Made by a program: the position numbers and the translations under genes. 64,000 nucleotides of DNA from Leptolinea sp. (GTDB taxonomy: Bacteria; Chloroflexota; Anaerolineae; Anaerolineales; Anaerolineaceae), in assembly GCA_012798535.1 (NCBI GenBank), contig JAAZMZ010000023.1, positions 62,001 through 126,000 on the forward strand, given 5' to 3'. The notes beneath the pieces were generated by a model. That model was given only the letters and a program-made list of their open reading frames with translations. It searched no databases and was not told the DNA's origin. This document shows positions 1-64,000 of this stretch, in pieces. How positions within the stretch are numbered: the first letter of the stretch is position 1; each line of letters begins with the position of its first letter.

Positions 1-79
1 ACCCTTGGCGAGCTGCTTAGCATTGGAAATTTCACACGATATAAATGCAAATGAATTCATAAACAATCCTTTCCACGGA

Positions 80-1138
80 TTAAAGACACTGGATTCGTTC
101 CAATGCCGTAGTCAACACCTGGATTCCTTTCAAAAATTCAGAGAGCACAATGTGCTCATTTGCCGTATGATCCAGATTCGAATCTCCGGCTCCGTAAGCG
201 ATCATCGGGCAATTCCATACAGGTCCAACCAGATTCATATCAGATGTCCCGGTTTTCAGTTTGAATCCGGGTGCACCGCCGTTAGCACGAATGGCATGAA
301 GGAAACTTTTTACCAATGTTGTGTTCTTTTCACCCTGATAGGCTGGCATGTAATCGACAGTCTTAAAAACAGGTTGATTTCCGGCTTTTTCAGCAGCCTT
401 TGATAAGAGTCCCTCCAATAATGGCAGATCGACTTCTCTGGGAAGACGAATATTGATATCCAGAATGGCATTGTCTTCAAAGCCATCCGAGGTAGATCTC
501 ATTCCACGGATGGATGGGGATAGCCGGTCAAAAACCCTGGTTTTACCGGCGTTCAACTCTTCAATATCATTTGTCAGTTGATTCCAGAAACGAAATATCT
601 GGTCACAAGCACTGGTGATACCGGAAGCCGTATGGGATGAAGGTTGCACGATGGAGGCTTCCGACCAGAAGCTGCCTTTGTACCCAAGGGTGATCGATTC
701 CCAGCCGCTGGGTTCACCAATAACCACCATCTCAGGAGCAGGATAAGTTTTACACAGATGACGGGCGCCGAGTGAATCTCCCTCTTCACCCACCGCACCG
801 ATTACCGTGATCCGCCAGTCTGAAGTTAGTGATGCCTGTGCGCCCGCAAAAATAAAAGAGGCGAGTGGACCTTTCGCGTCCACAGCGCCTCTTCCATATA
901 GAATTTCGTTTTCCATTCGGACGGCAATTTTCCCCGGGACTGTATCAATATGCCCCAGTAAAAGGATTTCACGAGAGCCGCTGCCAATGGTGCCGACCGC
1001 GTTGCCTGCCTCATCCCGATGAGCCTGAAAACCAAACTGCCGCATGCTTTCAATCATGAAGCTGACCGCATCGGTTTCATACCCCGTAGGGCTGAAACGC
1101 TGCAACAGTTCGGTCAACAGGCGGATGGCATCCATCAT
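80..1138 (-). CDS. lysK: [LysW]-lysine/ornithine hydrolase, M20-family (LysK-like)
   Basis: M20 motifs (LLGHIDTVPG, YGRGAVDAKGPL, GEEGDSLGA); last gene of a run with lysJ, lysZ, lysY, lysX, lysW. Confidence 0.88.
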   Translation of the reverse strand: MMDAIRLLTELLQRFSPTGYETDAVSFMIESMRQFGFQAHRDEAGNAVGTIGSGSREILLLGHIDTVPGKIAVRMENEILYGRGAVDAKGPLASFIFAGAQASLTSDWRITVIGAVGEEGDSLGARHLCKTYPAPEMVVIGEPSGWESITLGYKGSFWSEASIVQPSSHTASGITSACDQIFRFWNQLTNDIEELNAGKTRVFDRLSPSIRGMRSTSDGFEDNAILDINIRLPREVDLPLLEGLLSKAAEKAGNQPVFKTVDYMPAYQGEKNTTLVKSFLHAIRANGGAPGFKLKTGTSDMNLVGPVWNCPMIAYGAGDSNLDHTANEHIVLSEFLKGIQVLTTALERIQCL

Positions 1139-2364
1139 TATTCACAACCTTCAATGGATGAATTGAGTACCTTTTTTACCACGGAAACGACTAGGGAGAG
1201 TTCATCCTGCGTGATAACAAGCGGCGGCAGGAAGCGCATCACGGTCAAACCGGCCGGCAGTGCCATCACACCGTTCTCCATCAATTTCTGTAAATAGGGT
1301 GTCACTTTCTGTTTCAATTCAATTCCGACCATCAAACCTTTGCCGCGCACTTCACGGATTAATGGCGATTGAATGTTTGAGAGCTGTTCCATGAACCAGG
1401 CACCAAGTTCGGCGGCGCGCTCGGGAAGTTGATTCTCCTGAATGTAATCCAACGTGGCCAGGGAAGCGGCGCAGGCCAAAGGATTTCCTCCGAACGTGGA
1501 ACCATGCACCTGCGGCTGCAGATTGCCCATTCTGGATGAGAGCAAAGCTGCACCCATGGGGATGCCGCCGCCAATGGATTTTGCAAGGCATAGAATATCC
1601 GGTTCAAGACCATCATGTTGGAACGCAAACATCTTTCCGGTACGGCCAAAACCGGTTTGGACTTCATCCAGGATCAACAGACTACCTTTTTCGCGGCAGA
1701 TGGATTGAACGCCTTTCAGAAATTCGGATTTACCAGGATTCACGCCTCCTTCGCCCTGGACTACTTCAAGAAGCACAGCAGCAGTCTGATCATTGACTGC
1801 GGCTTCAAGTGCAGAAAGGTCATTATAGGGAATATGTTTGTATCCTGGAACGAGAGGTTCAAAGGGAGAGCGGTACTTCTTTTCCCAGGTGGCGGAAAGC
1901 GCACCAAAAGTCCTTCCGTGAAAACCGCGCATGGCTGCTACAACTTCGGTGCGTCCGGTCAACAGACGGGCAAACTTGATCCCGGCTTCAATGGCTTCCG
2001 TACCGGAATTGCATAAAAAGACGCGCGACATCCCGGTCAGAGAGCACAATTTTTCTTCCAATTCGGCACGCTGATTGTTATAGAACATCTCCGGGCAACT
2101 GATCAGTATCTGTGCCTGAGAGTAAAGTGCCTGAGCAATCACCGGATTGGCATGGCCGATATTGGCCGCACCCTGACCACCCACACAATCAATATATTCG
2201 CGGCCGTCGGCGTCCCACAGATGTGCGCCCTTTCCACGGACTATGGCAACCGGGCGTTTGCTGTAAACACCTGAGGTAAATAGTGCTTCCTTTTCCTGGA
2301 TTTTTTCAGAGGTTAAAGGTTCAAGATTCATTTCAATATGAGACAACAGGTAATCTGTTTGCAT
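1138..2364 (-). CDS. lysJ: [LysW]-aminoadipate semialdehyde/glutamate semialdehyde aminotransferase (LysJ/ArgD class III)
   Basis: Class III PLP aminotransferase motifs ([46 protein letters not shown]); operon context. Confidence 0.88.
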   Translation of the reverse strand: MQTDYLLSHIEMNLEPLTSEKIQEKEALFTSGVYSKRPVAIVRGKGAHLWDADGREYIDCVGGQGAANIGHANPVIAQALYSQAQILISCPEMFYNNQRAELEEKLCSLTGMSRVFLCNSGTEAIEAGIKFARLLTGRTEVVAAMRGFHGRTFGALSATWEKKYRSPFEPLVPGYKHIPYNDLSALEAAVNDQTAAVLLEVVQGEGGVNPGKSEFLKGVQSICREKGSLLILDEVQTGFGRTGKMFAFQHDGLEPDILCLAKSIGGGIPMGAALLSSRMGNLQPQVHGSTFGGNPLACAASLATLDYIQENQLPERAAELGAWFMEQLSNIQSPLIREVRGKGLMVGIELKQKVTPYLQKLMENGVMALPAGLTVMRFLPPLVITQDELSLVVSVVKKVLNSSIEGCE

Positions 2365-2382
2365 GGTTTGTTTTCTCCAGAG

Positions 2383-3186
2383 TTATGAAATCACTGTTCC
2401 AGAACCGGCTAGCGCATTGTGAAGCGGATGCTCCACTCTGCCATCTGCAAAGATGACCCTGGGCACACCAATGTCAAGAGCTTCGCTGGCACTCAGAACT
2501 TTCTTCTTCATCCGGCCTTCAGCCAGTGAAAGCGCCTGCTCCAACCCATTACGGGGTATGTGTGGAATGACTGTACTTTCATCAGGAAAATTGCGCATCA
2601 ACCCGGGCACATTGGTTAAAATGATCAACTCGTCCGCATTGACCGCACCGGCCACCATGGCGGCAGCCCGGTCGGCATCCACATTTAGAGCAATTCCGTC
2701 AGGTGACATAGCCAGGGGGGAGATAACCGGAGTCAGACCGGATTCGACCAGTGTGGAAAGAAAACTACCATTTACATTTTCAATTTTCCCGGTGTAATCA
2801 TCCCGGAGAATCCGCTGGCGGCCATTTTCTACGATCCGGATGGCATCTTTTCTTTTCGCGATCATCAGGCGCGCGTCCAACCCGGACAGTCCTATGGCGT
2901 TCACTCCGGATTTTTGGAGACGTTCAACCAGCAGTGTGTTTATCCGCCCATTGGTAACCATGGCGAATATTTCCAGTGTATTGCGGTCGGTATAGCGGCT
3001 GGAAAAACCAGATTGATTGGTGACAAAACGGGGCGGAAAGCCTAGTTTTTCCGAGATTTCGTTGGTTTCTGCAGAACCGCCGTGGACGACCACCACGGGC
3101 TGCATTTTTGAAACGAGATCGGCAATATCGGCGCACACCGCATCCAGACCAACACCCTGAGAACCGCCAATTTTTACCACAAGCAT
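2383..3186 (-). CDS. lysZ: [LysW]-aminoadipate/glutamate kinase (LysZ/ArgB family)
   Basis: Amino-acid kinase fold motifs (VVKIGGSQG, VVVHGGSAETNEISEKLG, LNVDADRAAAMVAGAVNADELIILTNVPG). Confidence 0.87.
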   Translation of the reverse strand: MLVVKIGGSQGVGLDAVCADIADLVSKMQPVVVVHGGSAETNEISEKLGFPPRFVTNQSGFSSRYTDRNTLEIFAMVTNGRINTLLVERLQKSGVNAIGLSGLDARLMIAKRKDAIRIVENGRQRILRDDYTGKIENVNGSFLSTLVESGLTPVISPLAMSPDGIALNVDADRAAAMVAGAVNADELIILTNVPGLMRNFPDESTVIPHIPRNGLEQALSLAEGRMKKKVLSASEALDIGVPRVIFADGRVEHPLHNALAGSGTVIS

Positions 3187-3210
3187 GATGTTTTCTTTTA
3201 CTCCGATGAT

Positions 3211-4251
3211 CTAAATGGGATGTAGTCCGCAAAAATCAAGGCCGGCGGTCTCTTTGAAGCCGCACATGATATTCATCGCCTGAACCGCGGAACCTGCCGC
3301 GCCTTTCATCAGGTTATCAATGGCCGCCATCCCGACAAGATGACCAGTTTCCGGGTCGAGATCAAAACCGACATCCACGAAGTTGGTGCCGGCCAGTATC
3401 TTGGGTTCGGGAACACGGTAGATACCACGGCGGTCTTTTACAAGACGGATAAAAGGCTCGGCTTCGGACCATTCGCGGTAAGCTTTCCAGAGGTCTTTTT
3501 CGGTAACTCCCGGTTTCACAAACGCATGAGCTGTGGCAAGAGCGCCTCTGATCAAATCTACAGAGGTCATGGTAAGGTGAACGTTGGGCAGTCCAAGTTC
3601 TTGCATAACCTCAGCCGTGTGGCGGTGGCCGTAAGGGGCGAATGTCCGCACCACATTGCTTCTCTCCGGATGATGCGATCCGGGATTGACGGAAGCTCCG
3701 CCTTCCGACGATCCGACTTTGATCTCGATAAAAATCGGCTGTGAGGGATCGACGAAACCATATTTAACACCGACGTATAACGACATGATAGAAGCCGTGG
3801 CATTGCAGCCCACTCCACTGATATAGGAAGCGGTTTTCATTTCCTCGCGGTGCAATTCTGGAAGGCCGTAAATAAACCTTTCGATCCATTGAGCCGCTTG
3901 ATGGTCACTTTCATAAAATTTTTTGTATAAAGATAAGTCTCTAAGGCGAAAATCTGCCGAGAGATCAATGATCTTGGGAGCGATCTTTGCATACTGGTCA
4001 ATATTCTTTTGAGTTTCACCGTGAGGCAGTGCCAGAAAAAGCACATCACATGGCTCCATGACCGTGCGCGAGGTGAATTTCAATTTGGTCTGTTTTCGCA
4101 GATTGGGATGCTGCTGATAGACATATTCACCAAGATGACTCTCGGAAGTGGCCTGGTTGACCTCAACATCTGGATGATTGAGCAACAGCCGGAGTAGTTC
4201 GCCCCCTGCGTAACCAGAGCCGCCAATAATGGATACTCTCATCTCATGCAC
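3211..4251 (-). CDS. lysY: [LysW]-aminoadipyl/glutamyl phosphate reductase (LysY/ArgC family)
   Basis: [25 protein letters not shown]-terminus and GVGCNATA active-site motif. Confidence 0.88.
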
Positions 4252-5206
4252 CTACCGTATGAAGAGGATATGCCGCAAGGTTGAGCGGTAAATGTTTTTC
4301 CAGGGAAGGAAGCTGCCCGGAAGAATGCTCCATACCACGGGCGGCTTCCAGGGTGTAATCAATGATCACTCCCGCGATGTCGATACCGGTCACCGGTGCC
4401 AGGGTATGAAATTCCATTGTATGGTTGACTTCATTCACCAGCAAACCATTCTCCTCATCTTCAAGGACATCCACAGCCAACACACCACCCCCCACGGCTT
4501 TTGCAGCCGCCTGGCAAATGGCATGCAGTTCGGGTGTAACCGGGCAGACCTCGCCCTGACCACCGCGGGCGGTATTGGTGATCCAGTGGGAGGATGTGCG
4601 ATAAATCGCACAGATCGTCTGATCGCCAACCACCATAGCGCGGATATCCCGTCCGGGTTTTTTCACATATTCTTGAATATAGAACACGGAATGTTGGAAA
4701 GATCCCAGTGTGTCTTTGTGTTCCAAAACGGCTTCAGCGGCGTCGCGGTCGTTTATCTTAGATAACAGACGTCCCCAGGAACCAACCACCGGTTTCAACA
4801 CAACGGGATACCCCATTTCTTCAATCGCTTCCAGTGCTGATTCGGGTGTGAAAGCCACTTTAACTCTGGGCTGCGGAATGCCGGCACGAGCCAGGGCGCT
4901 GGTAGTAGCCAGTTTGTCTCCGCAAACCTGGGCAACCGAAGCCATATTCACCGTCGGAATACCCCAGGAATTCAAGATGGATGTGGCATACAGACCGCGG
5001 GTGAAAGAAAGAGAACGTTCCAACACCACGTCATATTTCAACCAGGCGTCCGGATGAGTCACATCCATTTGGATATTACCGTCTTCAATTCGATCAAAAT
5101 CAACGCCTCGATGTTCCAGATTGGAAAGTAGCCATTTTTCTTCCACACGGATTCGAGAAAGTAATACACCGATTTTCGTTGATTTTGAGAATTTAGACGG
5201 TTTCAT
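4244..5206 (-). CDS. lysX: LysW-amino acid ligase (LysX/ArgX, ATP-grasp RimK-like)
   Basis: ATP-grasp motifs; [23 protein letters not shown] typical of LysX. Confidence 0.88.
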
Positions 5207-5208
5207 GA

Positions 5209-5385
5209 TTATTCTCCCCAGTCTTCCTGTTCCATGGGAGCCAGTTGCAGGGTGAGCGGGTCAAGACTGATCAGCTCAAGATCTACTCCACAATCGGAAC
5301 AAACAATAATCTCGCCTTCCATCACATCCATGAGGGTGAGTTCAGCATCACATTCCGGGCACTTCGCGATAATTTCTTCAGGCAT
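5209..5385 (-). CDS. lysW: Amino-acid carrier protein LysW
   Basis: Zn-ribbon CPECDAEL...CSDCG and terminal EDWGE. The start is placed at MPEEII (AGGAG Shine-Dalgarno just upstream) rather than the longer ORF to 5406. Confidence 0.92.
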
Positions 5386-5415
5386 TTCAAATCTCCTCTG
5401 TTGCATTAGTAAATA

Positions 5416-5443
5416 AAAATCCCTCCGGGTTCGGAGGGATTTT
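5416..5443 (-). terminator. Rho-independent terminator in the lysW 5' leader (attenuator candidate)
   Basis: Minus strand AAAATCCCTCCG-AACC-CGGAGGGATTTT, perfect 12-bp stem then TATTT; ends about 15 nt upstream of the lysW Shine-Dalgarno. Confidence 0.8.
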
Positions 5444-5570
5444 GGTCATTTATGAGTGTTCTACTGCTTCACCCTAACGCAAAATTACCTCTCTCCCGAG
5501 GGTTTGGTCTTTTTCGCTTCGCTTCTTCAGCGGGATGAAGATAAATAATTTTGTGAACATATTAGTTGAT

Positions 5571-5598
5571 AGTATACACGTAAAAATTTATATGTCAA
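5571..5598 (-). promoter_or_regulatory. Sigma-70-type promoter for the lysWXYZJK operon
   Basis: Minus strand TTGACA-16 bp-TATACT. Confidence 0.75.
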
Positions 5599-5819
5599 TA
5601 GTTTTCAAGAAATTTTGTCTTTTTTAATAATCTCCCTATAATATGGATCAATATGAGCATAGAAAGAAGTCGTTTAACAGACTTCACAAAATGATTATTA
5701 AAAAATGGAAAAAGCAAACTCAATGTATAAAATAATGGAGTGGCAATTATAAATAACGAATATGACCTCTACGCGTTATTATTCGTACAATAAATCAAAA
5801 CCACTTAGGTTTAATCCGC

Positions 5820-6815
5820 ATGCAAACGAATATTCAACTACATTCAGAAGAGGCATTTAGAATACTGGGAGATCCCCAGCGGGTAGAAATTATGCGCCGA
5901 CTGATCCAAAAACCAGCAACGATTTCGCAACTTGGACAGATTTTAGGACATCATCCCGCTCAAATCCGTTACCACATTTCCCAGTTGGAGAAGATTGGGC
6001 TTGTTGAACTGGTATTCGTGAGGAAAAATAAAAACTATAAAGAGAAATATTATCAAGCGACCACAAATTCAGTATTCCTTAATAAAGCCATATTCCCCTG
6101 GCCATCTGATAAGGGACAGATTGTAATACTGGGCGGGGATGGCCCTGCACTAAATTTGCTTATTGATCGAACAAATGAGAGTATTGGATCACATGTGTTT
6201 ATGACAATCCCCACAGGCAGCCTGGATAGCCTGATTTATTTGCGGGAGGGTTATTGCCAGATAGCAGGATGTCATCTCTTGGACCTAGAAACAGGAGATT
6301 TTAATATTTCGTATATCCGCCATTTGTTTTCAATAAAAAATATTACAGTGGTGACTGTTGCGTATCGCGATCTGGGTTTAATGTACGCCGAAGGAAATCC
6401 TCACAATATCAGCAGCGTTTCAGATGCTGTGAAAAAGAAACTTAAATTTGTAAATCGAAAACTCGGATCAGGAACACGCCTGAGATTTGACGGGATTCTT
6501 TCAGATTCAAGAATTGAATCAAAAGAAGTAATCGGATACGATCTGGAAGCCCAGACTCACAACGAAGTTGGTGAATATATACAAAAGGGAATGGTGGATG
6601 TTGGGCTGGGTATTGCCTCAGTGGCGCGGCAAATGCATCTTGGATTTCATTATTTGTTTTCTGAACGTTACGATCTGGTAATGTCAACTGAAACGTATCA
6701 ATCCGATTTTGTTCAAATTCTTGTCGAAAATTTGAAATCAAAGAAAACCCGAGAAGAAATCAAAAACCTGGGTGGATATGACCTTTCCCACGGAGGCCAG
6801 GTCCTGACATTCTAA
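5820..6815 (+). CDS. ArsR/winged-HTH regulator fused to a periplasmic-binding-protein-like (PBP_like) ligand domain
   Basis: N-terminal ILGDPQRVEIMRRLI...TISQLGQILGHHPAQIRYHISQLEKIGLVEL (winged HTH); C-terminal half resembles molybdate-type PBP-like domains (GSGTRLRFDGIL..., THNEVGEYIQKGMVDVGLGIASVAR). Confidence 0.72.
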   Translation: MQTNIQLHSEEAFRILGDPQRVEIMRRLIQKPATISQLGQILGHHPAQIRYHISQLEKIGLVELVFVRKNKNYKEKYYQATTNSVFLNKAIFPWPSDKGQIVILGGDGPALNLLIDRTNESIGSHVFMTIPTGSLDSLIYLREGYCQIAGCHLLDLETGDFNISYIRHLFSIKNITVVTVAYRDLGLMYAEGNPHNISSVSDAVKKKLKFVNRKLGSGTRLRFDGILSDSRIESKEVIGYDLEAQTHNEVGEYIQKGMVDVGLGIASVARQMHLGFHYLFSERYDLVMSTETYQSDFVQILVENLKSKKTREEIKNLGGYDLSHGGQVLTF

Positions 6816-6844
6816 ACAATTTGCCCATTCGAAGCTATTCATAT

Positions 6845-9433
6845 TCAGTCCTGTTTGGTCTGGGTTAATTGGGCAAGCGGAAATAGCTGTGGACTGTATT
6901 GAAAACGGACAATGGATCTCCCCGCAGGGATGGCGACCGATTTAAATGTATCAAATACTTTCAATAATACGGCAGGCTGCCCATTTATCTGAACGGTCCA
7001 GAAAGGATCCCAATTGTCAATAAAACTCAAGTAGCTATCCTGAGAGGATGAAACATCCAATTCCAATATGTCTCCGTTGTATTTCAGAAGATTATATGAA
7101 GCATCTACTGTCAGAGAATCTTCAACAAATTCTTTAATAGTGGTCTGATCGATTCTATTGGAAAAGAAAATGCGTTTTGCGGATTTGTCCTGGCCCAGAA
7201 GGATGTCGCGATATTCATATTCGAAGGCATGATCTTGAAAGAATTGAACATAACTTCTGAAATACCAGTCAGGCGAAGGACCTACTGAAAATCTGGGAGT
7301 AATTGATATATTCGTTTTCCCAATTGTCCTTGCAAAGTAAAAAGACTGCGGATCGATTTGTTCGGCAATATTGATCCTTCCCGGCGGATTCTCCTCCGGT
7401 ATGATATCGATCAACCATTGATAGGCACCAATTGGGAATAAATCGATTATAGAAATTGCAAAAAAAACAATCCCAAAGATGGGAATTTGAAACCGGGAAA
7501 AAAATTTACCAGATTTAAGAATAAAAAAGGAGATTAGCAAGAACAGGCATGCAATAATCAGGGAAAGATAGTACATCCAGATTCTAGAATCAACAAGATA
7601 AAAACTCACATCCCATTGTCCGTTAACGGGAATGGTATGCGCAAATAACGATGCTCCGATAACCAGGATTACTATTGCTCCAATTTTGAAAAAGCTCTTA
7701 AGGTGTTTTGGGGTAAATCCATTTGACGTAATCTCATGAAGTTGGATAGTTGCTGTATTTATACCTGCTGCCAGTACAAAACTTATCAAAGGCAAAAACA
7801 TGAGCGTAAAACGTCCCCAGTATCTGAAACCATAAAAGAACGGAAAATACTTCCAACAAATGACAAAGAGAGGTGAATCTTTTCCAATAGAGATGGATGC
7901 GAAGAAGAATAATAAAACGCCAAGGAAAATCTTGACTTCTTTTGACAGGTACCAGGGATTGACATAACCTCCTGATTCAAGGTCTCTTTTGCTGATCGCA
8001 AAGTAATAGAAAAAGAAGATCAATGGAAGAATACCGAAGTAGTACCAACCCTCGGGAGCAGCAACTGGTGGATAAACGAGAGACCCAAGATGATCAATCC
8101 AGGAAAAGGAATGTTCAGTGGAATAAAAGAAATCCCGCGTTCCTCTCCGATAAACGCTATTCAATAGAACCATCATATTCAGAAAATAAGGGATTAGCAA
8201 AATTACAGGAATCACCACGCTACAAAAAGGTTTGAAAAGCAGCGAAAAATTAAATTTCCATTTAGAAAAATCAATTTTCTTTCTGGATCGATTTATCAAC
8301 AGAACAAATAGGTAAGGGAGAAGAAGAAAAATCGAATAGTATTGATAATAGAGATAGCCAGCCGTCAGAAAGGAAAAGATAGAAAAAGAAAATCCAAAAT
8401 AGAAAAGGAGAGGTTTCTTTACAGAAGGATCCTTAAATTCTCTTGTGACAAAATATAGAATCCATGGAAGCCAGCAAATGGACTCAACGGCTTTGGTGAA
8501 ACGGATGATCTCTGTCGTCTGGTAGCTTACACTGATGATAAGAGCGGCTAATAGAGCACTGGTCTTTTTCCAGTGGAATTCGCTTAACCACATGAAGAGG
8601 CCTACACAATAGATCGAAAGTCCTGCAACAGTCCACCAGACGTGGTCGATCAAGCCGTAACTGCCTTTCCACCAGTACACTACGGCGAGTGGGATGTTCA
8701 GGGGGTATAACGCGCCTGTTTGTGGAGACACCAAAAATGGAAATCCTGCCGCCTCGGAAGGAGACCATAAAGGCAAACGAAAATGAACAAGGAAATCCAG
8801 AATGTAAACTTTATAGTAATAGGAAAATGGAACAAAATCGTTCCCTATGGACAATTGATGACCATTGAAGACCCACAAACGCGGAGTCATATATATGAAT
8901 GGGAAAAGTAAACAAAATATCCAGGCGTAATTAGATTTAAGTTTGAGATACAGCGGGTAAAAAAAACCGCGTAAACCGACCTCATTTGCTCTCTTAAAAC
9001 TAAAAAGCACGAGATACTGAATACCGATTAATAATACAAAAAGAAAAGTATAAAAGAGGCGTTGAAAATAAGCAAAATTATCCGTGCGAACAACTATTGG
9101 TGGAAATAGCAGGAAGAATATCAGGAGAAGAGAAAAAATCAGAATAAGTTTATATTTTTGTTGAAGAAATCGTAAGACCTTTGCCCTCAAATACGTAGAT
9201 AATTTTAAATTTGAGGAGAGTAACAAGAAAGCAACTGAGACTAGCGCTATGAATAAAACAAGTGAAATTCGAAGAGGAGAAACGGCGAACCCTGATGCAG
9301 CGCTGGTCTCACCAGGAATTCGATATGTTAAGAAGCTCGCAATAAACCCTTCTAGAGAAATAATGAAAAACAGGATACGATGTGCAACATCTTGCACATC
9401 TATGTGGGATAAAGGATGATCGCTGGAGGTCAT
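6845..9433 (-). CDS. Large multi-TM membrane protein, YfhO-like
   Basis: About a dozen hydrophobic segments plus a C-terminal soluble domain (YLSFIDNWDPFWTVQINGQPA) as in YfhO family proteins. Confidence 0.65.
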   Translation of the reverse strand: MTSSDHPLSHIDVQDVAHRILFFIISLEGFIASFLTYRIPGETSAASGFAVSPLRISLVLFIALVSVAFLLLSSNLKLSTYLRAKVLRFLQQKYKLILIFSLLLIFFLLFPPIVVRTDNFAYFQRLFYTFLFVLLIGIQYLVLFSFKRANEVGLRGFFYPLYLKLKSNYAWIFCLLFPFIYMTPRLWVFNGHQLSIGNDFVPFSYYYKVYILDFLVHFRLPLWSPSEAAGFPFLVSPQTGALYPLNIPLAVVYWWKGSYGLIDHVWWTVAGLSIYCVGLFMWLSEFHWKKTSALLAALIISVSYQTTEIIRFTKAVESICWLPWILYFVTREFKDPSVKKPLLFYFGFSFSIFSFLTAGYLYYQYYSIFLLLPYLFVLLINRSRKKIDFSKWKFNFSLLFKPFCSVVIPVILLIPYFLNMMVLLNSVYRRGTRDFFYSTEHSFSWIDHLGSLVYPPVAAPEGWYYFGILPLIFFFYYFAISKRDLESGGYVNPWYLSKEVKIFLGVLLFFFASISIGKDSPLFVICWKYFPFFYGFRYWGRFTLMFLPLISFVLAAGINTATIQLHEITSNGFTPKHLKSFFKIGAIVILVIGASLFAHTIPVNGQWDVSFYLVDSRIWMYYLSLIIACLFLLISFFILKSGKFFSRFQIPIFGIVFFAISIIDLFPIGAYQWLIDIIPEENPPGRINIAEQIDPQSFYFARTIGKTNISITPRFSVGPSPDWYFRSYVQFFQDHAFEYEYRDILLGQDKSAKRIFFSNRIDQTTIKEFVEDSLTVDASYNLLKYNGDILELDVSSSQDSYLSFIDNWDPFWTVQINGQPAVLLKVFDTFKSVAIPAGRSIVRFQYSPQLFPLAQLTQTKQD

Positions 9434-9448
9434 ATTTAAAAATGTATT

Positions 9449-10435
9449 TCACTGGATCCGACGAGCCTGTGATAACGCCAGACTTTGCAGCATTTCTTTT
9501 TCTCGGCAATCGGGAAGTGGCGTGAGTGCCCTAATACCGCGATTGATAAAACTTTCTGCCATCTCATACGACTTTTCGATCACGCTATTATGATGAATGT
9601 CTTCGATCAACTGACTTATATCTGAAGGATCAGTAAGGCAACCGTCTGTAAGTATCTTCTTTACCAGAACATGATCAGGATTGGCTTCAAAGAAAAGTTC
9701 AGTGGGAAGGGTGATCAATCCCTGTCTGAGGTCGCTGCCGATCGGTTTGCCCAGAATCGACTCATCGCCTGTGAAATCCAGAATGTCATCTGCGATTTGA
9801 AAAGCCATGCCTATTTCTCTACCAAAAAGAGAAAGAGATTGAATGATATCCTGGCCGGCCTCGCTGATGATTCCCGTGGCTGTCGCGGAAGTTTCAAATA
9901 ATGAAGCGGTTTTGGCATAAATACGCTTGTAGTACTCGTCAATACCCGGTTTACAGCGAGGAGAAAACATCTGGCTGATCTCACCGTTGACAATCGTACT
10001 TAATGTATCAGAAAAAAGCTTCATTACTTCATTTGATTTAGTCTCAGAAGCCAACTTCGCAGCGGCTGCGAAGAGAAAATCACCTGTTAGAACGGTTGCA
10101 CCTGCCGACCATTTTGAGTTCAACGTTGGAGATCCGCGCCTGAGTATGGAACCGTCGATCAAATCATCATGGACCAGTGTGGCGGTGTGCAATAATTCAA
10201 TTGAAGCTGCCAGTGTGATGAGTCGATCATAGTCTGTATTCAAACATTTTCCGAGAAGAATAATAATGGTGGGGCGGATTCTTTTTCCACCGGCAGATAG
10301 AAGTAAATCTAGCGCAATGGCCAAATCAGTGTGAAAATTCTTTACCTGCCGACGGATAAGTTCCTCCATTACCAGAAGATCAGGTTTTACTTCGGAAAAG
10401 ACAGATTTGATATTGATCAATTCAGATGAGTCCAT
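9449..10435 (-). CDS. Polyprenyl synthetase (trans-isoprenyl diphosphate synthase)
   Basis: GGKRIRP, LVHDDLIDGSILRRGSPT and FQIADDILDFTGDE Asp-rich motifs. Confidence 0.9.
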   Translation of the reverse strand: MDSSELINIKSVFSEVKPDLLVMEELIRRQVKNFHTDLAIALDLLLSAGGKRIRPTIIILLGKCLNTDYDRLITLAASIELLHTATLVHDDLIDGSILRRGSPTLNSKWSAGATVLTGDFLFAAAAKLASETKSNEVMKLFSDTLSTIVNGEISQMFSPRCKPGIDEYYKRIYAKTASLFETSATATGIISEAGQDIIQSLSLFGREIGMAFQIADDILDFTGDESILGKPIGSDLRQGLITLPTELFFEANPDHVLVKKILTDGCLTDPSDISQLIEDIHHNSVIEKSYEMAESFINRGIRALTPLPDCREKEMLQSLALSQARRIQ

Positions 10436-11220
10436 TGAAAAATCCTGGCAGCGTTACTGGTGGTGATCTCATGCACCCTGGCAAGGGGAACTTCCCAAAG
10501 ACGGGCAACCTCTTCCGCGATGATGGCTATGTTGGCTGGTTCGTTCCGTTTTCCTCTGAAAGGATGAGGAGTGAGGAATGGAGCGTCAGTTTCTAGAACA
10601 ATTTTATTACAATCAAATGATTTTAATGCATCTCGTTTATTGCCAACATTCTTATAGGTGATTGGACCGGCAATTCCTAGATAAAATCCAAGTGAAATTA
10701 CACGCTGGGCGAATTCAGATGAAGAACTGAAGGCGTGGATAATCCCGGCTGGAATCAGGGTTTGAATTTGTTGCTCATTGTGCGGGAGAAACCATCTGGC
10801 AAGTATGGTTTCAATCTCACGATCTGCATCCCGGTTATGAACAAGAACCGGCAGTTTCAGGGTACTGGCCAGATCAAGTTGAGCTTCCAGCGCAACGATT
10901 TGTTCAGATAACGGTACATCATCATGGTATTTGTCTAATCCGATCTCACCTATCGCGACGATCTTTGGATTATTGGCCAGTTGATGTAACCTGTCGATAT
11001 CTTTAAGAGTGAAACCGGCGCAGTCATTAGGATGTATGCCGATGGCGGCATAAATCTCAGGTATCCGGCTGCTGAGTTCCAGAACTTCTTCACTGGTGGT
11101 TGAATCGATTGCCGGAACTACAATTCGTGTAATTCCGGCTGATCTTGCCCGGTTTAAAACATCATCCAGATCTTCTTTAAAAGAATCGAAGTTGAGATGA
11201 CAATGGGTATCAATGATCAC
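10417..11220 (-). CDS. TatD-family metal-dependent hydrolase
   Basis: IIDTHCHLNFDSF, GEIGLDKYH, VHNRDA, LETDAPFLTPHPFRGKRNEP. Confidence 0.9.
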   Translation of the reverse strand: MIIDTHCHLNFDSFKEDLDDVLNRARSAGITRIVVPAIDSTTSEEVLELSSRIPEIYAAIGIHPNDCAGFTLKDIDRLHQLANNPKIVAIGEIGLDKYHDDVPLSEQIVALEAQLDLASTLKLPVLVHNRDADREIETILARWFLPHNEQQIQTLIPAGIIHAFSSSSEFAQRVISLGFYLGIAGPITYKNVGNKRDALKSFDCNKIVLETDAPFLTPHPFRGKRNEPANIAIIAEEVARLWEVPLARVHEITTSNAARIFQWTHLN

Positions 11221-11226
11221 AAAAAC

Positions 11227-12648
11227 CTACGAGAGACCGGCAATTTTCAATCCATCCTGTAAAATCGCCTGTACTTTTTCTTTGTGCGTGGTTTCCGTAT
11301 AGACCCGCATTATCGGTTCTGTTCCTGAGAACCGGATCAGCATCCAACCACCATCATCCAGAACGAATTTATACCCATCAGATGTATCCAATCGAACCAC
11401 ACCCAACCCGCCGATTGTCTTTGGTTTCGCGTTCAGGATCATTGTCTCCCGATTCTTTCGATCCCCGGAAAAACTGCGATCCACACGATCGTAATAATGT
11501 GGTCCAACAATGGAATACAACTCGTCAATTAATTCCGTCGGTTTTTTCCCGGTTTTTACCATCAGATCAAGAAAATACAGGCCGGCTAAAATCCCATCAC
11601 GTTCGGGAACATTACCGCGAAAAGCGAAACCGCCTGATTCCTCTCCACCGATCATGGCATCTGTTTCGGTCATTTTTGGTGCGACGTATTTGAACCCAAC
11701 ACCGGTTTCATAAACTGGGACGTCATATTTCTTCCCCAGCTTGTCCAACATGCAGGTTGTAGAAAGTGTCCGGACAATGGCTCCGCGTTCCCCCCGAATT
11801 TCAAGCAGATAATAGGCTAAAAGAGCATAGACCTGAAGCTGATTGACAAAGTTTCCTTTTTCATCTCCGATGCCAACTCTATCTGCGTCTCCATCCGTTA
11901 TGACCAAAACATCGGCTTTTCGGTCAACTGTTGTTTGAAGCCCTACATTTATGTTGGGTGGGATAGGTTCCGGTCGTTTCATCTCAGGGAATGAAGGGTT
12001 GCGGGTGTTATGTATCTCTGTGATCGTGGTTTTTCCACCATTTAGAATTTGAGTAAACCAACCGGCACCATTACCCCACATCGTATCGACGATTATCTTG
12101 AGGCCGGCTTTTTTTATAGGTTCGACGTCGATAAGATCCTTTAGATGCTCAAGATAATCTGGAGCAGGATCGAATTTCACAAGTACACCTTTTTCGTATG
12201 CCTCATCGGCCGGCATGCGTTTTACGTCTGTCATTGAATCGGGTATGCCTTTTTCGATCTGGATCAATCCCTGTGGATCGATAGCTCCACCGGTGAAATT
12301 TCGAACCTTGAATCCGTTATCTGTCGGAGGGTTATGAGAGGCCGTTATATTGATTGCTCCGGCTGCTTTGCGGTGAACAACTGAGTAAGCGATAACCGGA
12401 GTGGGCGTGGCATCGTTTGTGAGATAGACTTTCAATCCATTTCCGGCGAGTATTTCAGCGGCCGCCAGAGCGAAATTTTCAGACCCAAATCTTTTATCAT
12501 GTCCAACAATAAACCATTTGCCTTTATTTCCGGTGGTGATCATATAATTCGCGTAGCCCTGGGCGCAGCGGCGAACATTATCGAATGTGTAGTCTTCTGC
12601 AATAACTCCACGCCATCCATCGGTACCAAAATGAATTTGAAAAGTCAT
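11227..12648 (-). CDS. Phosphoglucomutase/phosphomannomutase family protein
   Basis: [54 protein letters not shown]. Confidence 0.9.
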
Positions 12649-12749
12649 AGTGACCTCTTTTATATTAAGGATAGATAAAAAGATTATATCAGTCAGGTGA
12701 TGTGAGCGAAAGTTAGCCGCATGCTATAATCCGAGTTTATTGGTGAAGA

Positions 12750-13901
12750 ATGAACAAACCTGTATATTTTGATTACGCTGCTACAACCCCTGTGGATGAA
12801 AATGTGTTGAAAACAATGCTTCCGTTCTTTTCCACGGATTTTGGGAATCCATCCTCTGTGCACGTGTGGGGTCAAAAAGCGGAAGCAGCCCTGGAACTAT
12901 CACGACAGGTTTGCGCAGAACTCCTGAATACAACTATTAATAATATACTCTTTACCTCAGGCGGATCAGAGAGTGACAATCTGGCTTTGCGCGGAAGTGC
13001 TTTCCATCGACGTAAAACGAGAGATGCCGACGAGATCATCACTACACCGGTGGAACATCCCGCTATTGGAAATACTGCCAGGCAGTTACGGGATGAATTT
13101 GGTTTCAAATTGATCCTCCTTCCGGTGGACAAATATGGAATGGTTGATCCGGAGGATGTAAAGAGACACCTGACAAAAAAGACCGCAATTGTTTCCATCA
13201 TTTATGGGAATAACGAGATAGGAACTGTCAATCCAATTAAAGAAATTGGAAAAAGGTGTCAGGAGATGGGGATACCTTTCCACAGTGATGCTGTACAGGC
13301 CGCTGCACATTTACACATGGATATGCAAAGAGATAAATTGAATCTTATCTCCATTGGGGCTCATAAAATGTACGGACCTAAGGGCACAGGCCTGCTGGGA
13401 ATGAATGCCACGGATGAGCTCTTGCCGGCACAGACCGGTGGGGGGCAGGAATTTCACTTGCGAGCTGGGACTCAGAATATCCCTTTGATCATTGGATTAA
13501 GCGAGGCTTTGAGTAACGCTCAGAAAACAGTCGATCAGAGAAATGCGAAGAGTATTGCTCTGCGAAATCGTTTAATTGAGCAGGTGTTGGATGAGATACC
13601 GAATGCCTATTTGACAGGTCACCCCGTAAACCGTCTACCCAATCATGCCAGCTTTGTTTTTGATGCTATTGATGGAAACCGATTATTAATGCTGCTGGAT
13701 ACGCGGGGATTTGCCTGTTCGTCCGGCTCGGCATGCAAAGTTGGCTCACCAAATCCATCTGAAGTACTGCTGGCCATGGGATATAAACCCGAATTGGCAC
13801 TTGGTTCACTGCGCATCACACTTGGCAAAGAATCCACCGTAGAACAGGTGGATGATCTGGTGCTTGCCATAATTGAATCGATAAAACGAATTCGCAAATG
13901 A
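12750..13901 (+). CDS. iscS: Cysteine desulfurase (IscS/NifS)
   Basis: VYFDYAATTPVDENVL, FTSGGSESDN, SIGAHKMYGPKGTG, CSSGSACKVGSPNPSEVLLAMG. Confidence 0.9.
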   Translation: MNKPVYFDYAATTPVDENVLKTMLPFFSTDFGNPSSVHVWGQKAEAALELSRQVCAELLNTTINNILFTSGGSESDNLALRGSAFHRRKTRDADEIITTPVEHPAIGNTARQLRDEFGFKLILLPVDKYGMVDPEDVKRHLTKKTAIVSIIYGNNEIGTVNPIKEIGKRCQEMGIPFHSDAVQAAAHLHMDMQRDKLNLISIGAHKMYGPKGTGLLGMNATDELLPAQTGGGQEFHLRAGTQNIPLIIGLSEALSNAQKTVDQRNAKSIALRNRLIEQVLDEIPNAYLTGHPVNRLPNHASFVFDAIDGNRLLMLLDTRGFACSSGSACKVGSPNPSEVLLAMGYKPELALGSLRITLGKESTVEQVDDLVLAIIESIKRIRK

Positions 13902-14986
13902 AGAATATCTCCTCAAAAAAGGTCGTTATTGCCATGAGCGGCGGGGTAGACAGTTCCGTGGCGGCGCTGGTACTAAAACAGCAGGGATATGATATAACAG
14001 GCGTCTTACTGCGTACATGGACCGAACCTGAAAAGGAATGCCTGAATAGCTGTTGTACGCCAGAATCAATGGCAGCGGCAAGAAATGTTGCGGCGATTCT
14101 GAATATTCCGTTTTATGTGATCGATGCGAGAGATATATTTCATACCGAGATCGTAGATTTTTTCATTGATGGTTATCGCAGGGGAATAACACCCAATCCT
14201 TGCGTGCGCTGCAATCAGGTGATCCGTTGGGGATATCTGTTGGAAGAAGCCCATAATATGGGTGCTTCGCATCTGGCGACAGGCCATTATGCCCGCATTG
14301 TGTTCGGTGATACCGGGAGTGTAATTTTAAAAAAGGGATTGGATGAGGGGAAGGACCAATCCTATGTCCTATCAGGATTATCACCGGAACAGTTAAGATG
14401 TACCATTTTGCCAATTGGAGAAATGAAGAAATCAGAAGTTAGGGAGATTGCCCGGCAATCTGGTTTAACAACAGCGGAAAAGAAAGACAGTCAGGATCTC
14501 TGCTTCCTGGCCGGTGATGATTATCGACATTTTTTACGAAGAAATGCCGCTGATATTTTCAAATCGGGAGAAATTTTGGATACATCCGGACGAACAATTG
14601 GCAGACACAACGGCTTGCCCGATTTTACAATTGGACAACGCAAAGGATTGGGAGCGATTCAAGAGCCTTATTATGTGATTCACAAAGACATCGAAAAAAA
14701 TGTCCTGATAGCAGGAAAAGCAGAAGAATTAGGCGCCAATGCCTGTTTTGTTGAAAATATGAATTGGATCACCGATCCAGACACTATTGCCTTCAATTCA
14801 ATACAGGTGAAAATACGATATAAAGCACCGGCTGTTCCGGCAACCATAGAGTTACCCGGAAATGGGTCTGTTTGTGTAAAATTCAATAGAGATCTTCGCG
14901 ACATTACCCCGGGCCAACAGGCGGCATTTTACGATAAGGATAATTGCCTGGGGGGAGGTCAGATCTCACAGGTATTTTCACTATGA
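13898..14986 (+). CDS. mnmA: tRNA-specific 2-thiouridylase MnmA
   Basis: VVIAMSGGVDSSVAALVL, TPNPCVRCN, ATGHYARI, DSQDLCFL; 4-nt overlap with iscS. Confidence 0.92.
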   Translation: MKNISSKKVVIAMSGGVDSSVAALVLKQQGYDITGVLLRTWTEPEKECLNSCCTPESMAAARNVAAILNIPFYVIDARDIFHTEIVDFFIDGYRRGITPNPCVRCNQVIRWGYLLEEAHNMGASHLATGHYARIVFGDTGSVILKKGLDEGKDQSYVLSGLSPEQLRCTILPIGEMKKSEVREIARQSGLTTAEKKDSQDLCFLAGDDYRHFLRRNAADIFKSGEILDTSGRTIGRHNGLPDFTIGQRKGLGAIQEPYYVIHKDIEKNVLIAGKAEELGANACFVENMNWITDPDTIAFNSIQVKIRYKAPAVPATIELPGNGSVCVKFNRDLRDITPGQQAAFYDKDNCLGGGQISQVFSL

Positions 14987-15255
14987 CGCTCCCGGCTTTT
15001 CTCTTTGGTGTATTGGTCTCCACCTTTTTAGGCGCGGCTTTCCATTTATGGAAGGGCGGTAATTTATCCACTCTGTTGTTGGATATATTGGTGAGCTGGA
15101 TTGGATTCTGGCTTGGACATATTGCCGGGGTATTTGCCGGTCTGGCGATTGGGACTCTGGGTCCGCTTCGTCTGGGCTCGGCTGTGGTTGGTGCCATTAT
15201 TTTCCTTTCACTGGGATACTGGTTATTCCAGGAAGAGCAGACGGGAAAAAAGTAA
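14983..15255 (+). CDS. Small hydrophobic membrane protein
   Basis: ATGA overlap with mnmA stop; 2-3 hydrophobic segments; start moved from 14944 to the ATG at 14983. Confidence 0.6.
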   Translation: MTLPAFLFGVLVSTFLGAAFHLWKGGNLSTLLLDILVSWIGFWLGHIAGVFAGLAIGTLGPLRLGSAVVGAIIFLSLGYWLFQEEQTGKK

Positions 15256-15259
15256 AAAA

Positions 15260-15287
15260 AAACCTCCTCTATAATAGAGAAGGTTTC
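15260..15287. terminator. Bidirectional terminator between convergent genes
   Basis: AACCTCCTCTAtaaTAGAGAAGGTTT flanked by an A-run upstream and T-rich sequence downstream. Confidence 0.6.
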
Positions 15288-15307
15288 GTTATTTCATTAC
15301 ATTTTAT

Positions 15308-15517
15308 TTATACAATTTTAACGTGGACAGCCTGTAAACCTTTCGGGCTTTTCTCAATGGAGAATTCCACTTTTTGACCTTCTTCAAGGTTTTTAAAACC
15401 CTCGGCATCGATCGCCGAGTAGTGGACAAACACATCGGGAGCTCCATTACGCTGAATAAAGCCATATCCCTTGCTCGTGTTGAACCACTTTACTGTGCCG
15501 GTTTCGCTATCGCTCAT
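15308..15517 (-). CDS. Cold-shock protein (CspA family)
   Basis: [16 protein letters not shown]...DVFVHYSAI; 69 aa. Confidence 0.95.
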
Positions 15518-15721
15518 TGGAATACACTCCTGAAACTAAGAACGGATGATGGATTGGCCTCGGTGTCTGAATTAAAAGTCAAGGATGCGGCAGGCTTAAA
15601 ACAAAAACCCCGGCCTGCCGTTCGGTTTAACAGACCGGTTCCCTCGTCTTTGATGCAAGTACACACGCGCCATACTTTAAATATTCTATGAAATTGAAAA
15701 CATTCTGTCAATAGCCACTTT

Positions 15722-16609
15722 TTAAGAAATGACTATTAAATACGCATACAGTGTGTCTCCGACTCTTTGAAGACTTGTCACGCTGACGTTTTCAATATCA
15801 TCAAATATCGTATGCCAGTTTGGATCAATAATATCAATTAAATCGACAGATGGCACACCTGCTTCTAAAAATGGGACATGGTCATCGATGATGCTGTACG
15901 TAGAAGGATTTAGAAAATGATCATCATACTCAAATTGATCTGCCGTGGATTGGATCTGTTGATAGATGAATTGATCCGAATTTGAAGGGGGCTGGATGGT
16001 TTGGTTGTAGCCTCCCACCATATCCAACAAGATCAATAGCTCAGGATGATAACTTTCCTGCCGTGAGAATTCTCTGCTGCCAAGTATCCAATCCCAGCCG
16101 GGAATATCTCCCTGATCTTCGATATCAAAAAATAACAATCCGATATTTGAGGATTGTGCATCAGTCAGTACACGGGACAATTCAAGCAGCACGACGGTGC
16201 TGGAACCGCCGTCGTTGGCTCCCGGTACTGGTAAATAACGCCTGTCAGGATCTGGATCACGATCAGCATGCATTCTGGAGTCATAATGTGATGCCAGAAG
16301 AATTTTTGGCTGGCCATTACCTCTTGTTGCGAGAATGTTGATACAGGGATGGCCTTCAACAATCCCTGGAAGCTGTTGGACGATCCAGCCGTTCTTGATC
16401 AACTGATGAGTAATAAAACCTACAGCCTGAGAATGACTCTCAGTACTGGGAACTCTTGCACCTGATCCTTGCAACCTGACAAGAAGAGAAAAAGCCCGCT
16501 GTCCATCGAACGCAGTTTTTCTTAAAAAGGTTTTCGCAAAACATATCAATAGAAGGAGGCATATAAAAATAAGACTGAGTTTCTCGAAAATCCTGGTTTT
16601 TTGATTCAT
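15722..16609 (-). CDS. M28-family zinc peptidase
   Basis: LLASHYDSR, PGANDGGSSTVVLLELSRVL, LLFFDIEDQGD, DHVPFLEAGVPSVDLID. Confidence 0.82.
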   Translation of the reverse strand: MNQKTRIFEKLSLIFICLLLLICFAKTFLRKTAFDGQRAFSLLVRLQGSGARVPSTESHSQAVGFITHQLIKNGWIVQQLPGIVEGHPCINILATRGNGQPKILLASHYDSRMHADRDPDPDRRYLPVPGANDGGSSTVVLLELSRVLTDAQSSNIGLLFFDIEDQGDIPGWDWILGSREFSRQESYHPELLILLDMVGGYNQTIQPPSNSDQFIYQQIQSTADQFEYDDHFLNPSTYSIIDDHVPFLEAGVPSVDLIDIIDPNWHTIFDDIENVSVTSLQRVGDTLYAYLIVIS

Positions 16610-17967
16610 TTGGTTTTAATTAAATCCATGTTCTCATTCAGGAAATCGTCCATTGCGCGTATGGCCGTCTGAATATGCCTGGCAGCTCTCTCCTGACGAA
16701 TGACAAACCGGTTCTCCAGTTCGGGAAGAATTCCAAAGCTGGCTTTTATGGGTTGAAATCTCTCGGCAGGAGTCTCCGTAATATAACGATATAACGCACC
16801 GATCATGGTTGCAGAAGGAAAGATAAGCATCTTCCGGCCGGATATAAAATTGGCTGCATTTATTCCCGCCAATAGGCCGGATGCAATATTCCCCAGATAA
16901 CCTTCAATACCGGTGATTTGTCCGGCAAGAAACAGATCTGAGCGTGTCTTTGTTTGAGATGTGGTTTGAAGAAGAGATGGAGAGGAAATATATGTGTTTC
17001 GGTGCATTTGCCCAAAGCGAGAAAACTCTGCACCCGCCAAACCTGGAACCATGCGAAAGACAAGTTTTTGAGAGGGAATCGTCAGGTTGGTTTGAAATCC
17101 CACCATATTGTAAAGTGAACCGGAATGATTATCCTGACGAAGCTGTAAAACCGCATACGGCCGCTGTCCAGTTCGGGAATCCATCAACCCAATTGGGCGC
17201 ATCGGACCAAAGCAAAGCGATTGATGCCCCCGGGCAGCGATCACTTCAACAGGCAGGCAGCCTTCAAAGAATTTGCCTTTTCCGGCATTAACACCGGTGT
17301 GGATTTCATTTTCAAAATTTTGCAATGGAGTGCGTTCTGCCGATATCAATGCATCGACAAAACAATCATATTCCTCTTTTGTGAACGGACAATTTATATA
17401 ATCAGACGAATGCCCTTTTTCCGCCTCAAAACGAGATGCATAGAAGGCCACCGAAAAATCAATGCTCTCTTTATAGATTATTGGAGCAACAGCATCATAG
17501 AAAAAGAGGTTATTCTTTCCCGAAAACCGGATCAAAGCATCTGAAAGGCCTGGAGAGGTGAGCGGCCCGGAGGCTATGATCGTCGGTGAATCCGGAATTT
17601 CTCTGATTTCTTTTCGGATAACACGAATTTTTGGATGGTTAAGAATGACCTGTTCGACACTGGCAGAAAATAAATCCCGATCAACGGAAAGGGAACTGCC
17701 TGATGGTACACATGTTTCCAGAGCAATTCGCACGAGTAATGAGTTTAATCTGCTCAATTCGGCAAATAACAAACCCGTAGCTCTATCCGGCAAACGGGAG
17801 CCCAGAGAATTGGAACAGACCAGTTCCGCCAGCCGCGAAGAGATATGCGCTGGTGAAGTAACTTTCGGGCGCATTTCGTATAGCACCACATCGATACCTC
17901 GTTCAGCTGCCTGAAAAGCCGCTTCACAGCCTGCTAACCCGCCTCCAATTATGATCAATTCTGCCAT
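16606..17967 (-). CDS. trmFO: Methylenetetrahydrofolate--tRNA-(uracil-5-)-methyltransferase TrmFO
   Basis: IIIGGGLAGCEAAFQAAERGIDVVLYEMRP, LVCSNSLGS, QITGIEGYLGNIASGLLAGINAA; start trimmed to MAELIIIGGG. Confidence 0.9.
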   Translation of the reverse strand: MAELIIIGGGLAGCEAAFQAAERGIDVVLYEMRPKVTSPAHISSRLAELVCSNSLGSRLPDRATGLLFAELSRLNSLLVRIALETCVPSGSSLSVDRDLFSASVEQVILNHPKIRVIRKEIREIPDSPTIIASGPLTSPGLSDALIRFSGKNNLFFYDAVAPIIYKESIDFSVAFYASRFEAEKGHSSDYINCPFTKEEYDCFVDALISAERTPLQNFENEIHTGVNAGKGKFFEGCLPVEVIAARGHQSLCFGPMRPIGLMDSRTGQRPYAVLQLRQDNHSGSLYNMVGFQTNLTIPSQKLVFRMVPGLAGAEFSRFGQMHRNTYISSPSLLQTTSQTKTRSDLFLAGQITGIEGYLGNIASGLLAGINAANFISGRKMLIFPSATMIGALYRYITETPAERFQPIKASFGILPELENRFVIRQERAARHIQTAIRAMDDFLNENMDLIKTK

Positions 17968-18007
17968 GTGCTGAGTTTCCCTGATGCTGATTTTACTTGA
18001 AAAAGTT

Positions 18008-18023
18008 TGGCACAGAACTTGCA
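18008..18023 (+). promoter_or_regulatory. Sigma-54 (-24/-12) promoter upstream of rpoN
   Basis: TGGCACAGAACTTGCA: GG and GC separated by exactly 10 nt; near-consensus; 46 nt upstream of the rpoN ATG. Confidence 0.75.
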
Positions 18024-18068
18024 CTTATAAACCTTAACGGATATACTGATCGGAAGGTTAGGGATGCT

Positions 18069-19478
18069 ATGTTTCAAACACACCAACAATCTCTTCGACC
18101 ATTAACGACGGCGCATCTCGCCCAGACCATGACTCTTTTGAGTCTTACGGCGGATGAACTAAGGGAACAGATTGAATCAGAATTGGCGTCAAATCCGGCG
18201 CTGGAATTACTAGAAGAACGCCGCTGTCCAACCTGTCACCGCCTGCTTCCTCCCAGAGGTGCCTGTCCAACCTGTAGTTCACCAAAATCAGAAGAAATCG
18301 AAGAACCGATTGTATTTGTTTCACCAAGAGAAGATTTTAACTTCAGTGGCGGAATGACCGGTGAGGATATGCCTGAGGATAATTATTCCTCAACAGTTGA
18401 AGACCTTCCTACATTTGTTCTGCGACAGATCGCCTCTGAATTGGATAATTCGGAACGAACCATAGCGGCGTACTTTCTCACACATCTGGATGATGATGGA
18501 TTATTGACGATTCCACTGATAGAAATCGCACGTTATTTCCATGTACCACTTTCAAAAGTGGAAGAAATACAGAAGAAAATCCAGAGAGCCGAACCCTACG
18601 GAGTAGGTTCCTGCTCACCCCAGGAAGCTTTACTGGCACAACTCGATCTTCTTGAAGAAAGTCGTGAAATACCTCCTCTGGCACGCTCTATCATCGAAAA
18701 GGAAATGAGTTTGCTATCGCGTCATCAATACGCCGAACTGGCAAGGGCATTCAAGGTTAGTTTGCGAACAATTCATCAAACTGTAGCTTTCATCACCGAA
18801 AACCTTAATCCATTCCCGGCCAGATCGCACTGGGGTGATATGCGGCAATCTACGGAGATGCCTCCACAGGTTTACCATCGTCCAGATATTTTGATGAGTT
18901 TTCTCAATGATGATCCATCAAAACCACTGGTAATAGAAATTATCATGCCTTTAAATGGTACTTTACGAGTAAATCCGATGTTCAGATCTGCGATCCATGA
19001 AGCCGACCAGGACAAGAAAGATGATTGGAAAAATGATCTTGAGCGGGCTTCTTTGTTTGTTAAATGTTTGCAGCAACGAAATCATACAATTACACGATTA
19101 ATGCATCGGGTGGCTGCGTTACAACGCAATTTCATCTGCAGAGGCGAGAAATATCTTAAACCTGTAACCCGAGCCCAGTTATCCACAGAATTAGGTGTGC
19201 ATGAATCAACAATTTCACGCGCCGTCGCCAACAAAGCCGTTCAATTACCCAATGGTCGGATCATCCCTCTGGCAATGTTTTTTGACCGCTCATTGAATGT
19301 AAGACAGGTTTTAAAGGAAATCATTGAGAAAGAAGCTCATTCACTTAGCGACACTGAGATTTCTGAGTTATTATCAGAACAGGGCTATCAAGTCGCACGG
19401 AGAACTGTAGCCAAGTATCGAGCGATGGAAGGAATCTTGCCCGCACACCTAAGGAGACCTGCACCCGGCGTGGGATGA
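18069..19478 (+). CDS. rpoN: RNA polymerase sigma-54 factor RpoN, with an extra Cys4 zinc-ribbon-like segment
   Basis: Q-rich region I (LAQTMTLLSLTADELREQIESELASNPALELLE), RpoN box ARRTVAKYR; insert CPTCHRLLPPRGACPTC; start at MFQTHQQSL. Confidence 0.9.
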   Translation: MFQTHQQSLRPLTTAHLAQTMTLLSLTADELREQIESELASNPALELLEERRCPTCHRLLPPRGACPTCSSPKSEEIEEPIVFVSPREDFNFSGGMTGEDMPEDNYSSTVEDLPTFVLRQIASELDNSERTIAAYFLTHLDDDGLLTIPLIEIARYFHVPLSKVEEIQKKIQRAEPYGVGSCSPQEALLAQLDLLEESREIPPLARSIIEKEMSLLSRHQYAELARAFKVSLRTIHQTVAFITENLNPFPARSHWGDMRQSTEMPPQVYHRPDILMSFLNDDPSKPLVIEIIMPLNGTLRVNPMFRSAIHEADQDKKDDWKNDLERASLFVKCLQQRNHTITRLMHRVAALQRNFICRGEKYLKPVTRAQLSTELGVHESTISRAVANKAVQLPNGRIIPLAMFFDRSLNVRQVLKEIIEKEAHSLSDTEISELLSEQGYQVARRTVAKYRAMEGILPAHLRRPAPGVG

Positions 19479-21421
19479 GTGATGCCAATTTCAACAATCC
19501 GTTAAATCCTGCGATCAGTCGTTTACGAATTCCAGGCATTCAAGAATTTTCATTTTTATTGAATGCCTTCAGTGAAGCGGCGATAGTTTTGGATTTAAGG
19601 ACTTTATTTATCTATCAATCAAACCCGGCTTTTATTCAACTTACGGCTTTTTCACAAATTGAATTGGCCGGATTATCCGTGGTAGATATTCTCCCTGATT
19701 TCTCACAGGAATTCTTTATTTCCGGAGAACCACTAACCGCCAGCCTGATGCGCCGGAAGAGAAATCCGATCCCGGTGATCGTTCAGGGTACAATTTTGAA
19801 TGCAGAGAGAACCTGGGGGTTATTGACTTTTATTCCCGAGGCAAAACACGCCGAATCGCAGGGCGCCTGGCAATCCGACCTGTTCTCAGGATTAATGGAT
19901 CTGGCGACAATACGCGAAGAACCGGATCTTGAAAAGTCGTTACTGAAAGGTTTTGGGATAACGAAACTGATCACCCGGGCTAAGAAGATCTGTATCTACA
20001 AAGCTGACAGCCAGCAACCTCGCCTAATCCGTATCTCTTTCGACAAACAATCCGAGATATTTCCTGAAATATTGCCATCAAGTGACCTTGTTCAGCTATC
20101 CACAGCCTCCATGTGGATTCCAGGCAGGAAAGTGGTTGCAGAGGTACAGCGCGCAGCCCTAGTTGCCAATCTCAGCTACGTGGCAACCATCCCGCTGGGA
20201 CAGAAAAATGCCCTGTTCGGATTACTTGTTGTGGGTGATCAGGAAGGCCAACCGTCTGAACGGCTGGAAAATATTCTATATGTCCTTTCTGCTCACCTGA
20301 CGGCGGCATTACAGCATTTTATTCTGATCGATAATCTCCGCAAAGAAGTGCAAAACCAAAAACTGACAGCGGATATTCGTGGAACAGTTTTTGAACACAG
20401 CCAGGAAGGCATCCTTTTCATTTCACGTGAATTGCATATTCTCGAAATCAATCCCGCTGCCGAATGGATGCTGCAGTACGCCGCCTGGGAAGTGAAAAAT
20501 CAACCGGTGGCAAACGTGATAATTGGACCAGATCGGATGATGACCGTACTAGAATCATGCTTACAAGGTATACCCACGCATAATATGGGTAATGTATCCG
20601 TGCACCGGCGAAACGGGCAATCGTTCCCGGCGCATATCCAGGTCATTCCGGTGATGAAAGAAAAGGAACTAATCGGAATTGTTATGTTCATCCGGGATAT
20701 CAGCGAACATGAACAGATACGTCTGCGCAGCCAGCAGCTGGAACAACGGGCACTACTGGGAGAATTCACAGCGATCTTTGCCCACGAGGTACGTAATCCA
20801 ATCAACAATATTTCCACAGGGCTGCAGTTGATTTCCGCTCGCTTGCCGGAAGAAGATGTCAATCTGGATGTTTTGAATCGTATGCTCGGCGATTGCACAC
20901 GGTTGGATCATTTGATGGAATCCATTCTCGCTTTTTCGAAACCGCAGGAATTACGGCTCGAAAAAATCGAGATCGATAAATTTCTACAACGGATCCTTGA
21001 CCGGTGGCGTCCCAGATTGGCCCGGGTAAACGTGCAACCGTTCTTTTCGGCTGCGCAGGATCTGCCATCGATCAATGGAGATCCAAGAGCTTTGGAACAG
21101 GTTTTTACTAATCTCATTTCCAATGCCATTGATGCTATGAGCCAAAATGGCGGCACATTGGCTGTTCATGTCAATCCGGATCATTCATTACCTAACCGGC
21201 CGCAGGTTGAGGTAAGCGTATCGGATAATGGCCCTGGAATTCCCGATGAAATAAAAGAGAGGATGTTCGAACCGTTCGTGACGACAAAATCACACGGTAC
21301 CGGTCTCGGATTGGCCATTACAAAAAGGATAATAACTGCCCATCAGGGAAATATCACGGTAAAATCCTTCCCGGGGGGAACTATTTTCCACGTTTATTTA
21401 CCTGCCAGCAGCGGAGAATGA
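19475..21421 (+). CDS. Soluble PAS/GAF sensor histidine kinase, NtrB-like
   Basis: PAS-like and GAF-like regions, H-box [19 protein letters not shown]-box [41 protein letters not shown]; no evident TM helices; ATGA overlap with rpoN. Confidence 0.82.
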
Positions 21422-21424
21422 AGA

Positions 21425-22594
21425 ATGAGCACAAACGTTTTAATTGTCGATGATGAAGAGAACGCGAGAAGGAATATCGGTGAATATCTTTCTGCAAAAG
21501 GCTATGAGGTAACCGGCGCCGGCACTTTGAAAGAAGCACGGGATATGATCATGAATGGAGTGGGGGATGTCATTCTGCTGGACGTTCAATTGCCTGATGG
21601 ATATGGTCCTAATCTGTTATATGAGGTAGATTCACTACCGGCGAGACCGCCGATCATTGTGATCACGGGGTATGGTGATATCGAAACGGCTGTGGATGCC
21701 ATGAAAAATGGTGCACATGATTTTCTAACAAAACCTGTGAATATGTCTCAATTGGAACAGTCCATCCTCAGAGCGCAGGAGATAGTCTCCATGCGTCGAG
21801 AGCTGGCTTATCTGCGGCAGAAACAGAAGAATATAGATTTTGTTGTAGGAAATAATCCAAAAGTCAAAACAGTCATTGAACATGCTCACCGGGCTGCACA
21901 GGCTTCCGTTTCTGTTCTGATCACAGGAGAGACGGGCACTGGAAAAGAAGTGTTGGCGCAATTCATCCATAAATCTGGACCTCGTGCGAACAAGCAGTTT
22001 GTTGCCATCAATTGCGCTGCCATCCAACCCACCGTGCTTGAATCTGAATTGTTCGGTTACGAAAAAGGCGCGTTCACAGGCGCGGATGTAAGGAAACACG
22101 GTCTGATGGAAATAGCTGACGGGGGTGTATTGTTCCTGGATGAAATATCAAAGATGCCACTGGAGATCCAATCAAAACTGCTGCGAGCTGTAGAAGATAA
22201 AGCCATTCGCCGGGTTGGAGGAACGACAACGAACAAGGTGGATATTCAGGTAATATCGGCGTCTAATCGAGACCTATTAAAAATGATGAAGGATGGGGAG
22301 TTCAGAGAAGATCTGTATTACAGGCTAAAAGTTGTCGATCTTGATCTTCCGCCATTGCGTGAGAGAAAAGAAGATATTCCTGAACTCGTCGGTTTTTTCA
22401 TGAGAGAGCAAAACGCACGGCAAGGCTTGAATATCACCGATATAACTCCAAGAGCCATGCAGGCATTGATGGCATACGATTGGCCGGGTAACATTCGCGA
22501 GCTTAATCACGATATTGAACGCGCCATGTTATTTTGTGATGATCCGGTATTAGATATCAACCATCTGCCTTTGGATCTTCAAACAGTAAAATAA
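21425..22594 (+). CDS. NtrC-family sigma-54-dependent response regulator (receiver + AAA+, no C-terminal HTH)
   Basis: Receiver domain (IVDDEENARRN, VILLDVQLPDG), Walker A GETGTGKE, GAFTGA loop, GVLFLDEISKMP; ends right after the AAA+ lid. Confidence 0.88.
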   Translation: MSTNVLIVDDEENARRNIGEYLSAKGYEVTGAGTLKEARDMIMNGVGDVILLDVQLPDGYGPNLLYEVDSLPARPPIIVITGYGDIETAVDAMKNGAHDFLTKPVNMSQLEQSILRAQEIVSMRRELAYLRQKQKNIDFVVGNNPKVKTVIEHAHRAAQASVSVLITGETGTGKEVLAQFIHKSGPRANKQFVAINCAAIQPTVLESELFGYEKGAFTGADVRKHGLMEIADGGVLFLDEISKMPLEIQSKLLRAVEDKAIRRVGGTTTNKVDIQVISASNRDLLKMMKDGEFREDLYYRLKVVDLDLPPLRERKEDIPELVGFFMREQNARQGLNITDITPRAMQALMAYDWPGNIRELNHDIERAMLFCDDPVLDINHLPLDLQTVK

Positions 22595-22600
22595 AATCCG

Positions 22601-22616
22601 TGGCATGTAAATTGCA
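22601..22616 (+). promoter_or_regulatory. Sigma-54 (-24/-12) promoter of the effector operon
   Basis: TGGCATGTAAATTGCA: GG-N10-GC; immediately downstream of the activator gene. Confidence 0.8.
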
Positions 22617-22652
22617 ACAATCCTCCTGTAGATAGTATTCAGGAGGATTGTT
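22616..22652 (+). repeat. Perfect 13-bp inverted repeat over the transcription start and Shine-Dalgarno
   Basis: AACAATCCTCCTG-N11-CAGGAGGATTGTT; the second arm contains AGGAGG and abuts the ATG at 22653. Confidence 0.95.
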
Positions 22653-22973
22653 ATGTCCATATTCTCTGTCAATGATATTTTCCTGGCGATGGCAGTTTTC
22701 CTTTTCATCATCGGGATTTTTTCGATTGCATCAGGGATTTTTGTGCTGGTAGCCAAAATCGCGGGCGGTGATCTGCGAACGATTGCAAGGCAGACAACAG
22801 CTCTAGCCCAAAAAGGATTAACAGAGGAGATCAGCGGTCTGGTGGGGAATGCCACGGCATTAATCGTGGCGATCAATGATCTGGTTAAAACGGCCTCAGG
22901 AATAGGTGTGTTTCTCATCATGGTGGGAATTGTTGCGATCGGAGTCGCTCTTGGAATTCTTACCCAGCTATAA
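22653..22973 (+). CDS. Small membrane protein with two TM helices flanking an amphipathic segment
   Basis: 106 aa, hydrophobic N- and C-termini; strong AGGAGG Shine-Dalgarno. Confidence 0.75.
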   Translation: MSIFSVNDIFLAMAVFLFIIGIFSIASGIFVLVAKIAGGDLRTIARQTTALAQKGLTEEISGLVGNATALIVAINDLVKTASGIGVFLIMVGIVAIGVALGILTQL

Positions 22974-23001
22974 ATAATTCTCTGAAGATAACGGAGATAA
23001 C

Positions 23002-25356
23002 ATGCAACCTGCGGATTTGGTTACGAAGATTAACCGTATATTTGGTGAAGAAGATGCTGCTTTATTGATCTCGGCTCTACGACAAGATGCGCTGGTTTGG
23101 AATGCCATTCAAGATGAAACCCTGGCGGTGGGTTTAACGCAAGAATCAAAAGCACGATTGAATGAGTGGACTCCCGCGGCGATATTTTGTCTGTCTGAGA
23201 ATATCCCGTCACCGGCTGATTTAAAGAATCTGAGCCTGGGACTAGATGGAAATATCCGTCAGTTATCCATACAAAACTATGAGACTGTTTGCCGTGGAAA
23301 TAAACCTCCAAAAGATTTGAAACAGGCAGGCTATGCCGCCCTGGCATTACGTGAGCGGCGAAAGCTGGTAAAAAGCTGGGATGGCTTGGCTGAAGAAATG
23401 GAATCCAATCAGGCAATATCCGAGCAGGAAGTCATCAGTGTATGGGGCACTGTGATTTCAATTCTGGCTGGCATCATTTCCGATGAAAATGGACTGTTCG
23501 AGGAAATTCTTGGATTACCGGGTAAAGTAGGCAGAGAACTTGTGAGCCATGCGATATTGTCACTACCGGTTTCGTTGAAAGAAAAGATCAATGTACTATC
23601 CGGCCTGATGATCAAACTTGATCTGGCAGGTCAAATCGACTGGCTGCAAGCCCTGGCTTTACGGGGTGAAATTCGATTAAGCGAGCAATTGGCAAAATTG
23701 CTGATTGCCAATTCCGCATCCAATCTGTTAAATGGATTTCTGGCAACTGAATTATCCTCTTTGGATTTACCCCAGGTCGCAGCGAAAGCTGTACGACTGC
23801 AACAGGCTGCGACGCTGTATCAACTTGCCGGTAAAGAAATTGAAGCCAATCGATTTCTTAATTCTGCGGCAGATACAATCTCTTACCTCAACACGGGTAT
23901 TCGACTGCAGCAGGCCGGAATACAAAATGTTCTTCCGGAAAAAGAGGGAACAGGGAAAAGAGTATCCGGAGAAGAAATCACTGATAACGTAGCCGGATTG
24001 CAGGGAGAATTGTTACTGGCTGCGGCTGCCGGGAGCAGTAGAATTTCGTCAAAAGGTCTGCCGGGAAAATTCGGCAGATGTTTTCAAGAACTACGAGAAG
24101 CGGGAAAACTTGTCCTATCAGGGGAGTTGGATCGCGCCAGGGGACTGGCGTACCCGGCAATCGAAGCCTTTATGCAATTCATATCTTCGGCAAATTCAAA
24201 CTACAGTCCGAAGTTCCTGATCAATTGGCAGCCGGAAGAATTTGTTGAACTACTGGTTAATTTGAATTACCTGAAAGAAGCGGCTGTGGCGGCAGAGTGG
24301 TTCTTGCGTTATCAACCAACAAATGCTAGATTGCTGGGATTGCTCGGGGATCTTTTCACACGAGAAAATCAGCCGGAGCGGGCAGCAAAATCACTATCTC
24401 TGGCCGTTTCGTTAAATCCGAACGATTCATCGAATCGAAGACTACTGGCAAGGCTGCATGAAACAAACGGAAATTATTCCGGAGCCATGGATGAGTGGAA
24501 GAGGATTGTTGATGTAACCGAGAATTCAAATATCGATGATCAGATGAATCTGGCAAAAACCGCTTATCGCGCTGAAGAGTATAAACAAACCTTCAACATC
24601 TGCAAAACGATTCTGGAGAAAGATCCATTCCACGGGCTGGCCTGTTCCTACTTAGGCCAATCGGCCGCCGTACTGGGTGATGATCAGACGGCAAATGAAT
24701 TCCTGCAAAAATCGGTACTACTGGCACCTGACTCCAGCGAAGTCTGGCTGGCATTATCCCGCTATCAAAAACAAAAAGGTGAATTACAGAAGGCTTACGA
24801 GACTTTACGTTCTGCGTCTGCGTCTTTGCCCGATTCTTCAGAAATCAATCTGGAACTGGCATTAATGAGCATGGAGACTGGCAGACCATCAGAAGCGTTG
24901 CCACATCTGAGACTGGCTGCCACGATCCAACCGGAAAATCTGGAAGTTGCCACTCTGTTGATAAATGCTCTGCTTACTCTGGGGCATCAGGAGGAAGCCA
25001 GGGAATTGTTGGGTAACATTCGGAAACGCTGGCCCGAAGATATCGATCTTGCGAAAACTCACGGTTTATTACTGCAGGATGCCGGACAATATCGGGATGC
25101 TATAGCTCCGTTACAACTCGTTAATCGAAAGAATCCGACTGACGAAGACGCCGCCGTTGGACTTTGCCTTTCACAACTCGAATCAAAACTGGACTCTCTA
25201 GTAGTGGAAGGTAAACCCAGACTAAATATAAATTTGGCAGAGATTGCCCAGATCATTTCCACATTGCTTGGCAAGAATGCCGAATCGATACGCGGACATC
25301 TCATCCTTGGCGCGCTGCAATATGCGATGGGTAATCTTGATAAAGCGTTTGATTAA
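23002..25356 (+). CDS. Large TPR-repeat protein, upstream portion (terminates at in-frame TAA)
   Basis: Multiple C-terminal TPR-like repeats (LARLHETNGNYSGAMDEWKRIV, LGLLGDLFTRENQPERAAKSLSLAVSLNPNDSSN); ends mid-repeat at ...GNLDKAFD. Confidence 0.8.
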   Translation: MQPADLVTKINRIFGEEDAALLISALRQDALVWNAIQDETLAVGLTQESKARLNEWTPAAIFCLSENIPSPADLKNLSLGLDGNIRQLSIQNYETVCRGNKPPKDLKQAGYAALALRERRKLVKSWDGLAEEMESNQAISEQEVISVWGTVISILAGIISDENGLFEEILGLPGKVGRELVSHAILSLPVSLKEKINVLSGLMIKLDLAGQIDWLQALALRGEIRLSEQLAKLLIANSASNLLNGFLATELSSLDLPQVAAKAVRLQQAATLYQLAGKEIEANRFLNSAADTISYLNTGIRLQQAGIQNVLPEKEGTGKRVSGEEITDNVAGLQGELLLAAAAGSSRISSKGLPGKFGRCFQELREAGKLVLSGELDRARGLAYPAIEAFMQFISSANSNYSPKFLINWQPEEFVELLVNLNYLKEAAVAAEWFLRYQPTNARLLGLLGDLFTRENQPERAAKSLSLAVSLNPNDSSNRRLLARLHETNGNYSGAMDEWKRIVDVTENSNIDDQMNLAKTAYRAEEYKQTFNICKTILEKDPFHGLACSYLGQSAAVLGDDQTANEFLQKSVLLAPDSSEVWLALSRYQKQKGELQKAYETLRSASASLPDSSEINLELALMSMETGRPSEALPHLRLAATIQPENLEVATLLINALLTLGHQEEARELLGNIRKRWPEDIDLAKTHGLLLQDAGQYRDAIAPLQLVNRKNPTDEDAAVGLCLSQLESKLDSLVVEGKPRLNINLAEIAQIISTLLGKNAESIRGHLILGALQYAMGNLDKAFD

Positions 25357-28300
25357 TTCAAAGCTGCTGCCGAGTTATCAAAAAATGGCGATGAAGACCT
25401 TCATTGGATTGCTCAGGGAGGTTTGGGGCGGACGGCATTGGCACTGGATAAACCGGAAGTGGCATTGGCCGTTCTCGATGAAGCCACCACGGCAAATCCA
25501 AAGAATATCACTCTGCAAAGATTGCTCGTTCCAGCCTATCTAAAAGCTAATCTCCCGCAGGAAGCATTGATCACTGCCCAGCATGCCCTTGAAATGGCGC
25601 CTGATGATGTCGAAAATCTTGTATGGTATGCGCAGACCATGTTGAATACAGGCAACAGAGAAGAAGCTGTTAAAACCATACGGAAAGCCTCAGATGGATT
25701 AAACGGCGAAGCAGATAGTCTGATCAAACTGGCTGCCCTGGGTATGAATCTGGACGAAAAACATGCGGCGCGGAAGTCATTGATCGAATTGAGTACTTTG
25801 CCGGGAGTAAACCCGGATGACCTGGTAAGAGCATCGCACATTCAAATGCAGCTGGGCGATTTTTCAGGAGCAGGTGAAAACCTTTCACGTGCTATCAGAC
25901 AAACAGAATCATCCAATCCACAATGGTTATTCGAACTGGCCTGCCTGCAGAAAAACGTAGGGGATACCGGGGCAGCTCAGGAGGCTGTAAAACGGGCTCT
26001 TATCGCAGATCCATTATCTTCAGAGAACTGGTTAATCCAGGCGGATATGTTCGAAGAGATGGGCAGACATCAAAGTGCGCTTGAGTGTCTGGAAAAAGCG
26101 ATTGGTTTAATTGGCGATGAGAATCGATCTGCAGAAAAATCTCTACCAGATGAGATGAATTCAATTTTTGCCAGATACAAAGACATTTCCAAAGCTGAAA
26201 TCCATACCAGGTTTTCACACCTGATGTACCAGATCGGCAATCTGACCGGAGCACTGGTACATGCCGAACAGGCTTTGGAATTAGAGCCGCAAAATTTACA
26301 CATACGATTGCTTGCGACTCGTTTGGCTGAAGCTTTGCTTCTTGGCGACCGCGCCTGCACAATTGCAGAATTACCCGACGAACAAGCACAAATTTCAGAA
26401 ACAGAAGAGATCTCTTCCGACGAACGCGATGAAGCCGCAGAAATCCTGTCAATAAAAGCATGTCGTTATCTGGCAGAACAGAAACTGGCCGAAGCGGAGG
26501 AGATTTATCAAAAGATCTGCCGGCTATCACCGAACAGTTTTGTAAAAGAAAACATTGAGATTCGTCTGGCTGCGGCTAATGGAAATTTGAATGAAGTAAA
26601 AGATTTAATCGACAGCCATGTCGTGCAACATGTTCTGAGCAGTAAAAAGGCCAGAAATGATCTCCAATTGAGTGGGATATCGATCGCGGCTGCAGAAGCC
26701 GCCCTGGCCGTAGAAAGATGGGACCTGGCTTTGAAACTGGTCGATCAAATTGTTGCCAGTCATTCCCTGGAGCCGGCTGCTCATCTGGCTTATGCACGTG
26801 CACTTGTGAGAACGGCAGAAGAATACGTGCTGAGAAATGAACTGGGCTTAAAAAAACATCTACCGTCAGGTGACGCTCTTAATGAAAGCCATCAGAACAA
26901 GTTCGAGGCTGAAATCACGGCAGCGGGAAAGGGTTCAACATCAGATGAAGTTTCCCGGTGGGAAAAACGCGGTCAGCTTGTATTTGGAGGAAAAGCCGGT
27001 CTGGAAAAAGTGGCTGCAGATGAGCTGCATAATGAAGAGGATCAAGCAGCCTACCTGCAGGCATTGCGTACAGCTCATCGTATAGACGATGTTATCAGCA
27101 TCGGTGAAAAGGTAGCAGAAACCCCACAAATTCTATTGCAAATGGCGCTGGCCTATGCTGAGAAGAACCCCAGGGTTGGTTTAGATCTTTGCCTGCATAT
27201 GAACGAAATCGCAAAACCATCACCTGTTACACTGGCAGTATCAGCCCGGCTGGCGGAATTGAGTGAAGAAGCCGGTCAGGCTGTGGACTTCTTGAATCAA
27301 GCAATGGAGCAATATCCAGATGAATCGGCCTGGAGAGCCTGGCTGGCTGCATTGCTGGAAAAGCAAAAGGATTTTGATAATGCCACGTATCACCTGGAAG
27401 AGGCCGTAGCTATATCTCCGGATTCTCCTCATAACTGGCAGGCTCTGGGAAAACTCTACATCAAGAACAAACAAAATCATCAGGCTATTCATGCGTTTTC
27501 AAAAGCAGTCGAATTGGATCCACAGAATCCGGATGCCATGCTTTCACTGGCATCTTCCTACCGCGCGGCCGGTGAAATACAGGATGCTCTGGATTGCATT
27601 GATAAGGCCATCGAGTTGAATGTCAGGCCAGAGAATGCTTTCCTGTTAAAGGGGGAGATTTCCCGTGATCTTGGAAATCTGAATGATGCGGTGGAATTTT
27701 CGAAGAGTGCGTTGAAAGCCAATCCCAAGAGCCAGGATGCCTATCTATTCCTTGCCCAGACACAACGTGTTGCGGGAAAAGTGAATGATGCCGTAAACAC
27801 CATTGAGCAAGCCATTAGTACTCTTGGTGCGAATGTTGAGCTGCTAATCGAAAAAGCGAAGATCATACACACCTTCAAAGGTGCGAGGGAAGTGCTTCCA
27901 TTCTTGCAGGAATTAGCTTCCCAGTTTCCAAAGAATGGTGAAATACTCGGTATGCTCGCAAAAGTGATGGCTGAATCTGGTGATCTGATCAATGCTGAAA
28001 GAACCGCACTGGAGAGTCTGAAAATTCAACCTCACCAACCGGACCTCAATCTTTTTGTAGGCAAGATATTGCGGAAATCAGGTCAGCTTGACAAGGCTGT
28101 CCATCATTTTGGTCAGGCTGTTGATCAATCACATCTGGACATTGAAGCTGTTATTGAACTGGCACAGACTCATCAGGAACAGCGGGAATACGAAAAGGCT
28201 CTAGAAGCTTTCCAGATGGCAATCCAGATAGCACCTCGAGATATTCGGGCTTACACAGGTGCTGCTGCTATTTATCGCGAAAGTAAGGATTACAACCATG

Positions 28301-28425
28301 CGGAAGAAATGCTGCGCCGGGCGGCTGAAATAGATCCATCCAACCTGTCTATCCGCCGTCAGTTGGGTGCGGTGGTGGCACTAAACCTGGTACATACTAC
28401 TCAGGAGGCTCAGACACTGGCATGA
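25357..28425 (+). CDS. Large TPR-repeat protein, downstream portion (same frame, after TAA)
   Basis: Frame continues directly after the TAA (FKAAAELSKNGDEDLHWIAQGGLGRTALAL...). Many TPRs (NWQALGKLYIKNKQNHQAIHAFSKAVELDPQNPDA). The ORF track starts it at a TTG at 25423. Confidence 0.75.
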   Translation, partial: FKAAAELSKNGDEDLHWIAQGGLGRTALALDKPEVALAVLDEATTANPKNITLQRLLVPAYLKANLPQEALITAQHALEMAPDDVENLVWYAQTMLNTGNREEAVKTIRKASDGLNGEADSLIKLAALGMNLDEKHAARKSLIELSTLPGVNPDDLVRASHIQMQLGDFSGAGENLSRAIRQTESSNPQWLFELACLQKNVGDTGAAQEAVKRALIADPLSSENWLIQADMFEEMGRHQSALECLEKAIGLIGDENRSAEKSLPDEMNSIFARYKDISKAEIHTRFSHLMYQIGNLTGALVHAEQALELEPQNLHIRLLATRLAEALLLGDRACTIAELPDEQAQISETEEISSDERDEAAEILSIKACRYLAEQKLAEAEEIYQKICRLSPNSFVKENIEIRLAAANGNLNEVKDLIDSHVVQHVLSSKKARNDLQLSGISIAAAEAALAVERWDLALKLVDQIVASHSLEPAAHLAYARALVRTAEEYVLRNELGLKKHLPSGDALNESHQNKFEAEITAAGKGSTSDEVSRWEKRGQLVFGGKAGLEKVAADELHNEEDQAAYLQALRTAHRIDDVISIGEKVAETPQILLQMALAYAEKNPRVGLDLCLHMNEIAKPSPVTLAVSARLAELSEEAGQAVDFLNQAMEQYPDESAWRAWLAALLEKQKDFDNATYHLEEAVAISPDSPHNWQALGKLYIKNKQNHQAIHAFSKAVELDPQNPDAMLSLASSYRAAGEIQDALDCIDKAIELNVRPENAFLLKGEISRDLGNLNDAVEFSKSALKANPKSQDAYLFLAQTQRVAGKVNDAVNTIEQAISTLGANVELLIEKAKIIHTFKGAREVLPFLQELASQFPKNGEILGMLAKVMAESGDLINAERTALESLKIQPHQPDLNLFVGKILRKSGQLDKAVHHFGQAVDQSHLDIEAVIELAQTHQEQREYEKALEAFQMAIQIAPRDIRAYTGAAAIYRESKDYNHAEEMLRRAAEIDPSNLSIRRQLGAVVALNLVHTTQEAQTLA

Positions 28426-31223
28426 ATTCATTATCTGGTTCATCATCGGTTCCGAAAACCTTAAATAACGAGCAATTTTGCCAGTTGTTGGAAAAAGCTA
28501 TCCAGATTCCGCAACCGAGATTTGTGCGTCAGGCGGCAGCAGCCTGGCTGGGTATGTGCCCCGGAGATTTGAAGATTCAGGGATATATGGCAGCCGCTCA
28601 ACTCTTTGAAGGAAAAAAAGAACAGGCTGCCGAGATCATACAGAAAGTTCTTAAGATCGACCCGGAATTTAGAGAAGGTTATGAAGTCCTATTAAAATGC
28701 CTTCCTGAAAACGCATCCTCGCGCGCGGGGATACTTTCGAATATCTATATTCTGGGTGGAAAAATCACTTCTGCTGCAGAACAACCTGAATGGGTGCAAA
28801 ACTTGCGAGCGGCACGCCTATCCTATATCAATCAGCAGGTGAGTACGGCGGAAAAATATCTGCATAAAGCTATTGGCGCGGCAAACGATAATGTGCTCTG
28901 TGCAATTCTACATTTACAAATTACACGCGCAAATTCTGATACACAGGCAGTCCAAAATCTTGCCAGCCTGTATTCCCAACGGTGGCCAGATTGTGTGCTG
29001 TTTTCTTTGTATCTGGCTGAAGCACAGATGGAATTGGGGAGCGAGGTGCTGGCTGTTAACCTGCTTCATGACAGCGCCGCAAAAGACTCCGGTGCGCAGG
29101 TTGCTGTTCGAATCTGGGGCAAGGAATTTCCATATAAATCAATCTGGCCGGAAATCAACAATTTTGAGTTCAATATTCCCGTTCCATCTAGCGTCGCGGC
29201 AATTATGGGATGGAATCAACTGGGTACCGGCGGTGTAACGGAAGCTTCAAAACCAACACCTGTGGAATTGAAAAGGCCAATTCGACCAGAACCAATTGTG
29301 AACAAACCTCCAAGTGTTGAGACTGTATCAACAAAGAAGACGGAAACACCAATCCATTTCCAACCTGTTAACCAATCGAAAGGAACACCAGCCAGTGAAA
29401 AGCCGCATTATGATATCCGAAACCTGTTTAAGCCGGTGAAAATTACCGTCAACACCAGTGGTATGCTGAATGCTGCAGGGAAAGCTGTTTCTACTGTTTC
29501 ATCCATGCTCCAGACCCCAAAAATCGATAAACCGGTTCGGGATGTTCCAATCGCAAAAGTAAAAGAAGAACTGCGGCGTGTAGCAATAAATCTGGATAAA
29601 TCGGGAATAGCCACCTCTGACCACCGCTTTCCGGTGATGGTGATTCTTTCATTGAGGTCCGGATTGGAAAAACAATTTGGACAACAGACATTATCCGTAA
29701 TCGATACTGAATTGAGAACACTGGCAGCGAATATTGGGAAAATGCCTGAATGGAGCGCCAGAGTAATCTACGCGGATGATCCGGACAGTACCGGGAAAAT
29801 TGGGCTTAATCCCGTTGAAAATGGAGATCCCTGGAAGATAAAGCTACTGCTCACAGATCTGGATGGAATTCTGGCGAAAAAGGGCGAAATGATCGGTTCA
29901 CTATTGATCATCGGCGGACCTGAGGTAGTTCCATTTCACCGATTACCAAATCCAACCGATGATCTGGATGACGAGGTATTGTCAGACAGCCCCTATTCGA
30001 CATGTGATTCGAATTACTTTGTGCCTGAATGGTCGGTATCACGGCTCCCCGGTGGAAAAGGACCAGATGCAGGGCTATTGTTGGAGGAAATTAGAAGACT
30101 TAATCAGTCAGTTCAAAATAAGAAGCAACAATTCAAAATTGATTTCCACCTACCGCCATTACCGCTGTTTAGTGTATTTCAAACTCTGTTGACCAGGTAT
30201 CCGGTATTTGGAAATTATCCAATGTTTGGTTATACGGCCGAGATTTGGAAGCGTTCTTCGGAAGAGGTTTTCTTACAGATCAATAAGTCAAAAAACATTC
30301 TGTCTTCACCTCCTCTGAACAGTGATACTGTTCCCGGTATGCAGGCGGTTAGTGCGCCGGTGAGTTATTTTAATCTGCACGGATTGGTGGACTCTTCCGA
30401 ATGGTACGGGCAGCGTGATACTTCCATTACCCAGGATGGACCTGATTATCCGGTTGCCATCAAACCCGATGATCTGTACCGCTCAACTCAGGAAAACGGC
30501 ATAATCTTCAGCGAAGCCTGCTATGGCGGCCATATTTCCGGAAAAGGTGAAGAGGATTCCATTGCATTGAAATTCTTGGCAACCGGATCTGCATGTGTGG
30601 TTGGCTCGACCTGTACTTCCTACGGAGCTGTATCATTGCCACTGATAGGTGCCGATCTGCTAGGTTTTCATTTCTTGAAGCATCTGGATGCAGGAATGTC
30701 GACAGGTGAAGCTCTCTATCAAGCCCGCCTTGATTTCATTCAGGAAATGCAGAAACGGCAGGGCTATTTGGATGGCGAAGATCAGAAAACACTGATCTCC
30801 TTTGTGATGTATGGAAATCCTTTCTCGACTGTAAGAAAGAGCACCAACAATTCAAAAACGATACATCGGTTTACTTTGTCTTCTGAAGTATGTCCAGTTT
30901 GTACGAAAGAATACGAAACAGAATTACCAAAACGCATGGGCGAAGAGACTCTGGCAAAGATAAAACAGGTGGTCGAGCCATATCTTCCTGGTTTGAACAA
31001 TGCGGAAATGCACTATAGCCGAATACACACAGAATGCAGCGGAAAGAATCATTCCTGCCCAACATCAGAAATTCATCTGAAAGGCAAACCCCAGGCTCGT
31101 TCCGGGAAGATGGTCGTATCCATTCGAAAGTCGATCACCAGCGCCAATCGTACCCATCCACATTTCGCGCGGGTTACTCTGGACAGCCGGGGAAAAATGG
31201 TAAAGCTGGCGGTTTCACGATAA
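28422..31223 (+). CDS. Clan CD cysteine peptidase (C25 gingipain/CHAT/caspase-like) with N-terminal TPR-like region and C-terminal Cys-rich domain
   Basis: Putative catalytic His in YFNLHGLVDSSEW (residue 653) and Cys in FSEACYGGHISG (residue 700); SLLIIGGPEVVPFHRLPNPTDD; ATGA overlap with TPR gene. Confidence 0.75.
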   Translation: MNSLSGSSSVPKTLNNEQFCQLLEKAIQIPQPRFVRQAAAAWLGMCPGDLKIQGYMAAAQLFEGKKEQAAEIIQKVLKIDPEFREGYEVLLKCLPENASSRAGILSNIYILGGKITSAAEQPEWVQNLRAARLSYINQQVSTAEKYLHKAIGAANDNVLCAILHLQITRANSDTQAVQNLASLYSQRWPDCVLFSLYLAEAQMELGSEVLAVNLLHDSAAKDSGAQVAVRIWGKEFPYKSIWPEINNFEFNIPVPSSVAAIMGWNQLGTGGVTEASKPTPVELKRPIRPEPIVNKPPSVETVSTKKTETPIHFQPVNQSKGTPASEKPHYDIRNLFKPVKITVNTSGMLNAAGKAVSTVSSMLQTPKIDKPVRDVPIAKVKEELRRVAINLDKSGIATSDHRFPVMVILSLRSGLEKQFGQQTLSVIDTELRTLAANIGKMPEWSARVIYADDPDSTGKIGLNPVENGDPWKIKLLLTDLDGILAKKGEMIGSLLIIGGPEVVPFHRLPNPTDDLDDEVLSDSPYSTCDSNYFVPEWSVSRLPGGKGPDAGLLLEEIRRLNQSVQNKKQQFKIDFHLPPLPLFSVFQTLLTRYPVFGNYPMFGYTAEIWKRSSEEVFLQINKSKNILSSPPLNSDTVPGMQAVSAPVSYFNLHGLVDSSEWYGQRDTSITQDGPDYPVAIKPDDLYRSTQENGIIFSEACYGGHISGKGEEDSIALKFLATGSACVVGSTCTSYGAVSLPLIGADLLGFHFLKHLDAGMSTGEALYQARLDFIQEMQKRQGYLDGEDQKTLISFVMYGNPFSTVRKSTNNSKTIHRFTLSSEVCPVCTKEYETELPKRMGEETLAKIKQVVEPYLPGLNNAEMHYSRIHTECSGKNHSCPTSEIHLKGKPQARSGKMVVSIRKSITSANRTHPHFARVTLDSRGKMVKLAVSR

Positions 31224-31238
31224 ATATCTGATATTCAA

Positions 31239-31274
31239 ATGAAGCTCCCGTTTTATTGATAGCGGGAGCTTCAT
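31239..31274 (+). terminator. Strong hairpin after the peptidase gene (possible terminator, no clear U-tract)
   Basis: ATGAAGCTCCCG-N12-CGGGAGCTTCAT. Confidence 0.5.
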
Positions 31275-31330
31275 CACGTATAATAGCTGGGCTGTATGTT
31301 TCATATTCTATGAGATAGAGGTAAATTCTC

Positions 31331-34066
31331 ATGCCCGTAAAAATGACCGGCGCTGAAATCCGCCAATCATTTATTGATTTCTTTACCGAAAAGAACCATA
31401 CTTTTGTTCCATCATCATCTCTGGTACCGGGAGGGGATCAAACACTCCTGTTTACAAATGCCGGAATGGTGCAATTCAAGGAAGTCTTCCTGGGTACGGA
31501 TAAAAGGCCATATCGACGGGCAACCAATTCCCAGAAATGTATGCGCGTTGCCGGGAAGCACAATGATCTGGATGATGTCGGACGAGATGACACCCACCAT
31601 ACATTCTTTGAAATGCTGGGTAACTGGTCATTTGGCGATTACTATAAAGACGAAGCCATTCAATGGGCATGGGAATTATTGACTGAACGGTGGGGATTGG
31701 ATAAATCCGTTCTCTGGACCACCTGTTTCAAAGACGAAAAGAATGAGATCCCAACGGATGAAGAAGCAGCCAGCACCTGGCGAAAACAACCGGGAATTGA
31801 TCCTACCCATGTTTTGTATTTCGGCCGTAAAGAAAACTTCTGGGAAATGGCTGAAACAGGTCCGTGTGGGCCCTGCAGCGAAATCCATATCGATCTTGGT
31901 CCGAAATTCTGTAACCGGAAAGATGAGCCTGGACATGTCTGCTCGGTGAACGGCAATTGCAGACGATTCATGGAATTGTGGAATCTCGTTTTTATTCAAT
32001 ACAATCGAATTAATGCGAAACAGCTTGATCCACTGCCTGAACGGCATGTGGATACGGGAATGGGATTGGAACGTATCGTATCTGTCATGCAGGGGGTAGA
32101 TTCGAATTACAAAACCGATTTACTCTCACCGATGTTGGATGAAGTACAGCGATTAACCGGGCATTCATCAGGAGAACGAAGCGCAAATTTGACTCCATAT
32201 CGAGTTGTGGCAGATCACGCTCGGGCAGCCACCTTCCTGATATCGGATGGCGTTGTACCTGGAAATCTTGGACGAAATTACATCTGCCGGATGATCATTC
32301 GACGTGCGGCTCGTTTTGGAAGCAAAATCGGTTTAAATGAACCGTTCCTGGCAAAAATCGCTGACCAGGTTATTAAGAATTATCAGGCTGCGTATCCTGA
32401 GCTGGGGAAAAATCGAGAGACAATTCTGACGAGTATCACCCGCGAGGAGGAACGATTCCAGCGCACTGTTGAAACCGGATTGAGTGTTCTGGAAGACCAT
32501 TTGGCGGAAATGAAATCAGAAAAGAAGAGAGTGCTGGATGGCGCTGTGGTTTTTGATTTGTATGCAACACATGGCCTGCCTCTTGAAATAACACGAGATA
32601 TCGTCCGCGAACAAGGATTTGAAGTGGATGAGAACGGTTTCCGGAAAGCCATGGAAGAACACCGCCTGGCTTCGGGAGCGGGAAAAGTCTTTGGAAAGAT
32701 GGGTGGCGAAGATGTGGATATTTACAGGGATATCCTCGAAAAACTTCAATCAGAAAAACTCCTGGGACCGCAGGGAGTGGCCTACGATCCTTATTCTACA
32801 TTTGATGTTGAAGGAAAGATTCTGGCGCTTGTACACAACGGTGAAGCCGTAAACTCAGCAGCCATTGACGACGATGTTGAAGTTGTGCTTCCAAGAACCT
32901 GTTTCTATGTGGAATCCGGTGGGCAAGTTTCCGACACAGGACTCATACGATCGATGGAAAATGGTAACTGGGAAATTGAAGTAACCGATACCCGTAAACC
33001 GGCGGCCGGGGTAATTATTCATGCAGGCAAAGTTAAAAAGGGAAAGCCGCAGGTGGGTGATGCGGCTGTGGCTGAGGTTGACCTGGAACGACGGTGGGAT
33101 ATTATGCGCAATCATACGGCCACACACCTGCTTCATTCGAAACTTCGGAAAGTTCTGGGGAATCATGCCCGGCAGGCGGGTTCTTTGGTGGCTCCGGATA
33201 GACTGCGTTTCGATTTTACTCACCCGGATGCTCTGACCTCCAGTCAGTTGGAAACCATTGAACGCATGGTGAATGAAGAGATCCTGGAAAACTACCGGTT
33301 GAAGATCACCACAAAAGCATTGAATGATGCAATTTCCGAGGGCGCAACAGCTTTGTTTGGCGAAAAGTATGGTGATGTTGTACGGACCATTGCCATAGGC
33401 GGTGATACCCCGTTTTCCTATGAGTTATGCGGTGGAACACATGTTACGGAAACCGGAGATCTGGGCAGCTTTTTGATCGCGAGTGAAGGAAGCGCGGCCG
33501 CCGGGATACGCCGCATCGAAGCTGTAACCGGCCGCAAAGCCTATGATCTTATTCAGAAACGTTTCAGGGATTTAAAAACATCCGCGGCTCTGTTGAATGC
33601 ACCGGTGGATGAAGTCACGGCAAGAATTCAGAACCTGATGGAACAATTGGATGAAGAGAAAAAAGAAGTTGCCAGAATCCGTCAGGAAATGGTGGGCAAT
33701 GCCTTCTCTAAACAATTGGAAAAAGCTGAAATGATTGCCGATGCTGCCGTTCTGGCCGTGGAACTTCCTTCGGCAGACGCTGATACGTTAAGGAATATGA
33801 GTGATCAATTCAGGGATAAATACAAAAGTGGTGTATTTGTAGCCGGAAGCATAATAGAAGGCCGCCCTCTACTGATTGCCTCTGTCACAGATGATCTGGT
33901 GAAGAAGCGGATCAATGCCGGTGAAATCGTGCGTACCATCAGTAAGGAAATTGATGGAAGCGGCGGTGGAAGGCCAAATCTGGCACAAGCAGGCGGAAAG
34001 AACCCCGCCGGTTTACAGAAAGCCCTTGAACTGGTCATGCCCATCGTTAAATCAAAACTTGGATAA
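31331..34066 (+). CDS. alaS: Alanyl-tRNA synthetase
   Basis: IRQSFIDFFTEKNHTFVPSSSLVP, RDDTHHTFFEMLGNWSFGDYYK, HTATHLLHSKLRKVLG, CGGTHVTETGDLG. Confidence 0.97.
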   Translation: MPVKMTGAEIRQSFIDFFTEKNHTFVPSSSLVPGGDQTLLFTNAGMVQFKEVFLGTDKRPYRRATNSQKCMRVAGKHNDLDDVGRDDTHHTFFEMLGNWSFGDYYKDEAIQWAWELLTERWGLDKSVLWTTCFKDEKNEIPTDEEAASTWRKQPGIDPTHVLYFGRKENFWEMAETGPCGPCSEIHIDLGPKFCNRKDEPGHVCSVNGNCRRFMELWNLVFIQYNRINAKQLDPLPERHVDTGMGLERIVSVMQGVDSNYKTDLLSPMLDEVQRLTGHSSGERSANLTPYRVVADHARAATFLISDGVVPGNLGRNYICRMIIRRAARFGSKIGLNEPFLAKIADQVIKNYQAAYPELGKNRETILTSITREEERFQRTVETGLSVLEDHLAEMKSEKKRVLDGAVVFDLYATHGLPLEITRDIVREQGFEVDENGFRKAMEEHRLASGAGKVFGKMGGEDVDIYRDILEKLQSEKLLGPQGVAYDPYSTFDVEGKILALVHNGEAVNSAAIDDDVEVVLPRTCFYVESGGQVSDTGLIRSMENGNWEIEVTDTRKPAAGVIIHAGKVKKGKPQVGDAAVAEVDLERRWDIMRNHTATHLLHSKLRKVLGNHARQAGSLVAPDRLRFDFTHPDALTSSQLETIERMVNEEILENYRLKITTKALNDAISEGATALFGEKYGDVVRTIAIGGDTPFSYELCGGTHVTETGDLGSFLIASEGSAAAGIRRIEAVTGRKAYDLIQKRFRDLKTSAALLNAPVDEVTARIQNLMEQLDEEKKEVARIRQEMVGNAFSKQLEKAEMIADAAVLAVELPSADADTLRNMSDQFRDKYKSGVFVAGSIIEGRPLLIASVTDDLVKKRINAGEIVRTISKEIDGSGGGRPNLAQAGGKNPAGLQKALELVMPIVKSKLG

Positions 34067-34071
34067 ATGTG

Positions 34072-34109
34072 AAAAAGCCCCGGTCATTGCAAAGATCGGG
34101 GCTTTTTTT
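34072..34109 (+). terminator. Rho-independent terminator of alaS
   Basis: AAAGCCCCGgtcattgcaaagatCGGGGCTTTTTTT. Confidence 0.75.
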
Positions 34110-34121
34110 GTGTAACATACG

Positions 34122-35561
34122 TTACTTAATCCTTTCAATTGTCTCAAGTAACAGACGAATACCAAAACCTGTAGGGCCCTTACCACACCAGGGTTTTTCT
34201 TTATCCGTATCAGCGACAGCGGCGATATCGAGATGCGCCCAGGGAATCTTATCAGAAACGGATTGTTTCAAGAATGTGGCGCCTACGATTGTCTGTGCTT
34301 CGCGAGGGCCAGAATTCTTCATATCGGCCTCATCACTCTTAATGAGATCAAAATATTCTTCATCCATAGGCAGGCGCCACACTCTTTCGCCTGTAGTCTC
34401 TCCAACTGCGCAGATGGCATCGGCCAACTCGTCAGAATTGGATAAAAGACCGGCTCTGAATGTTCCCAGGGCGATTTTGACACCGCCCGTGAGGGTAGCC
34501 ATATCAACGATGGCTTTTGGTCCGTGTTCCTTTTGCGTATAGGCAATAGCATCAGCCAGAATCAATCTTCCTTCCGCATCTGTCGATACAATCTCTACAG
34601 TATGACCTGAAAGCAAAGTAAGAATGTCGTCCGGGCGATACGCCTCACCGGAGATCAAATTCTCAGCCGTGGGGATAACAGCAACAAGGTTGACTTTCAT
34701 CTGCAGCCTGGATGCGGCTATCAAAACAGCCAGTACTGAAATTCCTCCGGCTTTATCGAATTTCATACCCTGAATGGATTCTGCACCTTTAAGGGAATAG
34801 CCGCCACTATCGAAGGTTATGGCTTTGCCTACCAGAGAAATGGGGGAGGCATTACCGTTGCCATGATATTTGACAATGATCAACCGTGGTTTCACAGAAC
34901 TTCCCTGGCCCACAGCCGCGATTCCACCGGAACCCATGGAAACAAGTTCGGGATATTCAATAATCTGACAACCTAATCCATACGCTTCAGCCAGAACACG
35001 GATACGCTCCTCCATCAATTGAGGATTGACCACATTCCCCGGTTCATGAATCCAGTCCCTCGCCAGGTCCACAGCTTCACCCAGAATGGAAGCACGTTTG
35101 ATCTCGCTATCCAACTTCGGAAGAGCCGCATGAGATTTTATATAAATCCATACCTTTTGCCGTTCTTTTTTATTTCGGGTGATATATCGATCAAACTTGA
35201 ATCCTCCAATACAGAATCCTTCAAGTAACGCACGAAGAATCTGGTCATCCCCGGAGAATTGAGGTTGAGTAAGATCACAGCCGATCTTCTGGAGGTTGTG
35301 AGATATGCACCAGCGGGCGAAGGATGCGGACGCTTTACGATACGTGTCAGGCTGAACTTTTTCCTTTTCTCCGAGCGAAACAACATAACGCCGCGTATTT
35401 CCCTCGGATGAAACAGAGACAGATCCGAGCTTCTTATCAGTGGCAACCGTCATGTCTAGATTTTCGGCGTATTCAAAAACCAGTTCTGGTAATTCTGCCG
35501 GCAGTGACTCTAGAGCCTCCAATTTTATGCGGGCTTCTGTGATAATTTCATTGATTTTCAT
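34122..35561 (-). CDS. pepA: Leucyl aminopeptidase (M17)
   Basis: VGKAITFDSGGYSLKG, NTDAEGR-like VSTDAEGRLILADAI, DMATLTGGVKIALG. Confidence 0.92.
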   Translation of the reverse strand: MKINEIITEARIKLEALESLPAELPELVFEYAENLDMTVATDKKLGSVSVSSEGNTRRYVVSLGEKEKVQPDTYRKASASFARWCISHNLQKIGCDLTQPQFSGDDQILRALLEGFCIGGFKFDRYITRNKKERQKVWIYIKSHAALPKLDSEIKRASILGEAVDLARDWIHEPGNVVNPQLMEERIRVLAEAYGLGCQIIEYPELVSMGSGGIAAVGQGSSVKPRLIIVKYHGNGNASPISLVGKAITFDSGGYSLKGAESIQGMKFDKAGGISVLAVLIAASRLQMKVNLVAVIPTAENLISGEAYRPDDILTLLSGHTVEIVSTDAEGRLILADAIAYTQKEHGPKAIVDMATLTGGVKIALGTFRAGLLSNSDELADAICAVGETTGERVWRLPMDEEYFDLIKSDEADMKNSGPREAQTIVGATFLKQSVSDKIPWAHLDIAAVADTDKEKPWCGKGPTGFGIRLLLETIERIK

Positions 35562-36712
35562 TTTGCATCCTTATGATTTATTCCTGTGATTTCCCAGACG
35601 ACAATTTCCGGCGGGCAAAGAAAACGAACACGCGGAGCGGATAATCCTTCCAGTCCAAGTCCGCGAATAATATACAAGACTAATTTCCCTAAGGAATATC
35701 TTCCGGATTGAAATTTCAATCCGTAAAGCGAACCAGTAAAGAGCGGGCCTGTCAAAGGCAGACAAACCTGACCCCCGTGTGTATGGCCGGAAAGTTGGAG
35801 GTCAACTTGCCCGTCCGTGATAAGTGGCGCGATATCAGGAGAATGATGAAGCAGAATACGAAACCCGGAAGGGGTTGTTTTCAGAAGCTCATTCAAACGG
35901 GGAGCATCCTTATGGGGAGCATGGGTGCATTCCAATCCGATCACCTGCAAGGTTCCACCATTTCCATCCAGAAATACGACAGCATCGTTTAATAGCCTAA
36001 CGGGCGTTTCATCGAGAAGATGCGGAAAATTCTCCGGCAGATCCACGGCAGGACTGCCACTTACACCAAATATTCCGAGAGGTGCGCGCCATTCACGAAG
36101 GACGGCTTTTAAATCAGACCAGGCTTGCGGATTGCGGATCGAGGAAAGACTGAGATAGTCGCCGGAAAATAGAATGGCATCAGGGGAAATATCACGGATC
36201 AAACCATTCAACTTCTCTTCTCGTATGGATAATCGTTCCAGATGAAGATCCCCAATATGCAGAATGGCAAACCGTGACGCAGGCGGCAATTTATTCGTTT
36301 CTATCTTCTGCCGGGTTACTGAAATGCGATAAGGTTCAAACCAGAAGGCATATATCTGAAGTATGCATCCCAGAATTTGCAGTGGAATCCAGATGATAGG
36401 CGCCGTGAATAGTACGGGAAGTATGCGGAACAAAGCGAGGAAGAAAACCTGGGGTTTTACAGGGCCGTACGATCTATGAAATTTGGGGAGAAGCGAGATG
36501 GAAATCCAATCGAAGAGTATAAAAACGAGAAAAATCAGGCAGAATAATCCATTCGCGAGATATCCCAAAAAGGAAAGAGCTACCATTAAAAAGAAAAACA
36601 GGGCTGAAGGAATTTCATCCAAAGCCATGGTTTTATGCAAAAGCACATCAAACAGATTACCTGTCTGACCGGGAAAAATTTCCCGATCAGAAAAATCTTT
36701 AGCTTCGATCAC
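35558..36712 (-). CDS. Membrane-anchored metallophosphoesterase
   Basis: ILHIGDLHLERL, ILFSGDYLS, LLHHSPD, LQLSGHTHGGQV; N-terminal hydrophobic segments. Confidence 0.87.
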   Translation of the reverse strand: MIEAKDFSDREIFPGQTGNLFDVLLHKTMALDEIPSALFFFLMVALSFLGYLANGLFCLIFLVFILFDWISISLLPKFHRSYGPVKPQVFFLALFRILPVLFTAPIIWIPLQILGCILQIYAFWFEPYRISVTRQKIETNKLPPASRFAILHIGDLHLERLSIREEKLNGLIRDISPDAILFSGDYLSLSSIRNPQAWSDLKAVLREWRAPLGIFGVSGSPAVDLPENFPHLLDETPVRLLNDAVVFLDGNGGTLQVIGLECTHAPHKDAPRLNELLKTTPSGFRILLHHSPDIAPLITDGQVDLQLSGHTHGGQVCLPLTGPLFTGSLYGLKFQSGRYSLGKLVLYIIRGLGLEGLSAPRVRFLCPPEIVVWEITGINHKDAK

Positions 36713-37266
36713 TTCTTTGTATTTTCCCCTTGCGCCGGTTGAGCTTTATTTGCGAAAGCCTGGACCAGTTCCCGGCAAAAATCGGGAATATCCGCTACCA
36801 CCCGGCCAAATACCACATTTCTGCTGCGCAAAGCCGGTAAATTCTTCCAATTCGCTCCGGCATTGACCATGTCATCTCGGATGCCTTCACTGCCAGTCGC
36901 ATCAAGACCGCTTACAATCCCGGCGCTAATACCCACAAGACCCGCATGACAGATCATACCGATGATCTTCTCCTGGTGATAGAAATCCGCGACAAAGCGT
37001 TTTACAGATTCGTACCGCCTGATCTTATCAGGTGCCCAGCCTCCTGGAATGACCAGGCCATCATATTCGCCGGCATCCACGTCATCGAAGCCAATATCCG
37101 CCGTTGCTGAAAGATTATTCTTACCACGGTATGTCTCACCGGCGGTGATTCCGGCTACGATCACATCTGCTCCGGCTTCCTGCAAACGCATTAATGGAAC
37201 CCAAAACTCCAGATCTTCAAAACCCGGGCCAACAAGAAAAAGGATATGCATGCCATCCAATTCCAT
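36709..37266 (-). CDS. DJ-1/PfpI family protein
   Basis: ILFLVGPGFEDLEFWVPL, LVIPGGWAPDKIR, GMICHAGLVGISAGIVSG. Confidence 0.85.
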   Translation of the reverse strand: MELDGMHILFLVGPGFEDLEFWVPLMRLQEAGADVIVAGITAGETYRGKNNLSATADIGFDDVDAGEYDGLVIPGGWAPDKIRRYESVKRFVADFYHQEKIIGMICHAGLVGISAGIVSGLDATGSEGIRDDMVNAGANWKNLPALRSRNVVFGRVVADIPDFCRELVQAFANKAQPAQGENTKK

Positions 37267-37290
37267 GATGAACTCCTGATGAGAAAAATT

Positions 37291-37315
37291 AGGGAGGCTG
37301 ATGTACAGCCTCCCT
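37291..37315 (-). terminator. Hairpin terminator between gcvPB and the PfpI gene
   Basis: Minus strand AGGGAGGCTG-TACAT-CAGCCTCCCT followed by AATTTTTC. Confidence 0.65.
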
Positions 37316-37321
37316 GTTATT

Positions 37322-38788
37322 TTACTCTGCTTTTTCCGGCAGCCAGCAGCAAAGAACCAAATCTTTGGCCGCCTTCACTTCATCCAGCCTGCGGATGGGA
37401 GTTTTATGCGGTGCTGTCAATAGAAGTTCCGGTTTCTCATGGGCTTCTCTGGCGATCGCCAGCATGGCTTCGGCAAATGCATCCAGAGTCTGAATGCTTT
37501 CTGTCTCTGTCGGTTCTATCATTAAAGCTTCGTGAACGATCAACGGGAAATAGTTGGTTGGCGGATGGAAATCATAATCCATCAGACGTTTGGCAATATC
37601 CAGCGCGTGAACATCAGGAACGTCAGGAAAGATACCTTCAAGAACAAATTCATGCATACACACGCGGTCATAGGGTAATTTATAGGCTGATCTGATCTTC
37701 GATAGCAAGTAATTTGCATTCAACACAGCCAGCTCGGACACACGCCGTAATCCATCTGCGCCATGCATCATGATGTAAGTATAGGCGCGAACAAACATAC
37801 CGAACTGCCCATTAAAAGCTTTCACCCGCCCAATGGATTTTTCCGGTTGATAGAACCCAAAAAGTGGAGGCATTTCATCATCGCCTTCCTCAATGACAGC
37901 CACCAGAGGGCCGGGAAGGAATTCTTTTAATGCTTCGCAAACACCCACAGGACCAGAGCCGGGACCCCCACCACCATGCGGGGTTGAAAAAGTCTTATGC
38001 AGGTTGAAGTGCATAACATCGATGCCTAGGTCACCCGGACGGACAATTCCGAGAAGAGCATTCAAATTGGCACCGTCGCCATATACCAGACCACCGGATT
38101 TGTGCACGATATCTATTACCTGCAGGATGTTTTCATCAAAAAGACCCAGCGTATTCGGATTGGTCAGCATGATGCCTGCAACTGTATCATCACACGCGGC
38201 CTTCAAAGCTTCCAGGTCTGCATTCCCGCGGGCATCGGTTGGAATACCGACAACCTCAAAGCCGATCATGGCAGAACTGGCCGGATTGGTGCCGTGAGCG
38301 GAATCGGGGATGAGCATCTTGGTGCGTTTTGTATCTCTCCGGGATTGATGATACGCGCGGATGATTGTGACTCCGGTAAATTCGCCCTGCGCTCCGGCAG
38401 AAGGCTGCAGCGAGACACTCGCGAAACCGGCGATCTCCTTCAGTAGTTCCTGGAGGTTATACATGAGGGCGAGGTTGCCCTGAATGGACTCAATGGGTTG
38501 AAGAGGATGGCTGAAGGCAAAACCTGGCAATCGGGCCATAGCTTCATTCACCCGCGGATTGTATTTCATGGTGCAGGAACCCAGAGGATAGAATCCTTCA
38601 TCAACGGAATAATTCAGGTGAGATAGATGCATGTAATGCCTGATGACATCCACCTCAGACAATTCTGGAAGAGGGATATCTTTCCGCACGAAACCGGCCG
38701 GGAGTTCGACAGATGGAACATCAGCATCTGGGAATTGCACACCCGGCCGACCGGGAGAGGATAATTCATAAACAGTCTTCTCAGTCAT
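37322..38788 (-). CDS. gcvPB: Glycine dehydrogenase (decarboxylating) subunit 2
   Basis: YPLGSCTMKYNPRVNE, DSAHGTNPASSAMIGFEV, NLHKTFSTPHGGGGPGSGPVGV. Confidence 0.95.
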   Translation of the reverse strand: MTEKTVYELSSPGRPGVQFPDADVPSVELPAGFVRKDIPLPELSEVDVIRHYMHLSHLNYSVDEGFYPLGSCTMKYNPRVNEAMARLPGFAFSHPLQPIESIQGNLALMYNLQELLKEIAGFASVSLQPSAGAQGEFTGVTIIRAYHQSRRDTKRTKMLIPDSAHGTNPASSAMIGFEVVGIPTDARGNADLEALKAACDDTVAGIMLTNPNTLGLFDENILQVIDIVHKSGGLVYGDGANLNALLGIVRPGDLGIDVMHFNLHKTFSTPHGGGGPGSGPVGVCEALKEFLPGPLVAVIEEGDDEMPPLFGFYQPEKSIGRVKAFNGQFGMFVRAYTYIMMHGADGLRRVSELAVLNANYLLSKIRSAYKLPYDRVCMHEFVLEGIFPDVPDVHALDIAKRLMDYDFHPPTNYFPLIVHEALMIEPTETESIQTLDAFAEAMLAIAREAHEKPELLLTAPHKTPIRRLDEVKAAKDLVLCCWLPEKAE

Positions 38789-40133
38789 GGGGATTCTCCC
38801 GCAAGATTTCTACAAAATAATCAATATCGTCTTTTGAATTCATCTCGGTCACAGCGATAAGCATGGATTTCTTCAGAGAAGGAAAATCCTTTCCCAGCTC
38901 ATAGCCGCCAAGAATCCCGTGTTCCAGAAGGTGAGAATTCAACTCGGAGACCGGAATAGGACATTCAATCATAAATTCGTTAAAGAAGGGCTGCTCGGTC
39001 TTTACTTTATATCCGGGGATGGAAGCGATTTGCCCAGCGGCATAATGCGCCTTTTGATAGCATAGTTCCGCAATTTTCCTTAATCCCTGCTTGCCGACAA
39101 GAGAAAGATAAACAGCCGATGCGAGAGCCATCAAACCTTGATTGGTGCAAATGTTGGATGTGGCTTTCTCTCTTCGAATGTGCTGTTCACGGGCCGTCAG
39201 GGTGAGGACATAACCGCGTTTACCATCCTGATCTACAGTTTCGCCAACCAGACGTCCGGAAATCTTACGAACAAGTTCTTTTTTCGTGGCAAACAGACCG
39301 AGATATGGCCCGCCCATAGAAAGGGGAATACCAAGAGGTTGGCCTTCGCCGGTCACGATATCTGCGCCAAAATCAGAGGGTGGCTTAAGAAGACCAAGGG
39401 CGATGGGATTGATCGAAACAGCCACCAGAGCGCCTTCTTTATGTGCGACATCCACTAGCTTCGTATAGTCATATATTCTACCTAAGAAGTCAGGATATTG
39501 CACCAAAACAAGAGCCGTACTCGAATCGATCAACTCAATCAATTTATCCGGAGATTCACGAAGATTATTCTCTGCGTCGCCGACAATTTCGAGGTCGGAG
39601 AAACCCCGGGTGTAGGTACGAATGGTTTCTCGATATTGGGGATGTAGAGCAGGTGAAACTACCATCTTCGGACGTTTCCCACGGAAATGGGCGTGTGCCA
39701 GAATGACAGCTTCCGCGGCAGCGGTTGCTCCATCGTAATGAGACGCATTACAGGCATCCATACCGGTCAAATTGGCAATCATTGACTGATATTCAAAGAT
39801 TGCCTGCAATGTGCCCTGAGAGATTTCTGGCTGATAGGGTGTATAGGCAGTAAAGAATTCGCCACGGCTGATTACAGTGTCAACGGCAGCTGGGATAAAG
39901 TGATTGTAGGCACCGGCTCCCAGAAAACAGAGCATATCCTTTACAGAACCATTCCCACTGGCCAGATCACCCAATTCGGCCGTGATTTCCATTTCTGTCT
40001 TTGCCGGAGGTAGGTCCAATTTGGGGAATCTGAATTTCTTCGGAACAGCTTCGAACAGTTCCTCAACCTTTTTTACCCCGACCGCGTGCAGCATCTCGTC
40101 CCGTTCGGAACTGGTATGCGGGGTGAACATCAA
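38781..40133 (-). CDS. gcvPA: Glycine dehydrogenase (decarboxylating) subunit 1
   Basis: FLGAGAYNHFIPAAVDTVISRGEFFTAYTPYQPEISQGTLQAIFEYQSMIANLTGM. Confidence 0.95.
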   Translation of the reverse strand: MMFTPHTSSERDEMLHAVGVKKVEELFEAVPKKFRFPKLDLPPAKTEMEITAELGDLASGNGSVKDMLCFLGAGAYNHFIPAAVDTVISRGEFFTAYTPYQPEISQGTLQAIFEYQSMIANLTGMDACNASHYDGATAAAEAVILAHAHFRGKRPKMVVSPALHPQYRETIRTYTRGFSDLEIVGDAENNLRESPDKLIELIDSSTALVLVQYPDFLGRIYDYTKLVDVAHKEGALVAVSINPIALGLLKPPSDFGADIVTGEGQPLGIPLSMGGPYLGLFATKKELVRKISGRLVGETVDQDGKRGYVLTLTAREQHIRREKATSNICTNQGLMALASAVYLSLVGKQGLRKIAELCYQKAHYAAGQIASIPGYKVKTEQPFFNEFMIECPIPVSELNSHLLEHGILGGYELGKDFPSLKKSMLIAVTEMNSKDDIDYFVEILRENPHD

Positions 40134-40522
40134 TGGCTCCGATCTTTCAGGAATTTTTCATAGTCCGCGGCGGTCATCAAACCATTTAACTCCGCTGGAT
40201 CTGACATCTCCAGCTTTAACATCCAGGCCTTTCCATAAGGATCGGTATTTACGAGCTCGGGTGTCTTTGAAAGATCTTCATTTACGGCCACGACTTTTCC
40301 AGAAACAGGGAGATTCACGTCAGCGGCGGCTTTCACGGATTCGATCGTGGCACAGGTTGTCCCTTTTTTAGCCGAATCACCTTCAGCCAGGACAACCTCA
40401 ACAAAAACAACATCGGAGAGTTGTTCCTGAGCATAATCCGAAACACCGATAGTAGCGGTTTTGCCTTCTACTTTGACCCATTCATCTGTGGCGGTGTATT
40501 TATAATCGGCAGGTACATTCAT
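40130..40522 (-). CDS. gcvH: Glycine cleavage system H protein
   Basis: Lipoyl motif VEVVLAEGDSAKKG...ESVKAAADVNLPVSGKVVAVNE. Confidence 0.95.
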   Translation of the reverse strand: MNVPADYKYTATDEWVKVEGKTATIGVSDYAQEQLSDVVFVEVVLAEGDSAKKGTTCATIESVKAAADVNLPVSGKVVAVNEDLSKTPELVNTDPYGKAWMLKLEMSDPAELNGLMTAADYEKFLKDRSH

Positions 40523-40570
40523 GGTAATTCTCCTTTTAGATTTGGGTTTTTAACACACAACAGGTTCAAC

Positions 40571-40745
40571 CAGATAATCTCTGTCTTTAACCTGAGAGAT
40601 TCGTTGCAAATACAACTTGCCCCTTCGGTGGAAATACCCTTTCCAGAGGAGATCACAGAGGGGTCCTTTTACCTGAGAGATTCATCCACGTTTCTGAAGC
40701 GTCGATTTGCCCCTTCGGTTCCGTAAAACGGCCTCTTCCCCGCTG
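40571..40745 (-). promoter_or_regulatory. Tandem glycine riboswitch (two aptamers)
   Basis: Minus strand holds two copies of CCGAAGGGGCAA...AATCTCTCAGGTAAAAGGAC / AATCTCTCAGGTTAAAGACAGAG, directly upstream of gcvH-gcvPA-gcvPB. Confidence 0.93.
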
Positions 40746-40953
40746 CATCCATTATTCATCTGTCATCCCCCACAACAACTGCTGATTAAGTTCATTATAT
40801 CAAAGAAGAATTTCAACGCGTGTAGTACGTTATTAACGGAAATCGATAACATAAGTAATATAAGCCATCATCAGATTCGAGTAAAAGGAGTATAATTTGA
40901 ATTCGCGCCAATGGCGCGATTTGTTTTCTTAAAAGCCAAGGGAAGAGAGTTGT

Positions 40954-42807
40954 ATGCTTATTGAACGAGATGATATACGCAACGTGGCTATCATCGCGCA
41001 CGTTGATCATGGCAAGACCACACTGGTAGATGGTTTATTAAAACAGGCGAGAGTATTCCGTGAAAATCAACAGGTTATGGAGCGCGTTATGGATTCCAAT
41101 GACCTGGAACGGGAACGGGGCATCACCATACTTGCAAAGAACACATCTGTGGTCATTCCTGATCCGAGCACTAACAAACCGGTAAAGATCAATATTGTCG
41201 ATACACCCGGGCATGCCGATTTTGGCGGCGAGGTCGAACGTGTGATGAACATGGTCGACGGAGTACTGCTTCTTGTCGACGCGGCAGAAGGTCCCATGCC
41301 ACAGACTCGCTTTGTACTCAAAAAAGCACTCGAGATGGGTCATAAAGCTATTGTGGTCATTAATAAGATGGACCGTAAAGATGCCGAACCCGATCGGACG
41401 CTGAACGATACATTTGATCTTTTTATTGAACTGGGAGCAAACGAAGAACAGGCTGATTTCCCGGTGATCTATGCCAATGCGATAACGCAGCAGGCTGGAT
41501 TGACTCAGGAACTCTCTGCTGACCTGCAGCCGCTCTTCAAAGCCATTCTTGATCATATCCCCGCGCCTAAAGTTGACCTGGATGCGCCATTCCAGATGCT
41601 GGTTACCAATTTGGGATATGACGACTATCGTGGTGTGACGGCTGTTGGCCGAATATTCGCAGGAAAGGTAAATGCCGGGCAGGATGTCGCCCGTATTAAA
41701 GTCAACGGTGAGATCGTACCGGAGAAGATTAAATATCTCTACACCCATCAAGGACTAGATAAAGTCGCCATCGACGAAGCATCCGCGGGAGACATCATTT
41801 CTATTGCGGGATTGGAAGGTATTGGGATCGGGGAAACACTTGCCGATGCCACGACACCCATCGCTTTGCCTCCAATACTGGTAGAAGAGCCCACCGTTAA
41901 AATGACATTTGCCGTGAATAACTCTCCCTTTAAAGGTAGAGAAGGTAAATGGAGCACCAGCCGTAATTTGCGTGAAAGATTATTGAACGAATTGCGCAAT
42001 AACGTAGCCTTGCGGGTGGATGAAACGGAAAGCCCGGACACCTTCATTGTTTCAGGTCGTGGTGAACTTCACCTGGCGATATTGATTGAAACCATGCGGC
42101 GTGAAGGCTATGAATTCCAGGTTTCGAAACCGGAAGTAATCTTGAAAGACGGTCCGGATGGCAAACCGCTGGAACCTTATGAAGAATTACATATTGAAAC
42201 CAGCCAGGATACTGTTGGGATCGTCGTCGAAATGCTGGGTGTCCGGCGCGGCAAAATGCTGGATATGATCAATACCAATGAAAACACCGTGCGTTTGACC
42301 TATATCATTCCCACCCGTGGATTACTTGGTTTTCGCTATCAATTTCTCACAGCGACTCGCGGTAACGGTATCATGAACACGCTGTTCCACGGATACGGGC
42401 CATTCACCGGTGCCTTTACCACAAGAGCAACCGGATCAATTGTAGCCTGGGATAGTGGTATGACAACCACTTATGGATTAAAGAATGCTGAAGAACGAGG
42501 AACGCTGTTTCTGGGAGCCGGTGTTGAAGTATACGAAGGCATGGTAGTTGGAGAACGTGCCCAACCGGGTGATCTATCTGTAAATGTATGTAAAAAGAAA
42601 CACCTCACCAACATGCGTTCATCCAACAAAGATATCGAAATCCGGCTGACTCCTCCGCGGAACATGAGCCTGGATGAGGCTATTGAATATCTCGAAGAAG
42701 ATGAATTGTTGGAAGTAACCCCCATAAACTTTCGGATACGAAAGAAAATTCTGGAAACCGAAGAACGCGGCAAGCAGTCTAAGAAAGCTAAAGAAGAAGT
42801 CGAGTAA
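40954..42807 (+). CDS. typA: Ribosome-associated GTPase TypA/BipA
   Basis: [59 protein letters not shown]. Confidence 0.95.
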
Positions 42808-42808
42808 A

Positions 42809-42835
42809 CAAAAACCGGGATTGTCCCGGTTTTTA
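42809..42835. terminator. Terminator downstream of typA
   Basis: AAAAACCGGGA-ttg-TCCCGGTTTTTAT. Confidence 0.8.
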
Positions 42836-42864
42836 TTTGACAATAACTTGAGAATCACGCCGGC

Positions 42865-43050
42865 CTATTTACTTGATTCTTTCTGGCTCTTACTTCCAAT
42901 TTCCACAAGCTGGATTTGCACCTGATAGCGTTTGCCCTCGATTTCCATTTTGCCGTTGGCATAGTACCCTCTCGAGCCAGTCTTAAACTCCTTCGGCGGG
43001 AGTGCCATCACATTGAGCAATGTTCCTTCATTATTCTTAATTTCTGCCAT
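42865..43050 (-). CDS. Small hypothetical protein (MAEIKNNEGTLLNVMALPPKEF...)
   Basis: About 60 aa with plausible internal start MAEIK; longer ORF in track (to 43212) has an unconvincing N-terminus. Confidence 0.5.
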   Translation of the reverse strand: MAEIKNNEGTLLNVMALPPKEFKTGSRGYYANGKMEIEGKRYQVQIQLVEIGSKSQKESSK

Positions 43051-43177
43051 TATGACCATTTTTGCCTCCACAATCAGTGTATTTATTATACGGGAGATGT
43101 GGATTTTTTCAGGTATAATGCCGGTAATTGGAGGCTGCCTATAAGAAAATTCATAATATATTGACATGGGAAAAATA

Positions 43178-43365
43178 GCGCATGGTCCACTGGGCAGATG
43201 GGGGAACTTCAACCGGCGGATGACGAGGATGAGGGTTCTTCACTGCAAAGTGAAGTTAACCGGAATGTATTCCGGGAAAATCGACAGGTCAGCGGATGCC
43301 CTCCAGAAGAAATTCTGATTTCCCAAAACGTATTTGGAAATAAAGCACATCACATCTTTGAATGC
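43178..43365 (+). ncRNA. glmS ribozyme (glucosamine-6-phosphate-activated self-cleaving riboswitch)
   Basis: ATA^GCGC cleavage-site core, TGACGAGGATGAGGGTT, ATCGA, GCGGATGCCCTCC, CAGAAgaaaTTCTG, GCACATCACATC, upstream of glmS; 3' boundary approximate. Confidence 0.85.
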
Positions 43366-43412
43366 GATAGTAATAATGTATTCGCAAGATCGTTCTATGT
43401 TGGAGGACAACC

Positions 43413-45257
43413 ATGTGCGGTATTGTTGGCTATATCGGCGGTAATGATGCGACACCGATTATTTTAAATGGATTACACAAGCTGGAGTACCGTGGTTACG
43501 ATTCTGCCGGGATTGCGGTGCTTAACGAAAAGCAAGAAATCGAAGTCCGGCGTGATGCCGGTAAACTGGAGAACCTAAGAAACCTGATCACCCGCGATCC
43601 AATCTGCGGTAATGTAGGGATCGGGCATACCCGCTGGGCTACTCATGGTGTGCCGAGCGCGCGGAATGCACACCCTCATATCGGTTCCACGGGACGGGTG
43701 GTGGTGGTACATAACGGCATCGTTGAGAATTATCAAGAGTTACAGGAGGAATTAACCTCTGAAGGGATTGAATTCAACTCAGATACCGACACCGAGACAA
43801 TTGTTCACCTGATTGAGAGGTACTACTCTAATTCAACCAATCTGGAAGAAGCTGTACGCAAGACATTGCAGCAGATACGCGGCGCTCACGGGATTGTCGT
43901 GCTGTCTTCTAATGAACCGGATAAGATCATTGCTGCCCGCATCGGGAATGCTGGTGGAGTGGTGATCGGTTATGGTGAAAATGAAATGTTCATTGCTTCA
44001 GATATCCCGGCCATTTTAGAGCAAACTCGCCGGATGTCATTTCTCGAATCTCGCCAGATGGCGGTTGTCACTCGAACTGGTGTCAGCGTGAAAACGCTGG
44101 ATGGAGCACCGATAACTCCTTCTATCCAGACGATCAACTGGGATCCAATTGCCGCGGAAAAAGGCGAGTACCGTCATTTCATGCAAAAAGAAATCCACGA
44201 ACAGGTGCGCAGCCTGACTGATACTCTGGCCGGCCGGGTTGATTTTGATAAAGGATTGATCCAGCTCCCACAGTTGAATTTAACTGCAGAAGCGGCTCGT
44301 AAGATAAACAAGATCATCATTACTGCCTGTGGAACGGCACAGCATGCCGGCCTGGTAGGAAAGATCTTGATCGAAAAAATAGCCAGGATACCGGTGGAAG
44401 TGGATATTGCTTCAGAATTTCGATATCGTGATCCGATCATTATACCCGGAACGGTCGTCCTGTCCATCAGCCAATCTGGTGAAACGGCCGATACACTGGC
44501 AGCCATGGAAGAAGGGCGGATGAAAGGCGCCACCATCTGGTCTATCGTAAATGCCATCGGTTCACAGGCTATGCGGGTTTCAGACGGGTTCATTTCCATG
44601 CAGGTCGGTCCGGAGATCGGTGTGGCTTCCACAAAGGCGTTTACAGCACCGCTGGTCGACCTCTATTTGCTAGCCATTTTACTGGCCGACCTGCGCGGCA
44701 CCTTACCCGTCGATCAACGGAAAAAAATGGTCAACGACCTGCGCCTGGTACCTGACCTGGCGGGAAAATGCCTGCAGCATGAACAGGAGGTTATGGCCAT
44801 CGCTTATGAACTGAAAGATGCCAGAAATGCTCTTTATCTTGGAAGGGGCATCAATATGCCGATTGCCTACGAAGGTGCTCTAAAACTGAAGGAAATCTCT
44901 TATATTCATGCGGAAGGGTACCCGGCAGGTGAAATGAAACACGGACCTATTGCATTGATCGATAAAGATATGCCGGTGATCGCTCTTGCACCGCAGGACC
45001 CATGGTATGAAAAAATGGCCAGCCAGATCGAACAGGCCAAAGCCCGCGGCGGAAAAGTCTATGCTGTTGCCACCGAAGGTGACCGGAATGTTGAACATCT
45101 GGCCGATAGCTGTCTGTGGATACCGGCAATACCCTGGATGCTCAGTCCGGTCATGACTGTCATCCCGTTGCAAATGTTGGCGTATCACATTGCTTCCATT
45201 CGTGGATTGGATGTCGACCAACCGAGAAACCTTGCAAAGTCAGTTACAGTGGAATAG
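43413..45257 (+). CDS. glmS: Glutamine--fructose-6-phosphate aminotransferase
   Basis: MCGIVGYIGGNDA, GIGHTRWATHGVPSARNAHPH, SQSGETADTLAAM, DQPRNLAKSVTVE. Confidence 0.97.
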   Translation: MCGIVGYIGGNDATPIILNGLHKLEYRGYDSAGIAVLNEKQEIEVRRDAGKLENLRNLITRDPICGNVGIGHTRWATHGVPSARNAHPHIGSTGRVVVVHNGIVENYQELQEELTSEGIEFNSDTDTETIVHLIERYYSNSTNLEEAVRKTLQQIRGAHGIVVLSSNEPDKIIAARIGNAGGVVIGYGENEMFIASDIPAILEQTRRMSFLESRQMAVVTRTGVSVKTLDGAPITPSIQTINWDPIAAEKGEYRHFMQKEIHEQVRSLTDTLAGRVDFDKGLIQLPQLNLTAEAARKINKIIITACGTAQHAGLVGKILIEKIARIPVEVDIASEFRYRDPIIIPGTVVLSISQSGETADTLAAMEEGRMKGATIWSIVNAIGSQAMRVSDGFISMQVGPEIGVASTKAFTAPLVDLYLLAILLADLRGTLPVDQRKKMVNDLRLVPDLAGKCLQHEQEVMAIAYELKDARNALYLGRGINMPIAYEGALKLKEISYIHAEGYPAGEMKHGPIALIDKDMPVIALAPQDPWYEKMASQIEQAKARGGKVYAVATEGDRNVEHLADSCLWIPAIPWMLSPVMTVIPLQMLAYHIASIRGLDVDQPRNLAKSVTVE

Positions 45258-45285
45258 AACATCAGCAACACATATTGCAGGTATG

Positions 45286-45317
45286 AAGGAGGAGATCGTT
45301 GCATCTCCTCCTTTTTC
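45286..45317 (+). terminator. Rho-independent terminator of glmS
   Basis: AAGGAGGAGAT-cgttgc-ATCTCCTCCTTTTTC. Confidence 0.85.
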
Positions 45318-45348
45318 TTTACCTATCACAATATGATATTCTCAATAT

Positions 45349-46818
45349 ATGAAGCAGATTCTTGGAATTATTCTGTCTTTGATCATAATACTGGCATGTA
45401 ATCTCACACAAGCCGGCTCGTTTTCTGGAATTTCCCCGATTTTGACAGCTACTGCCAATGCCCGGATATCTACCGTTGAATCCGGGATACCTGGAGGGAG
45501 CGATATTTTGGAGAAAGACCCATCCATGTATAAGGTTCAATCCGGTGATACGGTTCCGGCCCTCGCTGCTCGTTTTCGAACCACTGAAACGGATATCGAA
45601 TCGAAAAACGCCTTCATTCTGCAGGGTGATTATTCCACGACACTGCCTGCCAGAATGCCTCTGCACATTGATTTTCCGACCGGGGTGGATACATATCAGA
45701 TAATGCACATTATTCCGAATACATATTTTATTTATGGACCATCCCAGAAGGATTTTGATGTGCAGGCTTTTATCGATCATACTAACGGATGGTTAAAAAA
45801 CTATATTGACCGTTCCAGCGGAAACGATGTAAGTGGAGTGCAGATCCTTCGTGCGACTGCCGAGAATTACTCCATCTCTCCTCGATTGCTGATCACGCTT
45901 CTGGAATACCAGTTACATGCACTGACCAATCCAGATCTGCCCCCATCATTTTATCTTGGGAGCAAAGAAACTAACCGGAAGACACTCGGGAAACAACTTT
46001 CATGGGCAGCTAATAAATTAAATAACGGCTATTATGGATGGCGGAACGGCAAACAGACACATTTCACAGATATATCCGGTTATTCCATTTCACCGGATCC
46101 GCGTGACAATGCGGCCTCAGTAGCATTGATTTACTATTTCTCGCAATTTTTATCCGGTGAAGAACTAGAACAGATATTATCACCACAAGGTTTCGTCACT
46201 ACCTACGCATCACTCTTTGGACAAATCAATCCAGAGGCGGATAACGAACTCTCCATTTTCCCGGACAATTTGCAACAACCTGAATTGATTTTGCCGTTGC
46301 AGCCCGGAGTGAAATGGGCTTTCACCGGTGGACCGCATTCCGGATGGGGAACCGGTTTCCCCTATGCGGCCATCGATTTCGCACCACCTGCTAACACCGC
46401 CGGTTGTGATCCATCACCCTATCAGGCTATTTCTGCCAGCGATGGCATAATATCTCGGGTGGAGGATGGGCTTGTCGTAATTGATCTGGATGGGGATGGA
46501 TTTCCTCAAACCGGTTGGAATATCCTTTATCTACATCTGGCACCTGATCGCAACCTGAAAACTGGTATGTCCATCGTAAAAGGAGATAACCTGGGTCATC
46601 CGTCCTGCCTGGGTGGGAATTCGAATGGCAGGAATATCCATATCGCGAGGCTTTATAACGGGGAATGGATTCCGGCAGATGGGGTAATCCCGATGAATTT
46701 GGGAGGTTGGGTAGCTTCGGCCGGTGAAAAAGAATATAAAGGCATCCTCTCTAAAGAGAATAAAATATTAAAATCTAGTAATGTCGGAGAGTGGTTCAGT
46801 CAGCTGCTGGTTGATTGA
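45349..46818 (+). CDS. Lipoprotein with LysM and M23-like peptidase domain
   Basis: Lipobox-like IIILACN, LysM (YKVQSGDTVPALAARFRTTETDI), C-terminal M23-like (AIDFAPP..., ISRVEDGLVVIDLDGDGFPQTGWNILYLHL). Confidence 0.75.
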   Translation: MKQILGIILSLIIILACNLTQAGSFSGISPILTATANARISTVESGIPGGSDILEKDPSMYKVQSGDTVPALAARFRTTETDIESKNAFILQGDYSTTLPARMPLHIDFPTGVDTYQIMHIIPNTYFIYGPSQKDFDVQAFIDHTNGWLKNYIDRSSGNDVSGVQILRATAENYSISPRLLITLLEYQLHALTNPDLPPSFYLGSKETNRKTLGKQLSWAANKLNNGYYGWRNGKQTHFTDISGYSISPDPRDNAASVALIYYFSQFLSGEELEQILSPQGFVTTYASLFGQINPEADNELSIFPDNLQQPELILPLQPGVKWAFTGGPHSGWGTGFPYAAIDFAPPANTAGCDPSPYQAISASDGIISRVEDGLVVIDLDGDGFPQTGWNILYLHLAPDRNLKTGMSIVKGDNLGHPSCLGGNSNGRNIHIARLYNGEWIPADGVIPMNLGGWVASAGEKEYKGILSKENKILKSSNVGEWFSQLLVD

Positions 46819-46843
46819 TACGGGATTCTGGTTGAGTTAATAA

Positions 46844-47737
46844 TTATGATTTTATATATTGTGCATAGATGTATCCTATGTCGTCATGTACAACATTGGG
46901 TTTTACTTCCACGGAAAAACCGCCATTTTTGAGATGTGATAAAAGTTCATCATGGTGATGCGAGGTTATGGAATCATGATATTCCATCACAATGCGCTTG
47001 AATCTGGAGAGTTCTTGATTAGAAAGGGGAAGAAGAATAGCGAATTCCCCCCCTTCACAATCCATTTTTAATAAATCGACTGTTTCGATGTCATGCTGTT
47101 TTATGAAATCCAGCAACACAATGGTAGATACGGGTATCCCTGTTTGAGAATCATTCTGGGCAGAGTACTGCAGTGGATTGCCGGATGAGGTATCCATCAC
47201 CAAATTTCCGGGTATGGAGGAAACCGCGGCACCAACAGGATAGATATTTGTCAGCCCATTGCAATCGATATTCTTTTGAAACATGCTGAAGGATTCTGGA
47301 AAAGGTTCAAATCCGTATATTCTGGAATGAGGACATTTACTACCGGCTTGAATCGCAAATTCACCGATTCCGGCTCCAATATCCAGAATGACATTCAGTG
47401 ATTCCGGAGAAGTCTCATTCAATCTGTAAAAATCATCAAGAAACGATTCTTTTATTGACCAGACATCCATCCCATTTCGGATGGAGAAGGTCACACCAGA
47501 GTTTTTCAGTTTTACCGTTCCATGTATTCCTGAATTACCGGAAATATCCAATAAACTTACCAAAACTCGATAGGGATGATAGAAACCGCGTACTATTGAA
47601 ACAATCGAATGAAAATAATATCGAAAAGCAGCGAATTTGATCATAGAACTCAATTTTACCTGTTTGTATTTTCTTTCACAACAAAACGGCAGTTTCCCTG
47701 CAAGTTCTGCCAATCCATAGGATGCTGCAATTCCCAT
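46844..47737 (-). CDS. FkbM-family methyltransferase
   Basis: ILDIGAGIGEFAIQAGSK, IYGFEPFPESFSMFQKNI, DLLKMDCEGGEF; true start probably downstream (MIKFAAF). Confidence 0.8.
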   Translation of the reverse strand: MGIAASYGLAELAGKLPFCCERKYKQVKLSSMIKFAAFRYYFHSIVSIVRGFYHPYRVLVSLLDISGNSGIHGTVKLKNSGVTFSIRNGMDVWSIKESFLDDFYRLNETSPESLNVILDIGAGIGEFAIQAGSKCPHSRIYGFEPFPESFSMFQKNIDCNGLTNIYPVGAAVSSIPGNLVMDTSSGNPLQYSAQNDSQTGIPVSTIVLLDFIKQHDIETVDLLKMDCEGGEFAILLPLSNQELSRFKRIVMEYHDSITSHHHDELLSHLKNGGFSVEVKPNVVHDDIGYIYAQYIKS

Positions 47738-48279
47738 ATAGAGGCATTAAGCTCGCGTAACAGGTAAGCATCCATTGCGCACAAAATCTCATTATTCTCG
47801 CGGATTTCACGATACGGACAATTGGCGAATTTTATGACCGGTCCTGTCTTCCCGGCTTCCCAACTGGCACGGTACTGGTTTTCACTCAACCATTGGGTAA
47901 GCTCACGGATGTTCATCGGTATTCCAGATTCTACTGGCTTCTCTCCAATGATCAATCTTGCCAGTCGCTGTTCAGCTTTTTCATTGTCATCTCGAAAGTG
48001 GAACAAAAATTGTCTGAGCAGAGTATTGCATAAAGATTGAATGCTGTTTTCCTGCATATTATTTACGCGCCGGAAGAGTGTGGCTTTCCGGCCAGCTTTT
48101 AGTCCAGCCCTGGTATTCCGAAATTCCTGAACCACTCCCAGTGTTCGCAATTTTCTCAGGTGATAACGCACGGTGGGTTCTTCGATGCAACATTCAAGAG
48201 CCAACTCATGAGCACTCTTATTTTGAGAATAATCCATTTTGCTGAGGATCAATTCAGTCGTAGAAATTCTTCCAGACAT
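47656..48279 (-). CDS. Winged-HTH regulator with C-terminal Cys motif (SufR-like, possible Fe-S sensor)
   Basis: SAHELALECCIEEPTVRYHLRKLRTLGVV (HTH) and C-terminal CPYREIRENNEILC...GNC. Confidence 0.65.
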   Translation of the reverse strand: MSGRISTTELILSKMDYSQNKSAHELALECCIEEPTVRYHLRKLRTLGVVQEFRNTRAGLKAGRKATLFRRVNNMQENSIQSLCNTLLRQFLFHFRDDNEKAEQRLARLIIGEKPVESGIPMNIRELTQWLSENQYRASWEAGKTGPVIKFANCPYREIRENNEILCAMDAYLLRELNASIWELQHPMDWQNLQGNCRFVVKENTNR

Positions 48280-48312
48280 TATTATGTAAACAATCCTTTA
48301 CCTAATTATAAC

Positions 48313-48340
48313 TTGACATGATTTATCGGGATGATAGAAT
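48313..48340 (+). promoter_or_regulatory. Sigma-70-type promoter for the nuoB operon
   Basis: TTGACA-16 bp-TAGAAT. Confidence 0.65.
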
Positions 48341-48382
48341 AACTCCATAAATCGGTGTTCTTATATCCAAGGTAGGCGTTCT

Positions 48383-49066
48383 GTGTCGGATAATACGCTT
48401 AATTCCCCGGAATTTGATATTCCACCTGAAATTCAACCTGCTGTGGCGATCACATCATTGGATCGAATCTACAACTGGAGCAGACGGAACTCACTTTGGC
48501 CGATGATGTTCGGGCTGGCATGCTGCGCCATTGAAATGATCTGTACCGCGGCAAGCCGTTATGATCTTTCCAGATTTGGCATGGAAGTCATGCGTCCAAG
48601 TCCAAGACAGGCGGATGTGATGATTATTTCCGGAACTGTCACCAAAAAAATGGTCCCTCAGATCGTCCGGTTATATAACCAGATGGCAGAACCTAAATAC
48701 GTATTATCAATGGGTGCATGTGCGAACGGTGGCGGACCTTTCAAAGAAGGATACAGTGTAGTTCCAGGGATTGACCGTTATCTACCGGTGGATGTGTATA
48801 TTCCTGGTTGTCCTCCCACACCTCAGGCATTGCTCAATGGATTGATCACACTTCAAAAGAAGATCGATACGGAATCATTAAAAAATGTCCGCTGGTATAA
48901 AAAAGAAGCTGTTCCTCCTATACCCATTCCTGTTCTTGGCCCGGATCTTATGGACCCGAAGCAGTATGATGAAATATCCCGAATAAGCCGGCAAGATGTA
49001 TCCGAAAATAATCCAACCGATCCAAAGCCGGAAATGGATAATCCAGGTGAGGCTGAGATATCCTGA
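48383..49066 (+). CDS. nuoB: NADH-quinone oxidoreductase subunit B
   Basis: [57 protein letters not shown]. Confidence 0.93.
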
Positions 49067-50808
49067 TGAGTGACCAGACAGATCTCGATAAAGAATTTAT
49101 TCTTTCCGCGCGTTATCCTGGAAACGTTATAGAGGATACTCGATCGGGATATTCCGGTTATCTGGTCAACCGGGGTTTTCTCTTGAATTTTGCGCGATCA
49201 ATCCGAGATGAACTCGGATTTGATTATTTGTCCATGGTGACCGCAGTTGATTATTACCCTGAAGACATGATGGAAATTGTTTATTTAGTGTATCGTACCA
49301 CTGGCGGACCGGGATTGTTGTTTAAGGTTCAGATGAATCGATCAAATCCAAGTGTTCCCAGTCTGTGTGGAATATATCCGGGTGCGGAATTGCAGGAAAG
49401 AGAAATCTTCGATATGTTCGGTGTAAACTTCGAAGATCACCCTGATCAACGTCGAATATTGACCTGGGAAGGTTTTCAAGGGCATCCGCTTCGCAAAGAT
49501 TGGATCGAGCCTTTATTCGAAGAAGAGGTCAAACCGTATAAGACCCGCTGGCCGGAAGGGTCCTACAGCCGCGCGGAAGAAAAAAACCCATTTGGAAACA
49601 ATGTGAAATATCCGGCCGGTTTTGAACCTGAACAATGTAACTTCGCCGGGGAAGAAGAGTTATACAACAGTCTTAGAAACACGGCTAATGGATTGAACAG
49701 CCACCTTAAGACTGACCAGATCATAGTCAATCTGGGTCCACAGCATCCATCCACGCATGGCGTGTTTCGTATGGCGGTTCTTATGGAAGGTGAAACGATC
49801 CTGGAATTGAAACCGGTGATGGGATATCTGCACCGCAACCATGAAAAAATCGCTGAGAGAAACACTTACCTACAGACCATGCCATACACAGACCGATTGG
49901 ATTATCTATCCTCCATGAGCAACAATTTCGGGTACGCTCTGGCTGTTGAAAAATTGCTCGACATTACTCCACCCGAACGAGCAGATTACATCCGGGTAAT
50001 TATGGCGGAATTAACCCGTATTAGCAGCCATATTATGACCACAGGTTTCTTACTAAACGATCTGGGTGCGTTTTATACACCGGCCCTCTATACGTTGGAA
50101 GAACGTGAATTGATTCTGGATATTTTCGAAGAGGTTTCCGGCTCACGGATGATGTGCAACTACTTTCGATTTGGTGGTGTAGTTCGCGATGTAACAGAAA
50201 ATGTTGTGGAAAAAATCAGAAAGCTGGTATTTGATCGGCTTCCAAGGAAAATCGATGAGCTGGATACATATCTGACACATAACGAGATTGTCAGGGTACG
50301 TACCGAAGGTGTTGGAGTACTGACAGCAGATGAAGCTGCCGCATATTCAGCCAGCGGACCGCAATTGCGGGCTTCTGGTGTTCCCTACGATGTACGAAAA
50401 GCCGATCCATATTCCGTTTATGATCGCTTCGATTTTGATATTGCCGTTCGTTATCACGGTGATATTTATGACCGCTACATGGTTCGTCTGGATGAAATGC
50501 GACAAAGTCTGCGCATAATTCAACAGGCCATCCATGATTTGCCAGGTGGGCCTGTGATGAATGGTAAGCCGCAATACCTGGTACGTGTACCGGCAGGTGA
50601 AGCGTACGGCCGGGTAGAAGGACCAAAAGGCGAACTTGGATATTTTGTAATTTCAAATGGCAAGCCCAACCCACAGCGTTATCATGTCCGTGCACCGTCT
50701 TTCATCAATATCACATCGCTGAGCAAAATATGCCGGGGAGGAAAACTGGCGGATGCAATCGCCGTGTTGGGTTCTCTGGATATTATTCTGGGTGAAGTGG
50801 ACCGGTAG
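49066..50808 (+). CDS. nuoCD: NADH-quinone oxidoreductase fused C/D subunit
   Basis: NuoC part (PGAELQEREIFDMFGVNFEDHPDQRRILTWEGFQGHPLRKD) joined to NuoD part (VNLGPQHPSTHGVFRMAVLMEGE, GYLHRNHEKIAE). Confidence 0.92.
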   Translation: MSDQTDLDKEFILSARYPGNVIEDTRSGYSGYLVNRGFLLNFARSIRDELGFDYLSMVTAVDYYPEDMMEIVYLVYRTTGGPGLLFKVQMNRSNPSVPSLCGIYPGAELQEREIFDMFGVNFEDHPDQRRILTWEGFQGHPLRKDWIEPLFEEEVKPYKTRWPEGSYSRAEEKNPFGNNVKYPAGFEPEQCNFAGEEELYNSLRNTANGLNSHLKTDQIIVNLGPQHPSTHGVFRMAVLMEGETILELKPVMGYLHRNHEKIAERNTYLQTMPYTDRLDYLSSMSNNFGYALAVEKLLDITPPERADYIRVIMAELTRISSHIMTTGFLLNDLGAFYTPALYTLEERELILDIFEEVSGSRMMCNYFRFGGVVRDVTENVVEKIRKLVFDRLPRKIDELDTYLTHNEIVRVRTEGVGVLTADEAAAYSASGPQLRASGVPYDVRKADPYSVYDRFDFDIAVRYHGDIYDRYMVRLDEMRQSLRIIQQAIHDLPGGPVMNGKPQYLVRVPAGEAYGRVEGPKGELGYFVISNGKPNPQRYHVRAPSFINITSLSKICRGGKLADAIAVLGSLDIILGEVDR

Positions 50809-50822
50809 GTGGAGAGATTCTC

Positions 50823-51470
50823 ATGAATGGTTCGGGAATTATTCGCGGTTTACTTATACCCTTAAAACATTTCTTTGAAACTTATATTGATGACCTGAAA
50901 TGGCTGGGAAAAAAGTACTACAAGCCTGAGGGTATTGCGCTTCGTTCATCTACCGAAACCAGAGGAATTTTTTCAATTCAATACCCGGAAGAAAGACTCC
51001 CAATACCGGAGGAATTTCGATTTGTACCATTTCTCGTTTATGATGAAGAATCAGACGGTACAAAAAAATTGAGATGCACGGCCTGCGGAATCTGTTCAAA
51101 AGTCTGCCCGCCGCAATGCATATGGATCGAACGCAGCACTAATCCGGTGACTGGAAAACCAAAAGCCAGTCCGGCAAAATTCACTATTGATATTGATCTG
51201 TGTATGAATTGCGGCTTTTGCGCCGAATTTTGTCCGTTCAATGCTATTCGCATGGATCATAATTACGAGTTGGCCAACACCGATCGCCGTGAAAATGATG
51301 TGCTTGACAAAGACAGATTGATGAAATCGGCCAATTATTACGCAAGCATCCGTCCCACATATTATGCCAGTGAAGAACAGATCAAAGCGGAAAAAGCCGC
51401 ATCATCACACACAAATATGCCCGCTGAAGGGGAGTCCGTACCAACGAATTTAGGAAACTTCGATGTATAA
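50823..51470 (+). CDS. nuoI: NuoI-like 2x[4Fe-4S] subunit
   Basis: CTACGICSKVCPPQCI and CMNCGFCAEFCPFNAIRMDHNYEL. Confidence 0.87.
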   Translation: MNGSGIIRGLLIPLKHFFETYIDDLKWLGKKYYKPEGIALRSSTETRGIFSIQYPEERLPIPEEFRFVPFLVYDEESDGTKKLRCTACGICSKVCPPQCIWIERSTNPVTGKPKASPAKFTIDIDLCMNCGFCAEFCPFNAIRMDHNYELANTDRRENDVLDKDRLMKSANYYASIRPTYYASEEQIKAEKAASSHTNMPAEGESVPTNLGNFDV

Positions 51471-51786
51471 TCCAGAAACTGAAGTGTTATTCCCCAGTAA
51501 AGCTATCGGGAGTCTGTCCAGGTTACGCGGCAAGACCTGGCAAGAATTGGTCAAGCAGGTAGAAGAAAGACCGGTACAGTCTTCCGAACAAACGGCATTT
51601 TTACTGATGATGATAAAGATCAGCAGTTGCGTCACCTGCAATGTGGATTCATTTCGGGCCATGCGTGGGTGTCCGGCCTGTGCCCAGTTGAACATTCGGC
51701 ATTTTAAGGGCAGCGATGACGACCTGGTTCATCTTTATCAACAAATTCTCATAGACACGAAATTATATATGTCAAAAAGGAAATAA
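51463..51786 (+). CDS. Small Cys-containing hypothetical protein
   Basis: [35 protein letters not shown]; overlaps nuoI. Confidence 0.65.
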
Positions 51787-51793
51787 AAATACA

Positions 51794-52870
51794 ATGAACT
51801 CAGTAACACAAGAACAAGTACTCGCGGCTCTTTCTACCGTTCAAGAACCCGAATTGCACAGGGACCTTGTCTCATTGAATATGATCAAAGACATCGCCAT
51901 CCAGAATGGCGATGTCCACTTCACCGTGCAACTGACGACACCCGCCTGTCCACTGCGAGGACAGATACAAAATGAAGCGAAATCTGCTGTTATGAAAATT
52001 CCCGGTGTGAAGAATGTGATTGTAGAAATGAAAGCGCAGGTGGTATCCGATGGACGGGATCGAAAACCGCTAGGTCTTTCGATAAAGAACGCTGTTGCCA
52101 TTGCTTCCGGAAAGGGCGGTGTCGGAAAATCAACAGTGGCAGTCAATCTTGCCATTACTCTTGCCAGACAGGGTGCAAAAGTTGGATTATTGGATGCCGA
52201 TATCTACGGACCTAACATTCCAACGATGATGGGTGTGGATCGTATGCCGGATCCAGCTGGAGAAAAGATGATCCCAGCCGATGTTTATGGCGTCAAAGTA
52301 ATGTCAATTGGATTTCTGGTAAAACCTGGACAACCCTTGATCTGGCGGGGGCCTATGCTGCACTCCACAATTCGTCAGTTTCTGGCCGATGTGGAATGGG
52401 GGGATCTGGATTATCTGATCATTGATTTACCACCAGGAACGGGAGACGCACAGTTAAGTCTGGCACAATCAATTGCCTTAAGCGGAGCACTTATAGTGAC
52501 ACTCCCTCAGGCCGTTTCTCTGGAAGATGCGAACCGTGGTCTGCAAATGTTTAAAGTATTAAATGTTCCTATCCTCGGAGTAGTTGAGAATATGAGTTAT
52601 CTTGAATTACCCGATGGCACAAAAATGGATGTGTTTGGCAGCGGAGGCGGTGAGACCCTGGCACATGAATCAGATGTACCATTCCTGGGAGTTATTCCCA
52701 TGGATCCTGATGTACGCAAAGGCGGCGACGCCGGTTCGCCTGTAGTCGTGTCTTTACCTGATTCTCCTGCTGCGAAAGCGTTATCAGACATTGCCGGGAA
52801 GATCGCCGCAAAATTAAGTGTTGCCGCCATAACAGGCAATGGTGGAGTGACCATCAAGATGGTTGGATAG
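51794..52870 (+). CDS. mrp: Mrp/NBP35 (ApbC) family Fe-S carrier P-loop ATPase
   Basis: DUF59-like N-terminus, [54 protein letters not shown]. Confidence 0.93.
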
Positions 52871-52880
52871 GAGCAAACGC

Positions 52881-53732
52881 ATGCCGCAATTAATTGTTGG
52901 CGTCAGATTCAATCCGATCGGTAAGATTTATCATTTTGATAGCGGGAAGATCACCGATCTTACCCTGGGTGATTATGTGGTTGTAGAAACCAGCCGCGGG
53001 AAACAGCTCGGGCAGGTTTCGCAGATAATTTCTGATCCTGGGAATCCTCCTGAAGGCGGTTGGAAGTTGATCGAACGGCGTGCTACGCCACGCGATCTGG
53101 TAACACGCCAGAGTTGGCAATCAAAAGAACCCGAAGTGGTTGATTTTACCCGTCAGCGTTCGAAAGAATTGCGGCTGAATGGAGTCAAAATCATCTCATC
53201 GGAATACAGTTTTGATGGCAACCGCCTGACCGTCTTTTTCAGCACAGAAACCGAAGAAAAGGCGGATCTTAAATCTCTTCGCCAGGATGTGCAACGTCGT
53301 TTTGCGCCGGTACAGGTAGATTTGCGTCAAATTGGTCCTCGCGATGTATCCAAGAGTATCTGTGGGATTGGCGCTTGCGGCCTGGAAAAGCGATGTTGCT
53401 GCCAGTTCCTGTCTGAGTTCAGTTCCATTTCGATCCGCATGGCAAAAGAGCAGGGCATTTCCCTTACTCCAGGTGAGATCACGGGTATGTGTGGCCGCTT
53501 ACGATGCTGCCTTGCTTACGAGTTCGAACAGTATTCAGAAGCTCGCTCACATCTGCCCAAACGGAATAAAGAGGTTGTAACACCCGCCGGTACGGGAAAA
53601 GTTATCGATATCCGCCCACTTCAGGAAATGGTCACCGTAGATATTCCTGAAATCGGTGTTCGGGAATTTCACGCCTCCGAAATTACATTCACATCACAGA
53701 CAGAGGAAAAATCAGGTGCAAAGCGGAATTGA
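52881..53732 (+). CDS. PSP1-domain protein (YaaT-like)
   Basis: VVVETSRGKQLGQV, Cys-rich CGIGACGLEKRCCCQFL, GMCGRLRCCLAYE. Confidence 0.85.
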   Translation: MPQLIVGVRFNPIGKIYHFDSGKITDLTLGDYVVVETSRGKQLGQVSQIISDPGNPPEGGWKLIERRATPRDLVTRQSWQSKEPEVVDFTRQRSKELRLNGVKIISSEYSFDGNRLTVFFSTETEEKADLKSLRQDVQRRFAPVQVDLRQIGPRDVSKSICGIGACGLEKRCCCQFLSEFSSISIRMAKEQGISLTPGEITGMCGRLRCCLAYEFEQYSEARSHLPKRNKEVVTPAGTGKVIDIRPLQEMVTVDIPEIGVREFHASEITFTSQTEEKSGAKRN

Positions 53733-54447
53733 AGGTTGGTCGGATAAGAAAAAAATCCTGGTAGTACTGGCACATCCGGATGATCCAGAATTTTTCTGTG
53801 GCGCGACTCTGGCAGGTTGGTCGAAAGACGGACATGAAATTTATTATTGTCTGATCACCAGCGGAAACAAAGGATCGGATGATCCATCTATCACACCGAA
53901 TGAATTGGCTATTCTGCGTGCGGAAGAACAAAAACAGGCAGCAGCGGTCATCGGCGTCAACCGTATTGAGAACCTGGGATACGACGATGGGACGTTACAG
54001 GCGGATCTAAAAGTACGAAAAGATGTCGTGCGGGTTATTCGTCAGGTAAAGCCTGATATTCTTGTCTCCTGTGATCCCACCAATTATTTCCCAAATGAAG
54101 GTTATATCAACCATCCAGACCATCGGGCAGCCGGGCAAATCGCCCTGGATGCCGTATTTCCAGCCAGCGGGAATCGTATGTTTTTCCCGGAATTATTAAC
54201 GGAAGAGAAACTCGAGCCACATTCAGTTGATGAAGTCTGGCTTTCGTTGACATCTCAACCCAACATTACGCTGGATATAACCGATACATTTGAAATCAAA
54301 CTGAATGCGCTGAAAAAACACCGCAGCCAAATCGGAGATCCGATTGCGTTTGAAAAACGGCTCAGGACAACACGGCATACAAAAGATTCGACAGATGAAT
54401 TACCCCGGTACGAAGAATCATTCAAGAGAATCATCTTTCGAAAATAG
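53716..54447 (+). CDS. PIG-L family deacetylase
   Basis: VLAHPDDPEFFCGATLAGW, NHPDHRAAGQIALDAVFPAS; GTG start with upstream GAGG. Confidence 0.87.
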   Translation: MQSGIEGWSDKKKILVVLAHPDDPEFFCGATLAGWSKDGHEIYYCLITSGNKGSDDPSITPNELAILRAEEQKQAAAVIGVNRIENLGYDDGTLQADLKVRKDVVRVIRQVKPDILVSCDPTNYFPNEGYINHPDHRAAGQIALDAVFPASGNRMFFPELLTEEKLEPHSVDEVWLSLTSQPNITLDITDTFEIKLNALKKHRSQIGDPIAFEKRLRTTRHTKDSTDELPRYEESFKRIIFRK

Positions 54448-54549
54448 CAATTAATCAAAATAAGGAATCCTGGATTGACATATCAATTCGGGAAGGATAT
54501 AATTTAATCATCTTAATTATCTTATTATTAAGAGCATATCTCTGATCTT

Positions 54550-55239
54550 ATGTCGGAAATCTACCTGAACACGTTTCTCCAATATCTGGCAGATCATAAC
54601 AAACAGGATGGCTGTCGTCTTCCTTCTCTCAGTGAACTGAGCAAAGCCACGCAGACAAGCATTCCCAGTCTTCGTGAACAACTTGAAGTCGCCAGGGCCT
54701 TTGGTTTTGTTGAAGTCAAACCTAAAACCGGTATTCGCAAGAACCGATACCAATTTACCCCCGCCGTAACGGCCAGTCTATCTTATGCCGTTAAAGAAGA
54801 TCGGCGGCGTTTTGATGCTTTTGCCGATTTGCGTAAACATATCGAAGCAGCCTATTTCGAAGAAGCGGCGGCTCTTTTAACAAAAGAGGATATTGAATCC
54901 CTTTTTCAATTAATACAGGCTGCGAGGCAGAAGCTGGCTCATAAACCTGTTGAAATCCCATTCTACGAGCATCGAGATTTTCATTTATTGATGTATAGCA
55001 GATTGGAAAATCCTTTTGTAACTGGTCTTTTAGAAGCTTACTGGTATATGTATGAAGAAGTTGGATTGAATCGATACACCGGGATTGATTATCAGGTCAG
55101 AGTCTGGGAATACCACGAAAAAATTGTTGAATCGATCCAACTGGGAGAGTTCTCCAACAGCAAGAAAACCCTGCTTGAACACATGATCTTACTGAATCAA
55201 CGTCCACTGGAAAAAGCAAAAAACGATCATTTTGAATGA
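54550..55239 (+). CDS. GntR/FCD-domain-type transcriptional regulator
   Basis: RLPSLSELSKATQTSIPSLREQLEVARAFGFVEVKPKTGI and FCD-like helical C-terminus. Confidence 0.7.
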   Translation: MSEIYLNTFLQYLADHNKQDGCRLPSLSELSKATQTSIPSLREQLEVARAFGFVEVKPKTGIRKNRYQFTPAVTASLSYAVKEDRRRFDAFADLRKHIEAAYFEEAAALLTKEDIESLFQLIQAARQKLAHKPVEIPFYEHRDFHLLMYSRLENPFVTGLLEAYWYMYEEVGLNRYTGIDYQVRVWEYHEKIVESIQLGEFSNSKKTLLEHMILLNQRPLEKAKNDHFE

Positions 55240-55252
55240 TCCAGAGGAAAAT

Positions 55253-57055
55253 ATGAATTCCATTATCAATGATTTTAATTTGACCATCAGCACAATTAAC
55301 GGCTCGGGAAGTGCCACCGCGAATACAACTCTTTTACGGGCAATTTTCAAGATGGGGATACCCGTTTCCGGGAAGAATATTTTTCCTTCGAATATTCAGG
55401 GACAACCAACCTGGTTCACGATCCGGATAAATCAGTCTGGATTTGTTGCCCGGCAGGAAAAAGATGACATTGTGGTCGCCATGAATCCCACAACCATTCA
55501 AAATGAGCTTGAATCGGTTTGCCCAGGCGGGGTGCTGTTTTTTGCCGACCATATCCATCTACCATCAAACCGGTCAGACATAACCATATATCCAATGCCG
55601 GTAAAACAGATCATGCATGATTCGGAAATACAGCCTTCTATGCGTGATTATGTGGCCAATATGGTCTATGTCGGTATTGTCGGGCATATCCTTGATCTCG
55701 ATATGGATAAGGTACGGCTTGCCCTGGACTATCATTTCAAGGGTAAGGAATCGGCTGTCACCGCAAATTGGAAAATTATAGAAGCATCCATCGACTGGAC
55801 AAAAGCAAATATAAAAAAACAGGATCCCTATAGACTGAAGACATTGAATCCCTTGAACGATTACATAATGACAGATGGAAACACTGCCGCCGCTCTGGGA
55901 GCTATCTTTGGTGGGGTGCAATTCAATGCCTGGTACCCGATTACCCCGGCCACCAGCATTTCCGAGTCATTGAATGAATATTTACCGCAATTACGGCGCG
56001 ACCCTACCACAGGCAAGGATAATTATGTAGTTATCCAGGCGGAGGATGAGTTATCGGCAATCGGTATGGCGATCGGAGCTGGCTTTTCAGGTTTACGTGC
56101 CATGACCTCGACTTCAGGCCCGGGTTTGTCTCTGATGTCAGAGTATCTCGGTTTGGCCTATTATTCAGAAACCCCGGTGGTTATCTGGGATGTACAGCGT
56201 GTTGGACCATCGACGGGTCTTCCCACCCGGACAGCCCAGGGTGATCTCACTCAGACCTACTTCATCAGCCATGGAGATACCCAATTCCCAATTTTGATAC
56301 CGGGTACAGTCGATGAATGTTTCGAATTTGGCTGGAAGGCGTTTGATATCGCTGAGAGATTGCAGTCACCAGTAATTGTTCTCTCTGACCTTGACCTGGG
56401 CATGAATGAATGGATGACACACAAATTCGAATATCCGAATAAACCAATGGACAGAGGAAAAATCCTCTGGGAAGAGGACCTGGAAAGGCTGTTGAAAGAA
56501 AGATCTGGAGACTGGGGGCGTTATCTGGATATTGACGGGGATGGTATTCCCTATCGTACCGTTCCAGGCAACACTCACCCGAAGAGTCCTTATCTGGCAA
56601 GGGGTACCGGGCATGATGAGTACGCACGATATACAGAAGATAACGTAGCGTGGGAAAATGGACAAACGCGTCTGTTAAGAAAACTTGAAAAAGCAAAAGA
56701 ATTCCTGCCTCCACCGATCATAACAAAAGAAAAAGAAGCTTCATTTGGGATTATTGGCTACGGATCGACAGAATTGTCCATTCTCGAAGCACAGGATTTC
56801 TATCATAAAGAGGGTATATCGACAAATTTTGCGCGAATCAGATCTATCCCATTTTCAACTGAAATAAAAAGATTCATAACTGAAAATAAGCGTATCTATG
56901 TGATCGAAAACAACCGAGATGGACAAATGTGTCAGTTGTTACAGATTATCTACCCCGAAATGGCCGGAAAATTCATCAAAATTTGTCATGTTGACGGATT
57001 ACCGTTGACGGCTCGATGGATTTGTGAAGCGATCAATTCGCATCAGGAGAGATAA
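55253..57055 (+). CDS. korA: 2-oxoacid:ferredoxin oxidoreductase, fused gamma/alpha subunit
   Basis: GSGSATANTTLLRAIFKMG, AAALGAIFGGVQFNAWYPITPATSISESL, MTSTSGPGLSLMSEYLGLAYYSETPVV. Confidence 0.9.
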   Translation: MNSIINDFNLTISTINGSGSATANTTLLRAIFKMGIPVSGKNIFPSNIQGQPTWFTIRINQSGFVARQEKDDIVVAMNPTTIQNELESVCPGGVLFFADHIHLPSNRSDITIYPMPVKQIMHDSEIQPSMRDYVANMVYVGIVGHILDLDMDKVRLALDYHFKGKESAVTANWKIIEASIDWTKANIKKQDPYRLKTLNPLNDYIMTDGNTAAALGAIFGGVQFNAWYPITPATSISESLNEYLPQLRRDPTTGKDNYVVIQAEDELSAIGMAIGAGFSGLRAMTSTSGPGLSLMSEYLGLAYYSETPVVIWDVQRVGPSTGLPTRTAQGDLTQTYFISHGDTQFPILIPGTVDECFEFGWKAFDIAERLQSPVIVLSDLDLGMNEWMTHKFEYPNKPMDRGKILWEEDLERLLKERSGDWGRYLDIDGDGIPYRTVPGNTHPKSPYLARGTGHDEYARYTEDNVAWENGQTRLLRKLEKAKEFLPPPIITKEKEASFGIIGYGSTELSILEAQDFYHKEGISTNFARIRSIPFSTEIKRFITENKRIYVIENNRDGQMCQLLQIIYPEMAGKFIKICHVDGLPLTARWICEAINSHQER

Positions 57056-57057
57056 CC

Positions 57058-58104
57058 ATGACCGATACTCCTTTAACTTCGGTTTCACCGACCAATCTAA
57101 TAGGCCTGACCCGGGCCGATTACAAAGGTGCCGTGAGTACGTTATGTCAGGGATGCGGTCATAATTCCATAGCGAACCAGATCATTGCGGCGTGTTATGA
57201 ACTAAATATCAAACCCGAAAAAACTATGAAGTTTTCAGGGATTGGATGCTCCAGTAAAAGCCCGACTTACTTTCTAGGTCATTCCTTCGGTTTCAATGGT
57301 TTACACGGCAGAATGCCATCCCTGGCACAGGGAGCCGGTTTTGGCGATACATCCATGCGGATCATCGGGGTAAGCGGAGATGGTGACACAGCCAGTATCG
57401 GTTTTGGTCAGTTCAAGCATCTGTCAAGGCGAAATTTCCCAATGACCTATATTGTGGAAAATAACGGTGTATACGGCCTGACAAAAGGGCAGTTCTCCGC
57501 TACTGCGGAACGGGGAAAAACCCTGAAGAAACAGGGCACCAGCCGCTATTTACCGGTTGATATCTGCATGGAAGCATTGATCTCAAATGCGTCTTTTGTT
57601 GCGCGCTCTTTTGCCGGTGACCCCCGGCAGGTTAAAGATCTTATTAAGGCTGCATTGAGTCATCGTGGATTGAGTGTGTTGGATATCATCAGCCCCTGCG
57701 TGACATTCTACAATCTGGATACCTCGCTGCATTCATACTCCTGGGGAAAAGACCACGAATCTCATCTCCACGAACTGTCATTTGTTCCTCCCCGCGAAGA
57801 AATTATGATCGAGGATTTCGAAGAAAATACCATTCGTGAGATCGAATTGCATGATGGATCGACAATAGTCTTGAAGAAACTGGATGTTGAATATGATCCC
57901 ACCAATCGCTGGGATGCGATGCATATGCTGGAAGAAGCCTATCTTAATGACTGGCTGGTTACCGGATTGATTTATGTGGATCCAGATCAACCATCAATGT
58001 ATGACCTGTATAATCTCGTCGACAAACCATTGAATCGACTGACAGAAAAAGAATTACGGCCATCAGAAGAAGCACTTAATAAAATAAACGCCAGAATGTT
58101 TTAA
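57058..58104 (+). CDS. korB: 2-oxoacid:ferredoxin oxidoreductase, beta subunit (TPP-binding)
   Basis: LCQGCGHNSIANQII, GIGCSSKSPTYFLG, GVSGDGDTASIGFGQFKHLSRRN, NNGVYGLTKGQ. Confidence 0.92.
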   Translation: MTDTPLTSVSPTNLIGLTRADYKGAVSTLCQGCGHNSIANQIIAACYELNIKPEKTMKFSGIGCSSKSPTYFLGHSFGFNGLHGRMPSLAQGAGFGDTSMRIIGVSGDGDTASIGFGQFKHLSRRNFPMTYIVENNGVYGLTKGQFSATAERGKTLKKQGTSRYLPVDICMEALISNASFVARSFAGDPRQVKDLIKAALSHRGLSVLDIISPCVTFYNLDTSLHSYSWGKDHESHLHELSFVPPREEIMIEDFEENTIREIELHDGSTIVLKKLDVEYDPTNRWDAMHMLEEAYLNDWLVTGLIYVDPDQPSMYDLYNLVDKPLNRLTEKELRPSEEALNKINARMF

Positions 58105-58167
58105 AGGGAAAACGATAGCACCGCATTTTTGTTTGGTACTGGCGTTTTATTTGCTGGTGGATTCTGG

Positions 58168-59619
58168 TTATTTGTTTCTTCCCAGCGTGTGTAAAAGTAC
58201 GAAGTTCGGAGGCAGGTTCTTACCGACCGGGAAACCTGAAATCAGAATAACCTGCTGACCGGCTTTCATCAGAGATGATTCTATGATGGCATTTTCTACC
58301 GTCTGGATCATTGATTCAACTGTTGATGCAAATGGCACCAAAAAGGGTGTGATTCCCCAGTAGAGACCAAGCCGCTGATATGTACGTTTATCCGGAGTAA
58401 AAGCCAGTACAGGGACATCAGGTCTCACTTTTGACATGACACGTGCTGTGTGCCCGCCGCGTGTAAATACGGCGATACAGGTGACATCGGTGTCCTGGGC
58501 GAGTTCTTTGGCCGCTCTGGCCAGGGAATATGAATCATCCTGCAAACTGAGGGGATCAGGAATAGGATGACAGTGTCCCCATTCCGCATTATGAGCTTCT
58601 GCTTCCTGGATGATGGCATCCATCATCTTTACCGCATCCACCGGGTAATCACCACTGGCAGTTTCGCCTGAAAGCATCACTGCGTCTGAGCCATCAAAAA
58701 TCGCGTTGGCTACATCTGAGGCTTCAGCCCGGGTGGGGCGGGGATTATGCATCATCGATTCAAGCATCTGAGTGGCTGTTATCACCTGACGCGACTTTTT
58801 CGTTGCAGCTTCAATGATCAGCTTCTGCATAATGGGAACAGTTTGCGGTGAAGTTTCCACTCCAAGATCACCCCGCGCGACCATAACGCCATCCGAAGCA
58901 TCCAGAATAGCCTCCAGGTCATCAATGGCTTCCGGTCTTTCGAGCTTGGCGATTATGCGGGTATCCGTCCGTGCTGGATTGATATCAAAGATAGCTTTTC
59001 GAACAATTTTTATATCATTCGCCGAGCGGACAAAGGAAATAGCCACATAATCGACTTCCTCCTGCAGTCCGAAAGTCAGGTCTTCTTTGTCTTTCTCTGT
59101 GAAACCGGGAATTAAGATATCTGCTCCCGGCAGGTTCACACCTTTGTGAGAGGTCAATCTTCCACCGAGTTTTACCGTCGATTGGACAGAATCGGATTTT
59201 ATGGCAGTGACCTGTAATTCCAATCGGCCGTCATCCAGCAGAATCCGGCTGCCAGAGTGTACAGAACGGGCCAGTTCGGGAACTTCCATCGGAATTACGT
59301 GGTCAATTCCCTCTGATAACGCACCTGCTTTGGACGTCAATAATACAGATTGCCCGGCAACCAGATCAATTCCTGCATCTGGAAGTAATCCAACTCTCAT
59401 TTTGGGCCCCTGCAGATCCTGCAAGATGGATATGGGTTTCTTGATCTCCTGCGATATCTGGCGAACCATGCCGATCCGGCGATGATGATCTTCGTGGGTG
59501 CCATGGGAAAAATTCAACCGAACAACATCAACACCCGCCAGAAGAAGTTCTTTTAGCTTCTCCAGTGTGTCACAGGCCGGTCCAATAGTAGCTACAATCT
59601 TTGCTTTTCGACTGTTCAT
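58168..59619 (-). CDS. pyk: Pyruvate kinase
   Basis: KIVATIGPAC, VVRLNFSHGTHEDH, DLQGPKMRVG, MVARGDLGVE, TRAEASDVANAIFDGSDAVMLSGETASGDYP. Confidence 0.96.
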   Translation of the reverse strand: MNSRKAKIVATIGPACDTLEKLKELLLAGVDVVRLNFSHGTHEDHHRRIGMVRQISQEIKKPISILQDLQGPKMRVGLLPDAGIDLVAGQSVLLTSKAGALSEGIDHVIPMEVPELARSVHSGSRILLDDGRLELQVTAIKSDSVQSTVKLGGRLTSHKGVNLPGADILIPGFTEKDKEDLTFGLQEEVDYVAISFVRSANDIKIVRKAIFDINPARTDTRIIAKLERPEAIDDLEAILDASDGVMVARGDLGVETSPQTVPIMQKLIIEAATKKSRQVITATQMLESMMHNPRPTRAEASDVANAIFDGSDAVMLSGETASGDYPVDAVKMMDAIIQEAEAHNAEWGHCHPIPDPLSLQDDSYSLARAAKELAQDTDVTCIAVFTRGGHTARVMSKVRPDVPVLAFTPDKRTYQRLGLYWGITPFLVPFASTVESMIQTVENAIIESSLMKAGQQVILISGFPVGKNLPPNFVLLHTLGRNK

Positions 59620-59622
59620 AGT

Positions 59623-60936
59623 CTATTCGATATAACGTAAGTTTTTAGCTTCATGGGTTAATTCTTCACGAAAATCGGGGTGGGCGATGGAAATTAATGC
59701 CTGGGCACGCTGCCGGAAAGACTTTCCATATAGATCAACCATACCATATTCTGTGACAACATAGTGAATATGGTTCCGGGTTGTAACTACACCAGCACCT
59801 GGTTTCAGCATGGGAACGATCTTATTGTGGATTTTTCCGCTGGCATCCATGGAGGTGCTGGGAAGTGCAATAATAGGCATTCCTTCTTCCGCCAGTGAAG
59901 ACCCATAGATGAAATCAACTTGGCCGCCAGGGCCGCTGTATATCTTTGTACCGATAGAATCTGAACAGACTTGTCCGGTGAGATCAATTTCTATCGCGGA
60001 ATTTATTGCGACCATTTTCCGATTTTTCGCAATGATCAGGGGATTATTCACATACTCAGTGCGTTGGATTTCTACCAGTGGGTTGTTGTCACACCAGCGG
60101 TGTAACACCCTTGAGCCAAGCAGGAAACCTGTAGTAATCTTGTCTTTATGCAGAGTTTTTTGGGAGTTGTTTATCACACCTTTTTTAACAAGATCAATCA
60201 CACCGTCTGAGATCAATTCCGAATGAATTCCCAGATCCTTTTTATCGTTAAGATACTTTAAGACTGCATTCGGGATATCACCAATACCGAGCTGCAATGT
60301 GGCACCGTCTGTGATCCTCTCTGCAATATACTGGCCGATCTTCTCCGTCACCGGGTCAGAATCCAGATCGGGCATGGGAATCTCAGCGAGAGGATAATTG
60401 ACCGGAACGATGGCGGAGAGTTTGCTGATGTGTACCAGAGTATCACCCAACATTCGAGGCATTTGTTCGTTTATCTCACCAATCATAATCTTTGCAGATT
60501 CGGCCGGACCCTTCGTTAATCCGCTTTCGACTCCATACGTACAGAAACCCTGCTCATCGGGTGGTGAAAGATGCACAAATGCGACGTCTACCGGCAAAAT
60601 ACCCTTCATGAACAATAAAGGGTATTCCGATAAAAACACCGGAGTGTAGTCTGCACGGCATTCGTGAATAGCTTTACGGACATTCGCGCTGACAAACAAT
60701 GAATTTATCCGCAAGTGGCCTGCCATACAGGGATCGACGTACTCCGAACCGATGATTGTCAATGCCTGACAAACCTCAACATCGTGTAATTCTGGAGCCC
60801 GGCGGATAAGTGCAGATAACAACTCACGGGGAACAGAGCAGTTTGATGTGAGATAAATCCGCTGGCCGGATTGAACAAAGCGAATGGCTTCATCAGCCGA
60901 GACTATTCTGTCTGCGTACTCGGTTTTCCAATCCAT
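59623..60936 (-). CDS. Acetyl-CoA hydrolase/4-hydroxybutyrate CoA-transferase family protein
   Basis: GATLQLGIGDIPNAVL, LGIHSELISDGVIDLVKKGVINN, TEYGMVDLYGKSFRQRAQALISIAHPDFREEL. Confidence 0.9.
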   Translation of the reverse strand: MDWKTEYADRIVSADEAIRFVQSGQRIYLTSNCSVPRELLSALIRRAPELHDVEVCQALTIIGSEYVDPCMAGHLRINSLFVSANVRKAIHECRADYTPVFLSEYPLLFMKGILPVDVAFVHLSPPDEQGFCTYGVESGLTKGPAESAKIMIGEINEQMPRMLGDTLVHISKLSAIVPVNYPLAEIPMPDLDSDPVTEKIGQYIAERITDGATLQLGIGDIPNAVLKYLNDKKDLGIHSELISDGVIDLVKKGVINNSQKTLHKDKITTGFLLGSRVLHRWCDNNPLVEIQRTEYVNNPLIIAKNRKMVAINSAIEIDLTGQVCSDSIGTKIYSGPGGQVDFIYGSSLAEEGMPIIALPSTSMDASGKIHNKIVPMLKPGAGVVTTRNHIHYVVTEYGMVDLYGKSFRQRAQALISIAHPDFREELTHEAKNLRYIE

Positions 60937-60949
60937 ATCCTTACCCCGA

Positions 60950-62152
60950 TCAGTTTTCTAACAGGACGCCGCGTATCTTTTCCAATGCCCAGTCTATTGT
61001 AGGCCGGTCAATAATCAGCGGAGGAGCAAAGCGGATAATATTTTCGTGGGTTTCCTTGGCCAGAATTCCCCTGGCTTTGAGCGCTTCGCAGTATTTACGC
61101 GCTCCGCCGGCTTCCGGCTTCATTTCCACGCCGATAAGCAGCCCGCGTCCGCGCACTTCTCGTATCTTTGGACTGTTGATCTCAGCCAGTTGCTCGATAA
61201 AATACTCACCCTGAATGGCGGCATTCTCGATCATTTTTTCTTCGACAAGAACTTTCAATGATTCGCGGGCAACCGCAGCGGCCAGAGGATTACCGCCGAA
61301 GGTTGAACCGTGTTCGCCCGGATGGATCAAACCCAGAATGGGTTTGTCCGCCAGAACAGCAGATACCGGATAAAAACCACCGCCCAGTGCTTTTCCAAGA
61401 ATGACCAGATCCGCTCTCACATTTTCATGCTGTGTGGCCAATAACTTCCCGGTTCTCCCCAAACCCGTCTGTATCTCGTCAGCGATAAAAAGTATATTTT
61501 CTCTTGTGCATATATCTCTGACATTTTTCAGGTAGCCAGCCGGTGGAATGTTTACGCCGGCTTCTCCCTGGATTGGTTCAATCATCACAGCCACCGTATT
61601 AGGGGTGATGGCATTTTCCAGGGATTTCGCATCGCCAAAGGGAACAGAAATAAAACCGGGAGTGTGCGGTCCAAAATCATCTTTGTACAATGGTTCAGAT
61701 GAAAAGGAGATGATGGAAATGGTTCTGCCGTGAAAATTTCCTTCGGCAACGATGATTTCTGCTTTGCCACGCGGAACCTTCTTGGAGACATATCCCCATT
61801 TCCTTGCCACTTTCAGGGCTGTTTCAACTGCCTCAGCACCGCTGTTCATCGGCAAAACCATTTCATACCCGGTCAGATCAGATAATTCCTTATAAAACAG
61901 AGCCAGTTGATCGTTTCTAAATGCCCTTGATGTCAGGGTCAATTTCCCCGCCTGTTCAATCAATGCTTTCAGTATTCGCGGATGAACATGCCCTTGATTC
62001 AATGCTGAATATGAGCTTAGGCAATCCAGATACTTATTTCCATCAACATCGAAAACCCAGACACCTTCTCCACGAGTGAGAACAACATCCAACGGATGGT
62101 AGTTGTGTGCGCCGATTCTTTCTTCGAGGTCGATGAATTCCTGGCTTCTCAT
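60950..62152 (-). CDS. rocD: Ornithine aminotransferase-like class III aminotransferase
   Basis: [58 protein letters not shown]. Confidence 0.83.
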
Positions 62153-62160
62153 AGTAGTCC

Positions 62161-63084
62161 TTATCGGAATAGACTGACAAGAATGGCTTTTTGGGCATGC
62201 ATACGATTATGCGCCTGTGGGAAGAGAACAGAATGTGGTCCATCGGCCACCTCATCCGTGATCTCCTGTCCACGATGCGCCGGAAGACAGTGCATAACGA
62301 TTACATTAGGTGAAGCTTCAGCGACCAGTTTTGCATTGACCTGGTAGGGAGGGAAGACTTTTTTACGTTTTTCGGTTTCTTCCTCCTGTCCCATGCTTGT
62401 CCAGGTATCGGTATAGATTACATCCGCGCCTTTGACAGCCTCGTGCGGATCACGCATCATCCGAATGGATACACCTGATTTGGCGGCAAATGTCTTGCCT
62501 TCATTCAAAGCTTTCTCGGAGAGATCATAGCCTTCAGGGGAGGCAATCGTAAAGTTGGCACCCAATTTTGAGCAGAAATGCAGAAGTGAAACGGCGACAT
62601 TATTTCCATCACCGATGTAACTCACATTCAGCCCCTTGATGCGGTTGAACTTCTCGAAGATAGTCAATGCATCAGCCATACCCTGGCAGGGATGATCGTA
62701 ATCACTGAGACCGTTGATCACCGGAATATCGGCCCATTTGGCCAGATCAAGCACATGCTGGTGGGCAAAAACCCGTGCCATGATGATATCCACGTAACCT
62801 GCCAGCACGCGGGCGACATCTGCTACAGACTCGCGTTGACCTAGACCAATTTCATTCGGAGAAAGGTAGAGTGCATCGCCGCCAAGATGACGCATGGCCA
62901 TATCGAAACTGACCCGTGTTCGCAGGCTTGGTTTCTGAAAGATCATTCCCAACACCTTGCCCTTTAAGATCGGTTTATTCTCACCCTTTTCGCGTCTTTC
63001 TTTTTTCAATTCCACGGCAAGGTCAAGAATACTCTGTAACGCTTCCGGGGTACTATCCGCGATGGAAATAAAATCTTTCTTCAT
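62161..63084 (-). CDS. argF: Ornithine carbamoyltransferase
   Basis: [53 protein letters not shown]. Confidence 0.92.
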
Positions 63085-63105
63085 AGAAATCTCCTTTTCA
63101 GTTTA

Positions 63106-63336
63106 TTAATGGTGGCAGGAACCGCAAGATCCACCGCTGCAACCGCCACAACCCGAATGTCCGGTGGAAATCGAAGCAGAGTCCCCAGCAGATTTCGCAT
63201 AGAATTTCGATATCATCCGGTGTGTATTTTCACTCTGGCATGTTGTGCAAACGGCAGGCTGATCCGCATCAGAAAAACAACGGCGGACTTCAAAAGTCTG
63301 CCGGCAATCCAAACACTCAAATTCATAAATAGGCAT
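63106..63336 (-). CDS. FmdB-family zinc-ribbon protein
   Basis: MPIYEFECLDCRQTFEVRR...CTTCQSENTHRMISKFYAKSAGD, C-terminal GCGGCSGGSCGSCHH. Confidence 0.9.
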   Translation of the reverse strand: MPIYEFECLDCRQTFEVRRCFSDADQPAVCTTCQSENTHRMISKFYAKSAGDSASISTGHSGCGGCSGGSCGSCHH

Positions 63337-63353
63337 ATTTGACTCCTTTTTTG

Positions 63354-63382
63354 ATTCTACCGCCCGAGCAGGGTGATGTCAA
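63354..63382 (-). promoter_or_regulatory. Sigma-70-type promoter for the fmdB-argF-rocD unit
   Basis: Minus strand TTGACA-17 bp-TAGAAT; the -35 lies inside TGTCAA-t-TTGACA palindrome. Confidence 0.7.
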
Positions 63383-63529
63383 TTTGACATACCAAATACA
63401 TCAAGACATTACTATACATCCAACGTCTTTGTTCTATTTGTTAACATCCTGATAATCATCGTTTGCTTGCTCTTAAAAAAGAATCGGACTATTATTTTAT
63501 ATATTCCAATTCTTCCAAAGGAGAGAAAT

Positions 63530-64000
63530 ATGCAAAAGAAGAGTCGTCTTGTTTTTGTTCTCATAGCGCTGCTGACTATAGCTTCTGTTCTATTGACAGC
63601 CTGTCAGCCAACCCCTGCGCCAACGGAAGCCCCAAAACCAGCTGCTGCAGAACCCACAAAAGCACCTGAGCCAACCAAAGCTCCCGAAGCGACAAAAGCC
63701 CCGGAAGAACCTGCCGTTGGTACAAAAGATCATCCCATTAAAGTTCTCTTTGTCCCATCCACTGATGCCAATGTAATTGTCACAGGTGGAAAGATCATGG
63801 CAGACGCATTGAAGAAAGCCACCGGCTATGAATTCGAAGTTTCTGTGCCGACTTCCTATGCCGCCACTATCGAAGAGATGTGTGCGTCTCCTGCAGACAC
63901 CATGGGATTTATCCCGGGTCTTGGTTATGTTCTGGCCAACAAGCTGTGTGGCGTTGATGCCGCGTTTAAGGCTGTCCGCTATGGATCATCTGTTTACTGG
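63530..64000 (+). CDS. Substrate-binding lipoprotein, PhnD-like (phosphate/phosphonate-type), truncated by window end
   Basis: Lipobox LLTACQP, TKAPEPTKAPEATKAPE linker, IKVLFVPSTDANVIVTGGKIMADALKKATGYEFEVSVPTSYAATIEEMCASPADTMGFI; open to the right edge. Confidence 0.78.
   Translation, partial: MQKKSRLVFVLIALLTIASVLLTACQPTPAPTEAPKPAAAEPTKAPEPTKAPEATKAPEEPAVGTKDHPIKVLFVPSTDANVIVTGGKIMADALKKATGYEFEVSVPTSYAATIEEMCASPADTMGFIPGLGYVLANKLCGVDAAFKAVRYGSSVYW

Follow-up and report, generated by a model that had tools for sequence, protein, structure and literature searches.

The analyzed window, a 64,000-nucleotide stretch of a Leptolinea sp. contig, carries on its forward strand a series of genes encoding a sigma-54 factor (RpoN), a histidine kinase, an NtrC-type sigma-54 activator, a small protein with two hydrophobic segments, a giant TPR protein, and a peptidase of 933 residues. 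A sigma-54 promoter and an inverted repeat lie between the activator gene and the small-protein gene. Coordinates and supporting matches are collected in Table 1.

Table 1. Features of the sigma-54/TPR/peptidase locus, numbered from the first nucleotide of the window.
Feature	Position	Strand	Evidence or remark
rpoN, sigma-54 factor (AID, core-binding, and DNA-binding domains)	17997..19478	+	PF04552 3.2e-34; PF04963 5e-28
Histidine kinase, PAS/GAF-like domains	19475..21421	+	HATPase_c 9.6e-28; PAS 2.3e-17; HisKA 1.5e-9
NtrC-type sigma-54 activator	21425..22594	+	PF00158 8.4e-69; Response_reg 5.8e-26
-24/-12 sigma-54 promoter TGGCATG-TAAA-TTGCA	22601..22616	+	Exact match
Inverted repeat	22616..22652	+	Arms 22616-22628 and 22640-22652
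Small protein, 106 aa, two hydrophobic (TM) segments	22653..22973	+	Central motif conserved
Giant TPR protein, 1807 codons, one frame	23002..28425	+	In-frame TAA at 25354-25356
TPR-C25 peptidase ORF (predicted)	28422..31223	+	933 aa, ATG start, intact
N-terminal TPR solenoid, residues 10-262	28449..29207	+	AlphaFold2 model, pLDDT mostly >90
Disordered linker, residues 267-398	29220..29615	+	pLDDT <50, alignment-variable
C25/caspase-fold catalytic domain, residues 400-812	29619..30857	+	Domain model, gingipain R match, PF01364 in homologues
Catalytic His653 (YFNLHGL)	30378-30380	+
Catalytic Cys700 (FSEACYGGH)	30519-30521	+
C-terminal tail	30858..31220	+	Lineage-specific Cys cluster and beta module

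The ATG of the peptidase gene overlaps the TGA stop codon of the upstream TPR frame (ATGA), and the gap between the two genes is exactly −4 in most of approximately 78 homologous loci, in agreement with the coupling proposed in a first-pass annotation of this DNA. That annotation had also proposed, for the peptidase, a clan-CD fold of the C25 type with His653 and Cys700 as the catalytic dyad, a TPR-like N-terminus, and an intracellular location suggested by the lack of a signal peptide. Searches of the window protein against Pfam, NCBIfam, and PDB sequences gave weak TPR matches only, and the Pfam C25 model PF01364 did not match it. The N-terminus was matched by TPR families of Pfam in 12 of 22 homologues, and the AlphaFold2 model exhibited a helical solenoid spanning residues 16–261. 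A 19-residue Kyte–Doolittle scan detected no segment of membrane- or signal-peptide-level hydrophobicity in the peptidase (maximum mean of 1.36 at residue 724), so that an intracellular location is likely.

The assignment to family C25 was reached through the homologues, the window protein alone being too weak in direct searches. A contig search with a homologue alignment detected 225 peptidase loci, and a single-protein query of the same kind detected none. PF01364 (Peptidase_C25) matched 57 of 70 homologous catalytic domains (best 3.7e-18, Pfam), as compared with just 6 of 70 for the CHAT family (best 6.6e-4). The model of the catalytic domain (pLDDT 90.8, pTM 0.90) gave gingipain R (1cvr) as the top PDB match in Foldseek (E 3.0e-11, TM 0.59), followed by gingipain K (1.8e-10) and then by SAVED-CHAT, separase, and Csx29. 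Of 102 homologues, 101 retain His653, 101 retain Cys700, and all have Gly654; the sole exception for the dyad (L046) has lost both members of the dyad, which are replaced by R and G. The caspase fold and the conservation of the catalytic residues were thus both found, and the peptidase proposal survived.

Proteolysis after Arg or Lys is a trait of C25 peptidases, for which a secretion signal and an Ig-like domain, as in gingipains, are typical but not universal. The window peptidase shares the fold and the His-Cys dyad with the gingipains RgpB and Kgp (family C25, PF01364), and the alignment with RgpB exhibited the conserved SD..Y and GDP-L motifs in both proteins. It differs from gingipains in having no secretion signal, in carrying the N-terminal TPR solenoid, in its C-terminal module, and in being encoded in a cytoplasmic operon under sigma-54. 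Separase and the TPR-CHAT peptidase Csx29 of Craspase likewise have a caspase-fold peptidase behind N-terminal helical repeats, although the window catalytic domain is nearer to C25 than to CHAT and is accompanied by RpoN instead of an ECF sigma factor. From sequence and models, we think it somewhat probable that the ORF encodes an active cytoplasmic C25 cysteine peptidase with an N-terminal TPR solenoid, a judgment made jointly with the operon mechanism proposed below.

The genome carries only one copy of rpoN, and the histidine kinase has no clear membrane segment (top 19-residue hydropathy of 1.69). The activator is the sole sigma-54 activator of this genome; its 389 residues comprise a receiver and an AAA+ domain with AAA_lid at 312–386, and the C-terminal HTH is absent. 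Nearly all of 45 loci from Anaerolineae encode an activator of 387–407 residues, and HTH_8 is retained in one distant locus (L041). A receiver and AAA+ without a DNA-binding domain characterize the Group 5 activators FlgR and CtcC (PMC7175178), from which the window activator differs in its linkage to a peptidase operon, not to flagella or chlamydial late genes. The order of rpoN, histidine kinase, NtrC-like activator devoid of a DNA-binding domain, 2-TM protein, 1.8-kaa TPR protein, and peptidase is conserved across Anaerolineae, including families other than Anaerolineaceae. The last three genes occur in this order in 61 named loci, and the full set was found in 42 of the 59 loci having enough upstream sequence. 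The peptidase is near-universal in Anaerolineaceae (115 of 123 genomes), where it is single-copy and located at one chromosomal place, and all 8 family genomes without it are also without any sigma-54 activator (Fisher P 1.6e-10, uncorrected for relatedness). Peptidase and RpoN also co-occur at the class level (P 1.8e-19, likewise uncorrected). Sigma-54 has been reported merely “in some Chloroflexi” (PMC3162934). Exactly one activator is present in 98 of 112 activator-bearing family genomes; dedication of sigma-54 to this operon is only a tendency, since the other 14 have more than one and since the window genome contains four further exact matches to the promoter pattern.

These four belong to five exact sites in the genome, for which approximately 2 are expected from an estimate based on base composition, and the backwards pattern gave 0. 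Conservation confirmed the operon promoter alone among the five; the others may represent additional regulon members. Of 61 related loci, 45 carry the operon promoter with no more than one mismatch, compared with 0 in the reversed control; the start site of the window promoter is predicted near 22627 from the consensus spacing to the −12 box. The left arm of the inverted repeat covers approximately −11 to +2 of this predicted start, and the right arm contains the Shine-Dalgarno (SD) sequence. The window hairpin has a minimum free energy of −20.2 kcal/mol (z −4.5), and the computed probability that the SD is unpaired rises from 0.00008 to 0.725 when the left arm is removed. Covariation was evaluated by permuting arms between loci: pairing of a locus's own arms gave −18.2 kcal/mol as compared with −11.7 for swapped arms, a difference reached in 0 of 20000 permutations (uncorrected for relatedness). 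Across loci, the SD is unpaired at 0.087 as compared with 0.607, and the leaders gave −18.5, whereas stretches taken at random from these loci gave −9.2. RNAalifold predicted no structure from a MAFFT alignment of the leaders, as the arms did not line up in it. The hairpin is missing in approximately 9 loci and in distant families having a CheY-like gene first. Since the predicted start lies within the left arm, mRNA from the sigma-54 promoter should be translated, and read-through mRNA should be silenced. Such a lock is known for gene e (lysozyme) of phage T4, in which a hairpin hides the ribosome-binding site in long transcripts and transcription from the proper promoter begins within it (PMC3014915). 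Covering of the SD in long mRNA is equally predicted here, and the start inside the hairpin is predicted from the −12 box spacing alone; the present hairpin differs in being chromosomal, associated with a sigma-54 promoter, and conserved across a bacterial family.

The first-pass annotation had correctly paired the peptidase with a TPR frame but had overlooked the nonsense codon that interrupts it. In nearly all relatives, the TPR protein is encoded by an unbroken single ORF of 1693–2096 aa, with Glu at the position of the TAA. The TAA may compromise the module in this strain, unless it is an assembly error. The tendentially dedicated sigma-54 cassette, its promoter, the SD-burying hairpin, and the TPR nonsense codon all go beyond that annotation. 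A literature search, mostly of open-access papers, found no description of the module and no paper that connects, in bacteria, peptidase C25 with TPR and caspase.

The reading that we favor, with somewhat better than even confidence, is that the operon encodes a sigma-54-locked, membrane-docked TPR-C25 proteolytic complex. The PAS/GAF histidine kinase would sense an internal signal and phosphorylate the activator, usually the only one of the cell, which would then open sigma-54 polymerase at the −24/−12 promoter without an enhancer site. A transcript starting in the left hairpin arm would have its ribosome-binding site free, and read-through from the regulator genes would fold and stay silent. 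The small 2-TM protein might dock at the membrane and recruit the giant TPR protein, a scaffold that could bind and activate the peptidase via the TPR domain of the latter. The dyad might then cleave cytoplasmic or membrane-bound targets, and this cleavage could drive a core cell program such as stress remodeling, differentiation, or controlled death. A sigma factor serving mainly one peptidase operon would be unusual, and the system would give a testable handle on core, not just mobile-defence, roles of caspase-fold peptidases inside bacteria. The overlap of the left arm with the sigma-54 start region would make the hairpin a chromosomal, family-wide lock of the T4-lysozyme type, and it hints that stray expression is costly.

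Anaerolineaceae are filamentous fermenters of wide distribution. For such multicellular hosts, a module for cell death or lysis is a possibility to be taken up tentatively: the 2-TM protein would be a holin-like pore or a substrate, and the peptidase, a caspase-fold enzyme fused to TPR, the executioner, with promoter and hairpin silencing a lethal operon. The double lock of sigma-54 and SD-burying hairpin recalls the T4 guard against premature lysozyme (PMC3014915). Against this, no holin, gasdermin, or PADLOC match was obtained for the small protein or the peptidase, and a near-universal single-copy locus at one place does not resemble a mobile island for suicide or defence. The small protein, of which a homologue exists in the 61 named loci, matched no Pfam family; its weak match to the LBF_4227 family (NCBIfam NF047761; 3.3e-4 over 35 residues) is far under the family cut-off (21 as compared with 75 bits). 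A holin was considered and rejected, as the single weak match, of one homologue to a family of phage membrane proteins (0.011), was judged to be chance. Bacterial operons of gasdermin and caspase-like protease differ in that gasdermin is absent here and the membrane gene encodes the 106-aa protein. It may be speculated, with equal reserve, that Anaerolineaceae keep sigma-54 essentially to run this one operon. It would encode a caspase-fold execution complex docked at the membrane and serve a core program of death or differentiation, with a hairpin embedded in the promoter as a double lock against accidental synthesis.

A feedback role, in which cleavage of the peptidase's own regulators or of the TPR scaffold resets the sigma-54 response, appears doubtful. 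The peptidase is tightly linked to rpoN, kinase, and activator and is lost together with them, which would fit such feedback, as would the cleavage of a sigma-factor inhibitor by Csx29 (PMC10028731), but negative feedback alone accounts for neither the membrane protein nor the giant scaffold. We regard it as slightly less credible still that the inverted repeat is an intrinsic terminator or a protein-binding operator rather than a translation lock: a T-run follows the right arm in some loci (L090, L126, and L146) but is missing in many (L098, L102, and L105), and the sequences differ among species while pairing is kept, unlike an operator, with the SD always in the right arm. An anti-phage effector of the TPR-CHAT/Craspase kind is very improbable, since the Csx29-like order of TPR and caspase fold in the structure search, and the action of Csx29 on a sigma-factor pathway (PMC10028731), are outweighed by the greater closeness to C25 than to CHAT and by a core, syntenic, vertically conserved locus with no Cas gene, such as Cas7-11/gRAMP, and no Csx30 beside the peptidase (neighbors: rpoN, kinase, activator, TM, TPR, and alaS). 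A defence island was likewise rejected on the synteny and the negative PADLOC result for the peptidase and the TM protein.

The cysteine-rich tail (CPVC...HTEC...HSCP) had been suggested as a possible zinc-binding module. The motif is present and is kept in the Leptolinea relatives L090–L092, but it was rejected as a defining feature because the cysteines are kept in some lineages only: the tail has none in the nearest other genera (L031 and L032), and 40 of 102 homologues lack Cys there. In 98 of 102 homologues, the beta module of the tail has -Ser-Arg/Lys/His at its end.

The ORF downstream of the TPR gene is genuine and unbroken and encodes 933 amino acids, and an ATGA common to its start and the upstream TPR frame bears out the coupling proposed in the first-pass annotation. 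When searched alone, this protein gave no C25 match in Pfam and none among PDB sequences, and its homologues were therefore examined. Peptidase_C25 was matched by 15 of the 22 first homologues and by 57/70 catalytic domains (best 3.7e-18), and CHAT weakly by 6/70. The full-length model consisted of a TPR solenoid (residues 16–261), as had been expected for the N-terminus, a disordered linker (267–398) and an α/β domain (400–800), and its best PDB structure matches were gingipain K, Csx29 (TPR-CHAT) and SAVED-CHAT. The catalytic domain modeled separately from 70 sequences (pLDDT 90.8, pTM 0.90) showed a C25-like fold, for which gingipain R was the top match (1cvr, 3.0e-11, TM 0.59), followed by gingipain K, SAVED-CHAT, separase, and Csx29. 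A profile search also ranked gingipain R2 first, but weakly (0.045), aligning LLIVGG.EVVPF...SD.PY of the peptidase with VLLVGDHKDIP...SDQVY, which is the stretch previously read as a C25/caspase-type lead-in. These structural and profile matches to gingipains indicate that the earlier assignment to clan CD was correct in substance, and the peptidase is a new architecture inside a known family.

The putative dyad was correctly placed at His653 and Cys700. Each was kept in 101 of the 102 aligned proteins and Gly654 in all 102, a joint pattern that a catalytic dyad would be expected to leave in an alignment. The sole exception, L046, lost both residues (His to Arg, Cys to Gly) and is probably a pseudo-enzyme version; it adjoins a TPR ORF of 3127 aa, which is very long and still open where the contig ends. 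Relatives were present in 27 of the 249 genomes of the class sample. The alignment, scanned against named genomes, recovered 225 loci, and the 80 fetched were by record title all from Chloroflexota, mostly Anaerolineae/Anaerolineaceae, including Leptolinea tardivitalis (73% identity), Anaerolinea thermolimosa, Longilinea, Levilinea, Bellilinea, Thermanaerothrix, and Ornatilinea. Divergent second homologues occur outside the operon in some class genomes (L056–L058), one of them within a 1618-aa ORF.

Features of the window and of related loci
Feature	Locus	Position	Strand
rpoN	window	17997–19478	+
Histidine kinase	window	19475–21421	+
NtrC-type activator	window	21425–22594	+
Exact −24/−12 site	window	22601–22616	
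Hairpin, left arm	window	22616–22628	
Predicted +1	window	near 22627	
Hairpin, right arm	window	22640–22652	
Small 2-TM gene	window	22653–22973	+
Giant TPR gene	window	23002–28425	+
In-frame TAA	window	25354–25356	
Peptidase	window	28422–31223	+
Homologue lacking the dyad	L046	9415–11091	+
Divergent homologue	L056	3769–8625	−
Divergent homologue	L057	6621–8471	−
Divergent homologue	L058	3436–5262	+

The gene order rpoN, histidine kinase, activator, small 2-TM, giant TPR, peptidase was observed in nearly all loci; the last three genes kept it in 61/80 named loci, and all six in 42 of the 59 with sufficient upstream sequence. The TPR-peptidase junction is a −4 overlap in most named loci, and more distant families carry an additional CheY-like gene ahead of the TM gene. 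The small 2-TM protein and its homologues belong to no Pfam family and share a conserved motif, approximately QT.KLAQKGI.E..GLVGNAS. The 1807-codon TPR gene of the window is split by a TAA, and the equivalent codon encodes Glu in both L. tardivitalis and Leptolinea sp. HRD-7; the ORF is uninterrupted in close relatives, and the TAA arose either by recent nonsense mutation or through an error in the assembly.

The peptidase was found in 115/123 family genomes (62/64 high-quality ones) and a sigma-54 activator in 112/123, exactly one in 98 of these 112; all eight genomes without the peptidase also lacked any such activator (Fisher P 1.6e-10, relatedness ignored). In the class sample, RpoN was present in 23/27 peptidase genomes versus 13/222 others (P 1.8e-19, relatedness ignored). 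The window genome has a single RpoN and a single activator, and its sigma-54 appears near-dedicated. The window activator stops after the AAA+ lid with no HTH, and its length is similar in nearly all 45 Anaerolineae loci; activators of distant families retain HTH_8. Absence of the DNA-binding domain is shared with group 5 activators such as FlgR and CtcC (PMC7175178), and an activator that does not choose its promoter through DNA binding fits a single-activator cell.

An exact −24/−12 site (TGGCATG-TAAA-TTGCA) lies 52 nt upstream of the small TM gene ATG. Sites with at most one mismatch were detected in 45/61 named loci (reversed control, 0), most near 52 nt ahead of the start, and in genomes G005 and G100 the sole exact site genome-wide precedes the peptidase operon. 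Further exact matches lie directly upstream of dnaN (L059) and a lipoprotein gene (L060) in the window genome, and within lipoprotein-like ORFs at L062 and L063; these may extend the regulon or have arisen by chance.

Between the −12 box and the ATG is a perfect 13-bp inverted repeat that includes the Shine-Dalgarno (SD) sequence (MFE −20.2, z −4.5), with the small 2-TM gene as the first gene behind it. Its letters vary among relatives with pairing retained: in 30 distinct leaders selected for the repeat, own-arm pairing averaged −18.2 kcal/mol versus −11.7 with other leaders' right arms, and the own-arm mean was attained by 0/20000 permutations (relatedness ignored). For 44 good-promoter leaders unselected for the repeat, the mean was −18.5, whereas random stretches taken from these loci averaged −9.2; 36 of the leaders ranked below their own locus's 5th percentile. 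Standard sigma-54 spacing places the predicted +1 within the left arm, so the proper transcript would lack most of that arm. The SD was calculated to be unpaired at 8.7% in read-through RNA versus 60.7% in the predicted sigma-54 transcript across leaders, and at 0.008% versus 72.5% in the window. The same logic operates in T4 lysozyme, whose ribosome-binding site is hidden in long early transcripts and whose late promoters begin within the hairpin (PMC3014915). A terminator reading of the hairpin fails at loci lacking a T-run (L098, L102 and L105). The hairpin is absent from about nine loci and from the distant families carrying the CheY-like gene.

We infer that sigma-54 control and a translation lock operate in vivo. 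The TM protein may dock the giant TPR scaffold, which would recruit and activate the peptidase via its TPR domain, and the resulting cleavage could drive a core programme of the cell. Such double locking suggests that unscheduled expression does harm, which makes death, differentiation or drastic remodelling more likely than a housekeeping role. That the locus is a mobile defence island is argued against by its near-universal, single-copy, syntenic presence, and PADLOC gave no match for the peptidase or the TM protein. Individually, group 5 activators and hairpin locks have been described before; no description of their combination with a peptidase was found in the open-access library searched.

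C25 enzymes cleave after Arg or Lys, as is established for gingipains. The CPVC/HTEC/HSCP tail, formerly proposed as a possible zinc-binding module, keeps its cysteines in Leptolinea relatives but not in the nearest other genera, and 40/102 homologues have no tail Cys. Unlike these cysteines, an extreme C-terminal -Ser-Arg/Lys/His is kept in 98/102. Given the cleavage specificity, this product-like end could, speculatively, act as an autoinhibitor or have been generated by processing. In three loci (L037, L043, and L055), the usual -Ser-Arg end is prolonged (SRGGT...), possibly as a processing site for an Arg/Lys-specific enzyme.
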